This document shows, piece by piece, positions 1-64,000 of a stretch of 64,000 nt of DNA. The notes under the pieces are model-generated. The model did no database searches. It was not told the origin of the DNA and was given only the letters and a program-made list of their open reading frames with translations. Source of the DNA: Geomonas ferrireducens (GTDB lineage: Bacteria; Desulfobacterota; Desulfuromonadia; Geobacterales; Geobacteraceae); assembly GCF_004917065.1 (NCBI RefSeq), contig NZ_SSYA01000001.1, positions 1,496,161-1,560,160 on the forward strand, read 5' to 3'. The translations under genes were made by a program, and so were the position numbers. Positions within the stretch are counted from its first letter, which is position 1. Each line of letters starts with the position of its first letter.

Positions 1-52
1 GTAAATCTTAGACAACCACCGTAGTATAACAACATTCGGTTTCGATTACTAC

Positions 53-262
53 TGCTCAGTCTGATAGACGTGTCGGGGGAATGCCCCGGAAACTTTAAGG
101 AAAAAGCGAAGCGGTCGCCCAAGTGAAGCAGCAGCTTCGCTATGCTTTGCAAAGCTGCCGTGCACCCATATCGGTGGCAGGAAACGGGCACTCCCCTCGT
201 TAGAAGATCCTGTGGTGAGCCAGTAAGGTCCGGTGCTATGTCATAGTCATGGGGATAGAAAA
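53..262 (+). ncRNA. Candidate structured RNA, possibly the 5' part of a group II intron
   Basis: No ORF fits in bases 1-520. Bases 53-262 hold several short hairpins in series: CGGGGG/CCCCGG near 76-90, GCAGCTT/AAAGCTGC near 130-158, and a TGCACCC/GGTGGCA pair near 161-178. After these comes a stretch that reads like conserved non-coding RNA rather than protein (GGAAAC at 180, TGTGGTGAGCC at 211). The wording resembles domain I-III sequence of bacterial group II introns, but this is recalled similarity, not an alignment. No reverse transcriptase ORF follows, so if the call is right this is a fragment or the body begins upstream of the window. From 263 to 358 I see only A-rich sequence and a G-run. 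Confidence 0.33.
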
Positions 263-358
263 AAAATTTATGGGATAAAGCGATGCTAAGTATACGAAAT
301 CTCCCAAATAACGTAACAGGATGGATGGCGCGGGGGGGGCAAGGTGCAAAAAAATACC

Positions 359-386
359 TTAACTTCTGCAGTTTAGCTGACGATAC
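359..386 (+). promoter_or_regulatory. Candidate sigma-28 (FliA) promoter for the chemotaxis receptor gene
   Basis: TTAACTTC (359-366), a 12-base spacer, then GACGATAC (379-386). The flagellar sigma-28 consensus is TAAAGTTT, 11-12 bases, GCCGATAA. The match is partial (6 of 8 at the -10), but spacing and placement before a chemoreceptor gene are right. Confidence 0.35.
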
Positions 387-520
387 CGGTCTGCATTGAA
401 CCCGGATTGGCCGGGGTACTGTTACGACGGCGGAGGCGGGCGCGCCCCTCGTGCTGTCGGACGCGTTTCCTGCCGTGTCGCATCACACACGCTGCCGTCG
501 TGAAAAGAAAGGAGAAAGAT

Positions 521-2602
521 GTGAGCTTTTTCAAGAACATGAAAATCGGTAAGAAGCTGTACCTCGTCTTTTCCATCATAATCGTGCTTGTCGCCACCCT
601 GGTCGCGGTGGCTTACGTAAACCTGGCCTCGCTCGGCAAGGCAAACAGGATGAACGTCCACACCTACCAGGTTACGGAACAGGTCGGGAACATACTGACC
701 GCACTGGTGAACATAGAAACCGGCGAGCGAGGCTTCGCCCTCACCGGGGAGGAAAAGTTTCTCGAGCCGCTGAACGCCGGCAAGGCCGATTTCTCAAGGG
801 CATGGGAGGAGGCGAAGCGCCTTACCGCGGACAACCCGAAGCAGCAGGAGCGCCTGACGAAACTGTTCCAGTCCAAGGAGGACTGGCTCAAGGCCGACGT
901 GGAGCCGCTGGTCGCACTCAGACGGCAGGCCGGCAGCGGGACCGGCATGGAGCAGGTGGTGCGGACGGTGCAGCAGGCCAAGGGAAAACAGTTCATGGAC
1001 GCGATGCGCGTGGTCATCGCCGACATGCAGAAGGAGGAGATGTCCCTCCTTGGCGTGCGCATGAAGGATGCCGAGGCGCTCGAGGCGAGGACCAAGGTGA
1101 TCCTCGTGGGGGGCGGCATCCTGTGTGCCGTGCTCGCCTTCGTCTTCGCCACCCTGGTGGCGAACGCCATCACCAAGCCGCTTGGCAGGGCGCTCGATGC
1201 GGCCAACAAGATCGCGGCTGGGAACCTGAACGTGAACCTTGACGCCGACTCCGAGGACGAGTCCGGTCAACTGCTCGCCGCGCTCAAGGGGATGACGGAG
1301 CGCATCCAGGCGCTCGTCGAGGACGCTAAAGCCCTCTCCCATGCGGCTGTGGAAGGAAAGCTTGCGACGCGCGCCGACGCAGGGCGTCACGAGGGGGACT
1401 TCAGGCGCATCGTCGAGGGGGTGAACCAGACCCTCGATGCGGTGATCGGCCCGCTGCAGGTGGCCGCCGAATACGTCGACCGCATCGCCAAGGGGGACAT
1501 GCCCGCACCGATAAGGGAGGAGTACCGCGGCGACTTCAACCAGATAAAGGAAAACCTGAACCAGCTGATCGCTGCCATCACCGCGATCACGAGTGCGGCG
1601 AAGGAGGTGGCCGGCGGCAACCTGACCGTCCAGCTCGAGGAGCGCTCGGCCAACGACGAGTTGATGCGTTCCCTCTCCAGCATGGTTTCAAAGCTTTCCG
1701 CGGTGGTCACCGACGTCAAGGAGGCCGCAAACAACGTGGCGGGCGGCAGCCTGCAGATGTCCTCCGGATCGCAGCAGCTCTCACAGGGGGCGAGTGAGCA
1801 GGCGGCTGCGGCGGAGCAGGCCTCTTCCTCCATGGAGGAGATGTCCTCCAACATCAGGCAGAACGCGGATAACGCCATGCAGACGGAGAAGATCGCCGTG
1901 AAGTCCGCCCAGGACGCCCAGGAAGGGGGCAAGGCGGTGGCGCAGACGGTGCAGGCGATGAAGGACATCGCCGGGAAGATCTCCATTATCGAGGAGATCG
2001 CGCGGCAGACGAACCTTCTGGCCCTGAACGCCGCCATCGAGGCGGCCCGCGCCGGGGAGCACGGCAAGGGTTTCGCCGTCGTGGCAAGCGAGGTGAGAAA
2101 GCTCGCCGAGCGCTCGCAGAAGGCGGCGGCTGAGATCTCGGAGCTCTCCTCGACGAGCGTAGAGGTGGCGGAGACCGCCGGACAGATGCTGGACCGCATG
2201 CTTCCGGATATCCAGCGCACGGCCGAACTGGTGCAGGAGATCTCCGCCGCGTGCAAGGAACAGGACAGCGGCGCGGCCCAGATCAACAAGGCGATCCAGC
2301 AGCTCGACCAGGTGATCCAGCAAAACGCCTCGGCGAGCGAGCAGATGTCGGCGACGGCTGAGGAACTCTCCTCGCAGTCGGAACAGCTGCAGACGACCAT
2401 CGGTTACTTCAACATAGGGCAGGAGCGCAGCGCGAAGGGAGTGCCGGTGCGCTTTAAGGAGCCGCAGCCCGAAGCGCGGCCGGGGCGTAAGGAAGCCCCG
2501 GCCAAGGCGAAGGGGGGTAGGAACAAGCTCACCCAGTCCGGCCCGGTGACCGGTGCCGAGATCAACCTGAACGATCTCGACGAGCAGTTCGAGACCTTCT
2601 AG
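521..2602 (+). CDS. Methyl-accepting chemotaxis protein with CHASE3-type sensor domain
   Basis: Transmembrane chemoreceptor that senses a periplasmic signal and controls CheA. I take the GTG at 521 as start: AAAGGAG lies just upstream and the next residues ([16 protein letters not shown]) lead directly into the first membrane helix. Upstream in-frame codons encode an Arg-rich stretch with no receptor character. The 693-residue protein has TM1 at about 11-33, a helical periplasmic domain with the CHASE3-like signature [16 protein letters not shown]2 at about 190-213, HAMP and a second HAMP-like segment, and the signalling hairpin tip ([20 protein letters not shown], about 489-510). The C-terminus ends in DEQFETF and has no CheR-tethering pentapeptide. 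It is monocistronic, closed by a terminator at 2634. Confidence 0.93.
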
Positions 2603-2633
2603 CGGTAAGGCGGCAACGTCTGCCGGAACAGGG

Positions 2634-2666
2634 AGGCCCGACGGCAAGCGCCGTCGGGCCTCTTTG
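2634..2666 (+). terminator. Rho-independent terminator after the chemoreceptor gene
   Basis: A perfect 12-bp stem (AGGCCCGACGGC and its complement) with an AAGC loop, followed by a short T-rich CTTT. It lies 30 bases after the receptor stop codon. Confidence 0.8.
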
Positions 2667-2772
2667 CCGTCTCGGCCCCCGACGAATTTATCTTGACCCG
2701 TCTACCACTTCACGGTTTAGTATCCCCGACTGTCATGGCCATGACCGACCAAACAGATAAGGAGCGAACAGT

Positions 2773-2955
2773 ATGAGCAAGGTAACGGTAGACGAGTGGA
2801 CCGCCCGGTTCCGGGCCATCGGGCTGGACGACGCGGCCATGGAACAGTGGCATCGCCTCTTCGAGAGGGAAAATCCCGAAGGGCACCAGAGCTTCCTCGA
2901 GTGGCTGGGGCTTCCCCAGGAACGGATCGCGGCGATCCGCGCACACCACGCCTAA
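2773..2955 (+). CDS. 60-residue protein homologous to the C-terminal domain of the next gene (MerR)
   Basis: Short intact gene with a good ribosome binding site (AAGGAGCG, ending about 8 bases before ATG). The protein is soluble and helical. Its pattern W..R.R..GLDD.AMEQWH..FE...PE.H..FL..LGLP.E.I..IR lines up along nearly its whole length with the last 60 residues of the MerR regulator encoded 48 bases downstream (W..MLRAAGMDD.GMETWH..FE...PKAHHAFL..LGI...EV..IR). This is a domain duplication: one copy fused to a DNA-binding domain, one free. The function of the domain is unknown to me; a shared ligand or a dimerisation or decoy role is inference. Confidence 0.78.
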   Translation: MSKVTVDEWTARFRAIGLDDAAMEQWHRLFERENPEGHQSFLEWLGLPQERIAAIRAHHA

Positions 2956-3002
2956 TCTGCAGGCCCCGGGCGCCCGGGGCCGCTTTTCTCGAAGGAGCAG
3001 GC

Positions 3003-3551
3003 ATGTACCGCATCAGCCAGCTGGCCAAGAGGTTCGGACTTTCCCGGAGCACGCTCTTGTACTACGACCAGGAGGGGCTTCTTTGCCCGAGCGCAAGGAG
3101 CGAGGCGGGTTACCGTCTCTATTCGGAGCGCGACCTGGATCGGCTCGCCGCGATAGCCTCGTTCCGCAAGGCCGGGCTCTCCGTGGAGGAGATCCGGGCC
3201 ATCCTCGCCGCCCCGGAAAAGGGGGAGCGGTCGGTCCTGAAGCGCCGCCTCGCGGCGATCGGAGAGGAGATCAGGGCGCTCAAGGCCCAGCAGAGCCTGC
3301 TCGCCCGCATGCTCCGGGTCCAGTCGGGAGAGTCGCTCCCGGAGAGCATGGACAAGGAAACCTGGGTCGCCATGCTGCGCGCGGCGGGCATGGACGACAG
3401 GGGGATGGAGACCTGGCACGCCGAGTTCGAGCGCCGCGCACCAAAGGCGCACCACGCCTTCCTCCTCTCGCTCGGCATCGGCGAAGAGGAGGTGCTGACC
3501 ATACGAAGGCTCTCGGAGTCGGTCTGGGCCGGCGCAGAGGGGAAGGGGTGA
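3003..3551 (+). CDS. MerR-family transcriptional regulator
   Basis: The 182-residue protein begins MYRISQLAKRFGLSRSTLLYYD, the winged helix of MerR proteins, followed by GYRLYSERDLDRL and a coiled dimerisation helix to about residue 110. The ATG at 3003 has GAAGGAG upstream and starts the canonical domain; earlier in-frame codons belong to the preceding gene's shadow. It has only one cysteine (in LLCPS) and no Cys metal loop, so it is not an obvious CueR/MerR metal sensor. Residues from about 120 form a domain shared with the 60-residue protein just upstream. The two genes are probably co-transcribed. A Cys-rich copper-storage-type gene follows with its own promoter. Confidence 0.88.
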   Translation: MYRISQLAKRFGLSRSTLLYYDQEGLLCPSARSEAGYRLYSERDLDRLAAIASFRKAGLSVEEIRAILAAPEKGERSVLKRRLAAIGEEIRALKAQQSLLARMLRVQSGESLPESMDKETWVAMLRAAGMDDRGMETWHAEFERRAPKAHHAFLLSLGIGEEEVLTIRRLSESVWAGAEGKG

Positions 3552-3581
3552 AAAAAGGGCTCCGGTTCCCCCCCCCCCGCG

Positions 3582-3609
3582 TTGAATTCTCCGGCAATGT
3601 GATTAGAAT
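3582..3609 (+). promoter_or_regulatory. Sigma-70-type promoter for the Cys-rich protein gene
   Basis: TTGAAT (3582-3587), 16-base spacer, TAGAAT (3604-3609), 45 bases before the ATG at 3654. The spacer is not the 19-20 bases typical of MerR-activated promoters. Confidence 0.55.
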
Positions 3610-3653
3610 GTGCTAACTGTTGTGCCGACATTCCAACCACAAAGGAGAAGCCC

Positions 3654-4079
3654 ATGAAGACATCCGAAATGTTCGCCGCCCACCCGAGAAAGCTCATCAT
3701 GGACGTGACCGCCGTCACCGAGTGCATCAGCTCCCTCGTCGAGTGTGCCGACGTCTGCACCAGCTGCGCCGATGCGTGCCTCGGCGAGGCGACGGTGCAA
3801 GACCTCACCAAGTGCATCCGCCTGAACCTCGACTGCGCCGATATCTGCCAAGTCACCGCGCGTGTCCTCTCCCGGCAGACCGAAGCCGTCCCCCAGCTTT
3901 TGAGGACGCAGCTTGAGAGCTGCGCCGTCGCCTGCCGCCTCTGCATGCAGGAGTGCGAGGTGCACTCCGAGATGCACCAGCACTGCCGCATCTGCCGCTC
4001 GTCCTGCCAAAGCTGCGAGAAGGTCTGCCAGGACCTGATCTCCCGCCTCTCCGAAGGAACCAGGACCACCTTCCTCTGA
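3654..4079 (+). CDS. Four-helix-bundle copper-storage-type protein (Csp/DUF326)
   Basis: The 141-residue protein has 17 cysteines spaced three or four residues apart along helices (C24, C31, C35, C38, C42, C54, C61, C65, C90, C94, C97, C101, C111, C114, C118, C121, C125). This is the pattern of copper storage proteins, where Cys thiolates line the core of a four-helix bundle and bind many Cu(I). There is no signal peptide or TAT motif, so it should be cytosolic (Csp3-like). Start ATG has AAAGGAG upstream. It sits alone between a MerR gene and an unrelated long ORF. The copper role is a family inference; no copper ATPase is nearby. Confidence 0.85.
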   Translation: MKTSEMFAAHPRKLIMDVTAVTECISSLVECADVCTSCADACLGEATVQDLTKCIRLNLDCADICQVTARVLSRQTEAVPQLLRTQLESCAVACRLCMQECEVHSEMHQHCRICRSSCQSCEKVCQDLISRLSEGTRTTFL

Positions 4080-4139
4080 CATGCCCCGGGGCGGCGCAAG
4101 CCGCCCCTTCTGTGCCGTTTTTGAAAGAGGAGGTGGCCG

Positions 4140-5321
4140 ATGAGCAAGCTTGCCTGTAACGTGGCCGCATACCGTCCCGATCCGTCGATGCTGGCGGCAA
4201 GGTTCGAACCTCGGCATGCCGAGACGCTCCTGGCCGAGGCGGAACGGCTCCTGGAGCGCTGCGTCGCGGACTTCAGGGAGTACTCCGCGCTGGATCGGGC
4301 CTGGCAGGAACTGAGCCTCGACCTGTCCATCCTGGAAAAGGAGCTTGAGCTCGACCGGCAACGAGTCGAGTCGATGGAGCCGCAAGAGCGGGAAGTCGCC
4401 GCTCGGGAGGAGCCGGTCTCTCCGCGGGAGGAGACGCAGGAACAGGCGCCGGGCGGTGAGGTGCAAGCGGCACCGCCGGCGGTGGAAGAAGAGGAGATGG
4501 AAACGGAGCCGGAACGGGCCGAGGTGAGCGGCATGATCGGGTTGCGCGGCGAGTCGATCCGACGCAGGAAGGGGCTTGCCGCTCCGGGCGGCGCCCTGGC
4601 CATGAACGAGCAGCGCGACCTCGTGCTGAAAAGGCTTTGCCGGGACTACGAGGCGGCGCTGGACCGGATCGCGGTGGCCGAGGGGGGGCTCATGCGCATC
4701 TACGGCCACGACGCCCCTTCGCCGCTCAGTTCCTGGTCCGAGACGCTGGGGGCGTCCATTGCGAGTTGTACCGTCTGGACGCGCGACGCCCTGGAATGGC
4801 TCGCTTGCTACCAGCGCAGGGAGCAGGCCTTCACCCGTGCCTTCTCGGTGCGCGCCCTCATGAACCGCAACGCGTGGGGGCAGCTAAGGCACGCGCGCGA
4901 CAGTTTCGCCGTGCGCGTGCAGGTGCCGCCGGAGCTTTTCCAGGGGCTCGAGAACTGCCGCTTCCGCGGCGTGAGCGCGTCGCTTTTGGGGGAGGCGGGG
5001 GCGGTCCCGTGGTCCGCCTTGGTGCGGCTTCCTGAAAGGGGGGTGTATGTGAGGCGCGGGGAGCGCGTGGAGGCGGACCAGAGGGGGCTTTCGCCCATCC
5101 TCCTCGGGCGGGTGGAGAACCGCCGCTCGGTGCGTCGCTCCGAGTTCTGCGGCATGGTGACCCACGAGAATGCGAGCCCGGTTGGGAATGGGGCTAACGA
5201 CGGGCTCTGGTCCGTCGAGCTCCTACGCCCGGTCGGGGCGGTGAGCGAGCAGTTCGCCCAGGTGGAGGACCTGGTGGTAGAGGTGAAGGTCTGCGGCGTG
5301 CCGCAGGCAGGCGGGGAATAA
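4140..5321 (+). CDS. Uncharacterised protein with a Tc-toxin A-like C-terminal domain
   Basis: 393 residues, not recognised as a named family. Residues 1-85 are helical and coiled-coil prone, about 85-130 are an acidic Glu/Pro-rich linker, and 150-260 are helical (DYEAALDRIAVAEGGLMRIYG). The last 130 residues look like the end of insecticidal Tc toxin A subunits: a helix of Arg/Ala, then VQVPPELFxxLENCRFRGVSASLL (compare the family pattern of E.P..LFD.D.PGHYFRRIKSVS), and near the end NDGLWSVELL followed by VEDLVVEVKV (compare the family's WRLELP and ISDVILH.RYTA). It is far too short to be a toxin itself and no other Tc subunit is nearby. The ribosome site AAAGAGGAGG lies before ATG 4140. 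Similarity is by eye. Confidence 0.55.
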   Translation: MSKLACNVAAYRPDPSMLAARFEPRHAETLLAEAERLLERCVADFREYSALDRAWQELSLDLSILEKELELDRQRVESMEPQEREVAAREEPVSPREETQEQAPGGEVQAAPPAVEEEEMETEPERAEVSGMIGLRGESIRRRKGLAAPGGALAMNEQRDLVLKRLCRDYEAALDRIAVAEGGLMRIYGHDAPSPLSSWSETLGASIASCTVWTRDALEWLACYQRREQAFTRAFSVRALMNRNAWGQLRHARDSFAVRVQVPPELFQGLENCRFRGVSASLLGEAGAVPWSALVRLPERGVYVRRGERVEADQRGLSPILLGRVENRRSVRRSEFCGMVTHENASPVGNGANDGLWSVELLRPVGAVSEQFAQVEDLVVEVKVCGVPQAGGE

Positions 5322-5359
5322 CAGGCGGCCGGCGAAGGCCGACCACAAGGGGGTGACTC

Positions 5360-5809
5360 ATGGGAGAGATGCGGTTGACCAGCCCGGCCTTCAAGGACAA
5401 CGGGCGCATGCCGGCCAGGTATACCTGCGATGGTGACAACATCAATCCGGAACTCCGGATCGAGCACGTGCCGGACGGCACCAAGTCGTTGGCTCTGGTC
5501 ATGGAAGACCCGGACGCCCCGAACGGGCTCTGGGTACACTGGATCCTTTGGAACATGGGGCCTAGGACCACCGAGCTCGTGGAACAGGCGGAGCCGCGCG
5601 AAGTGGTCATCGGCAAGAACAGCTGGGGACACAACCAGTATGGCGGGCCCTGCCCTCCCTCCGGCACCCATCGCTACATCTTCCGGTTGTACGCGCTCGA
5701 CACGACGCTTGAACTGGCGGGAACGGCGAGCAAGGGGCAACTGGACGTGGCGATGCAGGACCATGTCATCGAGGAGGCGGTGCTTACGGGGCTGTACGGT
5801 GGAGGGTAG
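5360..5809 (+). CDS. YbhB/YbcL family Raf-kinase-inhibitor-like protein (PEBP fold)
   Basis: 149 residues with the prokaryotic PEBP signature: a beta strand FKDNGRMPARYTCDG, the ligand-pocket motif MEDPDAPNGLWVHWILWN, and YGGPCPPSGTHRYIFRLYALD. Length is usual for the bacterial family and no signal peptide is present, so it is cytosolic. Bacterial members have no settled function. AAGGGGGTGA precedes the ATG. It stands 38 bases after the previous gene and is followed by a bidirectional terminator shared with the hemerythrin gene on the other strand. Confidence 0.9.
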   Translation: MGEMRLTSPAFKDNGRMPARYTCDGDNINPELRIEHVPDGTKSLALVMEDPDAPNGLWVHWILWNMGPRTTELVEQAEPREVVIGKNSWGHNQYGGPCPPSGTHRYIFRLYALDTTLELAGTASKGQLDVAMQDHVIEEAVLTGLYGGG

Positions 5810-5831
5810 CGAACAAGGAGTGGGAAAAGTG

Positions 5832-5862
5832 GCGTCCGGTGCAATTGCCGGGCGCTTTTTTT
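5832..5862. terminator. Bidirectional terminator between PEBP and hemerythrin genes
   Basis: GCGTCCGG/CCGGGCGC stem (one G-U pair) with an 8-base loop, then seven T on the plus strand. On the minus strand the hairpin is followed by CTTTT. The T-run touches the stop codon of the convergent gene. Confidence 0.72.
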
Positions 5863-6268
5863 ATAGTCCGGCCACTTCAGTCACGTACTGGGCAAGGGAG
5901 CGGTCCGTGTTCTGGATGTGCGCCACCAGCCAGTCCTTGAGAAAGACGAGGACATCGATGGCGACGAAGGATTCCCCCGCCTCGAAACGGTCCCTGAAGT
6001 TGTGGATGGACTTGATGAAGGTGCGGTGGGCGGCGGTGTGAGCCTTAGCTGCCGGGTAGCGCGCCGCGCGCATCAGGGCTTCCTCGGTGCCGAAGTGGTA
6101 CTGGGTGTAGTCTAGAAGTTCCACCACTATGTCATGCAGTTCATGGGTGTGGTCGTGCTGCATGAGCGCGCTGTAGCAGCGGTTCAGGATCTCCACCAGC
6201 TTTTCGTGATCGGCGTCGATCCGCTGCACTCCCAAGGTCAGGGTTTCATCCCATTCAACCAGCGTCAT
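5861..6268 (-). CDS. Bacteriohemerythrin
   Basis: 135-residue single-domain hemerythrin that binds O2 at a non-heme di-iron site. All seven ligands are visible with canonical spacing: H21 (DADHEKL), H58 and E62 (YHFGTEE), H77 and H81 (HTAAH), H117 and D122 (HIQNTD). No signal peptide. In strict or microaerotolerant anaerobes such proteins are thought to carry or scavenge oxygen; that is family knowledge, not shown here. Stand-alone gene, convergent with the PEBP-family gene. Confidence 0.93.
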   Translation of the reverse strand: MTLVEWDETLTLGVQRIDADHEKLVEILNRCYSALMQHDHTHELHDIVVELLDYTQYHFGTEEALMRAARYPAAKAHTAAHRTFIKSIHNFRDRFEAGESFVAIDVLVFLKDWLVAHIQNTDRSLAQYVTEVAGL

Positions 6269-6341
6269 TAGTTGCTCCGGCTCATTAGTGGTACTGCTTT
6301 CTATCCTTATCGGCGTGCTGCGCTTGAACTGAAATACCTCC

Positions 6342-6713
6342 CTACTTGAAGGCGATCACGTCGAGCCGGCCGTAATCCCCGCGCTGCGCCTTCATGGCGC
6401 GCCGCTCGAAGGCGATCTCCCTCCTCTTCCGCTCCTCAAGCCCCTCCTGTGCGCCGGTGGCGCCGACCCTGGAGAGGGCTTGTTGCAGCACGAAGCCTCC
6501 CGCCAGAAGCGACGCGAGGGCGAACCTGCGCTTGGCGAGAAGTCCCACGGCGCCGGCTAGAAGCAGGTATGCGGGAGGGTTAAGCACGAAGTCGAGCAGG
6601 GCATGCGCACCGAGCCTCACGTTCAGGCGCCGCAGCTGCGGGTCGAGGTTTTCTCTTTGGTCCTCGCGGAAGTTAAGCGGACGCTCGGCCCATTCGGTCA
6701 GTCTTTCGCCCAT
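6342..6713 (-). CDS. Small membrane protein of unknown function
   Basis: 123 residues with the start chosen at 6713, where AAAGGAGGGAG sits just before the ATG; a longer reading frame upstream lacks such a site. The N-terminus is polar (GERLTEWAERPLNFRED), followed by two adjacent hydrophobic segments (about residues 35-52 and 58-78), then a basic soluble tail with KRREIAFERRAMKAQRGDYGRLDVIAFK. I do not recognise a family. It is a single gene between the hemerythrin gene and a divergent FemAB-like gene. Confidence 0.65.
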   Translation of the reverse strand: MGERLTEWAERPLNFREDQRENLDPQLRRLNVRLGAHALLDFVLNPPAYLLLAGAVGLLAKRRFALASLLAGGFVLQQALSRVGATGAQEGLEERKRREIAFERRAMKAQRGDYGRLDVIAFK

Positions 6714-6810
6714 GACTCCCTCCTTTGCCGGATTTGGCAACGACAAGTATCTTAGCAGCACACGTACTTTCCTCAACACGATAGTTTCATTTTGTACGGT
6801 GCGGCGCACC

Positions 6811-6838
6811 TTGACTTGGAAACGGTGGTGGATAGAGT
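6811..6838 (+). promoter_or_regulatory. Candidate promoter for the FemAB-like gene
   Basis: TTGACT (6811-6816), 16 bases, TAGAGT (6833-6838), 40 bases before the GTG start at 6878. The -10 is weak. Confidence 0.4.
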
Positions 6839-6877
6839 AAGACGTTGTTAATTTCGTGAAGGTATTGGAGGTCGGCA

Positions 6878-7984
6878 GTGGCTACTGGCGTTTTCCGCGA
6901 ACTGCTTGAGACGGACCTCGGGAAGGGGGTGAGCCTCATCGACCCGCTGCGCAATCATCGCTGGGACCGGTTCGTGCACGCCCATCCCTACGGCTGGATA
7001 ACGCACCTCTCCGGTTGGAAAAGGGTGCTGGACAAGAACTTCCAGCACATGTGCGGCTATTACCTGGCGCTCACCACCCCCGGTGGCGCCATCAAGGCGG
7101 CCCTCCCGATCTACGCGGTGCGGAGCTGGCTGACCGGCCGGCGCCTGGTAAGCATCCCGTTTGCCACTCTCTGCGATCCGCTGGTATCGGAGTCGTCCGA
7201 GATGGAGATCCTGTGCGACGCGGTGCTGCGGCTTGCCGAACAGCTCGAGATCCCCCGCATCGAGATCAGGACGGCGCAGGCGCCACACCTGCTCGATCGG
7301 GAAAGGTTCCGCACCGACTGCGGCCACAAGCACCACTTCATCAGGCTCTCCCGCGACCCCGAGGAGGTCAGGATGCGCTTCCACAGAAGCTGCGTGCGGC
7401 AGCGCATCCTCCGCGCCGAGAACTCGGGGCTGAGCATCATCCGGGGATGGCGTGAAGCGGATCTGATGGATTTTTACCTCCTGCACCGGGTCATGAGAAG
7501 GAAGAGGGGGCTTCCCCCGCAGCCGTACCCTTTGGTTAAATCGCTCTGGCAGACCTTTTCCGGACAGGGGCTGGCCGAGCTCCTGCTCTGCCGCAAGGGC
7601 GCGGAGACGGTGGCCGGGGTGCTGCTTTTCACCTACAAAGGACGCGTCTCCATCGAGTACTCCGCGATGGACGCGAACCATATCGACTGTAGCCCTCTGC
7701 ATTTCCTGCTCTGGAACGTCATCAAGGACGCCTGCCGAGCCGGCTATCAGCGCTTCGATTTCGGGCAGACCAAGGAGCAGAACAAAAGCCTGATGGACTT
7801 CAAGTCCCATTGGGGGACCGAGATCCTGGATCTCCCTCATTTCCTCTACCCCAACGACCCGGCGCTCCCGAGCCCGTTGTACAACAGGTCGCTGGCGAGG
7901 AAGGCGCTGCATTACCTTTGCAACAAGGCGCCGGACACGGCGCTCAGCTATCTTGGGGAGTTCTGCTACCGCCACATGGGGTAG
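6878..7984 (+). CDS. FemAB-like GNAT-fold acyltransferase
   Basis: 368 residues with GTG start preceded by TTGGAGG. The N-terminal part (NHRWDRFVHAHPYGWITHLSGW) and the second GNAT half, with RAGYQRFDFGQTKEQNKSLMDFKSHWG, match the FemAB-type proteins found near exopolysaccharide or PEP-CTERM loci in Gram-negative bacteria. They are related to peptidoglycan bridge aminoacyltransferases and lack membrane segments. The substrate cannot be read from the sequence. No polysaccharide cluster or exosortase is adjacent, so the surface-polymer role is inference. Single gene. Confidence 0.78.
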   Translation: MATGVFRELLETDLGKGVSLIDPLRNHRWDRFVHAHPYGWITHLSGWKRVLDKNFQHMCGYYLALTTPGGAIKAALPIYAVRSWLTGRRLVSIPFATLCDPLVSESSEMEILCDAVLRLAEQLEIPRIEIRTAQAPHLLDRERFRTDCGHKHHFIRLSRDPEEVRMRFHRSCVRQRILRAENSGLSIIRGWREADLMDFYLLHRVMRRKRGLPPQPYPLVKSLWQTFSGQGLAELLLCRKGAETVAGVLLFTYKGRVSIEYSAMDANHIDCSPLHFLLWNVIKDACRAGYQRFDFGQTKEQNKSLMDFKSHWGTEILDLPHFLYPNDPALPSPLYNRSLARKALHYLCNKAPDTALSYLGEFCYRHMG

Positions 7985-8123
7985 CCGCTTCCCCGGGGAG
8001 AAGCGCTCCGGCGGCCGGTTCGGCACTTTCGGGTGCACCCCAGGTACCGGCCCGCCTGGAGGTGGTGGATAACAGCCGCAGTGGCCCAGGGGTCATCCCT
8101 CAAGGGGATGGAAGGAGGAAGTC

Positions 8124-8435
8124 ATGGCCGAGGTGAAAAGGATCCAGATTCAGGAGGCGCGCAGGAAGGTGCAGGACGGAGAGGCCCTCTTCGTCTGCGC
8201 CTACGACAGCGAGGAGATGTGCGGCGGGATTCGCCTTGAGAAGGCGCTGACCATGGGAGAGTTCAACGCGAGGCTCCCGGAGATCCCGAAGGAGAAGGAG
8301 ATCATCTTCTACTGCAATTGACCGCAGGAACACACGTCTGCCGGTCGGGCAGCGGAGTTCCAGGAGATGGGGTTCACCAAGGTGTCGGCGCTGAAGGGTG
8401 GCGTGAACGCCTGGAAGGAGGCGGGGTTCCGGTAA
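8124..8435 (+). CDS. Rhodanese-like selenoprotein (Sec66 encoded by in-frame TGA)
   Basis: 103 residues if the TGA at 8319-8321 is read as selenocysteine. Before it the frame ends ...EKEIIFYCN; after it the same frame continues PQEHTSAGRAAEFQEMGF and ALKGGVNAWKEAGFR to a TAA at 8433. The two halves make one complete rhodanese domain, with Sec at the place where Cys homologues have the second Cys of a YCxCP motif, the usual catalytic position. A small hairpin 16-31 bases after the TGA has a GGTCG loop, as expected of a bacterial SECIS. AAGGAGG precedes the ATG. Sec-containing rhodanese-related proteins are known from Geobacter-type genomes. An automatic annotation would stop at residue 65 and call a fragment. 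No sel genes lie in the window. Confidence 0.85.
8322..8355 (+). promoter_or_regulatory. SECIS-like element for Sec insertion
   Basis: Immediately 3' of the TGA at 8319. The apical stem CTGCC (8338-8342) pairs with GGCAG (8348-8352) and closes a GGTCG loop. The first loop G is 22 bases after the TGA, within the spacing known for SelB-dependent SECIS elements, and the GGUC loop recalls that of E. coli fdhF. An outer pairing CCGC/GCGG is possible. The element is also coding. Confidence 0.72.
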
Positions 8436-8451
8436 GAAACGCTTCAAATGC

Positions 8452-8487
8452 AAAAGGGCCCTCCGCTGCCGGAGGGCCCTTTTTTTA
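8452..8487. terminator. Bidirectional terminator
   Basis: GGGCCCTCCG/CGGAGGGCCC stem with a CTGC loop, flanked by AAAA on the left and seven T on the right, so it can serve both the selenoprotein gene and the minus-strand glycosyltransferase operon. Confidence 0.88.
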
Positions 8488-10110
8488 TTCGTCGCTTTCT
8501 GCGGCTTTCCGCACCGCACCGGCTTCTTTCAGATAACGGTCGATCCCTGTACGGTTCCAAAGTACCACCTGCTTGCTCCTGAAAGGCTGCCGGAAGAAGT
8601 ACTCCACCGGTTCGATACGCCGCTTGTCCGGCTCGTACGTGATAAGGGCCACTTTGTCGTGGGTCGCCACGTATGCTCCGACCTCATCCGCACCCTTCAG
8701 CTCCACCAGGGGGTGCTCCAACCGCCCCATGAAATGAAACTGACCGTGGTACTTGTCGACGTGCAGCACCTCGTACCCCTCGGCCTGCTTCTCCCTGATC
8801 GCCTGAGCGATGGGGTGCAGGTCGTAGCGCAGGAACATGGTCTGCCCGCCGATGAGCACGAGCGCGCAGCAGGCAAGCGAGGCGACGGCCACCCGGGTGA
8901 CCAGGGCTGGCATGGTGCGGGGGCGCAGGCCGAAAAGGAGAGCGCCGAGGAGGAAGAGGCCGCCGGCGGCCCACCTCACCTCGGTGAGGTCGAAGTGTCT
9001 GAGCATGCGTCCGTGATTGATGAACGAGGCGGTGAGAAGGCCAGCCCCCAGGATCAGGTAGAGAATCGCTATGGGGAGCCTCCAGCGCGCGACGTCCCCC
9101 TGCTCTTGGGCGATGCTCTTCGCCATGAGGAGGCTGAAGGCAGGGAGCACCGGGATCAGGTAGTGGACCTGCTTTCCGGAGAGCAGCGAGAAGACGACGA
9201 GGCTCACGCCGCACCAGATCATGACCATGCGGGACCCCGGATCTGCGGTGAGCCTTTTCCAGGCGCGCCACGCGGGGGGGAACAGGGCCCACGGCAGGAG
9301 CAGGGTCGGAATCCAGGGGAGGTACCACCAGATCGGGCGCCTGTGGGCAAAGGAGTTGGCCATCCGGTTCACCGTCTGCCCCCAGAGGATGGCGCGGCGG
9401 TAGGTTTCGCCGCCGGTCAGCGCCGCGGGGACGAGCCAGAAGGAAAGAACCGCGATGCCGATCAAAAGGGAGAGCCCAATGGAGGCGTACCACCTGCCGG
9501 CGGGGCGCTCGCCGGGGGCCCAGAAGGGGGCGAAGAGGGCGACCGGCAGGACGTAGACCAAAACGACGGGACCCTTAGTGAGGATGCCGAAGCCGATGGC
9601 GACCCCGAGCTGCATGAACCAGAGGAGGCGCTGCTCCTTCACCGCCGAGATCACCGCGTCCACCGCGAGCAGCACCCACAGGGTGAGCACGACATCGAAC
9701 ATGATCACCGCGGACCACAGGAGGTAGGAGAGCATGGAGGCGAGGACGAGCGCGGCGTAGCGGGCGACCTGTTCATCCTGCCAGAGCCTCTTGGCGATCC
9801 GGTGCACGAGGGCCACGTTCATCATGCTGAAGATGAGGGGGATGAAACGGAGGGTCCCTTCGTTCACGCCGAAAATGAGCCAGTCGAGGTTGAAAAGCCA
9901 GAAAAGCAGCGGGGGCTTGTGGGAGTAGGGGAGTCCGTTTTGCAGCGGGACGATGTACGACCCCTTGTTCCACATCTCCCACCCTACCGAAAGGTAACGG
10001 GTCTCATCGATCGGGAAGTATGGGAGCAGAAAGGAAAATGCGATGGCCGGGAAAGCAAGGATCGCGAAGGGAAGCCAGCGTTGGCTACTCCATGGGTGAC
10101 GCTGCGGCAT
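8485..10110 (-). CDS. ArnT-like glycosyltransferase (GT39/GT83 family)
   Basis: 541-residue polytopic inner-membrane protein with about a dozen hydrophobic helices. The first periplasmic loop carries FPIDETRYLSVGWEMWNKG followed by PYSHKPPLLFW, the signature of the ArnT/PMT family, whose Asp/Glu pair is catalytic and which uses polyprenyl-phosphate sugars. ArnT proteins move 4-amino-arabinose to lipid A, but many family members use other sugars. It overlaps the LAB_N gene by 26 bases and is the last gene of a three-gene minus-strand operon with an ArnC-like transferase. The donor sugar and acceptor are inferred only in outline: no arnA, arnB or arnD is present. Confidence 0.85.
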   Translation of the reverse strand: MPQRHPWSSQRWLPFAILAFPAIAFSFLLPYFPIDETRYLSVGWEMWNKGSYIVPLQNGLPYSHKPPLLFWLFNLDWLIFGVNEGTLRFIPLIFSMMNVALVHRIAKRLWQDEQVARYAALVLASMLSYLLWSAVIMFDVVLTLWVLLAVDAVISAVKEQRLLWFMQLGVAIGFGILTKGPVVLVYVLPVALFAPFWAPGERPAGRWYASIGLSLLIGIAVLSFWLVPAALTGGETYRRAILWGQTVNRMANSFAHRRPIWWYLPWIPTLLLPWALFPPAWRAWKRLTADPGSRMVMIWCGVSLVVFSLLSGKQVHYLIPVLPAFSLLMAKSIAQEQGDVARWRLPIAILYLILGAGLLTASFINHGRMLRHFDLTEVRWAAGGLFLLGALLFGLRPRTMPALVTRVAVASLACCALVLIGGQTMFLRYDLHPIAQAIREKQAEGYEVLHVDKYHGQFHFMGRLEHPLVELKGADEVGAYVATHDKVALITYEPDKRRIEPVEYFFRQPFRSKQVVLWNRTGIDRYLKEAGAVRKAAESDE

Positions 10111-10375
10111 CTTTCTTTTCCTTGTGGATGAAGAAGAGGTTTCTGACGTAGACCGTAGTGCCGAACGCCTGTCCCAGTATGAACACAGGGTCCTTGCGGT
10201 AAAGCGAATAGACCAGGAGGATCAGGGAGCCGAAGATGCTGAAGTACCAGAAGGACTCCGGGATGACGCTCCTTCTCTTCCGTTCGGTGGCGATCCACTG
10301 CACGACGAAGCGCATGGTGAAGAAAAACTGCCCGGCAAGACCGATCCCTACCCAGGTTCTCTCGGAAAGAGTCAT
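10085..10375 (-). CDS. Lipid-A-disaccharide-synthase N-terminal-like (LAB_N) membrane protein
   Basis: 96 residues with three hydrophobic segments and the pattern GLAGQFFFTMRFVVQWIATER, then PESFWYFSIFGSLILLVYSLYRKDPVFILGQ. This is the LAB_N domain, a small PQ-loop-like unit found fused to some LpxB proteins or alone beside ArnC/ArnT-type genes. It may act in moving or presenting the lipid-linked sugar; that is a family-level guess. ATGA overlap with the upstream GT2 gene and 26-base overlap with the downstream ArnT-like gene show tight translational coupling. Confidence 0.85.
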   Translation of the reverse strand: MTLSERTWVGIGLAGQFFFTMRFVVQWIATERKRRSVIPESFWYFSIFGSLILLVYSLYRKDPVFILGQAFGTTVYVRNLFFIHKEKKDAAASPME

Positions 10376-11088
10376 CAGTCGAGCCTCGTGATCTTTACGT
10401 TTTTAGCACGCATGCGCAGCCAGCAGACGCCGAAGATGTCGATGATGCCGACCCACAACCGGTTCAGCGTGCCGTACTTGGAGACGCCGGCGGTGCGCGG
10501 ACGGTGGTTCACCTCGACGGAGATGACATCTCCCCCCTTCATCCTTATGAGGGCCGGGAGGAAACGGTGCATGTGGTCGAAGAAGGGGAGCTCGAGAAAG
10601 GCCGCGCGGTAAAAGACCTTTAGGCCGCAACCGGTATCCGGGGTTTCGTCCCGCAAAAAGAAGCGCCGGTAGGCGTTGGCGATTCTGGAGCTTATGATGC
10701 GCCAGGCGGAGTCGTCCCTTTTCTTGCGGTAGCCCGCGACCATCTTGAGGTTGGGGTTGGTACTGTTCCTGATCGCCTCGATCATTTTCGGGAGGTCGGC
10801 GGGGTTGTTCTGGCCGTCACCATCCAGGGTCCCGATAAGGGTGCCGTTGGCCTGCTTGATGCCGGTCGCAACGGCGGCGCTCTGGCCGTAGGCGCGGTCG
10901 TGCTGCACCACTTTCAGGGAAGGAACGGACTTCTTCAAGGCGAGCAGCCGTGCGTGGGTGTCGTCGGTACTGCCATCGTCGACCACCACGATCTCACAGT
11001 CGAGGCCGGTTGCCACGATTTCCTGGACGAGGGAAGCTATGTTCTCTGCCTCATTGTGGGCAGGTATCACTACTGAGATAGTCATCAT
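10375..11088 (-). CDS. ArnC/DPM1-like family 2 glycosyltransferase
   Basis: 237 residues from the ATG at 11088, where the GT-A fold begins (MTISVVIPAHNEAENI); codons further upstream are not typical. Motifs: EIVVVDDGSTDDTH (nucleotide binding), GTLDGDGQNNPADLPKM with the DGD metal site, and TPDTGCGLKVFYRAAFLELPFFDHMHRFLPAL, characteristic of polyprenyl-phosphate sugar transferases. It lacks the C-terminal membrane pair of ArnC, so it is closer to soluble DPM1-type enzymes. It probably makes the polyprenyl-phosphate sugar used by the ArnT-like enzyme two genes on. The ribosome site is weak. Confidence 0.87.
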   Translation of the reverse strand: MMTISVVIPAHNEAENIASLVQEIVATGLDCEIVVVDDGSTDDTHARLLALKKSVPSLKVVQHDRAYGQSAAVATGIKQANGTLIGTLDGDGQNNPADLPKMIEAIRNSTNPNLKMVAGYRKKRDDSAWRIISSRIANAYRRFFLRDETPDTGCGLKVFYRAAFLELPFFDHMHRFLPALIRMKGGDVISVEVNHRPRTAGVSKYGTLNRLWVGIIDIFGVCWLRMRAKNVKITRLD

Positions 11089-11242
11089 GGGTCTTTGTTT
11101 TAAGGTGTAATCTCTGTTGTTTTGCCAACTGCGAAGCATAGCACAGGAGGGTGCCCTCATCATAGTTTTTTCTGAATGCGGCTTGGATCTTTCCACGAGC
11201 TATGAGGGGTGCGGGGACCCTGAGAGATCGGAAAAGTTTTTT

Positions 11243-11271
11243 TGGTATACGCGGTTACGTATACATATCTT
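11243..11271 (+). promoter_or_regulatory. Promoter with overlapping palindromic operator for the citrate lyase operon
   Basis: TTGGTA (11243-11248), 17 bases, TATCTT (11266-11271). Inside it lies an inverted repeat TATACG (11246-11251), 6 bases, CGTATA (11258-11263), each arm part of a GTATAC palindrome. Palindromic TATAC-type sites are common for GntR-family regulators, but the protein is unknown. Predicted transcript start lies only about 10 bases before the first citC codon. Confidence 0.5.
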
Positions 11272-11289
11272 TAGTGTTAGTCTTTGCGG

Positions 11290-12291
11290 ATGGTTACTTC
11301 ACTTCTCTCCACGGATGATCTCGGGCAGGCCCGGGCGCTGGTAGAAGCAAGCGGCCTTCGCTTCGAAGCCCCCTACGACGACCTGGTCGGCGTCTTCGAG
11401 GCGGGGCGCCTCGTCGCGGTCGGGGCGCGGCAGGGGCGCGTCCTCAAGATGCTCGCGGTGACCCCCTCGCACCAGGGGGGGACGCTCCTCGACGAGGTAG
11501 TAACCGAACTGGTCGGCCGCGGTTATCAGGACGGCGTCGATTCCTTTTTCGTCTTCACCTCACCAGCCCTCGTACCAGGTTTCGAGGCGCTCAACTTCAA
11601 CCTCCTGGTCGCCTCCGGCACGACCGCCCTGCTTGAATACGGCGACGGCCTGAGGCGCTATCTCTCCAGATACACAAAGCAGATCCGCCCCGGCAACAAC
11701 GGAGCCATCGTTGCCAACTGCAACCCTTTCACGCTCGGACACCGTTACCTGATCGAGCAGACGGCCGCGGCCGTGGACCAGCTCTTTCTCTTCGTGGTGC
11801 GCGAGGAGCGCTCTCTGTTCCCCTTTGGCGCCCGCCTGCGCATGGTGCAGGAGGGGACCGCGGACCTTGAAAACGTCGTCGTCCTCGATACCTCCTGGTA
11901 CGCCGTTTCCAGCATCACCTTCCCCACCTATTTCCTCAAGGGGGGCGACCCCGGCGGAGCGATCCAGATGGAGCTCGACCTTTTGCTCTTCGCCCGGCGC
12001 ATCGCGCCGCATTTCCACGTGAAGACCCGCTTCGTCGGGAGCGAGCCGTGGTGCGGCACCACCGCGGCCTACAACGAAGCGATGCACCGCATCCTCCCTC
12101 CGCTTGGCGTCGAGGTGAAGGAGATCGAGAGAAAAAGCGCCATGGATCGTCCCATTTCTGCCTCGCGGGTGCGGGATATGCTCCTGAACGGCGAGCTGGA
12201 GGGGATCGCGGAACTGGTGCCGGTAAGCACCCTGGATTTTCTGCTCTCCAGTGAGGGGATCAAGATCTGGGTAAAGGGGGGAAGCAAATGA
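11290..12291 (+). CDS. citC: [Citrate (pro-3S)-lyase] ligase
   Basis: 333 residues. Activates citrate lyase by acetylating the thiol of the prosthetic group on CitD with acetate and ATP. An N-terminal GNAT-like half (VLKMLAVTPSHQGGTLLDEVV) is followed by a nucleotidyltransferase-like half with GAIVANCNPFTLGHRYLIEQ (HxGH-type site), the typical CitC layout. I use the ATG at 11290; an in-frame TTG six bases earlier is possible. No clear Shine-Dalgarno is seen, fitting a very short leader behind the promoter at 11243-11271. The stop overlaps the citD start (ATGA). Confidence 0.93.
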   Translation: MVTSLLSTDDLGQARALVEASGLRFEAPYDDLVGVFEAGRLVAVGARQGRVLKMLAVTPSHQGGTLLDEVVTELVGRGYQDGVDSFFVFTSPALVPGFEALNFNLLVASGTTALLEYGDGLRRYLSRYTKQIRPGNNGAIVANCNPFTLGHRYLIEQTAAAVDQLFLFVVREERSLFPFGARLRMVQEGTADLENVVVLDTSWYAVSSITFPTYFLKGGDPGGAIQMELDLLLFARRIAPHFHVKTRFVGSEPWCGTTAAYNEAMHRILPPLGVEVKEIERKSAMDRPISASRVRDMLLNGELEGIAELVPVSTLDFLLSSEGIKIWVKGGSK

Positions 12292-12551
12292 AGATCGTGA
12301 AGAAGGCGCAGTCGGGGACGATGCAGTCCAGCGACCTGATGGTTTTCCTGGAGCCCGCGGAGACGCTTTCCGTGACCATCGAGTCGACGGTGGTGAAACA
12401 GTTCGGCGCGCTGATACGGGCCAAGGTGGATGAGGTGCTCGAAAAGCACGGCATCGAGTCGGGCGAGGTGCGCATCACCGACCGCGGCGCCCTCGATTAT
12501 GCCATAGAGGCGCGCCTTGAGACGGCCATCATGCGCGCCACGGAGGGATAG
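12288..12551 (+). CDS. citD: Citrate lyase acyl carrier protein (gamma subunit)
   Basis: 87 residues. Carries the 2'-(5''-triphosphoribosyl)-3'-dephospho-CoA group that holds the acetyl and citryl thioester during cleavage. The N-terminal motif AQSGTMQSSD contains the serine (Ser14 by analogy with Klebsiella CitD) that receives the prosthetic group. Length is usual for the family. Overlaps citC by four bases; its stop codon is directly followed by the ATG of the PPC-domain gene. Confidence 0.93.
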   Translation: MKIVKKAQSGTMQSSDLMVFLEPAETLSVTIESTVVKQFGALIRAKVDEVLEKHGIESGEVRITDRGALDYAIEARLETAIMRATEG

Positions 12552-13028
12552 ATGGAAGGTCTCTGGTACAAGGAGTGCACCAACGGCAGACGCTTCATCA
12601 TCAAGATCACGCCGGGAGAGCGCCTCACCACGAGGCTTTTGCAGTTCGCCCACCTGACCGACGTGCGCTACGCCATGATCGTCTCTGCGCTAGGCAGCGT
12701 GAAGAACGTTAAGCTCAGGGGGATCAAGACCGGCGCGAAGCTCCCCATCACCACGCCGCGCATCACGATCCACGAGATCGAGGGGCCTTGCGAGCTTCTG
12801 GGCCTGCAGGGGAACATCGTCCCGGGCGAGGACGAGCTCCTCGACTGCCACTTCCACATCATGATGTCCAAATCCTCCGGCGAGGTGGTCGGCGGGCACT
12901 TATACGACGCCGAGGTCTTCGCCACCTGCGAGATCGTCTTAACCGAGCTCGACGTCTCCGGCGTCGAACGCCACGTGTCCAAGGTCGGCGGCATCCCGAC
13001 CATCTACATCGACGAGGAGTCCTCCTGA
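12552..13028 (+). CDS. PPC/DUF296-domain protein inside the citrate lyase operon
   Basis: 158 residues with the plants-and-prokaryotes-conserved (PPC, DUF296) fold: beta strands such as YAMIVSALGSVKNVKLRG, and the three-histidine cluster H100, H102 and H116 (DCHFHI and GGHL), which in solved members binds a metal at a trimer interface. In bacteria the domain is often called DNA-binding from its plant AT-hook relatives, but no AT hook is seen here. It lies exactly between citD and citE with no spacing on one side and an ATGA overlap on the other, so it is translated with the lyase. This is not part of the classical citCDEFXG set. Role unknown; regulator, assembly factor or metal-linked sensor are guesses. 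Confidence 0.85.
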   Translation: MEGLWYKECTNGRRFIIKITPGERLTTRLLQFAHLTDVRYAMIVSALGSVKNVKLRGIKTGAKLPITTPRITIHEIEGPCELLGLQGNIVPGEDELLDCHFHIMMSKSSGEVVGGHLYDAEVFATCEIVLTELDVSGVERHVSKVGGIPTIYIDEESS

Positions 13029-13948
13029 TGGCCCACTTCAAGCTGCGACGCTCCCTCCTCTACGTCCCGGGCAACATGCCCTCCATGCTGCAGAACATCC
13101 CCATCTTCAACTGTGACTCGGTGATCATCGACCTGGAGGATGCGGTGCCGCTCGCCGAAAAGGACGCGGCGCGCCACCTGGTGAAGCGGTTCCTTTTGAA
13201 CTACACCGACCGCAACAAGGAGCTGTTGGTCCGCATCAACCCGCTCGACTCAAAGTGGGGGTACGAGGACCTCAAGGTGGTGCTCCCGGCCATGCCGGAC
13301 GGCATCAGGCTCCCCAAAGCGGATACCCCGGAGATCGTGGAGCGCCTCGACACCCTTTTGACCGAGTTCGAGGAGGAGCTCGAGGTGGAGATCGGCCGCT
13401 TCGGCATCCTTCCATCGCTGGAGAGCGCCCTCGGCGTCATCAACGCGGTCGGCATCGCCAACAGCTCGGAGCGCATCTTCGCGCTCGCCTTCGGCGCCGA
13501 GGATTACACGGCGAGCATGGAGATCGAAAGAAGCCGCGGCGGCGAGGAGCTCTTCAACGCGCGGACCCGCGTGCTTTGGGCCGCGAAGGCGAAGGGGATC
13601 CAGGCGGTGGACACCATCTTCGCCGACGTCTCGGACATGGAAGGGCTCCGCGCCGAAACCGAGCTCGCCAAAAGGCTCGGCTACACAGGGAAGTGCCTCG
13701 TTAACCCGCGCCAGATCGAGGTGGTGCACGACGTCTTCGCGCCGAAAGAGCACGAGGTGGAGTACGCGCTCCAGGTGATCGAGGCGATCAAGCGGGCCAG
13801 GCAGCTGGGGACCGGCGTCATCGCCCTCGGGGGGAAGATGGTCGACGCCCCGGTGGTGAAGCGGGCCGCCCGCGTCCTGCGCACCGCCTACGCCCACGGC
13901 ATGGTGGACACCCTGATCGACGAGGAGGAGATTCATGGCGCTCAATAG
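13028..13948 (+). CDS. citE: Citrate lyase beta subunit (citryl-ACP lyase)
   Basis: 306 residues of the HpcH/HpaI TIM-barrel family: RRSLLYVPGNMPSML at the start, DSVIIDLEDAVPLAEKD with the metal-binding Glu/Asp, LVRINPLDSKWGYEDL, and FGAEDYTASM. Cleaves citryl-ACP to oxaloacetate and acetyl-ACP. Start ATG overlaps the PPC-gene stop; the end overlaps citF by 14 bases. Confidence 0.94.
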   Translation: MAHFKLRRSLLYVPGNMPSMLQNIPIFNCDSVIIDLEDAVPLAEKDAARHLVKRFLLNYTDRNKELLVRINPLDSKWGYEDLKVVLPAMPDGIRLPKADTPEIVERLDTLLTEFEEELEVEIGRFGILPSLESALGVINAVGIANSSERIFALAFGAEDYTASMEIERSRGGEELFNARTRVLWAAKAKGIQAVDTIFADVSDMEGLRAETELAKRLGYTGKCLVNPRQIEVVHDVFAPKEHEVEYALQVIEAIKRARQLGTGVIALGGKMVDAPVVKRAARVLRTAYAHGMVDTLIDEEEIHGAQ

Positions 13949-15473
13949 CCTGGGACGTGAGATCCCGGAATTTTACGCGGGGAAAAGGCTCGTCCCCTAC
14001 GGCGACGCCTGGTCGCTTAGGCCGGAAGGGGCCGTCGCCGCCCGTCCGGTGAAGCGCGTGAACCCGGGAGAGGGGAAGCGGCTCTCCTCGCTCCGGGAGG
14101 CGCTGGAGGCGAGCGGCCTTGCCGACGGGATGACCATCGCCACGCACCATAGCCTCAGAAACGGCGATTTTCTTTTGAACCGGATCGTTGCCGAGATCGC
14201 GGCCATGGGGCTCAAGGGGATCTGGATCGCCTCCTCCTCGGTGCACCCGGTGCACGCCGAGATCATCCCGCACATTAAAAGCGGCGTGATCGCCGGGTTC
14301 CAGTGCGGCGTTAACGGCCTGATCGGCGAGCTGGCGAGCCGCGGCGAACTCTCCTGTCCCATCGTGGTCAGGACCCACGGCGGCCGGGCTCGCTCCATCA
14401 TCGAGGGGAGCGTGAAGATCGATGTCGCCTTCATCGCGGCCCCCTGCTGCGACGAGTACGGCAACATGAACGGCTACTACGGGCCGTCGGCCTGCGGCAG
14501 CCTGGGGTACGCGCAGATCGACGCGAGCTACGCCTCCTGCGTCGTCGCGGTCACCGACAACCTGGTCCCCTTCCCGGCTATTCCGGTCGGCATCCCGCAG
14601 ACCCTCGTCGACTACGTCGTGGTGGTCGACCGCCTGGGAGACCCCGCGAAGATCGTCTCCACCACCACGCGGGTTACCACCGACCCGGTCGGGCTGCAGA
14701 TCGCGAGCTACGCCTCGCAGGTGATCGAGGCGTCGGGGCTTTTGCAGGACGGCTTCTCCTTCCAGACCGGCTCGGGGGGGATCTCGCTCGCCGTCGCGGA
14801 GAAGGTGCGTAACGCCATGCGCAAGGGTTCCATCAAGGGGAGCTTCGGCTGCGGCGGCATCACCGGCTACTTCGTCGAGATGCTTGAAGAGGGGCTCTTC
14901 TCGGCGCTCATGGACGTGCAGTGCTTCGACCAGGAGGCGGTGCGCTCCATCGGCGTGAACCGCGCGCACCAAGAGATCAGCGCCGACATGTACGCGAACC
15001 CCTTCAACGCCGGGAGCGTGGTGAACCGGCTCGATTGCGTCATCCTGGGCGCGACCGAGGTTGACACCGCCTTCAACGTCAACGTGAACACCGAATCGAA
15101 CGGCTACCTTCTGCACAACACCGGTGGGCACTCCGACACCGCGGCCGGGGCCAAGCTCTCCATCATCGTCGCCCCCTCGATCCGCGGCCGGCTCCCCATC
15201 GTGCGCGACCGGGTCACCACCATCACCACCCCGGGTGACACCATCGGGGTCGTCGTCACCGAGCGCGGCATCGCGGTGAACGACAGGCACGCGGAGCTCA
15301 AGGAGGAGCTGGTCAGAAGGAAGCTCCCGGTGAAGGAGATCGCCGACCTGCAGCGCGAGATCTGCCGCGTCACCGGCACGCCCCGTCCCCTCGAGTTCGA
15401 GGACGAGGTGGTGGCGGTCATCGAGTACCGCGACGGGAGCATCATCGATGTCGTCAGACGCGTTAAGGAATAG
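13935..15473 (+). CDS. citF: Citrate lyase alpha subunit (citrate:acetyl-ACP transferase)
   Basis: 512 residues, family length. Transfers citrate onto acetyl-ACP, releasing acetate. Recognisable features are PYGDAWSLRPEG at the N-terminus, GVNGLIGELASRGEL, GFSFQTGSGGISLAVA, FGCGGITGYFVEML and NTGGHSDTAAGAKL, all of the CoA-transferase-like CitF fold. It overlaps citE upstream and citX downstream, so the genes are read as one unit. Confidence 0.95.
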   Translation: MALNSLGREIPEFYAGKRLVPYGDAWSLRPEGAVAARPVKRVNPGEGKRLSSLREALEASGLADGMTIATHHSLRNGDFLLNRIVAEIAAMGLKGIWIASSSVHPVHAEIIPHIKSGVIAGFQCGVNGLIGELASRGELSCPIVVRTHGGRARSIIEGSVKIDVAFIAAPCCDEYGNMNGYYGPSACGSLGYAQIDASYASCVVAVTDNLVPFPAIPVGIPQTLVDYVVVVDRLGDPAKIVSTTTRVTTDPVGLQIASYASQVIEASGLLQDGFSFQTGSGGISLAVAEKVRNAMRKGSIKGSFGCGGITGYFVEMLEEGLFSALMDVQCFDQEAVRSIGVNRAHQEISADMYANPFNAGSVVNRLDCVILGATEVDTAFNVNVNTESNGYLLHNTGGHSDTAAGAKLSIIVAPSIRGRLPIVRDRVTTITTPGDTIGVVVTERGIAVNDRHAELKEELVRRKLPVKEIADLQREICRVTGTPRPLEFEDEVVAVIEYRDGSIIDVVRRVKE

Positions 15474-15942
15474 CCTCCTCGCGGCGCGGGACCGCAGGCA
15501 GGAACTTTTGGACACCCTGTTCCCGACCCCGTTTCCCGCGACGGTGATGCTGTCCTTGAATCTCCCAGGGGCGGAGAAAACCGGTGCGCGGGCCGAGCGG
15601 CTCTTCGCATGGGGGGAACAGGCGCTCCTTGCCGCGATGAACGGTAGCGCCGCCGCGCGCGGGTGTGACGCCCTCGGCCCCTTCGCGCTGTACCGCACGC
15701 GGCTTCTCGCCACCCAGGTGAAGCGCCTGGGAATCGCCCTCGAGGGGATGCACCCGGCGGGCAGGCTCCTCGACCTCGACGTCTACGATCACGCCGGCAA
15801 CCAGATGGCGCGCGCCGACCTCGATGTCGCCCCCAGAAGCTGCCTCATCTGCCGCGAACCGGCGCTTGCCTGCATCCGCGCCGGGCGACACTCAAGCGAC
15901 GAACTCGCGCGCGCGGCCCGGGACCTCATCGATGCGCTCTGA
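15448..15942 (+). CDS. citX: Holo-citrate lyase synthase (phosphoribosyl-dephospho-CoA transferase)
   Basis: 164 residues. Attaches the triphosphoribosyl-dephospho-CoA precursor to the CitD serine. The C-terminal signature HPAGRLLDLDVYD, then SCLICREPALACIRAGRHS, is diagnostic. ATG 15448 lies inside citF (26-base overlap); the end overlaps citG by 11 bases. CitX and CitG are separate genes here, not fused as in some enterobacteria. Confidence 0.92.
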   Translation: MSSDALRNSLLAARDRRQELLDTLFPTPFPATVMLSLNLPGAEKTGARAERLFAWGEQALLAAMNGSAAARGCDALGPFALYRTRLLATQVKRLGIALEGMHPAGRLLDLDVYDHAGNQMARADLDVAPRSCLICREPALACIRAGRHSSDELARAARDLIDAL

Positions 15943-16759
15943 ACTCACGCTTCTCTCGCGCAGCCTAGTGCGCGGCGCCTTCATGGAGCTCTACCTCACG
16001 CCTAAGCCGGGGCTCGTCGACCTGAACGACTCCGGGTCCCACCGTGACCTCTCCGTCCCCCGCATGGAAGCTTCCCTCTCCGTCGTATCCGGGTATCTGC
16101 ACCGGGTGAGCGCTTCGCTCGCCGCAGGGGAAGAACTTGCGCAGCAGGTACGCCTCGGGGTGGAGGCCGAGCGGGCCATGCTGGAGGAAGCCGGCACCAA
16201 CTGTCACCGGGGGTATATCTTCTTGAGCGGCCTGCTGCTCTGCGCAAGCGCACGCATCGGCCGTCGAGACGAGGCGGCGCTCGGCGCGGCGGTGGCGCGG
16301 CTTGCCGGGGAGCTTTTCGATCCGGCGGACGCCTCGGGGAGTAACGGCAGCCGGGCGCGCGACGCATACCGGGCAGAGGGGATCCGAGGGGAGGCGCTGC
16401 GCGGGTTCCCGGCGCTCTTTGGCGAGGCGCTACCCGCCTTCAGGCGCGAGATGGCGGCGGGCGGCAACCGGGGGAGTGCGACCTTCGCCATGCTGGGGCG
16501 GCTCATGGTGAGCGTCGAAGACACCACCGCCCTGCACCGCTGCGGGTGGGAAGGGCTGGAAACGGTGCGCAAGGACGGAGCGACCCTGGAGAGTTTGGTG
16601 GCGCAACGCGCCGACTTCATGGCCTTTCTCGCCGAAAGGAACGCCCACTACGTGAGCCGCAATCTCACCATGGGGGGGGTGGCCGACATGCTGGCCCTCT
16701 CCTTCGCCTGGCTGAGTCACACCGGGGAGCTTGAGGGGACGCATCGCCTCGCGGTTTGA
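15932..16759 (+). CDS. citG: Triphosphoribosyl-dephospho-CoA synthase
   Basis: 275 residues from the ATG at 15932; a longer upstream frame runs through citX and is a shadow. Makes the prosthetic-group precursor from dephospho-CoA and ATP. Motifs: ELYLTPKPGLVDLNDSGSHRDL near the N-terminus and NCHRGYIFLSGLL, with GGNRGSATFAMLGRLM further on, as in the family. Last gene of the operon. No citrate transporter or oxaloacetate decarboxylase follows within the window. Confidence 0.92.
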   Translation: MRSELTLLSRSLVRGAFMELYLTPKPGLVDLNDSGSHRDLSVPRMEASLSVVSGYLHRVSASLAAGEELAQQVRLGVEAERAMLEEAGTNCHRGYIFLSGLLLCASARIGRRDEAALGAAVARLAGELFDPADASGSNGSRARDAYRAEGIRGEALRGFPALFGEALPAFRREMAAGGNRGSATFAMLGRLMVSVEDTTALHRCGWEGLETVRKDGATLESLVAQRADFMAFLAERNAHYVSRNLTMGGVADMLALSFAWLSHTGELEGTHRLAV

Positions 16760-16791
16760 CAATGCATCGTTGGTAATCTTTAATATCGCGT

Positions 16792-17904
16792 ATGGTCAAA
16801 TCCCCGCGCCATATCGCGACGGCTCTTCTTCTCACCCTCGCCACGGCTACCCTGCCGGGGCCGGCCTCGGCGCTCTCCGATGCCGCCGTGGCCGCTTCCT
16901 ACCCCTCCCGATTCACCCAACTTGCCGAGCTTCCCTCTTCCCCCGCGACAGCGTCTTCGGCCGGCTCCGTGTCTTTACTGAAAGGGGCCGGACTTCCAAG
17001 CTTCCTTGCGGCGGCAGAAGGCGCGCTTTTGCGACCTGACGGCGCCGCCGCGGCTGCACCAGGACGCGCGCCGGAGACCGGCAGTCAGGTGATCAGTGCG
17101 AATTTCCCGGCGCCGGTCTGGCGCTGGCGAAGGGCCGGGGTTGTCGACTATCTCGGCGTAGCGCTTCTCGCCGGAGGTACGATTTACGTGGAGACGGCGC
17201 ACGGTGATCCGGAGCCACGGTGGAGGGGGAGAAACGGCTTCGACGAAACGGTGCGTGACGCGCTCCGGCTCGACGCGAAGGGGGCGAGGGAGGCGGCGCA
17301 CGACGTCGGCGACGCCCTCATGGGCTTTCTGATCGCCGCACCCGTCGTTGACACATTCGCTACCCTCGGTATCCGCGACCGCGCCTGGGACACCCTCTGG
17401 CAGACCAAAATGGTGAACCTGGAATCCTTCGTATTCACCTCCTTCGTCTCGAGCCTGTTGCAGAACCTGGTGGCCCGGGAAAAGCCGTTCGTACGCAACT
17501 GCGGGGACGGTGCCTGCGAGGGTGGGGCACCCTACCGGAGCATGCCGAGCGGTCACGTCGCCTTCGCCTTCACCGGCGCCGGGCTTGTCTGCAACCACCA
17601 CGCCTACCACTCCCTCTACCGCGATCCCGACCTGGACCGTGACGCCTGCTACACCGGCATGGGGCTTGCCGTCGCCGACGGCGTCGCCCGCATCATGGCT
17701 GACCACCACTACGCCACCGATGTTCTCGCCGGAGCCGCCATCGGGCTCTTCTCCGGCTACCTCCTCCCGAGACTCCTGCACTACGACCAACTGCGCCCTC
17801 CGACCGCAAAGACTGCCGGCGTCACCGCGCTGCTCAAAAACCTTTCGCTGCGCCCGCAGGTCACCGGCTCCGGTGCCGGCTTGAGCTGCGAGCTGAGGTT
17901 TTAG
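16792..17904 (+). CDS. PAP2-family phosphatase with signal peptide
   Basis: 370 residues. An N-terminal signal peptide (IATALLLTLATATLPGPASA) and a roughly 100-residue Ala-rich leader precede a type 2 phosphatidic acid phosphatase domain with the three motifs: REKPF(VRN), SMPSGHVAFAF and MADHHYATDVLAG. The conserved Lys, the PSGH histidine and the final histidine are present. It likely dephosphorylates a lipid phosphate on the periplasmic face. It has only a few weak membrane segments, so it may be periplasmic or outer-membrane associated. It is followed two bases later by a methyltransferase gene. Confidence 0.86.
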   Translation: MVKSPRHIATALLLTLATATLPGPASALSDAAVAASYPSRFTQLAELPSSPATASSAGSVSLLKGAGLPSFLAAAEGALLRPDGAAAAAPGRAPETGSQVISANFPAPVWRWRRAGVVDYLGVALLAGGTIYVETAHGDPEPRWRGRNGFDETVRDALRLDAKGAREAAHDVGDALMGFLIAAPVVDTFATLGIRDRAWDTLWQTKMVNLESFVFTSFVSSLLQNLVAREKPFVRNCGDGACEGGAPYRSMPSGHVAFAFTGAGLVCNHHAYHSLYRDPDLDRDACYTGMGLAVADGVARIMADHHYATDVLAGAAIGLFSGYLLPRLLHYDQLRPPTAKTAGVTALLKNLSLRPQVTGSGAGLSCELRF

Positions 17905-17906
17905 CC

Positions 17907-18647
17907 GTGGCTCCCGGAAACGAGGCGGCACTTAGTCGAAAGGGGCCGTGGGAGGTGGCGCGGGCGCGCGCCGTGGCGATGCTGCTCGGGGAAAATCTGC
18001 GCGACGGCATGAGCGTTCTCGACGTCGACTGCGGGGACGGGTACCTCAGCAGGTCTCTCTGTGCGACCTCGCCCGGCATCCGCGTCACGGCCGTGGTCGC
18101 CGATCTGGCCGAAGCGACGGTCGCGCGGCTGGTACCGGCTCAGGGGGTGATCTACGTGCCGGACCTTCCCGCCGCGGGGAGGCGTTTCGAGCTCACCCTG
18201 CTGGTGGACGTGCTGGAGCGCATCGAAGAGGACCGGCGGTTTCTCAAGCGGTTGGTATGGCAGCACGTTGCGGCCGGAGGGCACGTCCTCATCACGGTGC
18301 CTGCCTTCCCCTCGCTCTTCAGCGGAAGGGATTGGTTCCTCGGTCGCTACCGGCGCTATCGCCTTAAGGAGCTGAGGGAGGTCGCCGCCGTGTCCGGTCT
18401 TGCCGTCCTCTCCTCGGGCTACCTCTTCGGCTCCCTTCTCATCCCGAAGTTCCTGATCGATAGGTGCACCAAGTGGGAGGGGACGCGGGACCAGGGTGCC
18501 TCCTCCCTCGGCGGACTCGCGAGCAGGCTCGTTGCGAGGCTTTTGCAACTGGAGAACGCCATGATGATCGTTCTTGCCCGCACCGGCCTCGTCCTGCCCG
18601 GGGTGAGCGCCTGGGTCCTCTGCCGCAGCCGTGTCCCATCCAATTGA
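17907..18647 (+). CDS. Class I SAM-dependent methyltransferase
   Basis: 246 residues, GTG start two bases after the PAP2 gene stop. The SAM-binding region is SVLDVDCGDGYLSRSL (motif I) with a strand LTLLVDVLERIEEDRRFLKRL and VAAGGHVLITVPAFPSLF, the pattern of UbiE/COQ5-like or WcbD-type methyltransferases. The C-terminal 90 residues carry two hydrophobic helices (YLFGSLLIPKFL and MMIVLARTGLVLPGVSAWVL), as in methyltransferases of polyisoprenoid or O-antigen loci. The acceptor is unknown; coupling to the lipid phosphatase suggests a lipid-linked substrate. Confidence 0.82.
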   Translation: MAPGNEAALSRKGPWEVARARAVAMLLGENLRDGMSVLDVDCGDGYLSRSLCATSPGIRVTAVVADLAEATVARLVPAQGVIYVPDLPAAGRRFELTLLVDVLERIEEDRRFLKRLVWQHVAAGGHVLITVPAFPSLFSGRDWFLGRYRRYRLKELREVAAVSGLAVLSSGYLFGSLLIPKFLIDRCTKWEGTRDQGASSLGGLASRLVARLLQLENAMMIVLARTGLVLPGVSAWVLCRSRVPSN

Positions 18648-18661
18648 CACATTGTTTTAAT

Positions 18662-18691
18662 TTGACACGCCCATGCCCGATAACGTATACA
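18662..18691 (+). promoter_or_regulatory. Sigma-70 promoter for the DUF815 ATPase gene
   Basis: TTGACA (18662-18667), 18-base spacer, TATACA (18686-18691). A second TTGACA lies at 18644. Start of transcription near 18698 rules out the longer reading frame beginning at 18673 and supports the ATG at 18787. Confidence 0.65.
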
Positions 18692-18786
18692 GAATGGACA
18701 AAATTACCGGGGGTTACCGGGACGCGGTTGTTTCATGTCAGCAAACAGCCGGTCCGGGACCCACCGCACGGGGGACGGAAACGTAC

Positions 18787-19680
18787 ATGCTGAATCTGAA
18801 ACCGGAAGTCGTGGCCCAGCTCGAACGTGTGCTGAGCTCTGTAGAAATGTTACTCCCCAAGGCCGTGAAGGCGGTCAAGTGGGAAACCTGCCACGCCGCT
18901 AACTGGCGCCGTCACTCCTTTTCGGGTTACCTCGAGGCGGTGAAGGTCACCGACCAGACGAAGCTCGATGATCTTCTCGGGTGCGAGAAGCAGAAGGAGA
19001 TCATGGTCAGCAACACGCGCCAGTTCGTGAAGGGGCTCCCGGCCAACAACGCGCTCCTTTGGGGCTCGCGCGGCACCGGCAAGTCCTCCATGGTCAAGGC
19101 GCTTTTGAACGAATTCGCCGGCGATGGGCTGCGCGTGATCCAGGTGGAGAAGGAGGACCTCATCTACCTCTCCGAGATCTTCAGCGCCGTCGAGGACCAG
19201 CCCTACCGCTTCATCCTTTTGTGCGACGACCTCACCTTCGAGATCGGCGAACTCTCCTACAAGATGCTGAAAAGCGCCCTGGACGGCTCGGTTTACTGCG
19301 CCCCGGAAAACGTCCTCATCTACGTCACCTCGAACCGGCGCCACCTGCTCCCCCAATACAACACCGACCTGCTGGGGGGCAAATACGTGAACGGCGAGCT
19401 TCAGGAGAGCGAGGCGATGGAGGAGAAGGTCTCCCTCTCGGACCGCTTCGGCCTCTGGGTCGCCTTCCACGTCTTCACCCAGGACCGCTACCTCGACGCG
19501 GTGCGCCAGTGCGTCGAGCGCGAGGCTAAAAACCGCAGGGTCACCATCGAATGGAGCAAGGAACTGGAGTTGGAGGCGATCCAGTGGTCGCACGACAAGA
19601 CCAAGCGCTGCGGCCGCACCGCGCTGCAGTTCTCCAAGAACTATGTCGGACGCTACCTGCTCGACCAGCCCGGCGCCTGA
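18787..19680 (+). CDS. DUF815-family AAA+ ATPase
   Basis: 297 residues from the ATG at 18787 (MLNLKPEVVAQL). Walker A is WGSRGTGKSSMVKALL, Walker B FILLCDDLTFE, and the arginine region is VSLSDRFGLWVAFHVF, typical of DUF815 proteins, which resemble AAA+ loaders. Conserved in many proteobacteria, function undefined. Stand-alone gene with its own promoter and a strong terminator. Confidence 0.85.
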   Translation: MLNLKPEVVAQLERVLSSVEMLLPKAVKAVKWETCHAANWRRHSFSGYLEAVKVTDQTKLDDLLGCEKQKEIMVSNTRQFVKGLPANNALLWGSRGTGKSSMVKALLNEFAGDGLRVIQVEKEDLIYLSEIFSAVEDQPYRFILLCDDLTFEIGELSYKMLKSALDGSVYCAPENVLIYVTSNRRHLLPQYNTDLLGGKYVNGELQESEAMEEKVSLSDRFGLWVAFHVFTQDRYLDAVRQCVEREAKNRRVTIEWSKELELEAIQWSHDKTKRCGRTALQFSKNYVGRYLLDQPGA

Positions 19681-19702
19681 TCCCTCCCGGAATAAAAACG
19701 TT

Positions 19703-19743
19703 AAAACCGGCGCGCTCACCTGCGGAGCGCGCCGGTTTTTTTG
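19703..19743 (+). terminator. Rho-independent terminator after the DUF815 gene
   Basis: AACCGGCGCGCTC and its complement form a 13-bp stem with a 7-base loop, followed by seven T. Confidence 0.9.
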
Positions 19744-19878
19744 TTTGGCTTCCAAAAGTCCCTGTTCCCCTTTCGAAAATTCCATTTCGGTCCTCGCCCC
19801 TAACATTTTTCATGTGGAGGGCGCGGCGCTTTTCTAAGCTGTTACAATGTTTCCGTCGAAGATCCGATATGGGCTACT

Positions 19879-19899
19879 TAACCTATGCTTATAAGGTTA
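19879..19899 (+). promoter_or_regulatory. Candidate operator upstream of the RND efflux operon
   Basis: Inverted repeat TAACCT (19879-19884), 9 bases, AGGTTA (19894-19899), ending five bases before the -35 of the efflux promoter. A repressor or activator site is likely by position. No regulator gene is adjacent. Confidence 0.45.
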
Positions 19900-19904
19900 T
19901 TACC

Positions 19905-19933
19905 TTGACAATTGGCCTCGGAGTATATATATA
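19905..19933 (+). promoter_or_regulatory. Sigma-70 promoter of the RND efflux operon
   Basis: TTGACA (19905-19910), 17 bases, TATATA (19928-19933), in an AT-rich island 58 bases before the GTG start of the TolC-like gene. Confidence 0.7.
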
Positions 19934-19991
19934 AGAATTCGCATATATCTTAACTCGAAATTGCAACTGTGCCCGCAAGGAGGTTCCCCGG

Positions 19992-21335
19992 GTGAATAGA
20001 AGGTTTGCACCACTGCTTGCACTGCTCTTTTCCGTCCTGACGACGCCCGCCTTTGGTGAGGTGGTGACGCTGCAGCAGGCGGTAAAGCGCGCCCTGGAAA
20101 GCAACCATCTGCTCAAGGCCGCCTCGCTGGAGAAGGGGGCCGCGGAAGAGGGCGTTGCGGCGAGCCGTAGCCGTTACCTCCCTCGCGTGTCGCTGGAAAG
20201 TGGCGCGGTCCTCTCCAATACCCCGAGCACCGTCTTCATGATGAAGCTGGACGAAGCCCGCATCAGCCCCACCAAGGACTTCGCCGCCAATCCCCTGAAC
20301 AACCCCTCGCCGCGCGGCGACTTCAAAACCGCGGTGACGCTGGAGCAGCCGCTGCTCGATTTCGGCATCTCGAACGGCGTCGCCATGGCCGGGAAAGAGG
20401 CCGAGGCGGCGGCGCTGTCCGAAGAGGCACGGCGCGAGGAAATCGCCTTCCGCGTCTACATGGCCTACCTGGAGGTGCGCAAGGCCCAGGCCTACCGCGA
20501 GGTTGCGGAGCAATCCGTAATCAACGCGCGCGAACACGACCGTCTGGCGGCCTTGCGCGAGAAGGACGGCATCGGCCTCAAATCGGAGCGGCTGCGCACG
20601 GCAACAGCCGTGGCCGAGGCGGAGCAGCGCGTGGTGGCGGCGAATAACACCCTGCTCATAGCGCGCATGCGGCTGAACCTCGTCGTTGGTGGCTCGCAGG
20701 GGGGGGCGCTGGACATCGGCGACATGCCGCGCCTTGAGGAGCCAGCTCCGGAAACGGAGCAGTTGATCGTCCTCGCGCAAAAGAGCCGTCCCGACCTGAA
20801 GGCCTCCGAGAACGCGGTCGAGCGGGGCGAGCTCGCGGTGAAACAGGCGAAAAACGCCTATCTCCCAACCCTCTACGCCCGCGGCAGCTACCAGTTGAAC
20901 GACCGCGACATGCCGCTTGGCACCGACAAGGATTCGTGGAACGTCGGCGTCAACCTGCGCTGGGAGCTCTTCGACGGCATGCGCCGCTCGCATGAGAAGG
21001 CGCAGGCGGAACTCACCAAGAGAAGCGCCGCCGAGGTGCTGGAGAACGAGCGGCGCGAAGTCGCGCTTCAGGTGACCGAGAGCGTGCTGCACCGCCAGGA
21101 GGCGATGCTCAAGCTTGAGAGCGCCCGTTCCGCGGTGCGGGACGCCGAGGAGAGTCGCCGCCTGGTGACGCTGCGCTTCGGTAACGGCCTTTCCCCGCTC
21201 GTCGAGGTCATGGACGCTGAGACCGCCCTGGACCGCGCCCGGGCGAACCTTGTGGAAGTTGAAAACGCCAGTTACGCTGCGACGGCAGAGGTATATTTCC
21301 GTACCGGCGTCTTAATACAGGAGGTCATGCGATGA
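19992..21335 (+). CDS. TolC-family outer membrane efflux protein
   Basis: 447 residues. Outer-membrane channel of a tripartite pump. GTG start with AAGGAGG upstream; signal peptide RFAPLLALLFSVLTTPAFG. Two related halves of long amphipathic helices with short beta strands follow, each with the OEP pattern (for example AVKRALESNHLLKAASLEKGA and ALVEVENASYAA near the end). First gene of the operon; its stop overlaps the adaptor start (ATGA). Confidence 0.9.
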   Translation: MNRRFAPLLALLFSVLTTPAFGEVVTLQQAVKRALESNHLLKAASLEKGAAEEGVAASRSRYLPRVSLESGAVLSNTPSTVFMMKLDEARISPTKDFAANPLNNPSPRGDFKTAVTLEQPLLDFGISNGVAMAGKEAEAAALSEEARREEIAFRVYMAYLEVRKAQAYREVAEQSVINAREHDRLAALREKDGIGLKSERLRTATAVAEAEQRVVAANNTLLIARMRLNLVVGGSQGGALDIGDMPRLEEPAPETEQLIVLAQKSRPDLKASENAVERGELAVKQAKNAYLPTLYARGSYQLNDRDMPLGTDKDSWNVGVNLRWELFDGMRRSHEKAQAELTKRSAAEVLENERREVALQVTESVLHRQEAMLKLESARSAVRDAEESRRLVTLRFGNGLSPLVEVMDAETALDRARANLVEVENASYAATAEVYFRTGVLIQEVMR

Positions 21336-22429
21336 AAGGCTACCGGGCAGCCCTTTTTGCCCTTGTCATAGCAACAGGTTTCGGTTGCGGCGCTAAGAAG
21401 GAGCAAAGCGCCGCCCCTGCGGCACCCCCCGTGGTGCAGGGAGCCACCGTGGTTACCGTGGCGGCCGAGGATCTGGCCGATGTCCAGGAGGCGGTCGGCA
21501 CGGTGAAGGCACGCAACACCGCGCCCATCGCCGCGCGTATCGCCGGGAGCGTGAGCCGGGTGTACGTGAGGGAAGGGGAGCGGGTCGGTCGCGGCAAGCT
21601 TTTGGCCGCCATCGATGCGGTCGAGAGCGGAGCGGCGGCAGCAGGAGCCGTCTCGGGCGTCGAGGAGGCGGCACGCGCCCTCTCGGAGGCGCAGGCCCAG
21701 AAGAGGCTCGCCGATGTCACCTTTGAGCGCTACTCCCGCCTCGTCGCCGAGCAGGCGGTGACGCGCCAGGAGTTCGACACGAAAAAGACCGAGCAGGAGG
21801 TCGCCGCCCAGGGGGTGGCGCGGGCCGAGGCGAGGCTCGCCCAGGCGCGCCAGGGTGCGCGAGCCGCCGGTGCCGTCGCGGGTTACGGCAGGGTCACCTC
21901 TCCAATAGCCGGTGTGGTGGTCGCCAAGCAGGTCGAGGCGGGGCAGACCGTCTTCCCGGGGACGCCGCTTCTGACCGTTGAAGGTGACGACGGGTACCGT
22001 CTCGAGGTCTCCGCCCCGGAGACGCTGCTCGGCAAGGTGAAGGCAGGCGAGGAGCTTGGTATCGCGGTAGAGGGGGCTCCGGCGACCGGGCGCGTCTCCG
22101 AGGTGGTGCCCGTGGTTGATCCCGCGACGCGGACCTTCATCGTCAAGGTCGATCTTCCCTCCCGCGGCCTGCGCTCCGGGAGCTACGGCAAGGCCTTCTT
22201 CAGGACCGGATCCCGGAAGGGGATCGCCGTTCCCGAGGCGGCCGTGGTGCAGCGCTCCTCGCTCACCTCGGTCTGGGTGGTGTCGCCCGATGGGTTTGCC
22301 CGCTTGCGTTTGGTGAAGCCCGGGCGCGCCCAAGGCGGTCGCGTCGAGATCCTTTCCGGCCTCGCCCCCGGTGAGAAAGTGGTCACCGCAGGAATAGAGA
22401 AGATGGTCGACGGCGCTAAGGTGCAGTAG
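21332..22429 (+). CDS. RND efflux periplasmic adaptor (membrane fusion lipoprotein)
   Basis: 365 residues. N-terminal signal ends in TGFGC, a lipobox-like site with Cys19, so it is probably an inner-membrane-anchored lipoprotein. The lipoyl half-motifs (GTVKARNTAPIAARIAGSVSRVYVREGERVGRGKLLA and YGRVTSPIAGVVVAKQVEAGQTV) flank a helical hairpin, then beta-barrel and membrane-proximal domains. Links the TolC-like protein and the RND permease encoded on either side. Confidence 0.9.
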   Translation: MKGYRAALFALVIATGFGCGAKKEQSAAPAAPPVVQGATVVTVAAEDLADVQEAVGTVKARNTAPIAARIAGSVSRVYVREGERVGRGKLLAAIDAVESGAAAAGAVSGVEEAARALSEAQAQKRLADVTFERYSRLVAEQAVTRQEFDTKKTEQEVAAQGVARAEARLAQARQGARAAGAVAGYGRVTSPIAGVVVAKQVEAGQTVFPGTPLLTVEGDDGYRLEVSAPETLLGKVKAGEELGIAVEGAPATGRVSEVVPVVDPATRTFIVKVDLPSRGLRSGSYGKAFFRTGSRKGIAVPEAAVVQRSSLTSVWVVSPDGFARLRLVKPGRAQGGRVEILSGLAPGEKVVTAGIEKMVDGAKVQ

Positions 22430-22464
22430 GTGGAAGTGAAGGTACCGCCATCATCGGAGATAGC

Positions 22465-25400
22465 ATGAACAACCTGGGTTTCGCGGGGAAGATCGCCCGC
22501 GCCTTCATAGATTCCAAGCTGACGCCGCTCATCGTGGCCGCTTCGCTTTTGATCGGGCTCTACTCGGTCTTCGCGACGCCGCGCGAGGAAGAGCCGCAAA
22601 TCGTCGTCCCCATGGTGGACATCTACCTCCCCATGCCCGGCTCTTCTCCCAAGGAGGTCGAGGAGCGGGTGGTCACCACCTTCGAGAAGAAGATCTGGGA
22701 GATCAACGGGGTCGAGTACATCTACTCGGCAAGCCGCCAGGGGATGGGGATCATCACGGTCCGCTTCCTGGTCGGCGAGAGCATGGAAGACTCCCTCGTC
22801 AAGCTCTACAACAAGGTGATGAGCAACCGAAACCTCCTCCCGCCGGGCGCGGGGGAGCCGCTCGTGGTGTCGAAGTCGATCGACGACGTCCCGATCGTTT
22901 CGCTCACCCTCTGGTCGGACCGCTACGACCACCACGCCCTGAGAAAGGTGGCCCGCGAGCTCTGCGACGACCTGCAGAAAGTGGAGAACGTGGCGCATTC
23001 CGAGATCAAGGGGGGACTCTCCCGCGAGCTCAAGGTGCGTCTGGACCCGGTGCGGCTCTCCTCCTACGGGCTCACCCCGCTTGCCGTCGCCTCGGCGCTC
23101 GATAAGGGGAACGTCTCGCAGCGCGCGGGCTCCTTCGCCTCGGGTAATCGCGAGTACAGCCTGGAGGCGGGGGGCTTCATCTCCGACCCCGCCGACGCCG
23201 GAAGGCTCGTCGTCAGCGTGAAGGACGGCCGCCCGGTGTACCTCTCGGATGTTGCCACGATCACCGACGGCGTCCAGGAACCGAAGGACTACGTCTTCTT
23301 CGGGCTCGGCCCAGCGGCGGCGCAGAAGCACCTAAAGGGTGGCGCGGCGGACTACCCGGCGGTCACCGTCTCCATCGCCAAGCGCAAGGGGGCGAACGCT
23401 ACCTGGGTCGCCGAGGACCTCCTGAAGCGGGTCGAGTTCCAGAAGGGAAAACTGATCCCCTCCGAGATGCAGGTGACCGTCACCAGGAACTACGGCGAGA
23501 CCGCCAAAGACAAGAACAACGAGCTACTGTTTCACATGTTCCTGGCCGCCATTTCGGTAACTCTGCTGATCGCGGTCTTCATGGGGTGGCGGGCCGGCGC
23601 CGTGGCGGCGATCGCGATTCCGGTGACCCTCGCGCTCACCATGTTCATCTTCAACCGGATCGGCTACACGCTGAACCGGATCACCCTGTTCGCGCTCATC
23701 TTCTCGATCGGGATCCTGGTCGATGACGCCATCGTGGTGGTGGAGAACATCCACCGCTACTTCACGACGACGAAGTTCAAGCCGCTCGAGGCCGCGGTGC
23801 GGGCGGTGGACGAGATCGGCAACCCGACCATGCTGGCGACTCTCGCCGTCATCGCCTCCATCCTCCCGATGGGGTTCGTAGGCGGCCTCATGGGGCCGTA
23901 CATGCGCCCGATCCCGGTCGGCGCGTCCATGGCCATGGTCTTCTCGCTTCTCATTGCGCTGATCGTCACGCCGTACTTCGCCTACCGCTTCATGAAGGGT
24001 GAGTCGCATTACGGCACCGAGGCACCGCCGGAAGAAAGCTGGATGACGGGCTTTTACCGCCGCATGATGGGGAGGCTTTTGCACGACAAGAAGGTGCGCT
24101 ACGGCTTCCTCTCCACGGTGGTGATCCTTCTCCTCATCTCCTGCTCTCTCATCTACTTCAAGGCGGTGACGGTGAAGATGCTGCCGTTTGACAACAAGAG
24201 CGAGCTGCAGCTCATCATCGACGCCCCGGAGGGGACCACACTCGAGGACAATGCACGCATGGTGGCCGAGCTGGGCGACGCGCTCAGGAAAGTTCCCGAG
24301 GTGACCGACTTCCAGAGCTACGTCGGCACGAGCTCGCCGTTCAACTTCAACGGCCTCGTGCGCCATTATTACCTGCGCCAAGGGCCGAACGTCGCCGAGA
24401 TCCAGGTGAACCTGGAAGGGAAGGAGGCGCGCTCCGCCCAGTCGCACGATATCGCGAAACGGATCCGTCCGACGCTGAAGGCGATCACGGACCGCTACGG
24501 CGCACGCCTCAAGGTGGCCGAGATCCCGCCCGGACCGCCGGTCCTCTCGACGCTCGTTGCCGAGGTGTACGGGCCGGACCAGAAAACCCGCGTCGATATC
24601 GCGCACAAGATCAAGGACATCTTCAAAAGCACCGCCGGGGTCGTCGACGTCGACTGGTACCAGGAGGACGACCAACCGACGCTGCGTTTCGAGGTGGACC
24701 GTGAGAAGGCGGCGCTCTCCGGGGTGGACGCGGCCCAGGTGGTGCAGACCCTGAAACTCGCCGTGGGCGGAACCGACGTGGGGATCATGCACGTGCCGCA
24801 GGAGAAGGAACCGGTGCGCATCAACCTGCGCCTCCCGGTCGGCTCCCGAAGCGACGTCTCCTCGCTCTCCTCCATCTACGTCGCGGGCAACAAGGGGAAC
24901 GTCCCCCTTTCCGAGCTGGTCCGCGTGGTGCGCGGGGTGGAGGAAAAATCGCTCTACCGCAAGAACATGAAGAGCGTGGTGTACGTGATAGGCGACGTGG
25001 CCGGGGTGATCGAGGCCCCGGTGTACGCCATCCTCAAGATGCACAAGGACATCGACAACATAGCGCTCCCCGGCGGGTACCACATCGAGCAGCGCGCCGC
25101 GACCCAGCCCTGGAGCGAGGAGCGCCCCGGCATCAAGTGGGACGGCGAGTGGCACATCACCTACGAGGTCTTCCGCGACCTGGGTGCCGCCTTCGCCGCG
25201 GTCATGGTGCTTATCTACGTGCTGGTGGTGGCCTGGTTCAAGGACTTCACCACGCCGCTTGTGATCATGGCGCCGATCCCGCTAACCCTGATCGGCATCC
25301 TCCCCGGACACGCCATCATGGGGGCTTTCTTCACGGCGACCAGTATGATAGGCTTCATCGCCCTGGCCGGCATCATCGTGCGAAACTCCATCATCCTCAT

Positions 25401-25674
25401 AGATTTTGCCGAGCTGCGGCGCCGCGAGGGGATGGCGCTGGACGAGGCGATTATCGATGCCGGTGCGGTCCGCTTCCGTCCCATGCTGCTCACTGCCGCC
25501 GCGGTCGTGGTCGGGAGCTTCGTCATCCTGTTCGATCCGATATTCCAGGGGCTCGCCCTCGCCATGATGTGCGGCGAGATCGCCTCGACGACGCTTTCCA
25601 GGATCACCATTCCGATCCTTTACTTCATGGTGCAGTCCTGGAAGGAAAAACATCAAAAAAAGCAAACAGCTTAG
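22465..25674 (+). CDS. RND efflux permease
   Basis: 1069 residues, usual RND length, with 12 predicted membrane helices and two large periplasmic loops. Start MNNLGFAGKIARAFIDSKLTPLI is followed by the typical EEEPQIVVPMVDIYLPMPGSSP. The proton-relay helix IGILVDDAIVVVENIHRY carries the paired Asp. The protein clusters by eye with the large AcrB/HAE-like group rather than CzcA; substrate unknown. Proton-driven export across both membranes with the two preceding gene products. Confidence 0.92.
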   Translation: MNNLGFAGKIARAFIDSKLTPLIVAASLLIGLYSVFATPREEEPQIVVPMVDIYLPMPGSSPKEVEERVVTTFEKKIWEINGVEYIYSASRQGMGIITVRFLVGESMEDSLVKLYNKVMSNRNLLPPGAGEPLVVSKSIDDVPIVSLTLWSDRYDHHALRKVARELCDDLQKVENVAHSEIKGGLSRELKVRLDPVRLSSYGLTPLAVASALDKGNVSQRAGSFASGNREYSLEAGGFISDPADAGRLVVSVKDGRPVYLSDVATITDGVQEPKDYVFFGLGPAAAQKHLKGGAADYPAVTVSIAKRKGANATWVAEDLLKRVEFQKGKLIPSEMQVTVTRNYGETAKDKNNELLFHMFLAAISVTLLIAVFMGWRAGAVAAIAIPVTLALTMFIFNRIGYTLNRITLFALIFSIGILVDDAIVVVENIHRYFTTTKFKPLEAAVRAVDEIGNPTMLATLAVIASILPMGFVGGLMGPYMRPIPVGASMAMVFSLLIALIVTPYFAYRFMKGESHYGTEAPPEESWMTGFYRRMMGRLLHDKKVRYGFLSTVVILLLISCSLIYFKAVTVKMLPFDNKSELQLIIDAPEGTTLEDNARMVAELGDALRKVPEVTDFQSYVGTSSPFNFNGLVRHYYLRQGPNVAEIQVNLEGKEARSAQSHDIAKRIRPTLKAITDRYGARLKVAEIPPGPPVLSTLVAEVYGPDQKTRVDIAHKIKDIFKSTAGVVDVDWYQEDDQPTLRFEVDREKAALSGVDAAQVVQTLKLAVGGTDVGIMHVPQEKEPVRINLRLPVGSRSDVSSLSSIYVAGNKGNVPLSELVRVVRGVEEKSLYRKNMKSVVYVIGDVAGVIEAPVYAILKMHKDIDNIALPGGYHIEQRAATQPWSEERPGIKWDGEWHITYEVFRDLGAAFAAVMVLIYVLVVAWFKDFTTPLVIMAPIPLTLIGILPGHAIMGAFFTATSMIGFIALAGIIVRNSIILIDFAELRRREGMALDEAIIDAGAVRFRPMLLTAAAVVVGSFVILFDPIFQGLALAMMCGEIASTTLSRITIPILYFMVQSWKEKHQKKQTA

Positions 25675-25683
25675 GAGGTTGTA

Positions 25684-26112
25684 GTGTTTTGGCTCAGAAA
25701 GAACGTTGCTGAGAATGTGGAATGCACATCCGTTGCGGAAAAGGTATCCACCGAGGCTGAAGGGTTCTACCGTTCCGGCAAGATGCATTGCGCCGAGGCG
25801 GTGCTCGCTTCGGTGAAAAACGAATTTCTCCCCGATGCCGGGGACGAACTGGTGCACTTGGCTTCCGGTTTCGGCGGCGGCTCGGGGGCGGGATGCATCT
25901 GCGGCGCGGTGGCCGGCGGGACCATGGCCATCGGCCTCGTTGTGCAGGACCGGAAGCTTTCCGCCGCGCTCACCAAGGAGTTGCACCACTGGTTCAAGGA
26001 GCAGTACCGGGTCACCTGCTGCAAGGCTTTGACCGCCAACGGCAAGAAGCGCTGCGTCGAATTCACCGCGAACACCGCCGGCAAGGTTGCGGAACTTTTG
26101 CAGAAGAAGTGA
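25684..26112 (+). CDS. C_GCAxxG_C_C family redox protein
   Basis: 142 residues, GTG start with AGGAGG upstream, nine bases after the RND gene. The family signature is clear: C36 in MHCAEAV, then GAGCICGAVAGGTMAIG (C71, C73), and C112/C113 and C124 near the C-terminus. These proteins are thought to bind an iron-sulfur or other redox centre; no function is proven. Its place directly after the efflux permease suggests co-transcription. Confidence 0.85.
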   Translation: MFWLRKNVAENVECTSVAEKVSTEAEGFYRSGKMHCAEAVLASVKNEFLPDAGDELVHLASGFGGGSGAGCICGAVAGGTMAIGLVVQDRKLSAALTKELHHWFKEQYRVTCCKALTANGKKRCVEFTANTAGKVAELLQKK

Positions 26113-26129
26113 CCTGAATAGGAGGTTAT

Positions 26130-26342
26130 ATGTACATCGACAGACTGCTTAGACTCATCGCCGGCACCTTCACCCTGATCTCCCTGGCGCTGGCTCACTA
26201 CCACGATCCGCGCTGGCTCTGGTTCACCGCCTTCATAGGCCTCAACCTTTTGCAGTCGGGCTTCACCAACTGGTGCCCGATGATGACCATCCTGGACAAG
26301 CTTGGCGTTCCCAAGCTCCCGCCCAGAGAGTGCGGTAAATGA
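26130..26342 (+). CDS. DUF2892 (YgaP-type) membrane protein
   Basis: 70 residues: IDRLLRLIAGTFTLISLALAHYHDPRWLWFTAFIGLNLLQSGFTNWCPM, two membrane helices with the FTNWCPM motif typical of DUF2892 and of the membrane part of the rhodanese YgaP. AGGAGG precedes the ATG. It overlaps the next gene by four bases. A free-standing rhodanese gene lies two genes on, so the two YgaP parts occur here as separate genes. Confidence 0.88.
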   Translation: MYIDRLLRLIAGTFTLISLALAHYHDPRWLWFTAFIGLNLLQSGFTNWCPMMTILDKLGVPKLPPRECGK

Positions 26343-27169
26343 TCTGCCGCATCAGGGTCCTTTGCGACAACACCGCCGGTGCGCTTTCCGGCACGCTGGG
26401 CGAGCACGGTTTCGCCGCGCTGGTGCAGGCGGGGGACCGGGCCCTTCTCTTCGATACCGGGGCGGGGCACACGCTTTTGCACAACGCCCAGCGCATGAAC
26501 GTCGACCTGAAGGGGGTAGACCAGGTCGTGCTGTCGCACGGGCATTGGGACCACGCGGGGGGGCTCTGGCCGCTTCTGCAGGTCGCCGGCCCGAAAAGGA
26601 TCCTCGCGCACCCCGGCATCTTCACCCGGCGCTACTCCGTGCGCGAAGGGAGCGCCCGCTCGGTGGGGGTCCCCTACTCCGAAGAGTTCCTGGCCGGTCT
26701 CGGGGCCGTCTTCTCCTACAGCGACGAATTCCGCGAGGTGATGCCCGGCGTTTTCCTGACCGGCGAGGTGCCGCGCAGGACCGTTTTCGAGGAAGGCGAC
26801 GCGGGGCTTTTCTGCGACGAGGCGGGGTGCGAGAGGGACGAGATCCGGGACGACCAGTCGCTCGTCGTCGTGACCGGCAAGGGGCTTTTGATCCTCCTCG
26901 GGTGCTGCCATGCCGGGATGATCAACACCATCGAGCATGCCCGCGAGAAGACCGGGGTGGACCGGGTCTACGGGGTAGTGGGAGGGTGCCACTTGGCCTT
27001 CTCCTCCCAGCCCCAGGTCGATCAGACCATAAAGGCGCTCAAGAAGTACGGACTGAAGAAGATCTGCCCGGGGCACTGCACCGGGTTTCACGCGGCGGCC
27101 CGGCTCGCCCAGGCCTTCCCTGCGGGGTTCAAGCCGATGCAGGTGGGGTACGTGCTCGAAGCAGAATAG
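26339..27169 (+). CDS. MBL-fold metallohydrolase
   Basis: 276 residues with the metallo-beta-lactamase motif SHGHWDHAGG (H67, H69, D71, H72) and further ligands in GCCHAGMIN and CPGHCTGF. Close by eye to the group annotated as dihydropterin-ribofuranosyl-aminobenzene-phosphate synthase-like, soluble and of unknown substrate. ATGA overlap with the DUF2892 gene. Confidence 0.86.
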   Translation: MICRIRVLCDNTAGALSGTLGEHGFAALVQAGDRALLFDTGAGHTLLHNAQRMNVDLKGVDQVVLSHGHWDHAGGLWPLLQVAGPKRILAHPGIFTRRYSVREGSARSVGVPYSEEFLAGLGAVFSYSDEFREVMPGVFLTGEVPRRTVFEEGDAGLFCDEAGCERDEIRDDQSLVVVTGKGLLILLGCCHAGMINTIEHAREKTGVDRVYGVVGGCHLAFSSQPQVDQTIKALKKYGLKKICPGHCTGFHAAARLAQAFPAGFKPMQVGYVLEAE

Positions 27170-27194
27170 ATGAATTTATAAGTGAGGATTATTG

Positions 27195-27581
27195 ATGAGA
27201 CTTTTTGCCGTTTTGATTGCCGTAGTCGTACTAACCGCTTCCCTCTCCCAGGCCGTAGGGCTTGCCAACGTGACCTCGAAGCAGGCTCAGACCGTGATGT
27301 CGAAGAACAAGAAGATGTTCCTGCTCGACGTGCGCACCCCGGACGAGTTCCGTCAGGCGCACCTGAAAGGGTCCGTGCTGATCCCGTTGGGCGAGCTGAA
27401 CCGCAGGGTGCAGGAGATCCCGCGCGACCGGCCGGTGCTCGTGTACTGCGCCGTGGGCGCCCGCTCCGCCACCGCCGCGAGCTTTCTCGCCTCCAAAGGT
27501 TACCGCGAGGTCTACAACATGACCGACGGCATCGTCGGCTGGTACCAGAACGGTCTGCCGCTGCAGTTGGGCGGCAAGTAG
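27195..27581 (+). CDS. Periplasmic rhodanese-like protein
   Basis: 128 residues from the ATG at 27195 (an in-frame TTG precedes it). Signal peptide FAVLIAVVVLTASLSQAVG, then a single rhodanese domain with FLLDVRTPDEFRQAHLKGS and the active loop VYCAVGARSATAA, whose Cys is catalytic. Binds or moves sulfane sulfur in the periplasm. Last gene of the efflux operon, 25 bases after the MBL gene. Unlike the rhodanese at 8124 it uses Cys. Confidence 0.88.
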   Translation: MRLFAVLIAVVVLTASLSQAVGLANVTSKQAQTVMSKNKKMFLLDVRTPDEFRQAHLKGSVLIPLGELNRRVQEIPRDRPVLVYCAVGARSATAASFLASKGYREVYNMTDGIVGWYQNGLPLQLGGK

Positions 27582-27598
27582 TTTTCCCCCTCCCGGGC

Positions 27599-27647
27599 CC
27601 TCCCCCGCCTACGTCACCGCAAGGCTGCGGTTCGCAGGCGGGGGAGG
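27599..27647. repeat. Hairpin repeat (REP-like)
   Basis: CCTCCCCCGCCT (27599-27610) pairs with AGGCGGGGGAGG (27636-27647), with an inner ACCGCA/TGCGGT stem. It shares the CCTCCC/GGGAGG style of the palindrome inside the cbiM leader at 63685-63709, suggesting a dispersed repeat family. It opens the 375-base gene-free region 27582-27957, which otherwise holds only short tandem repeats and the kinase ribosome site. Confidence 0.55.
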
Positions 27648-27710
27648 GGACGCCGTCGCCTGCTACGGCTTAGCCGCCGTCGGCGCCACACCCACAGCTA
27701 AGCCCACCCC

Positions 27711-27730
27711 ACACCCCACACCCCACACCC
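27711..27730. repeat. Short 7-base tandem repeat
   Basis: Nearly three copies of ACACCCC. Strand-biased C-rich tract, no gene. Confidence 0.7.
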
Positions 27731-27791
27731 GCCACGCCACCCACGCGTCGGCCAGCACTGTCCCGCAGCCGGCAAGCCCCTACCAGCATCT

Positions 27792-27845
27792 ACCAGTCGG
27801 ACCAGTCGGACCAGTCGGACCAGTCGGACCAGTCGGACCAGTCGG
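27792..27845. repeat. Six exact copies of a 9-base repeat
   Basis: ACCAGTCGG repeated six times without a mismatch, 112 bases before the kinase start codon. Being a multiple of three it reads open (WSD repeats on the minus strand), which creates a false ORF there. No spacers, so not a CRISPR. Confidence 0.92.
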
Positions 27846-27957
27846 CGGCCGAACCTCCTCCCCAAATTCTGGTAAACTTTTGCGGTCCTTTTGGCTCAAG
27901 GTATGCAGACAGGTTCCGATAAGCCCAAGCAGGGCTTCGGCCCATGGTGGAGGTAGC

Positions 27958-29004
27958 ATGCAGGAGCAACTTGAAAACATAACCGCTTCCCTGCTTGAGG
28001 AGATCGACTCGGGGGTGGTCTACCTGGACGCCGGCGGCAGGGTACTGCTCATGAACCGCCGGGCGGAGGAGATCCTTCACATCGGCCGCGCCGAGGTCGT
28101 CGGCAAAAGGGTGGACATGCTGCCGCTTCGGACGCCGGTCTACCGCGTGCTCAGCGAGAACGTACAGGACGAGCCGGTGGAGGTGAGCATCGACGGCGCC
28201 GTGATCCAGGTCCGCTCCTCGAAGCTTCCCGGCGACACCCCGGGGGAACTCTTCCAACTGCGCGACATCAGCGCGGACAAGAAGGAGAAGCGCCAGCGCG
28301 AGGAGTTCGTGGCGATGATGACCCACGACCTCAAGTCGCCCCTTACCGTGATCATGGGGTACATGCAGGCGCTCATCGGGGAGATGCCCACCAAGATGGA
28401 CCCCTCGCTGCATCTGTTCGTGAAGGAGATGGACAAGAGCGCCGCGAAGATGCTCTCCATGATCGACGACGTCCTTGACGCCTACCGCCTGGAGGCGGGC
28501 CTCTTGCAGATAGACCGCCAGCCCACCGACACCCGGGCCCTCCTGGAGGGGTGCTGCCGCGACGGAGAACAGGAGGCGGCGGTGCACGGTTCCTACTTCC
28601 TGAGCGACCTCTGCGACGGAATCCCGACACTCGATCTTGACGCGAAGCAGATAGCCAGGGTCTTCGCCAACCTGATCGGCAACGCGGTGAAGTTCACCCC
28701 GCGCCGCGGCACCATAAGCGTCAGCACCACGGTTGAGGACGACCGCCTGCTCGTGGAGGTCGCCGACACCGGCATCGGCATCCCGGAAAACGAGCTGCCG
28801 CGCGTCTTCAACAAGTACTTCCGCTCCTCGGCGGCCCGCGGCTTCAAGGGGACCGGCCTGGGGCTCACCATCAGCAAGGCGATCGTCGAAGCGCACGGCG
28901 GCAGTATCCGTGTCGAGAGCACCGCCGGCAAAGGGAGCCGCTTCACCGTCTTGTTGCCGCTCAAGGGGGAGCGCACCACCTTCAGGCGCCAATTTAAAGG
29001 TTAA
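27958..29004 (+). CDS. PAS-domain sensor histidine kinase (soluble)
   Basis: 348 residues. ATG at 27958 has TGGAGG upstream and begins the PAS domain; codons upstream of it are poor. PAS at about 8-105 (EEIDSGVVYLDAGGRVLLMNRRAEEI), then a HisKA dimerisation helix with FVAMMTHDLKSPLTV (the His-box), and an ATPase domain with NLIGNAVKFTP, ADTGIGIPENELPRVFNKYFR and GTGLGLTISKAIVEAHGG. No membrane helix or HAMP, so it senses an internal signal. It precedes a chemotaxis group with a separate promoter; its response partner is not certain. Confidence 0.9.
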   Translation: MQEQLENITASLLEEIDSGVVYLDAGGRVLLMNRRAEEILHIGRAEVVGKRVDMLPLRTPVYRVLSENVQDEPVEVSIDGAVIQVRSSKLPGDTPGELFQLRDISADKKEKRQREEFVAMMTHDLKSPLTVIMGYMQALIGEMPTKMDPSLHLFVKEMDKSAAKMLSMIDDVLDAYRLEAGLLQIDRQPTDTRALLEGCCRDGEQEAAVHGSYFLSDLCDGIPTLDLDAKQIARVFANLIGNAVKFTPRRGTISVSTTVEDDRLLVEVADTGIGIPENELPRVFNKYFRSSAARGFKGTGLGLTISKAIVEAHGGSIRVESTAGKGSRFTVLLPLKGERTTFRRQFKG

Positions 29005-29029
29005 AGTTTCCAGCGATGACGGCCGATTA
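29002..29029 (+). promoter_or_regulatory. Sigma-28 (FliA) promoter upstream of cheY
   Basis: TAAAGTTT (29002-29009) is a full match to the -35 and GCCGATTA (29022-29029) matches seven of eight -10 bases, with a 12-base spacer. A 9-bp hairpin ACGGCCGAT/ATCGGCCGT (29019-29045) overlaps the -10. It lies 103 bases before cheY. Confidence 0.65.
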
Positions 29030-29131
29030 GGCACTCATCGGCCGTAAATGAAAGGCCATGCGGGCCAAACCGCAGCAGCAAAATAAAGCCGCCGTGTGCG
29101 CGCATAGATAACAGCCAAGGAGGATAACAGC

Positions 29132-29494
29132 ATGGGCAACGTATTGATAGTGGACGATTCCTCGACCATGAGAAAGATCATTTCCCGCAGCCTGCGCCAG
29201 GCGGGGCTTCCGGTAGACGACATCTACGAGGCCGGCGACGGCATCGAGGCGCTCTCCGCCATGGAAGGCAAAACCATCGACCTGATCCTGTCCGACATCA
29301 ACATGCCGAACATGGACGGGCTCGAATTCATCAAGTGCGTCAGGGGCAAGGGAGTGAACACCCCGATCGTCATGATCACCACCGAGGGTGGCGAGGACAT
29401 CCTCAAGGAAGCGATCAGCAACGGCGCCAGCGACAGCATCAAAAAGCCGTTCACGCCAGACCAGTTGAACGAGAAGCTCGGAGGACTCTTATGA
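29132..29494 (+). CDS. cheY: CheY-type response regulator
   Basis: 120 residues, a receiver domain alone: acidic pair D8/D9 (IVDDSS), phosphoacceptor D55 (LILSDINMPNMDG), MITTE with the switch Thr, and KKPF with the conserved Lys. Start has AAGGAGG. The phosphorylated form should bind FliM at the flagellar switch. Overlaps the next gene by four bases (ATGA). Confidence 0.9.
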   Translation: MGNVLIVDDSSTMRKIISRSLRQAGLPVDDIYEAGDGIEALSAMEGKTIDLILSDINMPNMDGLEFIKCVRGKGVNTPIVMITTEGGEDILKEAISNGASDSIKKPFTPDQLNEKLGGLL

Positions 29495-30000
29495 TGTCCC
29501 TCAACCAGGAAATCGCTACCGCGACACACCTGCAGGAGGCGGACCTGGCCACTTACGTCATCAACGCCACCAAAGAGGTGTTCGAAACCATGGTGATGAT
29601 GGCCCTCGAGGATAGTTATCCCCTGAAGGAGCCCGTCACCTCCTTCCATTGCTCGGTCACCGGCATGGTCGGCCTGGCAGGGACCTACACTGGCATCCTC
29701 TCCATCCACTGTCCGCAGCACCTGGCTCTCAGGATCACCTCGAACATGCTCGGGATGGACGTGGACGAGGTGGGCGAGGACGTGAACGACGCCCTGGGCG
29801 AGATCGCCAACATGCTCGGCGGCTACGTGAAGCAGATCCTCTCCAAGGGGGGGCTCGATATCAACCTCTCCATCCCGACGGTAATCTCCGGAGAGGACTA
29901 CACGGTCAACTCGATGGCCGACAGCGACTGCGTCATCATCCCCTTCACCAACGAGGGTGACCGGTTCCTTGTCGGGCTCAAACTCAGGAAGGAAGTCTAG
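29491..30000 (+). CDS. cheX: CheX-type CheY-P phosphatase
   Basis: 169 residues from the ATG at 29491. The signature helix DVNDALGEIANMLGGYVKQ carries the E..N pair that dephosphorylates CheY-P in the CheC/CheX/FliY family. A single such helix marks CheX. Translationally coupled to cheY, so one operon makes the messenger and its eraser. Confidence 0.85.
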   Translation: MMSLNQEIATATHLQEADLATYVINATKEVFETMVMMALEDSYPLKEPVTSFHCSVTGMVGLAGTYTGILSIHCPQHLALRITSNMLGMDVDEVGEDVNDALGEIANMLGGYVKQILSKGGLDINLSIPTVISGEDYTVNSMADSDCVIIPFTNEGDRFLVGLKLRKEV

Positions 30001-30012
30001 GCGGTAGATTCA

Positions 30013-31014
30013 ATGGCCGGATTCGAAAAACTACAATCGATGCTGGATGCCGCGATGAAGCAGGCGGGCGAAGAGAGCGGCATGCTCTTAGGCCAGGCCA
30101 TGTCCGTGGCGGCTTCCGATGTCCTGAACACCAACCGCAAGAGCTACCTGGGTGACGAGGACAACCCGATCTACGTGGTCGGGGTGGAGTCGCGCGAGGC
30201 GTATCCGGGCTTTTTCTACCTCCTCTTCTCGCTGGGCGACACCATCGTGATGAGCTCGATCCTCCTCGGGATCCCGGGGCCCAGGATCCAGGAGAAACGC
30301 CGGCTTTCCATCCAGGAACCGGACGACGTGGACGCCTTCGGCGAGATCGCCAACCAGATCATCGGCTCCTTCAACTCGGTGTTCCAGCCGAACCTCCCCG
30401 ACAAGGTGCACCTGAAGCTCCTTCCGCCGCAGAAGTACGTGCCGGGGACCGACCCCCTCACCGACGACGTCCCCTTTCCGGACGGTGAATACCTGATGTA
30501 CCGTGCCCCCCTGCAGATCGAGGGGCATGAGATGAACATGGTGGACATCCTGATCCCGCACCCGCTGGCGAACCTGTTCGACCCGCAGCCGGAAGAGGCG
30601 GCGGTCGAGGCGGCCGCGCCCGAGGCTGAGGCGGCGGCCGAGGAGGCGGCTCCCGTGGCCTCCATCCTGGTGCTCGGGGACGACGACGGGCGCCGGGCAC
30701 TGGTGGAAGGGCTTTCCGACAGCGGCATGAACCTCATCGACGCCCCCCTCGGGGCCGACCTGCCGGGCCTCTTCGCCCAGGGGGAGGTGAGGGTCGCTCT
30801 CATCTCGCTCAAAAACACCACCGACCGCGACCTCGCCATCTGCAAGCGGGTGGTGCCGCTCGTGGACCGAAGCGGCGGCGCCGTGCTCCTTTGCGCCCAC
30901 GAATGGACCCGGACCGCGGTCCTCAAGGCGCTCAAGGCGGGCGTGAAGGGTGTGGTGATGCCCCCCTTCGAGCCGCACGAGCTCACCGAGAAGGTGGCGA
31001 AATTCCTGCACTGA
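30013..31014 (+). CDS. CheC-like protein fused to a degenerate receiver domain
   Basis: 333 residues. The N-terminal 190 residues are CheC/CheX-like with one signature helix, DDVDAFGEIANQIIGSFNSVF. A linker rich in Ala and Glu (about 195-215) leads to a C-terminal receiver-like domain: the acidic strand SILVLGDDDG is kept, but the strand that should hold the phosphoacceptor reads VALISLKN, with Ser in place of Asp. The last part, VLKALKAGVKGVVMPPFEPHEL, keeps receiver shape. So the receiver is probably not phosphorylated and may act as a docking module. Third gene of the cheY group. Confidence 0.8.
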   Translation: MAGFEKLQSMLDAAMKQAGEESGMLLGQAMSVAASDVLNTNRKSYLGDEDNPIYVVGVESREAYPGFFYLLFSLGDTIVMSSILLGIPGPRIQEKRRLSIQEPDDVDAFGEIANQIIGSFNSVFQPNLPDKVHLKLLPPQKYVPGTDPLTDDVPFPDGEYLMYRAPLQIEGHEMNMVDILIPHPLANLFDPQPEEAAVEAAAPEAEAAAEEAAPVASILVLGDDDGRRALVEGLSDSGMNLIDAPLGADLPGLFAQGEVRVALISLKNTTDRDLAICKRVVPLVDRSGGAVLLCAHEWTRTAVLKALKAGVKGVVMPPFEPHELTEKVAKFLH

Positions 31015-31164
31015 CGCACGAGTCAAAAAAACATCCCCCGCCGCAGTTTTTTTGACTGGCGGGGCGCGCCGAACTCCTTTTCGGCACCGCCGGAAAAAAC
31101 TCCCCAGATAAAACCCTGCAGTATCGGTGGCTTAGCGTGACGGCGCGTTCCGCGCCGCTACGGC

Positions 31165-33276
31165 ATGCCTTTTGCCAAGCACTCTTCCATGATCCGCTTC
31201 CCGCGCAAAACCAGACCGTGCCTCCTCCTGGGGCTCGTCACGACGCTCTTCGCCTGCGCGCTCCCGACGGGCGCCTTTGCACAGCAGCAAAATCGACTGC
31301 TGCGCGTCGCCGTATATCCCCATCAAGGGTTCACCAGGGTCAGCCTCTCCTTCCTCTCTCCACCGGATTACACGCTGCGCGTCCTCCCCGGGCGGGTCAG
31401 GCTCGAGGTGCGCGATGCCGACGCCCCGAGCTTCAAAAAGCTGCGCAACCTGAACGACCGTATGATCGCGGGGATAAACGCCTCCGAGACGCGCGGCCTG
31501 CTCAACGTATCGGTCCCGGTGCGCGTGGCCGATGCCGCGGCGCAAGCGGTCTCCTGCGCCAACCCCAGTGTCCTTTCCATCGACATCGGACCGGCGATGA
31601 AGCGCGTGAATCCGGTAGACATAGCGCCGGGGCGCGAGCCGATCCTTTCCGGCACCGAGCGCTTCGTGCGCGATTTCGACGCCGAGCCGGGCGGGGTTCC
31701 CTTCTCCCCGACGGACGGGAAGCTCCTGAAAGAGCTCCTCCCCGAGGGGGAGGCGCTTTTGTTTCAACAGGGGGAAAGCCTCCTGTACCGGGACCGCGCC
31801 GAGGAGGCGGTGAACGTCTTCGCCATGTTCGACAAGAAGGGGGATCGCGTGAAGGCGCTCGCCTCTTTCCGTTTGGGCGAGGCGTACGAGAAGCTTGGAC
31901 GACACCAGGAGGCGCTTGCCTCGTTTCGCAACGCCGAAGCCCTCTGGCCCGGGTACCTGAACCAGGCGCCCGAGCTGATGCAGCCCTACTCCGACGCTCT
32001 TGCGCGCACCGGCGACTTCCCCGGTGCGAGGAGGATGCTGTTGCGCCTCATGGACCGCTACATCGGCACTCCGTATCAGGCCGAACTTTTGAACCGGCTC
32101 GCCGATCTGATCGAGCGCAACGGGCAGAAGGAGGCGGCGCTTGCGATGTACAGAAGCGTCGTGATGTACGCGCATGGGAGCGCCGCCGCGGGGAGGGCAC
32201 GCCTGAAGCTCGCCGACCGGGCGCTCTTCTCAATCTCGCGCGACCGGTACCGCGAACTCCTCTCCAAGTATCAAACCATCTACGGCGAGCCCGGCGACCC
32301 CTCCTCCCGCGACGAGGCGCTCTTCAAGATGTCGCTGCTGCTCGCGCTCTACGCCCCTCCGAAGGATGCGCTCGAGGCGGCGGTGACCTACAACCGGCGT
32401 TACCCGCGCGGCATCTTCTCCACCGTTCTCAGCAAGATGCGCGAGGAGATCCTGTTCCCCGTTTACCAGGAGGCCGCCGCAGCCGGCAAAGACGACGCGC
32501 TCGTGCGCCTTGCCATGGACAACCGCGAGTACCTCTCCCGCTGCTTCGGCGACGCGGGCTTCGCTCCGCGGCTCTCGCAGGCCTTCGAGAAGACCGGGAA
32601 GACGGTGCAGGAGCTGGAGCTCTTCACCTACCTGGACGGCAAGAACTGGGCGGCTTCGAGCGCCCCCTTCATGCTTTCGCGCATGGTGGACGACGCGGTC
32701 GTTTTAGGCAACGCACCGCTGGCCGAGTCGACGGCGCGCGACTTCCTCGGGCGCTTCCCGCGCGACCCCAATCTCGGCAGGGTGCGGGAGCAGCTCGGGC
32801 GGCTCGCCTTCGAGAAGGGGGACCTCCCCGGCGCGGCGGCGCAACTCGCCTTCCTGAAGGCCCGAAACGCCAAGGCCGCTCTCCCCGACAGCGAGTACTA
32901 CCTCGGCAAGGCGCTCCAGGCCGCCAAAGATCACGGCGGCGCGGTGCGCAGCCTGGTCCGCTTCACGACGAGCGCGAAAAGCGGCAATCCCCTCCTCCCG
33001 GACGCCTACTACAACCTCGCCGTCGAGCTCGCCGAGGTGAAGGATTACCCGCACGCCCTCGCGGCCTGCCAGGTCGGCGCCAGCGTCGCCGGCGGTGAAA
33101 TGGTGGGGCAGTTCCTGTTCAAGACCGGGGAGCTGCAGGTAAAGCTCGGGGCGGTGCGCGAGGCGAAGGCGAGCTGGGAGAAAGCGACCGGCATGGGCGG
33201 GACCTGGGGCAAGCTGGCCGGCGAGGCGTTAAACGACTTAAACTGGCGCATGAAGATCGCCGGAGAACTTCCCTGA
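31165..33276 (+). CDS. Periplasmic or secreted TPR protein upstream of the flagellar operon
   Basis: 703 residues. Signal peptide about residues 14-40 (LGLVTTLFACALPTGAFA), then a beta-rich 100-residue domain of AMIN-like appearance (LLRVAVYPHQGFTRVSLSFL), then a long series of TPR-like helix pairs (for example ALASFRLGEAYEKLGRHQEALASFRNAEALWPGYL) to the C-terminus. The start may instead be the ATG at 31189, which fits the signal peptide better; neither has a strong ribosome site. Located just before flgB, and TPR lipoproteins or exported TPRs often accompany flagellar loci. Role not known. Confidence 0.75.
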   Translation: MPFAKHSSMIRFPRKTRPCLLLGLVTTLFACALPTGAFAQQQNRLLRVAVYPHQGFTRVSLSFLSPPDYTLRVLPGRVRLEVRDADAPSFKKLRNLNDRMIAGINASETRGLLNVSVPVRVADAAAQAVSCANPSVLSIDIGPAMKRVNPVDIAPGREPILSGTERFVRDFDAEPGGVPFSPTDGKLLKELLPEGEALLFQQGESLLYRDRAEEAVNVFAMFDKKGDRVKALASFRLGEAYEKLGRHQEALASFRNAEALWPGYLNQAPELMQPYSDALARTGDFPGARRMLLRLMDRYIGTPYQAELLNRLADLIERNGQKEAALAMYRSVVMYAHGSAAAGRARLKLADRALFSISRDRYRELLSKYQTIYGEPGDPSSRDEALFKMSLLLALYAPPKDALEAAVTYNRRYPRGIFSTVLSKMREEILFPVYQEAAAAGKDDALVRLAMDNREYLSRCFGDAGFAPRLSQAFEKTGKTVQELELFTYLDGKNWAASSAPFMLSRMVDDAVVLGNAPLAESTARDFLGRFPRDPNLGRVREQLGRLAFEKGDLPGAAAQLAFLKARNAKAALPDSEYYLGKALQAAKDHGGAVRSLVRFTTSAKSGNPLLPDAYYNLAVELAEVKDYPHALAACQVGASVAGGEMVGQFLFKTGELQVKLGAVREAKASWEKATGMGGTWGKLAGEALNDLNWRMKIAGELP

Positions 33277-33344
33277 TGCTGTCAGAAATATGACTTTGAC
33301 GTCTTCGGCGCGTGCAAGCTGCCGATAACACGGACCTGTCGCGC

Positions 33345-33360
33345 TGGTACGGCTTTTGCT
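33345..33360 (+). promoter_or_regulatory. Sigma-54 promoter of the flagellar operon
   Basis: TGGTAC-N5-TTGCT with the invariant GG and GC 12 bases apart, 30 bases before the flgB ATG. Geobacter flagellar genes are known to be under RpoN and an NtrC-type activator. A GCCGATAA motif at 33321-33328 resembles a sigma-28 -10 but has no matching -35. Confidence 0.82.
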
Positions 33361-33389
33361 GCTGCAGCTTGGCGACAAGGAGGAAGCAC

Positions 33390-33809
33390 ATGCCTGTACA
33401 AGGAATTTTCGGGACGACCGTTGAACTTCTGGGGAAGACCCTGGATCTCAGGGCCAAACGGCAGACGATGATCTCGTCGAACCTCGCCAACGTGGAAACC
33501 CCCGGCTATACGCCCACCGACGTCTCTTTCGAGAGCCAGTTGAAGAGCGCCCTCAAGGGAGGGGCGAAGGATAGCGGGGTCACCAACCCGCGCCACATCC
33601 CGCTCAAGGGGCGCGCCGCGTCGCTTGAGAGGGTGCAGGGGGACGTGGTCGAGGTCGACACGCGCACCATGGGCCCGGACGGCAACGGTGTCGAGATGGA
33701 GACCGAGATGGGGCGTCTGGCCGAGAACCAGATCATGTACAACGCCAGTGTGCAGCTCCTCGGCAAGAAGTTCGATGAGTTGAAGCAGGCGATAAGGGGT
33801 ACCTTATAA
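33390..33809 (+). CDS. flgB: Flagellar basal-body rod protein FlgB
   Basis: 139 residues, proximal rod. ATG 33390 follows AAGGAGG. The rod signature MISSNLANVETPGYTPTD is near residue 28-45. First gene of the long flagellar operon; its stop shares an adenine with the flgC start. Confidence 0.95.
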   Translation: MPVQGIFGTTVELLGKTLDLRAKRQTMISSNLANVETPGYTPTDVSFESQLKSALKGGAKDSGVTNPRHIPLKGRAASLERVQGDVVEVDTRTMGPDGNGVEMETEMGRLAENQIMYNASVQLLGKKFDELKQAIRGTL

Positions 33810-34246
33810 TGGACTTTTTCACCTCGATGGACATCAGCGCCTCGGCCCTGGCCGCCGAGCGTACCAGGATGAACCTCATCTCCTCCAACCTGGCAAACGT
33901 CAATTCCACCAGGACAGCGGAAGGCGGCCCGTACCGGCGCAAGGACGCGGTCTTCACCGCCACTCCGCTCAAGGAGGCCGGCTCCTTCGGCGCGGCGCTC
34001 TCCCGCGCCAACGACGCCCGCAGCGTCCAGGTCACCCAGGTGAACGAGGACCCGCGCCCCCCGAGGATGCAGTACGAGCCGGGGCACCCGGACGCGGACC
34101 CGAACGGGTACGTGGCTTATCCCAACATCAACGTCGTCGAGGAGATGGCGGACATGATCACCGCAAGCCGCAGCTACGAGGCGAACATCACCGCGACCAA
34201 CGCGGCGAAGAGCATGGCTCTCAAGACGCTCGATCTGCTGCGCTAG
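33809..34246 (+). CDS. flgC: Flagellar basal-body rod protein FlgC
   Basis: 145 residues. MDISASALAAERTRMNLISSNLANVNSTRT is the flagellar rod N-terminal motif, and the C-terminus (MITASRSYEANITATNAAKSMALKTLDLLR) is the matching rod coiled coil. Proximal rod component with FlgB. Confidence 0.95.
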   Translation: MDFFTSMDISASALAAERTRMNLISSNLANVNSTRTAEGGPYRRKDAVFTATPLKEAGSFGAALSRANDARSVQVTQVNEDPRPPRMQYEPGHPDADPNGYVAYPNINVVEEMADMITASRSYEANITATNAAKSMALKTLDLLR

Positions 34247-34260
34247 CGAGGAGGTAATCA

Positions 34261-34572
34261 ATGGCAATGGAAATTTCGGCACTCACCAAGGTAGACGGCC
34301 TCTCGCAGGCGTTTCCCGCCAAGGAGGCGCAGGCCACCCAGGCCAACCCCGCCGTCGGCTTCGGCACGTTCCTCGAGGAGATGGTCTCCAAGGTGAACGA
34401 GCAGCAGGCGACCGCCGACAAGTCGATCCAGGCGATGGCGACCGGCGAGGGGAAAGGGCTGCACGAGGTCATGCTAGCGGTGGAAAAGGCGAACATCTCC
34501 TTCCAGCTCCTGACGCAGGTGCGCAACAAGGCGGTCGAGGCGTACCAGGAGATCATGAGGATGCCGGTATAA
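34261..34572 (+). CDS. fliE: Flagellar hook-basal body protein FliE
   Basis: 103 residues, joins the MS ring to the rod. The C-terminal helix LLTQVRNKAVEAYQEIMRMPV is the family hallmark. Ribosome site GAGGAGG, 14 bases after flgC. Confidence 0.93.
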   Translation: MAMEISALTKVDGLSQAFPAKEAQATQANPAVGFGTFLEEMVSKVNEQQATADKSIQAMATGEGKGLHEVMLAVEKANISFQLLTQVRNKAVEAYQEIMRMPV

Positions 34573-34593
34573 CCTGCATAACTTGGAGACACC

Positions 34594-36165
34594 ATGCCGG
34601 AAGGGCTTAAAAAATTGCTGGAACCTTTTCTCGCTCTGTCGACCGGGAAGCGGCTCGTCGTCGGGGGGGTGGCGCTCGTCTCGCTCCTCGCGTTCGCGGC
34701 GCTCATCACCGTGGCGAACAAGACGGACTACCGTCCGCTCTTCGCCAACCTGACGAGCGATGACGCCGGCGAGATCGTCAAAAAATTGAAAGAGCAGAAG
34801 GTGCCGTACCAGATCACCGACGACGGCAAGGCGATCATGGTCCCATCGGACAAGGTCTACGACCTGAGGCTCTCCATGGCGAGCGACGGACTCCCCCAGG
34901 GAGGCGGGGTAGGCTACGAGATCTTCGACCGCAAGAACTTCGGCATGACCGAGTTCGTGCAAAAGCTCAACTACCAGCGCGCCCTGCAGGGTGAGCTCTC
35001 GCGCACCATCGCCCAGATCGCGGGGGTCGAGTCGGCCCGCGTGCACCTCGCCATCCCGGAGAAGACGCTCTTCAAGGATGCCGAGAAACCGGCCACCGCC
35101 TCGGTCGTGCTCAAGATGAAGTCGAACCGCGGCCTCAGGGAGGCCGAGGTGCAGGGGATCGTGCATCTGGTCGCTTCCTCCATAGAGGGGATGGACCCCG
35201 AGCAGGTGACCGTTCTGGACAGCCGCGGCAAGATGCTCTCCGGCAACACCACTTCCGATCCCGCCAGCAAGCTGACCGGATCGCGCCAGGAAACCCAGAG
35301 GAACTTCGAGAAGACCCAGGAAGACAAGCTGCAGAGCCTTTTGGACCGCGTGGTTGGCTCCGGCAAGTGCGTGGCCCGCGTCACCGCGACCTTCGACTTC
35401 AAGCAGGTCGAGAAGTACGAGGAGCGCTACGACCCAGAGTCCGCGGCGGTCAGAAGCGAGCAGAGAAGCGAGGAGAAGGGGGGCACCACGACCACCGCAT
35501 CCGGCGTTCCGGGAGCGCAGACCAACCTCGGGCGCACCGCGCCGGGGGGCGCAGGCCAAAGCGGCGGCGGCTCCAAGACCGACGAGACTCTGAACTACGA
35601 GGTGAGCCGCTCCACGGCCCGCATCATCGAGCCGGTGGGGGCGCTTTCCAAGGTATCGATCGCCGTGCTGGTGGACGGCAAGTACGACCTCCCCGTAGGC
35701 GCCAAGCCCGGGGCGACCCCGAAATACCAGCCGCGCACCCCGGACGAGATGCAGAAGATCGAGGCGCTGGTGAAGAGCGCGGTCGGCTTCAACGCCGAGC
35801 GCGGCGACCAGGTGACCGTGGCCAACATCCCCTTCCAGGAGACCGGCGAGGGGGGGGGCGAGAAGCCCCAGTGGTACGACGCCCCCATCGTGCAGGCCCT
35901 GATCAAGAACGGCCTGATTGGGCTCGGCTTCCTCGCCCTGATCCTGTTCGTGATCCGTCCGCTTCTGAAGATGCTCAAGGTGGAGAAGCCCGCCTCCTCC
36001 TTCATGCCGATCCAGGATGACGCCGAGCAGGCGCACATGCTCGAGATGCAGAAGCTTGCCCAAGAGAAGATGCGGGTCACCCAGATCGAGCTGGTGGAGA
36101 AGGTCAAGCAGGACCCCTACCAGGCCGCCCAGATCCTGCAGAACTGGCTGACGCGCAAGGACTAG
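34594..36165 (+). CDS. fliF: Flagellar MS-ring protein FliF
   Basis: 523 residues. One N-terminal helix (VVGGVALVSLLAFAALITV), the ring-building YscJ/FliF domain (YRPLFANLTSDDAGEIVKKLKEQ), a low-complexity periplasmic loop with Thr/Gly/Ser, a second helix near 430-450 and a cytoplasmic tail that binds FliG. Length is normal for the family. Confidence 0.95.
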   Translation: MPEGLKKLLEPFLALSTGKRLVVGGVALVSLLAFAALITVANKTDYRPLFANLTSDDAGEIVKKLKEQKVPYQITDDGKAIMVPSDKVYDLRLSMASDGLPQGGGVGYEIFDRKNFGMTEFVQKLNYQRALQGELSRTIAQIAGVESARVHLAIPEKTLFKDAEKPATASVVLKMKSNRGLREAEVQGIVHLVASSIEGMDPEQVTVLDSRGKMLSGNTTSDPASKLTGSRQETQRNFEKTQEDKLQSLLDRVVGSGKCVARVTATFDFKQVEKYEERYDPESAAVRSEQRSEEKGGTTTTASGVPGAQTNLGRTAPGGAGQSGGGSKTDETLNYEVSRSTARIIEPVGALSKVSIAVLVDGKYDLPVGAKPGATPKYQPRTPDEMQKIEALVKSAVGFNAERGDQVTVANIPFQETGEGGGEKPQWYDAPIVQALIKNGLIGLGFLALILFVIRPLLKMLKVEKPASSFMPIQDDAEQAHMLEMQKLAQEKMRVTQIELVEKVKQDPYQAAQILQNWLTRKD

Positions 36166-36194
36166 ATGAAATCCACGACCCCTAGAGGTGCAGC

Positions 36195-37187
36195 ATGACC
36201 GGAGCCGAAAAGGCCGCCATACTCCTTTTATATCTGGGTCCCGAGGCGACCGCCAAGGTCTTCGGCCACATGGACGACGGCGACATAAAGAGGATCAGCC
36301 AGAGCATGTCGAAACTTGGCCACGTGCCGCGCGAGGAGATCGCGTCGGTGGTGGAGGAGTTCACCGACATCACTAACCCCGAGACCGGCTTCTTCTCCCA
36401 GGGGGAGGAGTTCGTCAAGAAGATCCTCGAGAAGGCGCTCGGCCCCTTGCGCGCCGAGACCCTGCTGCAGGAGATCCGCACCTCCGGCATCGGCGACATG
36501 GCCGACCTCCTCTCCACCATGGACCCCCGCACCATCGCGAACTTCTTTTCCCAGGAGCACCCGCAGACCATCGCCGTGGTGCTTGCCAAGCTGAAACCTA
36601 AGCAGACCAGCGAGATCATCTCGCTCCTGCCGCAGGAGCTGCAGGCCGAGGTAGTGATCAGGATCGCCGAGGTCGACCAGGTCTCCCCCGAGATCCTCGC
36701 CGAGATCGACGAGGTGATCCGGGTGGAGCTGACCGCCCTGGGCGGCGTGCAGCGCTTCAAGGTGGGGGGCGTCGAGAAGGTGGTCGACATGTTCGCGCAT
36801 CTCGACAGAAGCCGCGAGAAGAAAATCCTGGACAAACTCGATACCATGAACCCGCCTTTGGCCGAGGTGATCAGGAAGCACCTCTTCACCTTCGAGGACA
36901 TCTTCAAGCTGGACGATCGCGCCATCCAGTCCATCATGCGCGAGGTCTCCAACGATACCCTGACCCTCGCCATGAAGACTTCGCCGGACGAGGTGAAGGA
37001 CAAGATATTCCGCAACATCTCCAGCCGTGCGGCGGAGATGATCAAGGAGGACCTGGAGGTCATGGGGCCGGTACGCCTCTCCGACGTGGAGAAGGCGCAG
37101 AGCGAGATCATCAAGATCGTCCGGAAGATGGAGGAAGAAGGGAAGGTGGTCATCGCCGGACGCGGGGCGGAAGATGTCCTCGTCTAA
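36195..37187 (+). CDS. fliG: Flagellar motor switch protein FliG
   Basis: 330 residues. N-terminal FliF-binding domain begins TGAEKAAILLLYLGPEATAKVF; the middle has the EHPQTIA motif (FFSQEHPQTIAVVLAKL); the C-terminal torque domain has the charged helix around DDRAIQSIMREVSNDTLTLAMK. Overlaps fliH by 14 bases. Confidence 0.95.
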   Translation: MTGAEKAAILLLYLGPEATAKVFGHMDDGDIKRISQSMSKLGHVPREEIASVVEEFTDITNPETGFFSQGEEFVKKILEKALGPLRAETLLQEIRTSGIGDMADLLSTMDPRTIANFFSQEHPQTIAVVLAKLKPKQTSEIISLLPQELQAEVVIRIAEVDQVSPEILAEIDEVIRVELTALGGVQRFKVGGVEKVVDMFAHLDRSREKKILDKLDTMNPPLAEVIRKHLFTFEDIFKLDDRAIQSIMREVSNDTLTLAMKTSPDEVKDKIFRNISSRAAEMIKEDLEVMGPVRLSDVEKAQSEIIKIVRKMEEEGKVVIAGRGAEDVLV

Positions 37188-37884
37188 GATCATCAGGAAG
37201 GGGCTCGAGTCCCAGACCTTCATCCTGGAGCCGCTCGGTAACGAGCTGGTCCCCCCCCCGGGGCAGGACGTGTTCCGCCAGGTTTCCCTGGCCGGCGAGG
37301 AGCCGTTGCCGGCCGAGGAAGAGGAACCGGAGGTTCCCCCCGTCATGGTCCCCGAGGAGGATGCGCTCAGAAGGATCCAGCAGGCGCACGCGGAAGGGAT
37401 GAAGAAGGGGAAGCAGCAGGCCGAGGAGGATCTTGCCAAGGTGAGCGAGGCGATGGCCCAGGCCCTCCTCGCCACCGGCGCGGTGCGCGGCCAGCTCATG
37501 CACGAGGCGGAGGAGGACCTCCTGAAGCTCTCGGCGATGATCGCCCGCAAGGTGATGATGCGTGAGCTCACCATCGATCCGGGGCTGATCGCGAACCTCG
37601 TGCACGGTGCGGTGGAGCTTGCCGCCGACGAGGGGGAGATCGTGGTCCGGCTGAACCCGGAGGAGTACCAGGTGGTGGCCTACTCGCCCCAGTTCCAGGC
37701 ACTCACCCGGGACCGCAAGAAGATAGTCCTGCGCGAGGACCCGACGCTTGGCCCCGCCGCGTGCGTGGTGGAGACGGTGCGCGGAAACATAGACGCCGGC
37801 TTCGACGCCCAGCTCGAGGAGATCATGCGCCGGCTTTCCGAGGAGAGAAACGCGCGGCGGGAGGATGAAAACGGTGGGGATTGA
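37174..37884 (+). CDS. fliH: Flagellar assembly protein FliH
   Basis: 236 residues, regulator and stalk of the export ATPase. Acidic N-terminus, then a helical segment with spaced Gly/Ala (QAHAEGMKKGKQQAEEDLAK), then an E-stalk-like C-terminal domain (VVRLNPEEYQVVAYSPQF). Starts inside fliG and ends inside fliI (20-base overlap), so production is coupled. Confidence 0.9.
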   Translation: MSSSKIIRKGLESQTFILEPLGNELVPPPGQDVFRQVSLAGEEPLPAEEEEPEVPPVMVPEEDALRRIQQAHAEGMKKGKQQAEEDLAKVSEAMAQALLATGAVRGQLMHEAEEDLLKLSAMIARKVMMRELTIDPGLIANLVHGAVELAADEGEIVVRLNPEEYQVVAYSPQFQALTRDRKKIVLREDPTLGPAACVVETVRGNIDAGFDAQLEEIMRRLSEERNARREDENGGD

Positions 37885-39181
37885 TCTGGCACGCTACCTG
37901 CCGGTGGTCGAGGCGGCCAAGCCGGTGCGCTTCAACGGGAAGGTGACCCAGGTGGTGGGGCTCGTGATCGAAGGGTTCTGCCCGGAGACCGCGGTCGGCA
38001 GCGTCTGCGAGGTGCACTCCGAGGGGCACGCGCCGATTCCCGCCGAGGTGGTCGGCTTCCGCGAGAACAAGACCCTGCTCATGCCGCTTGGCGAGCTGAG
38101 GGGGGTGGGGCTTGGCAGCGTCATCTCGGTCCGGCGCGAGAAGGCGGCCCTGGGGGTGGGACCTGCCCTTCTGGGGCGGGTCATCGACGGTCTCGGCGAC
38201 CCCATCGACGACAAGGGGCCCATCGAGACGGTGGACGAGTACCCGATCTACGCGCTGCCGGTGAACCCGATGAAGCGCCGCCCGATCAGGAAGCCCCTGA
38301 ACCTCGGCATCCGCGCCATCAACGGGCTTTTGACCTGCGGCGAGGGGCAGAGGGTCGGCATCATGGCGGGCTCCGGCGTCGGCAAGTCGACCCTTCTCGG
38401 CATGATAGCCCGCTACACCGAGGCGGACGTCAACGTCATCGCCCTGATCGGCGAGCGCGGCCGCGAGCTGCGCGAGTTCATCGAGAAGGACCTGCAGGCG
38501 GAGGGGCTCAGGAAATCGGTAGTCGTGGTGGCAACGAGCGACCAGCCGCCCCTGGTGCGCATGCGCGGCGCCTACATCGCGACCACCATCGCCGAGTATT
38601 TCCAGGCGCAGGGTAAGAAGGTGCTCCTCATGATGGACTCCGCCACCCGTTTCGCCATGGCGATGCGCGAGGTGGGTCTTGCCATCGGCGAGCCCCCGAC
38701 CACCAAGGGGTACACCCCGAGTGTCTTCGCCGCGCTCCCGAGGCTTCTGGAGCGGACCGGCAACTTCCAGGGGGGTAGCATCACCGGCCTATACACCGTC
38801 CTCGTCGAGGGGGACGACTTCAACGAGCCGATCTCCGACGCGATGCGCAGCATCCTCGACGGCCACATCATCCTCACCCGAGAGCTTGCCGCTCGCAACA
38901 TCTACCCCCCGATCGACCTTTTAAACAGCGCGAGCCGTGTCATGAGCGACGTGACCACGAGGGAACACCGGGCGCTTGCCGGGCAGTTCAAGGAGACCCT
39001 GGCGACCTACCGGCAGGCCGAGGACATGATCAACATCGGCGCCTACAAGGCGGGGAGCAACCCGAAGATCGACACGGCGGTGGCGAGGATGGACCGGATG
39101 GTCGCGTACCTGAAGCAGGACGTGGCCGACGAGGTGAATTTCGAGGAATCGATCGAGGCGCTCGCGAGGATATTTGAGTAG
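37865..39181 (+). CDS. fliI: Flagellum-specific ATPase FliI
   Basis: 438 residues, F1-beta-like hexameric ATPase of the export apparatus. Walker A IMAGSGVGKSTLLGM, Walker B KVLLMMDSATRFAMA, and the conserved GERGRELREFIE. Residues 1-90 form the usual beta barrel. Overlaps fliH. Confidence 0.95.
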   Translation: MKTVGIDLARYLPVVEAAKPVRFNGKVTQVVGLVIEGFCPETAVGSVCEVHSEGHAPIPAEVVGFRENKTLLMPLGELRGVGLGSVISVRREKAALGVGPALLGRVIDGLGDPIDDKGPIETVDEYPIYALPVNPMKRRPIRKPLNLGIRAINGLLTCGEGQRVGIMAGSGVGKSTLLGMIARYTEADVNVIALIGERGRELREFIEKDLQAEGLRKSVVVVATSDQPPLVRMRGAYIATTIAEYFQAQGKKVLLMMDSATRFAMAMREVGLAIGEPPTTKGYTPSVFAALPRLLERTGNFQGGSITGLYTVLVEGDDFNEPISDAMRSILDGHIILTRELAARNIYPPIDLLNSASRVMSDVTTREHRALAGQFKETLATYRQAEDMINIGAYKAGSNPKIDTAVARMDRMVAYLKQDVADEVNFEESIEALARIFE

Positions 39182-39328
39182 CACGCTTTATGCAGCATGC
39201 TCTGCGGCCCCGGGCCGCGTGCCGGGATTTTGACACGCCGCCCGCAGGGATCAGGAAATAGTTGAACACGCCACGGGGGGTGGGCTGAATACACCCAGTG
39301 GAGCTTGGCGGAGGTGGGAGGAAAGACC

Positions 39329-39769
39329 ATGGCAGGACAGGAATTCAGGCTCGAACAGGTGCTCAAGTTCCGCAAGGAAGTGGAGAAAATGCACCAACTG
39401 GAACTCGCTGCGGCGAAGCAGCAGCACGAGAGCGCCAGGGAGCGGCTGAAAAACGAAAAGGCCATGATGGAGCAGCGGGAAAAGGAATGCGCCGAGCGCC
39501 AGATGAACGGCATCGAGGCGAAGGACCTGCAGCTCTACGGCGACTTCTCCAGGAGAAAGAGCCAGGAAATCCTGCAGTTGCGGGAGAGCTTGGTGGGCCT
39601 TGAGAAGGCGGTGCAGGAAAAGCGCGAGGCCCTTTTGGCCGCGGCGAAGGAAAAGAAGGCCCTTGAGGTTTTCAAGGAGAAGAAGATGCGGGACCTGAGG
39701 ATGGAACAGCTGAACCGGGAACGCGCCTTCCTGGACGAGATCGCAGTCCAGGGGAGGGGGCGTAAGTGA
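39329..39769 (+). CDS. fliJ: Flagellar export protein FliJ
   Basis: 146 residues from the ATG at 39329 with GGGAGG upstream. Nearly all coiled coil (FRLEQVLKFRKEVEKMHQLEL at the N-terminus), as in FliJ, which fits the centre of the FliI hexamer. Overlaps the next gene (GTGA). Confidence 0.88.
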   Translation: MAGQEFRLEQVLKFRKEVEKMHQLELAAAKQQHESARERLKNEKAMMEQREKECAERQMNGIEAKDLQLYGDFSRRKSQEILQLRESLVGLEKAVQEKREALLAAAKEKKALEVFKEKKMRDLRMEQLNRERAFLDEIAVQGRGRK

Positions 39770-40266
39770 AAGGGTTGTTACGGACCGCCGCCGTCGCCCT
39801 CGTCGCGCTGCCGCTTTTGAGCGGTGGTGGGGAAGGGCCCTCGGTGCAGGCGGCCGAGGTGAAGAACGCTCCCCGCTCCGCGGCTTCCACCGAGGCCGCG
39901 GCACTCGAGGCGAAACGGCAGCAACTGGCACAGAAGGAAGCGGCGCTGAACGCGAAGGAGGCTGAGCTGAACCGCCTCGCCACCAAGCTCGACGCCCGGG
40001 TTGCGGAACTGAACGCGGCCAAGAAGGGGATCGAGGAGTCGCTCACCGCGAAGAACAAGCAGGACGACGAGCGTTACAAAAAAATGATCAAGATCTACAA
40101 GGGGTTGAAGCCGGAGGAGGCGGGTAACCTGCTCAACAAGCTGAACGAGAAGATGGTGATCCAGATGCTGAACCAGATGGATCAGAAGACCGCCGTCAAG
40201 CTCATCCCCTTCATCAGCCAGCCGCGGGTCCTTGAATGGACCAGGCTGAACCTCGCCGGCAAGTAG
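39766..40266 (+). CDS. MotE-like flagellar protein
   Basis: 166 residues, GTG start overlapping the fliJ stop. Signal or anchor helix (LLRTAAVALVALPLLSG), a coiled coil from about 45 to 110, and a C-terminal MgtE-N-like segment (YKGLKPEEAGNLLNKLNEKMVIQMLNQMDQKTAVKLIPF). This is the layout of MotE, a chaperone for the MotC stator component in alphaproteobacteria, and of related proteins next to fliJ in deltaproteobacteria. The motor role is by analogy. Confidence 0.82.
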   Translation: MKGLLRTAAVALVALPLLSGGGEGPSVQAAEVKNAPRSAASTEAAALEAKRQQLAQKEAALNAKEAELNRLATKLDARVAELNAAKKGIEESLTAKNKQDDERYKKMIKIYKGLKPEEAGNLLNKLNEKMVIQMLNQMDQKTAVKLIPFISQPRVLEWTRLNLAGK

Positions 40267-40355
40267 GCGAAGATACGGATTGAACCGCCCGCCAGGGCGG
40301 ATTCGACCGGCGGCGGACGCCGCCGTAATGCCAAACAAAAAGGAGGTGATACGAG

Positions 40356-42365
40356 ATGATGATTCAAAACGCAGCATTTATTCCAGACGCCTTCCCGGCG
40401 GCTCCGGCTGGGACGGCAACAGCGGCACCCTCCGGTACCGGTGGTTTCCAGCAGATGCTCCAGGGGAAACAGGTGCAGGCCTCCTCCCAGGACAAAGCGG
40501 AAGCGAAGCAACCGGCGGCGCAAGGCAAACCCGCGAAGGAAGCCGGTGCGAAGGCCGACGCGGCGTCGCAAGCCATCCCCCGCAAGGGAGCGGTCTCCCA
40601 GGAGGCGCAGCCGGGGGCTACGGTTGCGGCAAGGCAACGCCCGGCGCAGGATGCCTCCGACGGTGCGGTGCGGGAAGCGACCGCGGCGACCGCAGGGCCT
40701 GCGGACAAGGCGCCTTCCGAAAAGGTTGGAGCCCCGGAGGAAGCGGCAACACCCGCGCAGGACACAACTTCCGTCGACCTGGTGCGGTCGGCGCAGGACA
40801 ACGTCCCGGCGGGGGGCATCCCGGAACCCAACCCGGGACTGGTCGTGGCGACGGCGCAAGTAGCGTCACACCAGGAGCAAAAGGCAGGCGTGGGCAACGC
40901 CGACGAGGCGGGCGCTCAGGCGCTCTCCAGACTGGAAGCCCTGCAGCAGCGGCTGCAGCAGCCTGATGCAGGGGCAAAAGGTCCCCAGGGCGGGGAGCCC
41001 GAGGCCGCACAGGCGGTGAAGTCGGAAGTCGGGCAGGAAGTGAAGCAGGAAAAAACCGGAGACCGGCCTCTTATGGGCGCGGCAACCGGAGCCGAAACAG
41101 GCCAGAAGGCCGAGGCGGCGCAGCTTCCCCGCGAGGAGCGGGGAGCAAAGGTTATCACTCCGACGGGTGCCACAGAAAGGGCACAGGTCGAGAAGCCCCA
41201 GGCGCAGGAGGCGTCCGGGAAGGTGGCGCAGCCCAAGGAGCTTCCCGAGGCGGCCAAAACATCCGTCGTTGCCGATCAGACGGCAGCGGCAGAGCGTCTC
41301 TCCGCGCGGCAGCAAGGGGAGGGACGGTTCGTCGCCATGCCGGTACGCGACCTCTCCGGGCAGACGGCGGAGAGCACAAAGGTGGCGGCAACTGCCGTTA
41401 CCGGCGACACGGTAACCGAGGCGACGGCCCCGGCACAGGGGGACGCTGCCACGGCGACCAAAGAAACCCCTGGCGCCGTTGACGGCGCGACACGGGAAAC
41501 GACGGCAAAGCAGGCAGCCGTCGAGGTCAAGGTGGCCTCCGGCGAGGGCAAGAAGGATAACGTTGCCGGCGCGGAGCCGCAACCGACCCAGGCCTCCGCC
41601 GACGCCGATCCCGCGACGGGGAAGGCCCAGCAGCACAGGGAGATGCGCCACGGCGAGTCGCCCGCAGGCAAGGAAGGGCGCGGCGCTGAGCAGGCTTTGC
41701 AGGCCGGCGCGGCGAAGAACCCCGGCGAAGAGGTTTCCGGCACCGGACGTGCAACACCCGCGGCAAGCAAGCTGACCTCGGAAACGGGTGCGGTTCGTGA
41801 GGCTTCGGAAAGCCATGGCGGCGGGACGCAGCAAAAAGGGGAGCAGCAAAACGGGCATATGCTCGGCGCCGGGGTAGTGGCGCAGGGGAACACCGCCGAC
41901 ACGGTGCCTGTCGAAGCGAAACAGGCGCAGGCAAGGAGCCTGCTGCACGAGAGCATATTGGCGCAGGTAAAGGAAGGGGTGGTGACCCATGATGGCAAGG
42001 GGAACGGCCAGATGAGCATCCGGCTGAACCCGGGGGAACTGGGTGAGTTGAAGATCCAGGTCCGCATGGAGAACAACCGGCTGAACGTGGAAGTCCAGGC
42101 CGACAACCGGATGGTCAAGGACCTGCTCCTTGGCAACCTCGACTCCCTCAAGGAGGCCCTTTCCGGCAAGAATCTCACCATGGACGGTTTCAACGTCTCC
42201 ACCGGCGGTGGCGGCTTCAACGGCCCGCTCAATGAGGAGCGAGGGAACCAGAAACAGCAGCAGCCCCAAAGGTTCGCCAGGGGTGCAGGGTACGACGGCC
42301 AGGATGCACCGCGAGTCAATTATCTGACTGCCGAGGTCAACAGCCTGCTCGACGTGAGATTCTAA
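40356..42365 (+). CDS. fliK: Flagellar hook-length control protein FliK
   Basis: 669 residues. A long Ala/Gln/Glu/Lys-rich low-complexity N-terminal region (about 1-530) serves as the molecular ruler; the C-terminal Flg_hook domain at about 545-610 (GQMSIRLNPGELGELKIQVRM) switches export from hook to filament. AAAAAGGAGGTGAT precedes the ATG. The Ala-rich part carries many false ORFs in other frames. Upstream (40280-40330) lie small GC hairpins without a T-run. Confidence 0.9.
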   Translation: MMIQNAAFIPDAFPAAPAGTATAAPSGTGGFQQMLQGKQVQASSQDKAEAKQPAAQGKPAKEAGAKADAASQAIPRKGAVSQEAQPGATVAARQRPAQDASDGAVREATAATAGPADKAPSEKVGAPEEAATPAQDTTSVDLVRSAQDNVPAGGIPEPNPGLVVATAQVASHQEQKAGVGNADEAGAQALSRLEALQQRLQQPDAGAKGPQGGEPEAAQAVKSEVGQEVKQEKTGDRPLMGAATGAETGQKAEAAQLPREERGAKVITPTGATERAQVEKPQAQEASGKVAQPKELPEAAKTSVVADQTAAAERLSARQQGEGRFVAMPVRDLSGQTAESTKVAATAVTGDTVTEATAPAQGDAATATKETPGAVDGATRETTAKQAAVEVKVASGEGKKDNVAGAEPQPTQASADADPATGKAQQHREMRHGESPAGKEGRGAEQALQAGAAKNPGEEVSGTGRATPAASKLTSETGAVREASESHGGGTQQKGEQQNGHMLGAGVVAQGNTADTVPVEAKQAQARSLLHESILAQVKEGVVTHDGKGNGQMSIRLNPGELGELKIQVRMENNRLNVEVQADNRMVKDLLLGNLDSLKEALSGKNLTMDGFNVSTGGGGFNGPLNEERGNQKQQQPQRFARGAGYDGQDAPRVNYLTAEVNSLLDVRF

Positions 42366-42378
42366 AAAGGAGGAAGGC

Positions 42379-43044
42379 ATGATTACCGATGCAACATCGG
42401 CGGCAAGCACCTCGCAGGCGGCGGCCGCCATGAAACAGGCAACCGGGATGAACAAGGACGACTTCCTGAAGTTGTTCGTGACCCAGCTGCAGAACCAGGA
42501 CCCCCTGAATCCGCAGGACGGCACGCAGTTCATCTCCCAGCTGGCCCAGCTGACCCAGGTCGAGCAGGCCTACAACACCAACACGAACCTCCAGAGCCTC
42601 TTGTCCCAGGGGAACAACGCGGGAACCCTCGCGGCGGTCTCCCTGATCGGCAAGGAAGTGGAGGCACCCGGTTCGCAGGTGGAACTCAGCTCCGGGAGCG
42701 CTTCCGCGGTCAACTACAACCTGGCGCGCAGCGCCACGACGGTCACCGTCTCGATCCTCGACGCCAACGGCAAGGTGGTGAAGACCATCGACGGCGGGGC
42801 ACAGGGCATCGGGAACAACAGCGTGAGCTGGGACGGCACCGACAACTCCGGCGCAACGCTCACCCCGGGCGCCTACAGCTTCAGCGTCTCGGCAAAGGAT
42901 GCAACCGGCAACACGGTCACCAGCACGGGGCTGGTGCGCGGCAAGGTGAACGGCGTAGACATGTCCGGAACCACACCGATACTCTCCGTCGGATCGCTCA
43001 AGCTGAACCTTACGGACGTCACTTCGGTAACCGAGGGGGCCTAG
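42379..43044 (+). CDS. flgD: Flagellar hook assembly protein FlgD
   Basis: 221 residues. The N-terminal motif MNKDDFLKLFVTQLQNQDPLNPQDGTQFISQLAQLTQVEQ is specific; the C-terminal half is the FlgD Ig-like domain (VSWDGTDNSGATLTPGAYSF). Caps the growing hook. Confidence 0.94.
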   Translation: MITDATSAASTSQAAAAMKQATGMNKDDFLKLFVTQLQNQDPLNPQDGTQFISQLAQLTQVEQAYNTNTNLQSLLSQGNNAGTLAAVSLIGKEVEAPGSQVELSSGSASAVNYNLARSATTVTVSILDANGKVVKTIDGGAQGIGNNSVSWDGTDNSGATLTPGAYSFSVSAKDATGNTVTSTGLVRGKVNGVDMSGTTPILSVGSLKLNLTDVTSVTEGA

Positions 43045-43045
43045 G

Positions 43046-43438
43046 ATGATCGACAACAGCATCCTCTTTCCCCAACCGATCCAGGCACCGGTAAAACCTA
43101 ACGCGAACGGGAACAAGCCCGCCGCGAAGGGAACCGGCAGCGGCACAGCGTTCGCCCAGGTCCTGGACCAGAAACTCCCGGGGCAGCCGGTAAAGCTGTC
43201 GCAGCACGCCCAGGAGCGCCTGAAATCCCGCGGCATCACCCTCTCGGACGCCGACATGAAGCAGCTGGAAGGGGCGGTGGACAGCGTGGCGCAAAAGGGT
43301 GGCAGGGAGTCCCTGATCCTGATGGGAGATGCGGCCCTCGTGGTAAGCGTCAAAAACCGGACAGTGGTCACCGCCATGGATCGTCAGGGGATGAAAGGAA
43401 ACGTTTTCACCAACATCGACTCGGCAGTATTTTTCTAA
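43046..43438 (+). CDS. Flagellar operon protein (TIGR02530 type)
   Basis: 130 residues, one base after flgD. N-terminus variable, then VKLSQHAQERLKSRGITLSDADMKQLEGAVDSVAQKGGRESLI and VSVKNRTVVTAMD, the conserved core of the small protein found between flgD and flgE in Firmicutes and deltaproteobacteria. Function not established. Confidence 0.85.
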   Translation: MIDNSILFPQPIQAPVKPNANGNKPAAKGTGSGTAFAQVLDQKLPGQPVKLSQHAQERLKSRGITLSDADMKQLEGAVDSVAQKGGRESLILMGDAALVVSVKNRTVVTAMDRQGMKGNVFTNIDSAVFF

Positions 43439-43535
43439 ACACGACAAACGAAACGGGCTGGCCCTCCAGAAGGAAAGCCCGCGGGACACCGACCGACAGA
43501 GGCGTCCCACAACCTAAGCCCAAGGAGGCAAAAAA

Positions 43536-44420
43536 ATGAGCGTTACTTCCGCACTGTTTACCGGCGTTACCGGTCTCATCCAGAACGGCGAAGCGATGAA
43601 CGTTATCGGCAACAACATCTCCAACGTCAACACCGTAGGCTTCAAGGGGGCAAGGACCCTCTTCTCCGATATGCTCTCCCAGAACGTAGGCGGCGGCTCC
43701 CAGATCGGTAAAGGCGTGCAGATGCAGGTAGTGCAGAACATGTTCAGCCAAGGCTCCACCCAGACCTCGGAGAACGTCACCGACCTCTCCATCCAGGGGA
43801 ACAGCTTCTTCGCGCTGGCGCCGCCGACCGCAACCTTCCCCATCGGCACCCAGAATTCCGCGTTTCTCTCCCGCGCCGGTGCCTTCCAGGTGGACAACAA
43901 CCTGACCCTGGTGAACCCGGACGGCTACCAGGTGCTCGATACCCAGGGGAACCCGATCAAGTTCGTGAACTCCGGCACCGCGCCGACCACCGACTTCGGC
44001 AAGATCATCAGCATCGACAACTCGGGACTGATCACCTACCTCGCCACCGACGGCATCACCCAGAACTACTACAACACCTCCGGGGCGGTCGGTGTCCCTG
44101 CGACCGTCGCGAACTCGGCCACCGTGCAGCGTCTGGCGACGGTCACCGCTTCCGATCCGACCGCGCTCACCAAGATGGGGGGCTCGCTCTACCAGGCGAC
44201 CACCGATGCCGGCGTGCCGTCGGCCGCTTTCTCCCTCGCCGCGAACAAGCCCAATGGCGTGAGCGAGAAGATCCTCTCCAACAGCCTCGAACAGAGCAAC
44301 GTCGACATGGCGAGCGAGTTCGTCAAGATGATCATCACGCAGAGGGCCTACTCGGCCAACTCCAAGACCATCACCACCACGGACCAGATGACGCAGGAAG
44401 TTCTGCAGCTGATCCGCTAG
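43536..44420 (+). CDS. flgE: Flagellar hook protein FlgE, short form
   Basis: 294 residues, shorter than the 400 or more of common FlgE. It has the N-terminal motif ALFTGVTGLIQNGEAMNVIGNNISNVNTVGFKGARTLFSDML and the C-terminal coil SNVDMASEFVKMIITQRAYSANSKTITTTDQMTQEVLQLIR. The central region has one D1 beta domain and little room for D2. The operon position after flgD supports hook rather than rod protein. Followed by a strong hairpin. Confidence 0.85.
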   Translation: MSVTSALFTGVTGLIQNGEAMNVIGNNISNVNTVGFKGARTLFSDMLSQNVGGGSQIGKGVQMQVVQNMFSQGSTQTSENVTDLSIQGNSFFALAPPTATFPIGTQNSAFLSRAGAFQVDNNLTLVNPDGYQVLDTQGNPIKFVNSGTAPTTDFGKIISIDNSGLITYLATDGITQNYYNTSGAVGVPATVANSATVQRLATVTASDPTALTKMGGSLYQATTDAGVPSAAFSLAANKPNGVSEKILSNSLEQSNVDMASEFVKMIITQRAYSANSKTITTTDQMTQEVLQLIR

Positions 44421-44427
44421 CGAAACC

Positions 44428-44453
44428 GGGGGCGCGGCGCAAGCCGCGCCCCC
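44428..44453 (+). terminator. Strong hairpin after flgE, possible attenuator
   Basis: Perfect 11-bp stem GGGGGCGCGGC with a GCAA tetraloop and no good T-run. The region 44421-44874 has no gene; besides this hairpin it holds the sigma-54 promoter before fliL. Confidence 0.5.
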
Positions 44454-44805
44454 AATCCTTCCCCGCGTCAAAGCCGCCCCCGACGTCGTAGCTCTGACAC
44501 CCGCGTCCCCCTCCGGCGCGCTCGCCCTTTCCGGGTTCCATCCCCTTCGTTTCCACTCCCGTATCTCGCATGCCGCGCGGAAATGCGCTCCCTGCGTCGC
44601 GTTAGCCGCACCGGCAGCCTGAAGCAACGGTGAGCCGGTCAAAAAGTTGACCCGGTTCCGGCCGCCGCATAGGGCCCCCTCATTCCCCGGCATATCACGA
44701 TACATCGAGATACGGTGCAAGGCGCCGTAACATAAGGGTTTGCAAGCTTTTCGACCGGTGCCATCCCGCGCCCGTGCCGTCATAACAGGCGCGGCTTCGC
44801 GGATC

Positions 44806-44821
44806 TGGCATCTCGGTTGCA
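44806..44821 (+). promoter_or_regulatory. Sigma-54 promoter of the fliL segment
   Basis: TGGCAT-N5-TTGCA with correct spacing, 54 bases before fliL. It restarts transcription for fliL through flhB after the hairpin at 44428. Confidence 0.82.
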
Positions 44822-44874
44822 AGGGTGTTCAAACCGAATACACCAGCTCTCGCTGTTTAAAAGGAGAACCCAGC

Positions 44875-45405
44875 ATGGCCGAACCGGCAAAGGCCCCAGA
44901 GACCCCCGAAAAGAACAATAAGAAGCTCTTCATCATCATCGGCGCCGTTGTGGCGGTCCTCGCCATCGGCGGGGCGGCCGCCTTCTTCATGGGAGGGGGC
45001 AAGAAGGAAAAAGCTCCCGAAGGCGCAAAGGTCGAGGCGAAGGCGGAAGGTGGGGAGCATGGAGCACCGGCCAAGGAAGGGGGCGAGGGGGGGGCTGCCA
45101 TGGGCGGCACCATCTATCCCCTGGAGCCCTTCATCGTCAACATCTACGACGGTCAGGAACTGCGCTACCTGAAGATCAAGGTGGAGTTCGAGATGGCCAA
45201 CCCCCAGGCGAAAGCCGAGCTTGACGCGAAGCTCGCACCGCTTCGGGACGCCATCCTCATCCTCCTGACCACCAAGACCATGCAGGAGATCCAGGACCTG
45301 CAGGGTAAAAACCAGCTGCGCGAACAGATCCTCGCCGCCGTTTCCAAGGTGGTGCCGCCCAGCAAGATAACCAAGGTCTATTTCACCGACTTCGTCGTGC
45401 AGTAG
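44875..45405 (+). CDS. fliL: Flagellar basal-body-associated protein FliL
   Basis: 176 residues from ATG 44875 (AAAGGAG upstream). One membrane helix (KLFIIIGAVVAVLAIGGAAAFFMGG), a Gly/Lys/Glu linker, then the FliL domain (YPLEPFIVNIYDGQELRYLKIKVEFEM). Ends KITKVYFTDFVVQ, whose tail reappears in the small ORF that follows. Confidence 0.92.
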   Translation: MAEPAKAPETPEKNNKKLFIIIGAVVAVLAIGGAAAFFMGGGKKEKAPEGAKVEAKAEGGEHGAPAKEGGEGGAAMGGTIYPLEPFIVNIYDGQELRYLKIKVEFEMANPQAKAELDAKLAPLRDAILILLTTKTMQEIQDLQGKNQLREQILAAVSKVVPPSKITKVYFTDFVVQ

Positions 45406-45632
45406 AGGTGCTCCCGATGGAAAAAATCCTCACGAAGGAAGAGATCGACGCCCTCGTGGCGGCCGTGTTCAGCGGGACCCTGGTCCTTGAGCGCGAGCTC
45501 CACTCGGAAAAGACCGCGCGGGTTCGCCGCACCGAATACGTGGTGCAGTAAAAGGTGCCATCGATGGAAAAACTCCTCACCAAGGAAGAGATTGACGCCC
45601 TAGTGGCGGCCGTTTTCGACGGGACCCTGGTC
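45391..45632 (+). repeat. Diverged tandem duplication of the fliL/fliM junction
   Basis: Copy 1 (about 45391-45485) and copy 2 (about 45537-45632), 147 bases apart, both contain the end of FliL (GTGCAGTA), the spacer AGGTGC and the first 24 codons of FliM. They differ at scattered, mostly third positions and have one 1-base indel, so this is not an assembly repeat. Confidence 0.85.
45417..45551 (+). CDS. 44-residue ORF: FliM N-terminal peptide joined to a FliL-like tail
   Basis: Intact small ORF too short for usual gene calling. Residues 1-24 (MEKILTKEEIDALVAAVFSG...) match the first 24 of FliM at 45564 with three or so changes, including the LTKEEIDALV peptide that in FliM binds CheY-P. Residues 32-44 (KTARVRRTEYVVQ) align with the FliL end (KITKVYFTDFVVQ). 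It is therefore the middle product of the junction duplication. Codon differences are largely synonymous in the FliM-like part, which hints at selection on the peptide. Whether it is translated is unknown; the ribosome site (AGAGGTG) is as good as that of fliM. Confidence 0.6.
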   Translation: MEKILTKEEIDALVAAVFSGTLVLERELHSEKTARVRRTEYVVQ

Positions 45633-46541
45633 CCGGAGAACGAGCTTGCCAAGGAAGGGTCTCAGGCGGAGCAGTTCGACCTGCTCGACATCGAGGCTCA
45701 TCGCGCCATCCCGAACCTTGACATCGTCTACGATGGTTTCATCCGCTACAACCGGGTCACCATGTCGAACCGGCTCGGGCGGATGGTGGACATCAAGAAG
45801 GAGGAGGCGGTCCCCTACAAATTCGGGGATTTCCTGAGCGTGCTTCCTTCGCCGGTCTGTATGGCGATCTACAAGATGGACCCCCTGAAGGGAGCCGCCC
45901 TCATCGCCTTCGACAGCACCCTGGTCTTCACCATCGTGGACAGCATCCTGGGCGGCTCCGGCGTTACGTCGGGGCAGGGGATGAACCGCCTGTTCACATC
46001 AATCGAACTCCGCCTCGTAGAGAAGATCGTCAAGGATGCCCTGGCCGACCTGGAGCGCGCATGGGCGCCGCTTTGCCCGGCGAGCATGAACCTGTTGCGC
46101 CTGGAGATGAACCCGCGCCTGGTGAACATCGTCCCTCCCGAGTACCAGGTGGTCACCATGAGCATGAAGATCCAGATCGAAGAGACGGTGGGGAACATGA
46201 TCCTCGCCATCCCGTTCCTGACCATCGAGCCGATCCGCGACAAGCTGAAGCGCGGGGTGCAGATGGACATGATGGTGGTGGACCCGCTCTGGTCCTACCG
46301 CCTCTCGGAGGAACTCATGGGGGCGCCGATGGACATCTCGGTCGAGATGGGTGGGGCGACCATATCGCTCGCAGACCTTACCGGCCTTACGGCGGGTGAC
46401 GTGGTCATGCTCGACACAAGCGGCAAGGACGAGCTTGTCGTGAAGGTGGGCGGCACCAAGAAGTTTATGGGAATTGCCGGGGTAAGCGGCGGTAACAAGG
46501 CGGTACAGATCACGCGTGCCCTGACTGGAGGTGAAGATTGA
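45564..46541 (+). CDS. fliM: Flagellar motor switch protein FliM
   Basis: 325 residues from the ATG at 45564, matched by the duplicated copy; an upstream in-frame GTG at 45555 is less likely. N-terminal CheY-P-binding peptide LTKEEIDALV, a CheC-like middle domain (GSGVTSGQGMNRLFTSIELRLVEKIVKDAL) and a C-terminal SpoA domain. Core of the C ring. Its stop overlaps the fliN start. Confidence 0.93.
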   Translation: MEKLLTKEEIDALVAAVFDGTLVPENELAKEGSQAEQFDLLDIEAHRAIPNLDIVYDGFIRYNRVTMSNRLGRMVDIKKEEAVPYKFGDFLSVLPSPVCMAIYKMDPLKGAALIAFDSTLVFTIVDSILGGSGVTSGQGMNRLFTSIELRLVEKIVKDALADLERAWAPLCPASMNLLRLEMNPRLVNIVPPEYQVVTMSMKIQIEETVGNMILAIPFLTIEPIRDKLKRGVQMDMMVVDPLWSYRLSEELMGAPMDISVEMGGATISLADLTGLTAGDVVMLDTSGKDELVVKVGGTKKFMGIAGVSGGNKAVQITRALTGGED

Positions 46542-46843
46542 GCGAAAAACTCGCTTTGGACGAACAGAAGGAAGCCCCGCAGGTGAAGAACCTGGACTTC
46601 ATCATGGATATCCCGCTGCAGCTAACCGTCGAGCTCGGGCGCACCAAGCTCCTCGTGCGGGACGTTTTGCAGCTGAACCAGGGGTCGGTGGTGGAGCTCA
46701 CGAAGCTTGCCGGCGAACCGCTGGACGTCTTCGTAAACTCGAAGCTCGTTGCGCGCGGCGAGGCGGTGGTGGTGAACGACAAGTTCGGCATCAGGCTCCT
46801 CGACATCGTGAGCCCGAACGAAAGGGTGGACAAGGTGCTATGA
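46538..46843 (+). CDS. fliN: Flagellar motor switch protein FliN
   Basis: 101 residues with a TTG start (TTGA overlap with fliM, CTGGAGG upstream). A single SpoA domain: DIPLQLTVELGRTKLLVRDVLQLNQGSVVELTKLAGEPLDVFVN. Forms the lower C ring with FliM. Overlaps fliO by four bases. Confidence 0.93.
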   Translation: MSEKLALDEQKEAPQVKNLDFIMDIPLQLTVELGRTKLLVRDVLQLNQGSVVELTKLAGEPLDVFVNSKLVARGEAVVVNDKFGIRLLDIVSPNERVDKVL

Positions 46844-47307
46844 GAACGCTTGCCGCAGTAACCGCCTTGCTTTTCGCCCTCCCCGGGGCGGCTCACGCCG
46901 AAGGCGGGCCCGACCTGGTGGGGAGCATGGCCCAGATGGCGGGCTCGCTGATGCTCGTGATCGGAATCATCCTGATCCTCTATTACTTAGCCGGGCGCCT
47001 GCTGAAGATGCCGCAGGGGAACCGGGGCGGCTACATCCGCGTGGTGGAGACGAAGCACCTCGCCCCGAAAAAGTCGCTCATGCTGGTGGAGGTTGGCGGA
47101 GAGTACCTGCTCCTTAGTAACAGCGGCGAGGGGGTCACCCTGATCAAGCAGGTGGAGATGCTGGAGGAGATCGAGGTGGTCCCCGAAGGCGTCGGCGGGC
47201 TGGTCGTACCGGACCGGCTCAAGGACAAGCTGGCGGCGCTCAAGGGTGTGCTCCCGCGCAGGGAGGCGCCGCTCGCACAGTTAAGGAAAAGCGGTGGATG
47301 TGCGTGA
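46840..47307 (+). CDS. fliO: Flagellar biosynthesis protein FliO
   Basis: 155 residues from ATG 46840. Signal-like helix (LAAVTALLFALPGAAHA), one membrane helix (LMLVIGIILILYYLAGRLL) and a small soluble domain (IRVVETKHLAPKKSLMLVEVGGEYLLL), the FliO layout. Helps FliP assembly. Overlaps fliP by ten bases. Confidence 0.88.
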   Translation: MRTLAAVTALLFALPGAAHAEGGPDLVGSMAQMAGSLMLVIGIILILYYLAGRLLKMPQGNRGGYIRVVETKHLAPKKSLMLVEVGGEYLLLSNSGEGVTLIKQVEMLEEIEVVPEGVGGLVVPDRLKDKLAALKGVLPRREAPLAQLRKSGGCA

Positions 47308-48062
47308 AAGCTGACAAGATCCTCGGGGTCGTTCTTCTGGCGGCCCTCTCCCTCGTTCTGGTCGCGACTGCGGGTGCCGAGCCCCTCTCCCTCCCCACGG
47401 TAAGCGTCGGGGTCGGCAAGGTGAGCAAGCCCGGCGACGTCTCCGTGGTGCTGCAGATCTTCTTCATGATGACGGTCATCTCGCTGGCGCCAAGCCTTCT
47501 GATGATGACCACCTCCTTCACCCGCATCGTCGTCGTGCTCTCCTTTCTCCGTTCGGCGCTCGGGACGCAGCAGGCCCCTTCGAACCAGATCATCGTAGGG
47601 CTGTCGCTGTTTCTCACCTTCTTCGTGATGGCGCCGGTCTGGCAGCAGGTGAACACCCAGGCGCTGCAGCCCTACAAGGCGAACACTATCACCCAGGAGG
47701 AAGCGCTCAAGCGCGGCGTGGCGCCGCTCAGGAAATTCATGCTCTCCCAGGTGCGCGAGAAGGACCTGGCGCTCTTCATCAGCCTTTCAAAGCTCCCGAG
47801 GCCCCGTAACGCCGACGACATCCCGACCATGACGCTGATCCCGGCCTACATGGTGAGCGAGCTGAAGACGGCGTTCCAGATCGGGTTTCTCATTTTCATC
47901 CCGTTCCTCGTGCTGGACATGGTGGTCGCGTCGGTGCTCATGTCGATGGGTATGATGATGCTGCCGCCGGTGATGATCTCGCTACCCTTCAAGATCCTCC
48001 TCTTCGTGCTGGTGGACGGCTGGGGGCTCGTGATCGGGTCGCTGGTGAAGAGCTTCGGATAA
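47298..48062 (+). CDS. fliP: Flagellar export gate protein FliP
   Basis: 254 residues with a signal peptide and four membrane helices. LMMTTSFTRIVVVLSFLRSALGTQQAPSNQIIVGLSLFLTFF and FLIFIPFLVLDMVVASVLMSMGMMMLPP are specific for the family. Confidence 0.95.
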   Translation: MCVKADKILGVVLLAALSLVLVATAGAEPLSLPTVSVGVGKVSKPGDVSVVLQIFFMMTVISLAPSLLMMTTSFTRIVVVLSFLRSALGTQQAPSNQIIVGLSLFLTFFVMAPVWQQVNTQALQPYKANTITQEEALKRGVAPLRKFMLSQVREKDLALFISLSKLPRPRNADDIPTMTLIPAYMVSELKTAFQIGFLIFIPFLVLDMVVASVLMSMGMMMLPPVMISLPFKILLFVLVDGWGLVIGSLVKSFG

Positions 48063-48072
48063 GGAGTTAGTA

Positions 48073-48342
48073 ATGACCCCGGAAATGGTAGTGCAACTCG
48101 GCAGGCGGAGCTTCGAGGCGGTGATCCTCCTCTCTGCGCCGCTTCTCATCTGCGCCCTCGTCGTGGGCCTTCTCGTCAGTATCTTCCAGGCGGTGACCTC
48201 CATCAACGAGGCGACACTCGCCTTCGCGCCCAAGATCATCGCCGTCATGGTCGCCATGGTCGTCTTCTTCCCCTGGATGATGATGTACATGAGCGACTTC
48301 ACGCGCGAGATCTACGGCATGATCGCCAACATGAGGCACTAG
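48073..48342 (+). CDS. fliQ: Flagellar export gate protein FliQ
   Basis: 89 residues, two membrane helices; VGLLVSIFQAVTSINEATLAFAPKI is the family motif. Directly abuts fliR. Confidence 0.94.
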   Translation: MTPEMVVQLGRRSFEAVILLSAPLLICALVVGLLVSIFQAVTSINEATLAFAPKIIAVMVAMVVFFPWMMMYMSDFTREIYGMIANMRH

Positions 48343-49128
48343 GTGTTCGGCTCCCTCCCCTTAAGCACCCTGGCCGACCTGATCCCCTTCGGCCTGGTCC
48401 TGGCGCGGGTGTCGGGGCTCTTCATGGCGATCCCCATCTTCGGTGCCCGCGTGGTCCCCAACCGGGTCAAGGCGGTGCTCATCTTCGCCCTGACCCTGCT
48501 CATCTTCCCGATCATCCGGCCGCAGGCGATGACCGCGGCGAACGATTCCATATCCCTCATTCTCCTGGTGGTGCAGGAAGCGCTCATCGGGCTCACCCTC
48601 GGGGCGATCTCGCAGTTCGTGTTCGCCGCGGTGGAGCTCTGCGGCCAGCTGGTGGGGACCCAGATGGGGATCTCCATCGCAGCCCAGTTCGACCCGACCA
48701 CCCAGAACAACGTCCCGACCATGGCGATCTTCCAGGGTGTGCTCACCACCCTTATCTTCCTCTCCCTGGGGGTGCACCACTTCTTCATCAGGGCGATGGT
48801 GGAGAGTTACCAGGTGATCCCGCTCGGGGCCTGGCACGTGAGCGGGGGGCTTTTGAAGTTCCTGACCCAGGCGAGCACCGGGGTCTTCGTCATCGCGATC
48901 AAGCTCGCGGCGCCGGTCTCGGTGGCCCTTTTGGCGACGACCGTGGCGCTCGGCATCGTGGCCAGGAGCTTCCCGGCCATGAACGTTTTCATGGTGAGCA
49001 TGCCGCTAAACATCGGGATCGGTTTCCTCCTCCTCGGCATCTCCCTCCCCATCTTCCTCAGGGTGCTGCAGGGAAGCTTCGCCAACTTCACGGACCAGAT
49101 GCACGCGCTCTTCAGGCTCCTCGCCTAA
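48343..49128 (+). CDS. fliR: Flagellar export gate protein FliR
   Basis: 261 residues, GTG start immediately after the fliQ stop. About six membrane helices, with the typical FGLVLARVSGLFMAIPIFGARVVPNRVK and LCGQLVGTQMGISIAAQFDPTTQNN. Confidence 0.94.
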   Translation: MFGSLPLSTLADLIPFGLVLARVSGLFMAIPIFGARVVPNRVKAVLIFALTLLIFPIIRPQAMTAANDSISLILLVVQEALIGLTLGAISQFVFAAVELCGQLVGTQMGISIAAQFDPTTQNNVPTMAIFQGVLTTLIFLSLGVHHFFIRAMVESYQVIPLGAWHVSGGLLKFLTQASTGVFVIAIKLAAPVSVALLATTVALGIVARSFPAMNVFMVSMPLNIGIGFLLLGISLPIFLRVLQGSFANFTDQMHALFRLLA

Positions 49129-49137
49129 GGCCCTCCC

Positions 49138-50196
49138 ATGTCCGACGACAAACACTCCAAAACAGAGAAACCGACAAGCAAGAAGATCTCGGACGCGAAG
49201 AGCAAGGGACAGGTCGCGCGCAGCCGCGAGATGACCTCGGCCCTCACCCTCATCGCGGCCATGATCGGTCTCTACGCGAGCTCGGGGCTCATCCTGAAGA
49301 CGCTGCAGGGGACCATGAGGGACATCTTCGGCGGGCTTGCCACCATCGAGGTGACCCCCGGCGGGGTGCATCACCTGATGATGAAGGAGTTCGGCAACCT
49401 GGCCATCATGGTCGCGCCCTTCATGCTGGTCTGCCTCATTGCGGGGATGGCGGTGGAGATCGGCCAGGGTGGGATCAACCTGAGCTCGGAGAAGCTGAAG
49501 TTCGACCTGGGGCGCCTGAACCCGGCGCAGGGGGTGTCGAGGCTCTTCAACAAGGACTCGGTCTTCGAGGTGGCCAAGTCCTTCATGAAGATGGCGATCG
49601 TGGGGTACATGGCCTACAAGATCCTCGCCGAAGAGATGGAGGGGATCGTCTTCCTGGTGGACCAGGACCTGCAGGGGATCCTGCTGTTCATAGGGCACCT
49701 TGCCTTCAAGATCGTGCTGCACACCTGCGGCGTGCTGATCCTCCTCGCGGTCCTCGACCTTGCCTTCGTGAAGTGGCGCTTCACAGAGAACCTGATGATG
49801 ACCAAACAGGAGGTGAAGGACGAGCACAAGAACACGGAGGGGGACCCGGCCATCAAGGGGAAACAGCGCCAGAAGGCCTTCCAGATGGCGCGCCGCCGCA
49901 TGCGCCAGATCGTGCCGACCGCGGACGTCGTGGTCACCAACCCGACCCACTACGCCGTCGCGCTCAAGTACGACCGCTTCAAGATGTCCGCCCCGATGGT
50001 GATCTTCAAGGGTGTCGACGAGATGGCGCTGCAGATCAAGATCGTGGCGCGGGAGAACGGGGTGACGCTGGTGGAAAACCGCTTCCTTGCACGCGAGCTC
50101 CACGCCCAGGTGGACGAGGGGGGCGAGATCCCGGAGGGGCTCTACGCCGCGGTCGCCGAGATCTTAGCCTACGTCTACAGCTTGAAGAAGAGGTGA
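49138..50196 (+). CDS. flhB: Flagellar export switch protein FlhB
   Basis: 352 residues. N-terminus KTEKPTSKKISDAKSKGQVARSREM, four membrane helices, and the self-cleavage site NPTH (about residue 267, VVTNPTHYAVALKYD) that switches export specificity. Last gene of the flagellar operon here; flhA is not in the window. The stop codon lies in a palindrome shared with the convergent phosphorylase gene. Confidence 0.95.
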   Translation: MSDDKHSKTEKPTSKKISDAKSKGQVARSREMTSALTLIAAMIGLYASSGLILKTLQGTMRDIFGGLATIEVTPGGVHHLMMKEFGNLAIMVAPFMLVCLIAGMAVEIGQGGINLSSEKLKFDLGRLNPAQGVSRLFNKDSVFEVAKSFMKMAIVGYMAYKILAEEMEGIVFLVDQDLQGILLFIGHLAFKIVLHTCGVLILLAVLDLAFVKWRFTENLMMTKQEVKDEHKNTEGDPAIKGKQRQKAFQMARRRMRQIVPTADVVVTNPTHYAVALKYDRFKMSAPMVIFKGVDEMALQIKIVARENGVTLVENRFLARELHAQVDEGGEIPEGLYAAVAEILAYVYSLKKR

Positions 50197-50211
50197 GGCG
50201 GCCGCCTCACC
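50192..50211. terminator. Palindrome spanning both stop codons of flhB and glgP
   Basis: A perfect 20-base inverted repeat (GGTGAGGCGG and its complement) whose two arms contain the TGA of flhB and, on the other strand, the TGA of the phosphorylase gene. It has no loop and no T-run, so it may act as a pause or Rho-type block rather than an intrinsic terminator. Confidence 0.5.
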
Positions 50212-52759
50212 CCCAAAGGATCAGCCCCGGGTCGTACACGGTCCCCAGTTCCGGGTGCCGCGGCATGACCCTCAAGAGAAAGCCGTGCCGCCCGCAGAAA
50301 CGGCATTCCAACTCGCCGCCGAAGTGACCGGCCTGTTCCGGGTCGGGGGCGGGGGCGAGCGGCACCACTTCCCCTCCCACGATGGATCCCCTCGAATCTA
50401 GCACCCCGAAGTACACCTCGACCGCGATCTCGGAGAGCGGCACCTCGCCTGGGGTGATCTGCACCGAGATGGGGACCCGCTCCCCGACGGTCACCTCCCG
50501 CGCGCACGTCGCCTCCACCGCCACGATGGAAAGCCCGCCCCATACGCCGTGTAGCCGCTCCTTCCAGCGCGCGAGTTCGACGGCCAGCCTCAGGTCGTCC
50601 CGGTTCAGCCGCTCCCAATGCTCGAAGGCGGGGAGGTAGCAGCGACGGGCGTACTCCTGCACCATGCGGTGCGTGGAGAAAACCGGGCAGAGGGTCTCCA
50701 TCGACGTCTTCATGAAGGCGGTCCAGCCGCGCGGAACGCCGTCGCTCCCCCGGTTGTAGAAAAGCGGCACGATCTCCTTCTCCAGGAGGTCGTAGATGGC
50801 CCGGCTCTCCACCTCGTTCTGGTAGGTGAGATCGTCGTAGACCTCCCCCCTGCCGATGGCCCAGCCGTTGTTCCCGCGGTAACCCTCGCACCACCAGCCG
50901 TCCAGGATGCTCATGTTGAGCCCGCCGTTGAAGGCGGCCTTCATGCCGCTCGTGCCGCTCGCCTCCAAAGGTCTGAGCGGCGTGTTGAGCCAGACGTCCA
51001 CCCCCTGCACGAGGCGCCGGGCCACCGAGATGTCGTAGTCCTCGAGGAAGAGGATGCGGCGCCGGAACTTCTCCTCTTTGGAGAGCTGAACGATCTGCCG
51101 GATGAGCTCCTTCCCCTGGTGGTCGGCGGGGTGCGCCTTGCCGGCGAAGACGATCTGCACCGGGCGCTCCGGGTGGTTCAGGATCCGCTCCAGGCGCTCC
51201 TTGTCGTGCAGAAGGAGCGTGCCGCGCTTGTAGGTCGCGAAGCGGCGCGCGAACCCGACGGTGAGGATCTCCGGGTCGAGTACGTCGCCGGCGCGGTCGA
51301 TCTCCTTGGTGCTCGCGTCGAGTTTCTGCAACTGGGTCTTGAGCGAGTTCCTCGCGTAGTCCACGAGGCGCTCGGTGCCGCGGCGGTGCGTGCGCCAAAG
51401 CTCGGCGTCCGGGATGCGCGTGACCTTGCGCCAGAGGGCGTCGTCGCTCTGCTCGATCCAGCGGGTCCCGAGGTAGCGGGTCAAGAGGCCGCTCATCTCC
51501 TCGGAGAGCCAGCTCTTCTGGTGCACCCCGTTCGTTACGTAGGTGAGGGGGAGTTGTTCTTCGGGAAGGTCGGGCCAGACGTCGGCCCACATGCGGCGCG
51601 AGACCATGCCGTGCAGCTCGCTCACGCCGTTTGAGTGCAACGATAGCTTCATGGCGAGGACCGCCATGCAGAAGTTCTCGTTGTTCCTGCCGTGGTTCTG
51701 CATCCCGAGGGCCATGAACTGCTCCCGGGAGAGACCCAGGCGGCGGTAGTACTGCCCGAGGTAGCGCTCGAGAAGCTCGGGGGGAAAGTGGTCGATGCCG
51801 GCCTCGACCGGCGTGTGGGTGGTGAAGACGTTGCCGCCGCGCACCGCCTCCATCGCCTCGCCGAAGGTGAGCGAACGCTCCTCCATCAGGAGGCGGATGC
51901 GCTCCAGGGCGAGGAAGGCGGCATGCCCCTCGTTCATGTGGCAGACGTTGGGCTCCACCCCGAGCAGGCGCAGCGCCCGGACCCCGCCGATGCCGAGCAG
52001 GATCTCCTGGCGGATGCGCATCTCCTGGTCGCCGCCGTAAAGGCGCGTCGTGATCTCCCGGTCCGCGGGTGCGTTCTCTTCCAGGTTGGTGTCGAGCAGG
52101 AACAGGCGCACCCGTCCCACGATGACGCGCCAGATCTGCACCCGCACCGTGCGCCCGGGGTACTCGACCTCGAAGGCGAGCGGGCTGCCATCCGCGTCGC
52201 GCTCGAGAGCGAGGGGAAGGTTGTAGAAGTCGTTTTCGGGGTAGATCTCCTGCTGCCACCCCTCGAGGTTCAGGTATTGGCGGAAGTACCCCTGCCGGTA
52301 CAGGAGCCCGACGCCTACGAGCGGGAGCCCCAGGTCGCTGGCGGATTTCAGGTGGTCGCCGGCCAGGATGCCGAGCCCCCCCGAGTAGATCGGGAGCGAC
52401 TCGTGCAGCCCGAACTCCATGGAGAAGTAGGCGATGTGGGCGCGCGGGTTGCCGTGCCGCTCGTACCAGGTGCGCGTTGCGAGATACTCGTTGAGCCTCT
52501 CCTCCACGTGGGAGAGGTGCGACATGAACCCCTCGTCCAGCATCAGGCTCTCGTAGGTCGCCTGCTGGAGGGAGCCGAGCATCTCGAGTGGGTTGTGGCG
52601 CGTGGTGCGCCAAAGCTCCGGGTCGAGTCGTTTGAAGAGGCCGATGGCCTCCGGCTCCCAGGTCCACCAGAGGTTGTATGCGATCCGTTGCAGCCCGGTG
52701 AGCTCCTTGGGGAGCGAGGGGACAACGGTGAAGCGGTGCAGCGTCGAGAAGAGGTTCAT
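50207..52759 (-). CDS. glgP: Alpha-glucan (glycogen) phosphorylase
   Basis: 850 residues of the alpha-glucan phosphorylase family (GT35), in the longer group with an N-terminal DUF3417-like extension (LPKELTGLQRIAYNLWWTWEPEA). SMEFGLHESLPIYSGGLGILAGDHLKSASDLGLPLVGVGLLY, VWLNTPLRPLEASGTSGMKAAFNGGLN (with the PLP lysine) and DGWWCEGYRGNNGWAIG are diagnostic. Releases glucose-1-phosphate. GAGGAGG lies before ATG 52759. Encoded 17 bases after the NtrC-type regulator, so likely in its operon. Confidence 0.93.
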   Translation of the reverse strand: MNLFSTLHRFTVVPSLPKELTGLQRIAYNLWWTWEPEAIGLFKRLDPELWRTTRHNPLEMLGSLQQATYESLMLDEGFMSHLSHVEERLNEYLATRTWYERHGNPRAHIAYFSMEFGLHESLPIYSGGLGILAGDHLKSASDLGLPLVGVGLLYRQGYFRQYLNLEGWQQEIYPENDFYNLPLALERDADGSPLAFEVEYPGRTVRVQIWRVIVGRVRLFLLDTNLEENAPADREITTRLYGGDQEMRIRQEILLGIGGVRALRLLGVEPNVCHMNEGHAAFLALERIRLLMEERSLTFGEAMEAVRGGNVFTTHTPVEAGIDHFPPELLERYLGQYYRRLGLSREQFMALGMQNHGRNNENFCMAVLAMKLSLHSNGVSELHGMVSRRMWADVWPDLPEEQLPLTYVTNGVHQKSWLSEEMSGLLTRYLGTRWIEQSDDALWRKVTRIPDAELWRTHRRGTERLVDYARNSLKTQLQKLDASTKEIDRAGDVLDPEILTVGFARRFATYKRGTLLLHDKERLERILNHPERPVQIVFAGKAHPADHQGKELIRQIVQLSKEEKFRRRILFLEDYDISVARRLVQGVDVWLNTPLRPLEASGTSGMKAAFNGGLNMSILDGWWCEGYRGNNGWAIGRGEVYDDLTYQNEVESRAIYDLLEKEIVPLFYNRGSDGVPRGWTAFMKTSMETLCPVFSTHRMVQEYARRCYLPAFEHWERLNRDDLRLAVELARWKERLHGVWGGLSIVAVEATCAREVTVGERVPISVQITPGEVPLSEIAVEVYFGVLDSRGSIVGGEVVPLAPAPDPEQAGHFGGELECRFCGRHGFLLRVMPRHPELGTVYDPGLILWG

Positions 52760-52775
52760 ACCGCCTCCTCGCTAC

Positions 52776-54143
52776 TTACTCCGGCCTCCCGATACCGAAC
52801 TTCTCCAGCCGGTATTGTAGCGTCTTGTAGCTCATGCCAAGAAGTGGTGCCGCTTTTGCGATGACCCAGTCGGCCCGTTCCATGGCCTTCGTGATCAGGT
52901 CGCGCTCCAGGTTGTCGATGGATATCCCCTCGGCGGGGAAGTCGAAGGGTAGCGATCCCGCCGGGGTCGCCTCGTTGTGCACCTCGGCCGGCAGGTCCTC
53001 GGGTTGGATGTAATCGCTTTCCGCCATGAGGACGCCACGCTCGATCACCGACTCGAGCTGGCGAACGTTGCCGGGCCAGTTGTAGTCCAAAAGGATCTTG
53101 AGCGCCGGTTTGCCGATCCCCTTGACCGGGATTCCCGACGCCGCGCTGTACTTCTTCAGGAAGAAGTGCGCGAGCGTCACGATGTCGTTCCCCCGCTCGC
53201 GCAGGGGGGGGAGGGTGATGCGGATCACGTTCAGACGGTAGAAGAGGTCCTCGCGGAAGTTGCCGCGCTTGGTTTCCTGTTCGAGGTCCTTGTTGGTGGC
53301 GGAGATGATCCTTACGTCGACCGGGATGTTGATCTTGCCGCCGACCCTGCGGATCTCCTTCTCCTGGATGGCGCGCAAAAGCTTCGCCTGCATGGCGACG
53401 TTCATCTCGCCGATCTCGTCCAGGAATACGGTGCCCCCGTCGGCTGCCTCGAAGATGCCGAGCTCCCGGCTCCCGGCGCCGGTAAAGGACCCTTTTTCGT
53501 GCCCGAAGAGCTCGCTCTCCATGAGCGCGTCGGGGATGGCGGCGCAGTTGATGGCGAAGAACGCCTTGTCCTTCCTCGGGCTGCCGTCGTGGATCGCGCG
53601 CGCCACCAGTTCCTTGCCGGTTCCCGACTCGCCGTAGATGAGGACCGTGGTGGAGGTGGGGGCGATCTTGTGGATGATGCGGGCCACTTCCATCATCTTC
53701 GGGTGCTCCCCGATCATGTTCGGCAGCGTCCTCGTCTCGGCGAGCTTTTTCTGCAGTACCCGGTTTTCCTTCAGGAGCATGATGCGCTCGAAGGCGCGCT
53801 GCACGGTGAGGATCAGGTTCTCGCGTTCGAGGGGCTTCTCCAGGTAGTCGAAGGCCCCCTTCTTCATCGCCTCCACCGCCGAATCGATGGTGCCGTGGGC
53901 GGTCATCATCACCACACATTGGGCAGGGTTCTCCGCGAGCACCTGCTCCATGAGCTCCATCCCGGTCATCCCCTGCATCTTGAGGTCGGTGAGCAGGAGG
54001 TCGTACTCCGCGCGCCCCAACTCCTGCAGCGCCTCCTCCGCGCTCGGAACGGTGCAGAGGCGGTACCCCGCCTTGGTGAGGATGGCGCTTAGGATGTCCC
54101 GCTGCCCTTTCTCGTCGTCTACTACCAGGATGCTGCCGCTCAT
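52776..54143 (-). CDS. NtrC-type sigma-54-dependent response regulator, likely flagellar regulator
   Basis: 455 residues from ATG 54143, where ACAGGAGTGG sits upstream; a longer frame to 54182 is less likely. Receiver domain with D53 (LLTDLKMQG), AAA+ domain with Walker A GESGTGKE, the sigma-54 contact loop ESELFGHEKGSFTGA (Ser in place of Ala in GAFTGA, tolerated in known activators) and a Fis helix-turn-helix at the end (AKAAPLLGMSYKTLQYRLEKFGI). Next to the flagellar operon with its two sigma-54 promoters, it is the best candidate for the FgrM-type flagellar master regulator known from Geobacter. This link is inference. Confidence 0.85.
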   Translation of the reverse strand: MSGSILVVDDEKGQRDILSAILTKAGYRLCTVPSAEEALQELGRAEYDLLLTDLKMQGMTGMELMEQVLAENPAQCVVMMTAHGTIDSAVEAMKKGAFDYLEKPLERENLILTVQRAFERIMLLKENRVLQKKLAETRTLPNMIGEHPKMMEVARIIHKIAPTSTTVLIYGESGTGKELVARAIHDGSPRKDKAFFAINCAAIPDALMESELFGHEKGSFTGAGSRELGIFEAADGGTVFLDEIGEMNVAMQAKLLRAIQEKEIRRVGGKINIPVDVRIISATNKDLEQETKRGNFREDLFYRLNVIRITLPPLRERGNDIVTLAHFFLKKYSAASGIPVKGIGKPALKILLDYNWPGNVRQLESVIERGVLMAESDYIQPEDLPAEVHNEATPAGSLPFDFPAEGISIDNLERDLITKAMERADWVIAKAAPLLGMSYKTLQYRLEKFGIGRPE

Positions 54144-54185
54144 TACCACTCCTGTCTCGTTCATGTCTTGATTCATGCCCACGGT

Positions 54186-55634
54186 TTACGCCTGCGCCGA
54201 CGCTTCCCGCGTTTCCAGCTTCTGCTGCGCCGCACCGGGCGCGGGAAGGAGCACGGTGAAGGTGGTACCTTCGCCCTTGCGGCTCGCCACCGAGATGCTA
54301 CCCCCGTGCTCCTTGATGATGCGCTCGGTGATGGCGAGACCAAGACCTATGCCGGCCTCGCGCGTGGTGAAGTAGGGCTGGAAGACCTTCTCCAGGTCCT
54401 GCTCCTCGATCCCGGTGCCGTGGTCGCTGAAGGTGAGGCGGAATACGCCGTTGTCGGCATCGAGCGCCGCCCCAAACGTGATGGCGCCACCTTCGGGCAT
54501 CGCCTGGGTGCTGTTGCTCAAGAAGTTGCAGAGGCAGTTGCGCATCAATTCCGGGTCGATTTGCAGCGGGGGGAGGTCCGCCGGGATCTCCCTGACCACG
54601 GTGATGTTACGCTCGACGAGCCGGTCCTGCATGATCTGCATCGCCTTGCTGACGAGGTCGTTGTAGCTCACCTGCTGCAGCTTCAGCTTGAGCGGCCGTC
54701 CGTAGTTCATGAAGTTGAGGACCATGTAGTTCGCCTTGCGAACCTCTTCCTTGATGTTGTCGGCGATCGAGGTGAGCTCGCCTCCTTTGTCGCGGCAGGT
54801 CGGCAGCAGCTCGCTCTTCAAGTGGTCGATGGCGAGGCTTATGTAGTTCAGCGGGTTGCGGATCTCGTGGGCGATGCCGGCGGCCAACTGCCCCACCTTC
54901 GAGAGGTGTTCCGCCTCGTAGAGTCTTTTTTCCAGCTGCTCCTTCTCCTTCAGCTTCTTCACCATTTCGTTAAGGTTCGCGGCGAGTTCGCCGATCTCGT
55001 CGCCGCTTCCCGCCTCGAAGGTTACACTCAGGTCCCCGGCGGAGACTTCCTTGACGCTCGTGGCCAGGCGACGAATCGGGCTCGTGTAGCGGCGCGCCAG
55101 GAAGATGATGAGGATCATCCCCGCCATGAAGACGAGCACCGTAGCGGAGAGGCGCCGGACGAAGTTTGCGTGCTGGATGTCGCGGATGTTGTCCAAAAGG
55201 AGGTTGATCTGCACGTAGCCCAGCTGCTCGTCCCCCACGATGACCGGCACGACAAGGTCGTAGGGCTTGAGCGAGCCCCCTCCGCCGCCGCGGCGCGATG
55301 CCTTGAGACCCTTCTCGAGTTTCTTGATCTCGCGCTTCTTGCCGACCTGCGCCGGGTCGGAGGAGTTGATGATCTCCCCCTCGTTGTTGATGATGTTGAT
55401 CTCGTTGATCCCTTTGTTCTTGGCGTGGCTTAGGTACTCGGAGAGGCGGGAGGACTCCTCTTCGGAGGTGAGGTCCTCCACGCTCAGCTGAATCGCCTTG
55501 GAGACCACCGTGGAGCTCTCCTGGATCTCCTGCACCAGGTCGTTCTGGCTGAACTGGTTCAGGAGGAAGAGTACCAGCGTGGCGACTACCAGCATGGTGA
55601 GCATGATCATCACCAGCTTCGTATTAAGTTTCAT
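54186..55634 (-). CDS. Membrane sensor histidine kinase, partner of the NtrC-type regulator
   Basis: 482 residues from ATG 55634 (AAAGGG upstream; the longer frame lacks a site). TM1 at about 5-25, a periplasmic domain of about 150 residues with a run of Gly (RRGGGGGSLKPYD), TM2 at about 175-195, HAMP, a His-box LAAGIAHEIRNPLNYISLAIDHLK and ATPase domain (NFLSNSTQAMPEGG, GTGIEEQDLEKVFQPYFTTREAGIGLGLAI). NtrB-like layout. It ends 42 bases before the regulator start and forms an operon with it and glgP. Confidence 0.9.
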   Translation of the reverse strand: MKLNTKLVMIMLTMLVVATLVLFLLNQFSQNDLVQEIQESSTVVSKAIQLSVEDLTSEEESSRLSEYLSHAKNKGINEINIINNEGEIINSSDPAQVGKKREIKKLEKGLKASRRGGGGGSLKPYDLVVPVIVGDEQLGYVQINLLLDNIRDIQHANFVRRLSATVLVFMAGMILIIFLARRYTSPIRRLATSVKEVSAGDLSVTFEAGSGDEIGELAANLNEMVKKLKEKEQLEKRLYEAEHLSKVGQLAAGIAHEIRNPLNYISLAIDHLKSELLPTCRDKGGELTSIADNIKEEVRKANYMVLNFMNYGRPLKLKLQQVSYNDLVSKAMQIMQDRLVERNITVVREIPADLPPLQIDPELMRNCLCNFLSNSTQAMPEGGAITFGAALDADNGVFRLTFSDHGTGIEEQDLEKVFQPYFTTREAGIGLGLAITERIIKEHGGSISVASRKGEGTTFTVLLPAPGAAQQKLETREASAQA

Positions 55635-55821
55635 AACACCCTTTCCGGACGGTGAGTTTTCACTAAGCTCCGAAGTATACTGCAGCGCCTTCACCCAGAC
55701 AAGAGTGATCTCTCGCGGGGGGCGGTTATGCTTCGGTTAATTGGCTTCCATTAGCGTTGACTTGCTGCTAAGATGCCGGTCGTTGATATTCATGACCAGA
55801 GGCGGCGGGAGGATCGGGAGC

Positions 55822-56007
55822 ATGAGTTACATCGTCGACAGGATTTCGAACAACCTCAGGATCGACCCGGACGCGGGGGGGCAGGAGCATCGGCGCAAGC
55901 GGGAAAAGCCTGGCCACAAGGCGGACCAGGCGGACAGTGTCAGCATCTCCGATGAGGCGAAAAAGCTGCTGCAGGAGGCCGAGGTGGAGGAGACTCCCGA
56001 GGCCTAG
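55822..56007 (+). CDS. Small hydrophilic protein of unknown function
   Basis: 61 residues from ATG 55822 with GGAGGATCGGGAG upstream. Basic middle part (EHRRKREKPGHKADQ), then DSVSISDEAKKLLQEAE, a phrase of the VSIS.EAKKL type seen in small flagellar regulators and cysteine-free helical proteins, and an acidic tail. Not long enough or close enough to call FlgM. Its stop overlaps that of the convergent HDOD gene by four bases. Confidence 0.6.
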   Translation: MSYIVDRISNNLRIDPDAGGQEHRRKREKPGHKADQADSVSISDEAKKLLQEAEVEETPEA

Positions 56008-56855
56008 CTGGTGAAGAGGGCCTTGTCCTCGCCGAAGGCCTTGTCGAAGATCTCCAGCATCTCCTCGGCCTTTTCCTCGCTTAAGTTCAGCATCTGGCCT
56101 GCCTTCGAGCCGGCGAGATCCACATCTTCCCGCGGCTCCCTGATGCCGATGCCGAGCTTGAGGCAGAACTGGTCCGCAAGCGAGGTGACCGCGGTGAGGT
56201 TCACCACCGCCGGGTCATCCAGTTCGGTGAAGTCTAGGTTGTGGTGCTGCAGTATGGCACTGGTCAGTATCTCAGGGAAGTTCCACTTCTTTATAACGTA
56301 TGCCCCCACCTCGTCGTGGGTGAAGGGGTATATCCCGCGTTCCGCCTGCCCGAAGGTGATCCCCTCGTTGTAACAGTGCTGCATGACCTCCTGGAACTTG
56401 TCGCGGTCCAGGGTGTTCATTATGATCTTTCCGATGTCGTGGAACAGGCCGGCGAGAAAGGCCTCCTCCTCGTTTGCGGCGCGGGTGCGGTTCGCGATGA
56501 TCCTCGCGGCGAGGCCAGCGGCGAAGGAATGCTCCCAGAGCATCTTCTCGGTGAGCCCGTACGGCTTGTACACCTGTTTCACCGATGCGGCTACGACAAG
56601 GCTTCGCAAGGTGCTGAAGCCCAGGATGACGATGGCGCTGGAGAGGGTCTGGATCTGGCGGCGGCAGCCGTAGAAGGATGAGTTGGATATCTTGAGGACG
56701 CGGGCCGCGACGGCCGGGTCCGAGGAAACGATCTTGGCCAGTTCTTCCGCCGTTGCCGTGTCGCTTTCGATGAGTTCCATGACTTTGATGGCGACGATAG
56801 GAATGGTGGGGAGGTCCGCTGCGGTCATGATCGCAGTTTCGAGTTCTTTGTTCAT
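56004..56855 (-). CDS. HDOD-domain signalling protein
   Basis: 283 residues from ATG 56855 (AAGGATCTC upstream). The HDOD domain runs almost full length: DLPTIPIVAIKVMELIESDTATAEELAKIVSSDPAVAARVLKISNSSFYG, then an HD-like GLFHDIGKIIM and ILQHHN. HDOD proteins lack full HD catalytic residues and act in signalling, motility or c-di-GMP pathways. Stand-alone gene convergent with the small ORF. Confidence 0.9.
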   Translation of the reverse strand: MNKELETAIMTAADLPTIPIVAIKVMELIESDTATAEELAKIVSSDPAVAARVLKISNSSFYGCRRQIQTLSSAIVILGFSTLRSLVVAASVKQVYKPYGLTEKMLWEHSFAAGLAARIIANRTRAANEEEAFLAGLFHDIGKIIMNTLDRDKFQEVMQHCYNEGITFGQAERGIYPFTHDEVGAYVIKKWNFPEILTSAILQHHNLDFTELDDPAVVNLTAVTSLADQFCLKLGIGIREPREDVDLAGSKAGQMLNLSEEKAEEMLEIFDKAFGEDKALFTS

Positions 56856-57007
56856 GCCATGAGATCCTTGCGTGGGCTGGGACGGCGGGTTTCGGTCAGG
56901 TTCCAAAATATACCAAATTATTAGCTTTAAGCAAGCGGGGATTTAATGATTGAAAGGGGGGGCAGCGCAGTCTATACTGCGGCGAAAAAACAGGATAGGT
57001 CGGTACA

Positions 57008-57643
57008 TTGATCGTAAAGACGACGCAGTTTATTAAAAGTGCAACAAGGCCCGCCCACTACCCCGAGGGGGACCTCCCCGAGATCGCCTTCGCCGGCCGT
57101 TCCAACGTGGGGAAATCTTCGCTGGTGAACGTGCTGGTGAACCGCAAGAACCTGGTGCGCACGAGCTCCACCCCGGGCCGTACCCAGCTCATCAACTTCT
57201 TCCAGGTGAACGACGACTTCATGCTGGTCGACCTTCCCGGTTACGGCTACGCCAAGGTGCCGCTCGCGGTTAAGAAGGACTGGCGCCCGATGATGGAGAC
57301 CTACCTCGCCAAAAGGAAGAACCTGCGCGGCGTGGTGCTCATCCTCGATATCCGCCGGGTTCCGACCGAGGACGACCTGCAGATGCTCGCCTGGCTCAGG
57401 GCCTATTCCGTCGCCCCGATCCTCGTGGTCACCAAGTGCGACAAGCTCTCCAAGAACGAGCGCGCGCGGCAGACCGCGGTGATCGCGGAGAAGCTCGGCG
57501 TGACGAAGGGGGAACTCAACTTCTTCTCCGCCCTGAACAAGGAGGGACGCGACGCGGTCTGGGCCCGCATCGACGCTCTTTTGGCGCCCGACGACGCCGA
57601 ACCCGGCGAAATCGCGCCGGAAGCCGAGCCGGTTATTGATTGA
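57008..57643 (+). CDS. engB: Ribosome biogenesis GTPase EngB (YihA/YsxC)
   Basis: 211 residues with a TTG start. G1 [20 protein letters not shown]2 [18 protein letters not shown]3 [11 protein letters not shown] and G4 TKCDKL are all present, in the length of the YihA group. The start begins the family sequence ([18 protein letters not shown]) with a weak AGGATAGG upstream. Its stop codon overlaps the promoter of the cobamide operon. Essential large-subunit assembly factor in other bacteria. Confidence 0.94.
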
Positions 57644-57668
57644 CAACCAGCGGCGCCTCTGTTAGTAA
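57640..57668 (+). promoter_or_regulatory. Sigma-70 promoter of the cobamide operon
   Basis: TTGACA (57640-57645), 17 bases, TAGTAA (57663-57668), overlapping the engB stop and 22 bases before the riboswitch. Confidence 0.7.
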
Positions 57669-57689
57669 ACATGGCGCTGTATGAAAATC

Positions 57690-57862
57690 GAGACGTTCGT
57701 CCTGGTGCCCCGAGTGGGGTTAAAAGGGAAGAGGGTGTGAATCCCTCGCTGTCCCGCAACTGTGAACGGAGATGAAAGCCGCAACAACGCCACTGATCGT
57801 ATCGGGAAGGCGCGGCGAGTAAGACGACCCGTGAGTCAGGAAACCTGCCAGGATAGAAGCTT
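57690..57862 (+). promoter_or_regulatory. Cobalamin (AdoCbl) riboswitch
   Basis: Contains the conserved parts in order: TTAAAAGGGAAGAGGGTGTGAAT, CCCTCGCTGTCCCGCAACTGT (B12 box region), a variable arm with CATCGTATCGGG-like pairing, and GAGTCAGGAAACCTGCC. It is followed by a terminator, so adenosylcobalamin should turn the operon off. Confidence 0.93.
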
Positions 57863-57921
57863 ACCGCAACCTCCGTGGCAGAGGGGCTAAAGCCGGAATC
57901 GCGCCCGCAGTGCGATTTTTG

Positions 57922-57955
57922 ACCCGCCTTCCGTCCATGGAAGGGGGGTTTTTTT
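57922..57955 (+). terminator. Riboswitch-controlled terminator that also holds the cobU ribosome site
   Basis: CGCCTTCC/GGAAGGGG stem with loop GTCCAT, then seven T directly followed by ATG. The G-rich 3' arm (57941-57948) lies 7 bases before the cobU ATG and is its only possible Shine-Dalgarno. Confidence 0.75.
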
Positions 57956-58477
57956 ATGTCCAAAACGGTCCTAGTCACTGGCGGTGCGAGAAGCGGCAAG
58001 AGCCGGTTCGCCGAGGGGCTCGCCGAGAGCTACGCCCCCTTGCGCGGCTACCTCGCCACCGGCGAGGCGGGGGACGCCGAGATGGCCGAACGCATCGAGC
58101 GGCACCGGGGAAGACGCGGGCCCGAGTGGCAGACCGTCGAAGAGCCCGTCGGGGTGGAGGAAGCGATCCGCGCCCACGAGCACCGCTTCAACGTGATCCT
58201 TATGGACTGCGTCACCCTCTGGGTCACGAACCTCCTCTTCCGCTGCGAGGGGGGCGCGCAGGAGGCCTTGGCCCAGGTGAAGAGCTTCGCCGGAAGCTTC
58301 CCGCATTTAAATACACCACTCATCATCGTCACCAACGAAGTCGGCATGGGGATCGTCCCGGAACACCCGCTCTCGCGGACCTTCCGGGACTTGGCGGGTG
58401 AGGCGAACGAGATCATAGCCGCGGCGGCCGACGAGGTGTACGTCACCATCTCCGGGCTGCCGCTCAGGCTCAAATGA
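57956..58477 (+). CDS. cobU: Adenosylcobinamide kinase / guanylyltransferase
   Basis: 173 residues. Walker [19 protein letters not shown] and the family's [12 protein letters not shown] and [24 protein letters not shown]. Activates adenosylcobinamide to GDP-cobinamide in the nucleotide loop pathway. First gene after the riboswitch. Confidence 0.95.
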
Positions 58478-58506
58478 AAGTTGCGATGACGCACAAGGAG
58501 GCAGGC

Positions 58507-59559
58507 ATGACACTTCTGGAGGCCACCCTGGCCAAAATTCAGCCCGTGGACGAGGCACTTCTCGCCAAGGCCCAGGCCAAACTCGACAACAAGACCAAGC
58601 CGCAGGGCTCGCTCGGTCGTCTTGAGGAGGTGGCGCGCCGTTTCGCCGCCATCACCGAGGACCTTTCCCCCGACACGGCGAAGAAGGTGATCTTCACCTT
58701 CGCGGGCGACCACGGCATCGTCGAGGAAGGGGTCTCCCTCTTCCCGAAAGAGGTCACGCCGCAGATGGTGCTCAACTTCCTGCGCGGCGGCGCCGGGGTG
58801 AACGTGCTTGCGCGCCACACGGGCGCGGAGGTGCGCGTAGTGGACGTAGGCGTCGACTACGACTTCGAACCCGCCCCCGGGCTCATCATCAGGAAGGTGG
58901 CGAAGGGAACCCGCAATTTCGCGAAGGGCCCCGCCATGACCACTGAGGAGGCGGTCGCCGCCGTCGAGGTCGGCATAGCACTCGCCGAAGAGGCCAAGAA
59001 GGAAGGGGTCGCCATGGTCGGTACCGGCGAGATGGGAATCGGCAACACGAGCCCCTCCTCCGCCATCATCGCCGCCATCGCCGGATGCACGGTCCGCGAG
59101 GTGACGCATCGCGGCACCGGCATCGGCGACGAGGCGCTCGAGAAGAAAATCCGGGCGATCCAGGCCGGCCTCGACCTGAACCGTCCCGACCCGCAGAACC
59201 CGCTCGAAGTCCTCACCAAGGTTGGGGGGCTGGAGATCGCCGGGATCGCCGGGCTCGTGCTCGGCGCCGCCGCGAACCGCCTGCCGGTCGTTGTGGACGG
59301 CTTCATCTCCACCGCCGGCGCGCTCATCGCCTCCGAAATGCACCCCTCGGTGCGCGACTACATCTTCACCGCGCACACCTCCGTGGAAATCGGCCACCAG
59401 ATGATGATGGAGCGGATCGGGGTCAAGCCGCTTCTCGACCTGCAGTTCCGTCTCGGCGAAGGAACCGGCGCGGCGCTCGCCATGGGGCTCATCGAGGCGG
59501 GTGTCAAGGTGCTCAAGGAAATGGCGACCTTCGAGGAAGCCGGGGTGGCCTCCTCTTAG
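58507..59559 (+). CDS. cobT: Nicotinate-nucleotide:dimethylbenzimidazole phosphoribosyltransferase
   Basis: 350 residues from ATG 58507, where AAGGAGG is perfectly placed; the earlier in-frame ATG at 58474 overlaps cobU and lacks a site. Motifs [64 protein letters not shown] and [14 protein letters not shown]. Activates the lower ligand as its ribotide phosphate. Confidence 0.95.
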
Positions 59560-59574
59560 GAGGCGGGAGGACCG

Positions 59575-60321
59575 ATGCGTCTCTTCATCATCGCCTTCCA
59601 GTTCCTCACCATCGTGCCGCTGCCGGTAACGGTGCGCTGCGAGGAGGAGGACCTCGGGCGCTCCATGGCCTTTTTCCCGCTGGTGGGGCTCGCGGTAGGC
59701 GCCCTCATGGCGGGGGTGGACTTCCTGCTCGCGCCGCTGCTGCCGTGCCCGGTGGGCGACCTCGTGCTCGTCGCCCTTTTGAGCATCGTGACCGGGGCGC
59801 TCCACCTGGACGGACTATCCGACGTCTGCGACGGGCTGGCGGCGCGCGGCCCGAGGGAGCGCTTCCTCGAGATCATGAAGGATTCCCGCGTCGGGGCGGT
59901 GGGTGCGGTCGGCCTCGTCCTTGGGCTCATGCTCAAGTACCAGGCGCTCTTGGCGCTCCCCCCGGAGCACAAGCGCGCGGCGCTCCTCTTCTTCCCAATG
60001 GCGGCGCGCTTCGCCCAGGTACAGATGACGGTCGGCTCGAAGCGGGCCCGCAAGGACGGCCTCGGGCATGCCTTCGTTGGAGGTGCCGGGGCGCTGCAGC
60101 TCGTCTTGGCCGGTGCCTGCACCGTAGCGATAGCAGCTCTCCTCCTCGGGCTTTCGGGCCTCGTCACCCTGCTCCTTTTGTTCGTGCTCACCTTAGGCGT
60201 CAAGGGGTGGGCGCACCAAAGGCTGGGCGGCGTCACCGGAGACGTGATTGGCTGCGCGAGCGAGCTGAACGAGATCTTCTCCCTGCTCTTCCTGCTGGCC
60301 CTCCTCGGGCGGCTCGGGTAG
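59575..60321 (+). CDS. cobS: Adenosylcobinamide-GDP ribazoletransferase (cobalamin synthase)
   Basis: 248 residues, polytopic membrane protein. FLTIVPLPV at the N-terminus, FPLVGLAVGAL, ALHLDGLSDVCDGLAARGPRERFLEIMKDSRVGAVGAV and the C-terminal GGVTGDVIGCASELNEI are family hallmarks. Joins the GDP-cobinamide and ribazole phosphate. Confidence 0.95.
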   Translation: MRLFIIAFQFLTIVPLPVTVRCEEEDLGRSMAFFPLVGLAVGALMAGVDFLLAPLLPCPVGDLVLVALLSIVTGALHLDGLSDVCDGLAARGPRERFLEIMKDSRVGAVGAVGLVLGLMLKYQALLALPPEHKRAALLFFPMAARFAQVQMTVGSKRARKDGLGHAFVGGAGALQLVLAGACTVAIAALLLGLSGLVTLLLLFVLTLGVKGWAHQRLGGVTGDVIGCASELNEIFSLLFLLALLGRLG

Positions 60322-60343
60322 CTCCGGGATAAAGGACGTGACC

Positions 60344-60937
60344 ATGGAAAGAACACGCATACACCTGATCCGTCACGGCGAGGTCGAGCGCTCCCACTGC
60401 TACAACGGGCACTTCGACGTCCGCCTCACCCCGCGCGGCGAGGAGATGTACCACCAGATGAAGCCGCGCCTCGACCCGGACCGGATCACCGCCCTCTACA
60501 CGAGCGACCTCTACCGCACCGTGCGCGGCGGCGAGATCCTCGGGCCGTACCTCGGCGTGGCCCCGGTGAAGGTCCCCGCCCTCCGCGAGCTGAACTGCGG
60601 CGCTTGGGAGGGGCTCTCGGTGGCCCAGATCCAGGAGCAGCGCCCGGACGAGTGGGCGGCAAGGATGGCGGACCTCGAGCACTTTTGCGCCCCTGGAGGC
60701 GAGAGCCTCGGTGAGCTTGCCGCCCGCGTGCTGCCGGCCCTGAACGAGATCGTGGAGCAGCACCGCGGCGAGGACGTGCTCGTCGTGGCGCACGGCGGCG
60801 TGAACCGCATCGTTCTCCTGGACGCGATAAAAGCGCCGCTCGGCTCCTTCTTCAGTATCGACCAGCAGTACTGCGCCATGAACATCATCGACTACTGGGC
60901 CGACGGCAACACCGTGGTGCAGTTGGTCAACGGGTGA
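60344..60937 (+). CDS. cobC: Alpha-ribazole-phosphate phosphatase (histidine phosphatase family)
   Basis: 197 residues from the ATG at 60344 (an in-frame GTG at 60338 is possible). [25 protein letters not shown] carries the RHG phosphohistidine motif, and [11 protein letters not shown] the second histidine. In this operon it is taken to remove phosphate from ribazole phosphate or cobalamin phosphate. Confidence 0.88.
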
Positions 60938-60950
60938 CGGGGCGGCTCCC

Positions 60951-62330
60951 ATGAAACGATTCGTCATCGCAGCGCCGCACAGCGGCTCGGGGAAGACCAC
61001 GGTCACCCTCGGCATCATGGCCCTTTTGAGACGGCGCGGGCTTAGCGTCGCCCCCTTCAAGGTCGGACCTGACTTCATCGATCCCGGCTACCACCGGCTG
61101 GTGACCGGCGCGCCTTCCGTTAACCTGGACGGCTGGATGTGCCCCCCGGGCTTTGTCCGCGATACCTTCGCCCGCCATGCGGCCGGTGTCGACGTCGCCG
61201 TGATCGAGGGGGTGATGGGGCTCTTCGACGGCATCGACGGCGTGTCTGAGTCCGGGAGCACGGCGCAGGTGGCGAAGCTCCTTGCGGCGCCGGTCGTGCT
61301 GGTCGTGGACGCCCGGAGCCAGGCCCGCAGTGCCGCCGCCCTGGTGCACGGCTTCGCGAGTTTCGATCCCGGCGTCAAGGTTGCCGGGGCCATCTTCAAC
61401 AACGTGGCGAGCGCGAACCATGAGGCGATCCTGCGGGAGGCAGTGGCGGCTTCCCTGCCTCACGTCGCCGTTCTGGGGTGTCTTCCGAAGGACCCCGCGC
61501 TCGGCATCCCTTCGCGCCACCTGGGGTTGACGACGGCGGAGGAGAACCCGCTTTCGGACGAGTTCCTCGGCCATCTGGCCGGGGTCATGGAGCGGCACCT
61601 CGACCTGGAGCGCCTTCTCGACGCGACGCAGGAGGAATTCCCGGTTCAGGGGGAGCAGACCTGTGTCAAGGCCGACGGCTTCCGCCAGGTGCGCATCGCG
61701 GTGGCACGCGACGCCGCCTTCTGTTTTGCCTATCCGGACAACCTGCGCCTTCTCGAGGAGGCGGGCGCCGAGCTTTGCTACTTCTCGCCCCTTGCCGACG
61801 CGGCGCTCCCCGATGGTGTCGACGGCATCTACCTCCCTGGGGGCTATCCCGAGCTCTTCGCGGCGCGGCTCGCGGAAAACGCGGCGATGCGGCAGGCGAT
61901 CCTGAGCGCGGTGGAGCGGGACATGCCGGTGTACGCCGAGTGCGGCGGCTTCATCTACCTGACCGGCGCGGTGGCAGCCGACGAGGGGAGCCACGCCATG
62001 GTGGGGATCTTCCCGGTGCTGACCCGCATGCTGCCGCGCAGAAAGGCGCTCGGGTACCGCGAGGTGGAGCTCTTGGCCGACGGCGTCGTGGGTAGCAAGG
62101 GGACCGTCGCTCGTGGGCACGAATTTCATTATTCAGAGATGGAGGAGGTGCCGCAGCCTTTCGAGCGGCTCTACCGCGTCAGCAGGAAGGGGATCGACCT
62201 CGGCTTCGAGGGGTATCGCTACCGCAACTGCCTCGCCTCCTACATCCATTTACATTTCGGCAGCGCGCCGGGTATCGCACGGGACTTCGTGGGGCACTGC
62301 AGGGCATACCGGACCAGGAGTCTTACATGA
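60951..62330 (+). CDS. cbiA: Cobyrinate a,c-diamide synthase
   Basis: 459 residues. N-terminal ATPase [22 protein letters not shown] (P-loop) with [14 protein letters not shown], and a C-terminal glutaminase domain with [18 protein letters not shown] and [10 protein letters not shown] (nucleophile Cys). Amidates the a and c side chains. Overlaps the next gene by ATGA. Confidence 0.94.
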
Positions 62331-63634
62331 AAACGCAGATCGAATCGGCGCGCGCAGGCATCGTCACCGCGCAGATGGCGCAGGTGGCATGTGACGAGAA
62401 CGTGACGCCGGAGTACGTCCGGGAAAAAGTGGCGCTGGGGCAGATCGTCATCCCCTGGAACCACGTGAGGAAACCGAAGGTGGCCGGCATCGGCGCAGGG
62501 CTCAGAACCAAGGTGAACGCCTCCATCGGCACCTCCTCCGACATCATTGACTACGAGGCCGAGGTCAGAAAGGCGCTTGCCGCGCAGCAGTCCGGCGCCG
62601 ACACCCTCATGGAGCTCTCCGTCGGGGGAGACCTGGACCGGGTGCGCCGCGAGGTGATCGCCGCAGTCGACCTGCCGGTCGGCAACGTGCCGCTGTACCA
62701 GGCCTTTTGCGAGGCGGCGCGCAAGTACGGTGATCCCAACAAGCTCGACGAGGAGATGCTCTTCGAGATCATCGAACGCCAGTGCGCCGACGGCATGGCC
62801 TTCATGGCGGTGCACTGCGGCATCAACCTCTACACCCTGGAGCGGCTGAGGAAGCAGGGGTACCGCTACGGTGGCCTGGTCTCCAAGGGTGGCGTCAGTA
62901 TGGCCGCCTGGATGCTCGCCAACAACCGCGAGAACCCGCTCTACGAGAAGTTCGACCGCGTGGTCGAGATCCTGAAGCGATACGACACCGTCCTCTCGCT
63001 GGGGAACGGCCTCAGGGCGGGCGCGATCCACGACTCGAGCGACCGCGCCCAGATCCAGGAACTCTTGATCAACTGTGAGCTCGCCGAGGTCGGCCGCGAC
63101 ATGGGGTGCCAGATGCTCGTGGAAGGCCCGGGCCACGTACCGCTGGACGAGATCGAAGGGAACATAAAGCTGCAAAAAAGGATGAGCGGCGGCGCGCCGT
63201 ACTACATGCTGGGGCCGATCGCCACCGACGTTGCCCCCGGTTTCGACCACATCACCGCCGCCATCGGGGCGGCCCAGTCCTCGCGCTACGGCGCCGACCT
63301 GATCTGCTACATTACGCCTGCCGAGCATCTCGCCCTCCCCAACGAGGAGGACGTGAAGATGGGGGTCAAGGCGGCCAAGATCGCGGCCTACATCGGCGAC
63401 ATGAACAAGTACCCGGAGAAAGGGAGGGAGCGCGACAAGGAGATGAGCAAGGCGCGCCGTGACCTGAACTGGCAGCGTCAGTTCGAGCTTGCCCTCTTCC
63501 CCGAGGACGCGGCCGAGATAAGGAAGAGCCGCGTTCCCGAGGACGAGCAGACCTGCACCATGTGCGGCGACTTCTGCGCCTCCCGCGGCGCCGGGAAGAT
63601 CTTCGCCGCCGACCTGCGCGGAGACAAGATTTGA
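62327..63634 (+). CDS. bzaF: ThiC-like 5-hydroxybenzimidazole synthase (BzaF type)
   Basis: 435 residues of the radical-SAM ThiC family (HMP-phosphate synthase and relatives), with [80 protein letters not shown] and a C-terminal cluster-binding motif CTMCGDFC (spacing C-x2-C-x3-C). Canonical ThiC usually has C-x2-C-x4-C. The place inside a riboswitch-led cobamide operon with cobT argues for BzaF, the anaerobic enzyme that makes 5-hydroxybenzimidazole from aminoimidazole ribotide, known from Geobacter and Desulfuromonas, not for thiamine synthesis. Overlaps the cbiM start. Confidence 0.85.
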
Positions 63635-64000
63635 TGCGTAACACTGCACGCCGCGAAAATGATGGCACCCTCCCCCACCCCCCTTCCCCCTCCCGCAAGG
63701 GGAGGGGGAGAGCCGGGATATGGGCGCTACCAACGGGAACGCTTTTTACCTTGCTGTTGGCCTCCCCCGCCTTCGCGATGCACATCTCGGAGGGGATCCT
63801 CCCGTTTTCCTGGGCGCTCGCCTGGTACCTCGTGCTCGTGCCGTTCCTGGCGCTGGGTGCAAGGCGGCTGAACGCCCTCGCGCGCGAGGACCTTTCACTG
63901 AAGCCGCTGGTTGGGCTTTTGACCGCCGTGGTCTTCATCATCTCCTGTATGCCGATCCCGGTTCCCACCGCGGGGACCTGCTCGCACCCGTGCGGTACCG
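63634..64000 (+). CDS. cbiM: Energy-coupling cobalt transporter substrate-binding protein, 5' part
   Basis: At least 122 residues, open at the window end. ATG 63634 overlaps the bzaF stop. Codons 1-29 encode a basic Pro/Arg-rich leader containing a palindromic repeat, then WALPTGTLFTLLLASPAFA as signal peptide, with the mature protein starting MHISEGILPFSWALAWYL at residue 49. In CbiM/NikM proteins the first residues of the mature chain, Met-His, bind the metal, so cleavage after AFA is expected. Cobalt import supplies the corrin ring made by this operon. The downstream CbiN/Q/O genes lie outside the window. Confidence 0.88.
   Translation, partial: MRNTARRENDGTLPHPPSPSRKGRGRAGIWALPTGTLFTLLLASPAFAMHISEGILPFSWALAWYLVLVPFLALGARRLNALAREDLSLKPLVGLLTAVVFIISCMPIPVPTAGTCSHPCGT
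63685..63709. repeat. REP-like palindrome inside the cbiM leader
   Basis: TCCCCCTCCC and GGGAGGGGGA arms (10 bp) around a GCAAG loop, in the coding sequence for the leader. Similar in style to the hairpin at 27599-27647. Confidence 0.7.

Follow-up and report, generated by a model that had tools for sequence, protein, structure and literature searches.

The gene at positions 8124–8435 (plus strand) of the 64,000-nucleotide stretch of Geomonas ferrireducens DNA analyzed here, the window, carries an in-frame TGA at 8319–8321 that is almost certainly read as selenocysteine, judging from sequence comparisons. SelB, the selenocysteine tRNA and a hairpin just past the UGA would insert selenocysteine at residue 66, and the product would be a single-domain selenoprotein of 103 residues with a rhodanese fold. 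This reading follows from a conserved TGA, coding constraint beyond it, a covarying hairpin and the presence of selA, selB, selD and tRNA-Sec in the genome. An earlier note, made from the letters of the window, had proposed a selenocysteine-containing rhodanese with a bacterial SECIS, and the proposal finds support in the selenocysteine machinery, in cysteine homologues and in the recurrence of the TGA. Taken together, the selenoprotein, its SECIS and the placement of the protein in a clade of its own form a reading that we hold with high confidence.

The frame opens with ATG at 8124 and closes with TAA at 8433–8435, and TGA codon 66 is its sole interruption, just as the earlier note had described. 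Translation table 11 yields an ORF of 65 amino acids from the same ATG, the fragment that the earlier note expected automatic annotation to call, and 37 further codons lie between the TGA and the TAA. An AGGAGG motif (8113–8118, plus strand), which may act as the ribosome-binding site, stands 5 bases 5' of the ATG. A hairpin with a T run, resembling a terminator, lies directly after the TAA (8452–8483, plus strand; one found against a mean of 0.5 in shuffles), a position that fits the TAA, and not the TGA, as the end of the gene. No sigma-70-type promoter was found in 7950–8550, and an Rfam scan of 7900–8700 returned no family at gathering score, its best weak row (E 0.013) falling at the terminator. 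Scanning the whole window for an in-frame TGA with a SECIS-like hairpin and a Cys, Ser or Thr context gave four candidates, 8319 among them. The window also holds an ordinary rhodanese domain with the loop YCAVGARSA and no TGA (27375–27554, plus strand).

By sequence profile and by structural model, the read-through protein is predicted to have a rhodanese fold. It scores 38.5 bits against Pfam PF00581 Rhodanese (cut-off 22.2), and an AlphaFold2 model built from a 22-row alignment has a mean pLDDT of 91.2. Foldseek returned 56 matches at E ≤0.001, with many rhodaneses and rhodanese fusions among the 50 matches listed, and a sequence profile matched 23 distinct solved chains, including GlpE. 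Escherichia coli GlpE (1gmx), a single-domain thiosulfate sulfurtransferase, resembles the protein in fold (TM 0.78) and in length (108 residues), but its loop has one cysteine in the profile alignment, whereas the family described here has Cys-x-Sec.

The TGA is shared well beyond this genome. A search with the read-through protein in 141 genomes of the order gave matches at E ≤1e-5 in 74, and the rows of at least 80 bits (34 rows in 33 of the 141 genomes) all contain an internal TGA, the row from genome G120 having a TAA besides. Within the genus the gene occurs in 16 of 19 genomes, all but G035, G041 and G043. Across the phylum a profile search matched 101 of 395 genomes at E ≤1e-12; here all 27 rows of at least 77.9 bits, from 26 genomes, 4 of them shared with the order search, have the TGA. 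Weaker rows of the phylum search are mixed: the majority carry a TGA and represent a sister type, and some lack it. Named carriers include Geomonas oryzae, G. edaphica, G. azotofigens, G. paludis and Citrifermentans bremense. The close relatives form a clade with two marks, VCAY where LDVR is usual and the loop Y-C-x-U-x-x-E-x-T/S. Of 126 distinct profile rows, which do not represent population frequencies since loci below the best rows were picked by choice, the VCAY clade accounts for 56, and TGA stands at position 66 in 56 of 56, counted irrespective of the residue at 66 and with two broken copies included. These two copies are apparently damaged: one (L059, genome G120) has a TAA after the motif and the other (L101, genome G217) loses the frame after it.

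The codons beyond TGA 8319 evolve as coding sequence by their pattern of substitution. Differences from 11 close orthologues, which are not mutually independent, number 60, 43 and 186 at first, second and third codon positions before the TGA and 29, 49 and 92 after it, and are 208, 210 and 200 over the 90 bases that follow the final stop. A true stop at 8319, with a 65-residue fragment made and the remainder decaying, would accord with the table 11 ORF, but the third-position bias after the TGA, the identical TGA throughout the VCAY clade and the covarying hairpin 3' of it leave such a stop highly improbable. A sequencing error that turned a cysteine codon into TGA takes a single base change, and homologues with CxC exist; the earlier note had named TGC or TGT at 8319 as an outcome that would overturn its reading. 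The presence of TGA in every distinct row of the clade, drawn from many genomes, rules this explanation out for practical purposes.

The putative SECIS (8335–8354, plus strand) has a stem of five pairs (8338–8342 with 8348–8352), a GGTCG loop at 8343–8347, a bulged U at 8337 and two lower pairs. Its core, CTGCC-GGTCG-GGCAG, lies 17–31 bases past the TGA, which bears out the hairpin of the earlier note and moves its start by one base from the 16–31 given there. The RNA of 8322–8363 folds into the hairpin with the two additional pairs at −18.5 kcal/mol (z −2.72; 3 of 200 shuffles equally good), and two shorter cuts fold less strongly (z −1.74 and −1.98, with 14 and 7 of 200 shuffles equally good). 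The fold by itself is only moderately unusual, and it is the comparison across sequences that lifts the hairpin above chance. We scored a hairpin as present when its loop occupied bases 22–26 after the TGA, with at least five Watson-Crick pairs and a G as the first or second base of the loop. At this fixed place it occurs in 46 of 52 unique VCAY-clade sequences (L101 included), where synonymous recoding predicts 5.6, and in 26 of 29 sequences of the sister LYCAU type, where it predicts 0.9, a null weakened by applying the codon usage of seven ORFs from this window to all genomes. It occurs in one of 11 cysteine homologues, or one of 10 without L120, which was cut at the wrong place. The hairpin also covaries: over 79 distinct sequences, with L101 left out, pairing holds in 98.7% of 395 cells, and 61 cells have a change on both sides of the stem against 23.1 in shuffles and 0 to 11 when the stem is slid by one to three columns. 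Nearly all of this covariation comes from two of the five pairs, and further pair types, one of five covariation measures, were not above shuffles in the hairpin (296 of 500 as high). The SECIS of E. coli fdhF likewise has a small loop starting GGUC, with a U bulged out beneath its upper stem, and differs in stem sequence. A small apical loop with a G, in a hairpin close 3' of the UGA, is the bacterial SECIS criterion as outlined in PMC1088965, and 8338–8352 has these features. A CxC homologue (L110) retains, at the place of the SECIS, a hairpin of six pairs with a G loop, perhaps a fossil SECIS left by a change from selenocysteine to cysteine.

The genome holds the machinery that decoding would need. 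The earlier note had asked for selA, selB, selC and selD, and the search placed selA (609.9 bits, cut-off 267.9), selB (395.9, cut-off 242.25), selD (359.2, cut-off 125) and a tRNA-Sec with anticodon TCA (74.9, cut-off 47) all above their cut-offs. Among 55 genomes carrying the rhodanese gene, 54 have selA above cut-off, the exception being G488, which is 82% complete. Since 13 of 15 genomes picked for lacking the gene have selA too, the presence of selA supports the selenocysteine reading without discriminating. The selD of the same genome (contig C1, 1927695–1928612) has its own in-frame TGA, in AAGUAAKL, with a hairpin after it, and, judging from its sequence, this selenium-donor enzyme is apparently a selenoprotein itself.

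The kind of protein, a CxU selenorhodanese, is known already, and the VCAY branch is a separate variant of it. A CxU rhodanese is listed as a selenoprotein form in two reviews, PMC13188914 and PMC9312934, where the family of NCBIfam model NF041203 figures as rhodanese-like selenoprotein form 3 or COG0607 form 2; it shares with the present protein the fold, the CxU motif and the distance from TGA to hairpin. Our protein could simply be a divergent member of that family, as NF041203 (rhodanese_LYCAU) is its best NCBIfam match (E 5.4e-18) and motif and hairpin position are identical. The match reaches 64.9 bits, however, against a cut-off of 115, and none of the NCBIfam models listed for the read-through protein reached its cut-off; five further clade members score 53.3 to 70.4, whereas the single LYCAU-type control (L063) scores 166.6. 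The protein also has VCAY and not LDVR in its N-terminal half, and a branch supported at 100/99 sets the VCAY group apart from the other rows in a tree of 121 rows and 102 columns, in which many forks are unresolved and the bootstrap had not settled. The cysteine of VCAY (Cys25, codon 8196–8198, plus strand) aligns with the Asp of LDVR in many other rhodaneses, and cysteine at column 25 is found in 56 of the 126 rows, all of them in the clade. Within these 56 distinct rows there is no cysteine form at position 66. On this evidence we consider plain membership of the NF041203 family unlikely and favor a separate clade.

Alignment with cysteine homologues, as the earlier note had advised, does place cysteine at the selenocysteine position, in 9 CxC and 2 SxC rows among the 126 distinct rows, all outside the clade. 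The same note held that homologues with neither residue there would speak against it; such sequences exist among remote relatives, 26 of the 126 distinct rows keeping Cys64 with G, S, A or others at 66, and there are none within the clade. At 23 clade loci we saw by eye no recurrent gene neighbor. A literature search found no description of the VCAY branch, though two Haft papers cited in PMC13188914 may bear on its novelty, and a search for selenoprotein together with Geomonas found no paper. Form 1 of PMC13188914 (UxxS, WP_010941598.1), as presented there, is likewise a selenocysteine rhodanese of the same order. Five loci (L066, L068, L069, L072 and L073) belong to another selenocysteine rhodanese type of the order, with the motif YCSG(S/N/T)TU, and judged by motif are probably published form 1; their selenocysteine lies five residues past the loop cysteine, unlike the two residues seen here.

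The earlier note inferred that selenocysteine stands in for the catalytic cysteine, an assignment that the alignments leave finely balanced. In the model, C64-N-U66-P-Q-E lies between strand 59–63 and helix 70–81, with Cys64 (codon 8313–8315, plus strand), the C of the CxU motif, directly past the strand leading into the active-site loop. Compared with Cx4R rhodaneses, this loop has two extra residues, exactly at the catalytic site, and the two flanks give different answers. The upstream strand aligns without gaps to ordinary rhodaneses and sets their loop cysteine on Cys64, whereas the register of the downstream helix puts Sec66 at the classical catalytic place. Read from Sec66, the loop is Ux4T (U-P-Q-E-H-T), in agreement with the Cx4R/T catalytic motif given in PMC10135228; Cys64 fits neither Cx4R/T nor Cx5R. 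At position 71, 43 of 55 clade rows have T, 11 have S and one has A, in a set of rows chosen for their TGA. Two SxC homologues (L076, L077) have Ser at 64 and Cys at 66, keeping a chalcogen at 66 only.

The protein may also be a selenoprotein in which Cys64 is the classical persulfide-carrying nucleophile and Sec66 its resolving or redox partner, an arrangement to which we give somewhat less than an even chance. It draws on the ungapped upstream alignment, on the 26 rows that retain Cys64 and vary at 66, and on position 64 within the clade, with Cys in 54 of 56 rows and Sec in the other two (L096, L097); the SxC homologues and the Ux4T register stand against it. The 26 rows include some with CxS (L107, L114) and CxA (L108, L112) that the tree places with the LYCAU type. 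An early lean, taken from the upstream alignment, that selenocysteine does not replace the catalytic cysteine proved unsafe in view of the register on the downstream side and of the SxC homologues, and was dropped. Sec66 as nucleophile with Cys64 as its partner keeps a slight preference from the alignments, at about an even chance, lowered from a somewhat better one because 26 rows vary at position 66. Under the assignment to Sec66, its selenolate would act as nucleophile in the active-site loop and take a sulfane sulfur or an oxidant atom from the substrate; Cys64 would then resolve it as a selenenylsulfide, which a thioredoxin-type reductant could reduce. Such a protein would be a rhodanese variant for redox reactions or persulfide handling, and not simply a thiosulfate:cyanide sulfurtransferase, and we infer persulfide or peroxide chemistry for it.

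A more unusual by-product of the analysis is a set of rhodanese genes with the motif YUxU, in which two TGA codons lie three bases apart and a SECIS-like hairpin follows the second. We found 14 (L070, L096, L097 and L126–L136), 13 as rows of the phylum search and one of the order search, a count of finds and not a frequency. L096 and L097 fall inside the VCAY clade, on separate branches of the tree. A text search of the main text of PMC13188914 gave no occurrence of 'UxU'. A broader and tentative reading, which we put at rather less than even, is that of an as yet unnamed rhodanese family with obligate selenocysteine, in which Sec66 and Cys64, perhaps with Cys25 in place of the rhodanese Asp, would form a redox center. 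Cys64 would have given way to a second selenocysteine more than once in the family and its sister type, two UGA codons three bases apart being decoded before a single SECIS.

The VCAY clade adds to the bacterial selenoproteome a branch in which the selenocysteine form alone was found and which the nearest NCBIfam model does not accept. The branch matters for the annotation of Geobacter-type metal reducers, and the UxU sister genes would permit asking how the ribosome decodes two nearby UGA codons with one SECIS.
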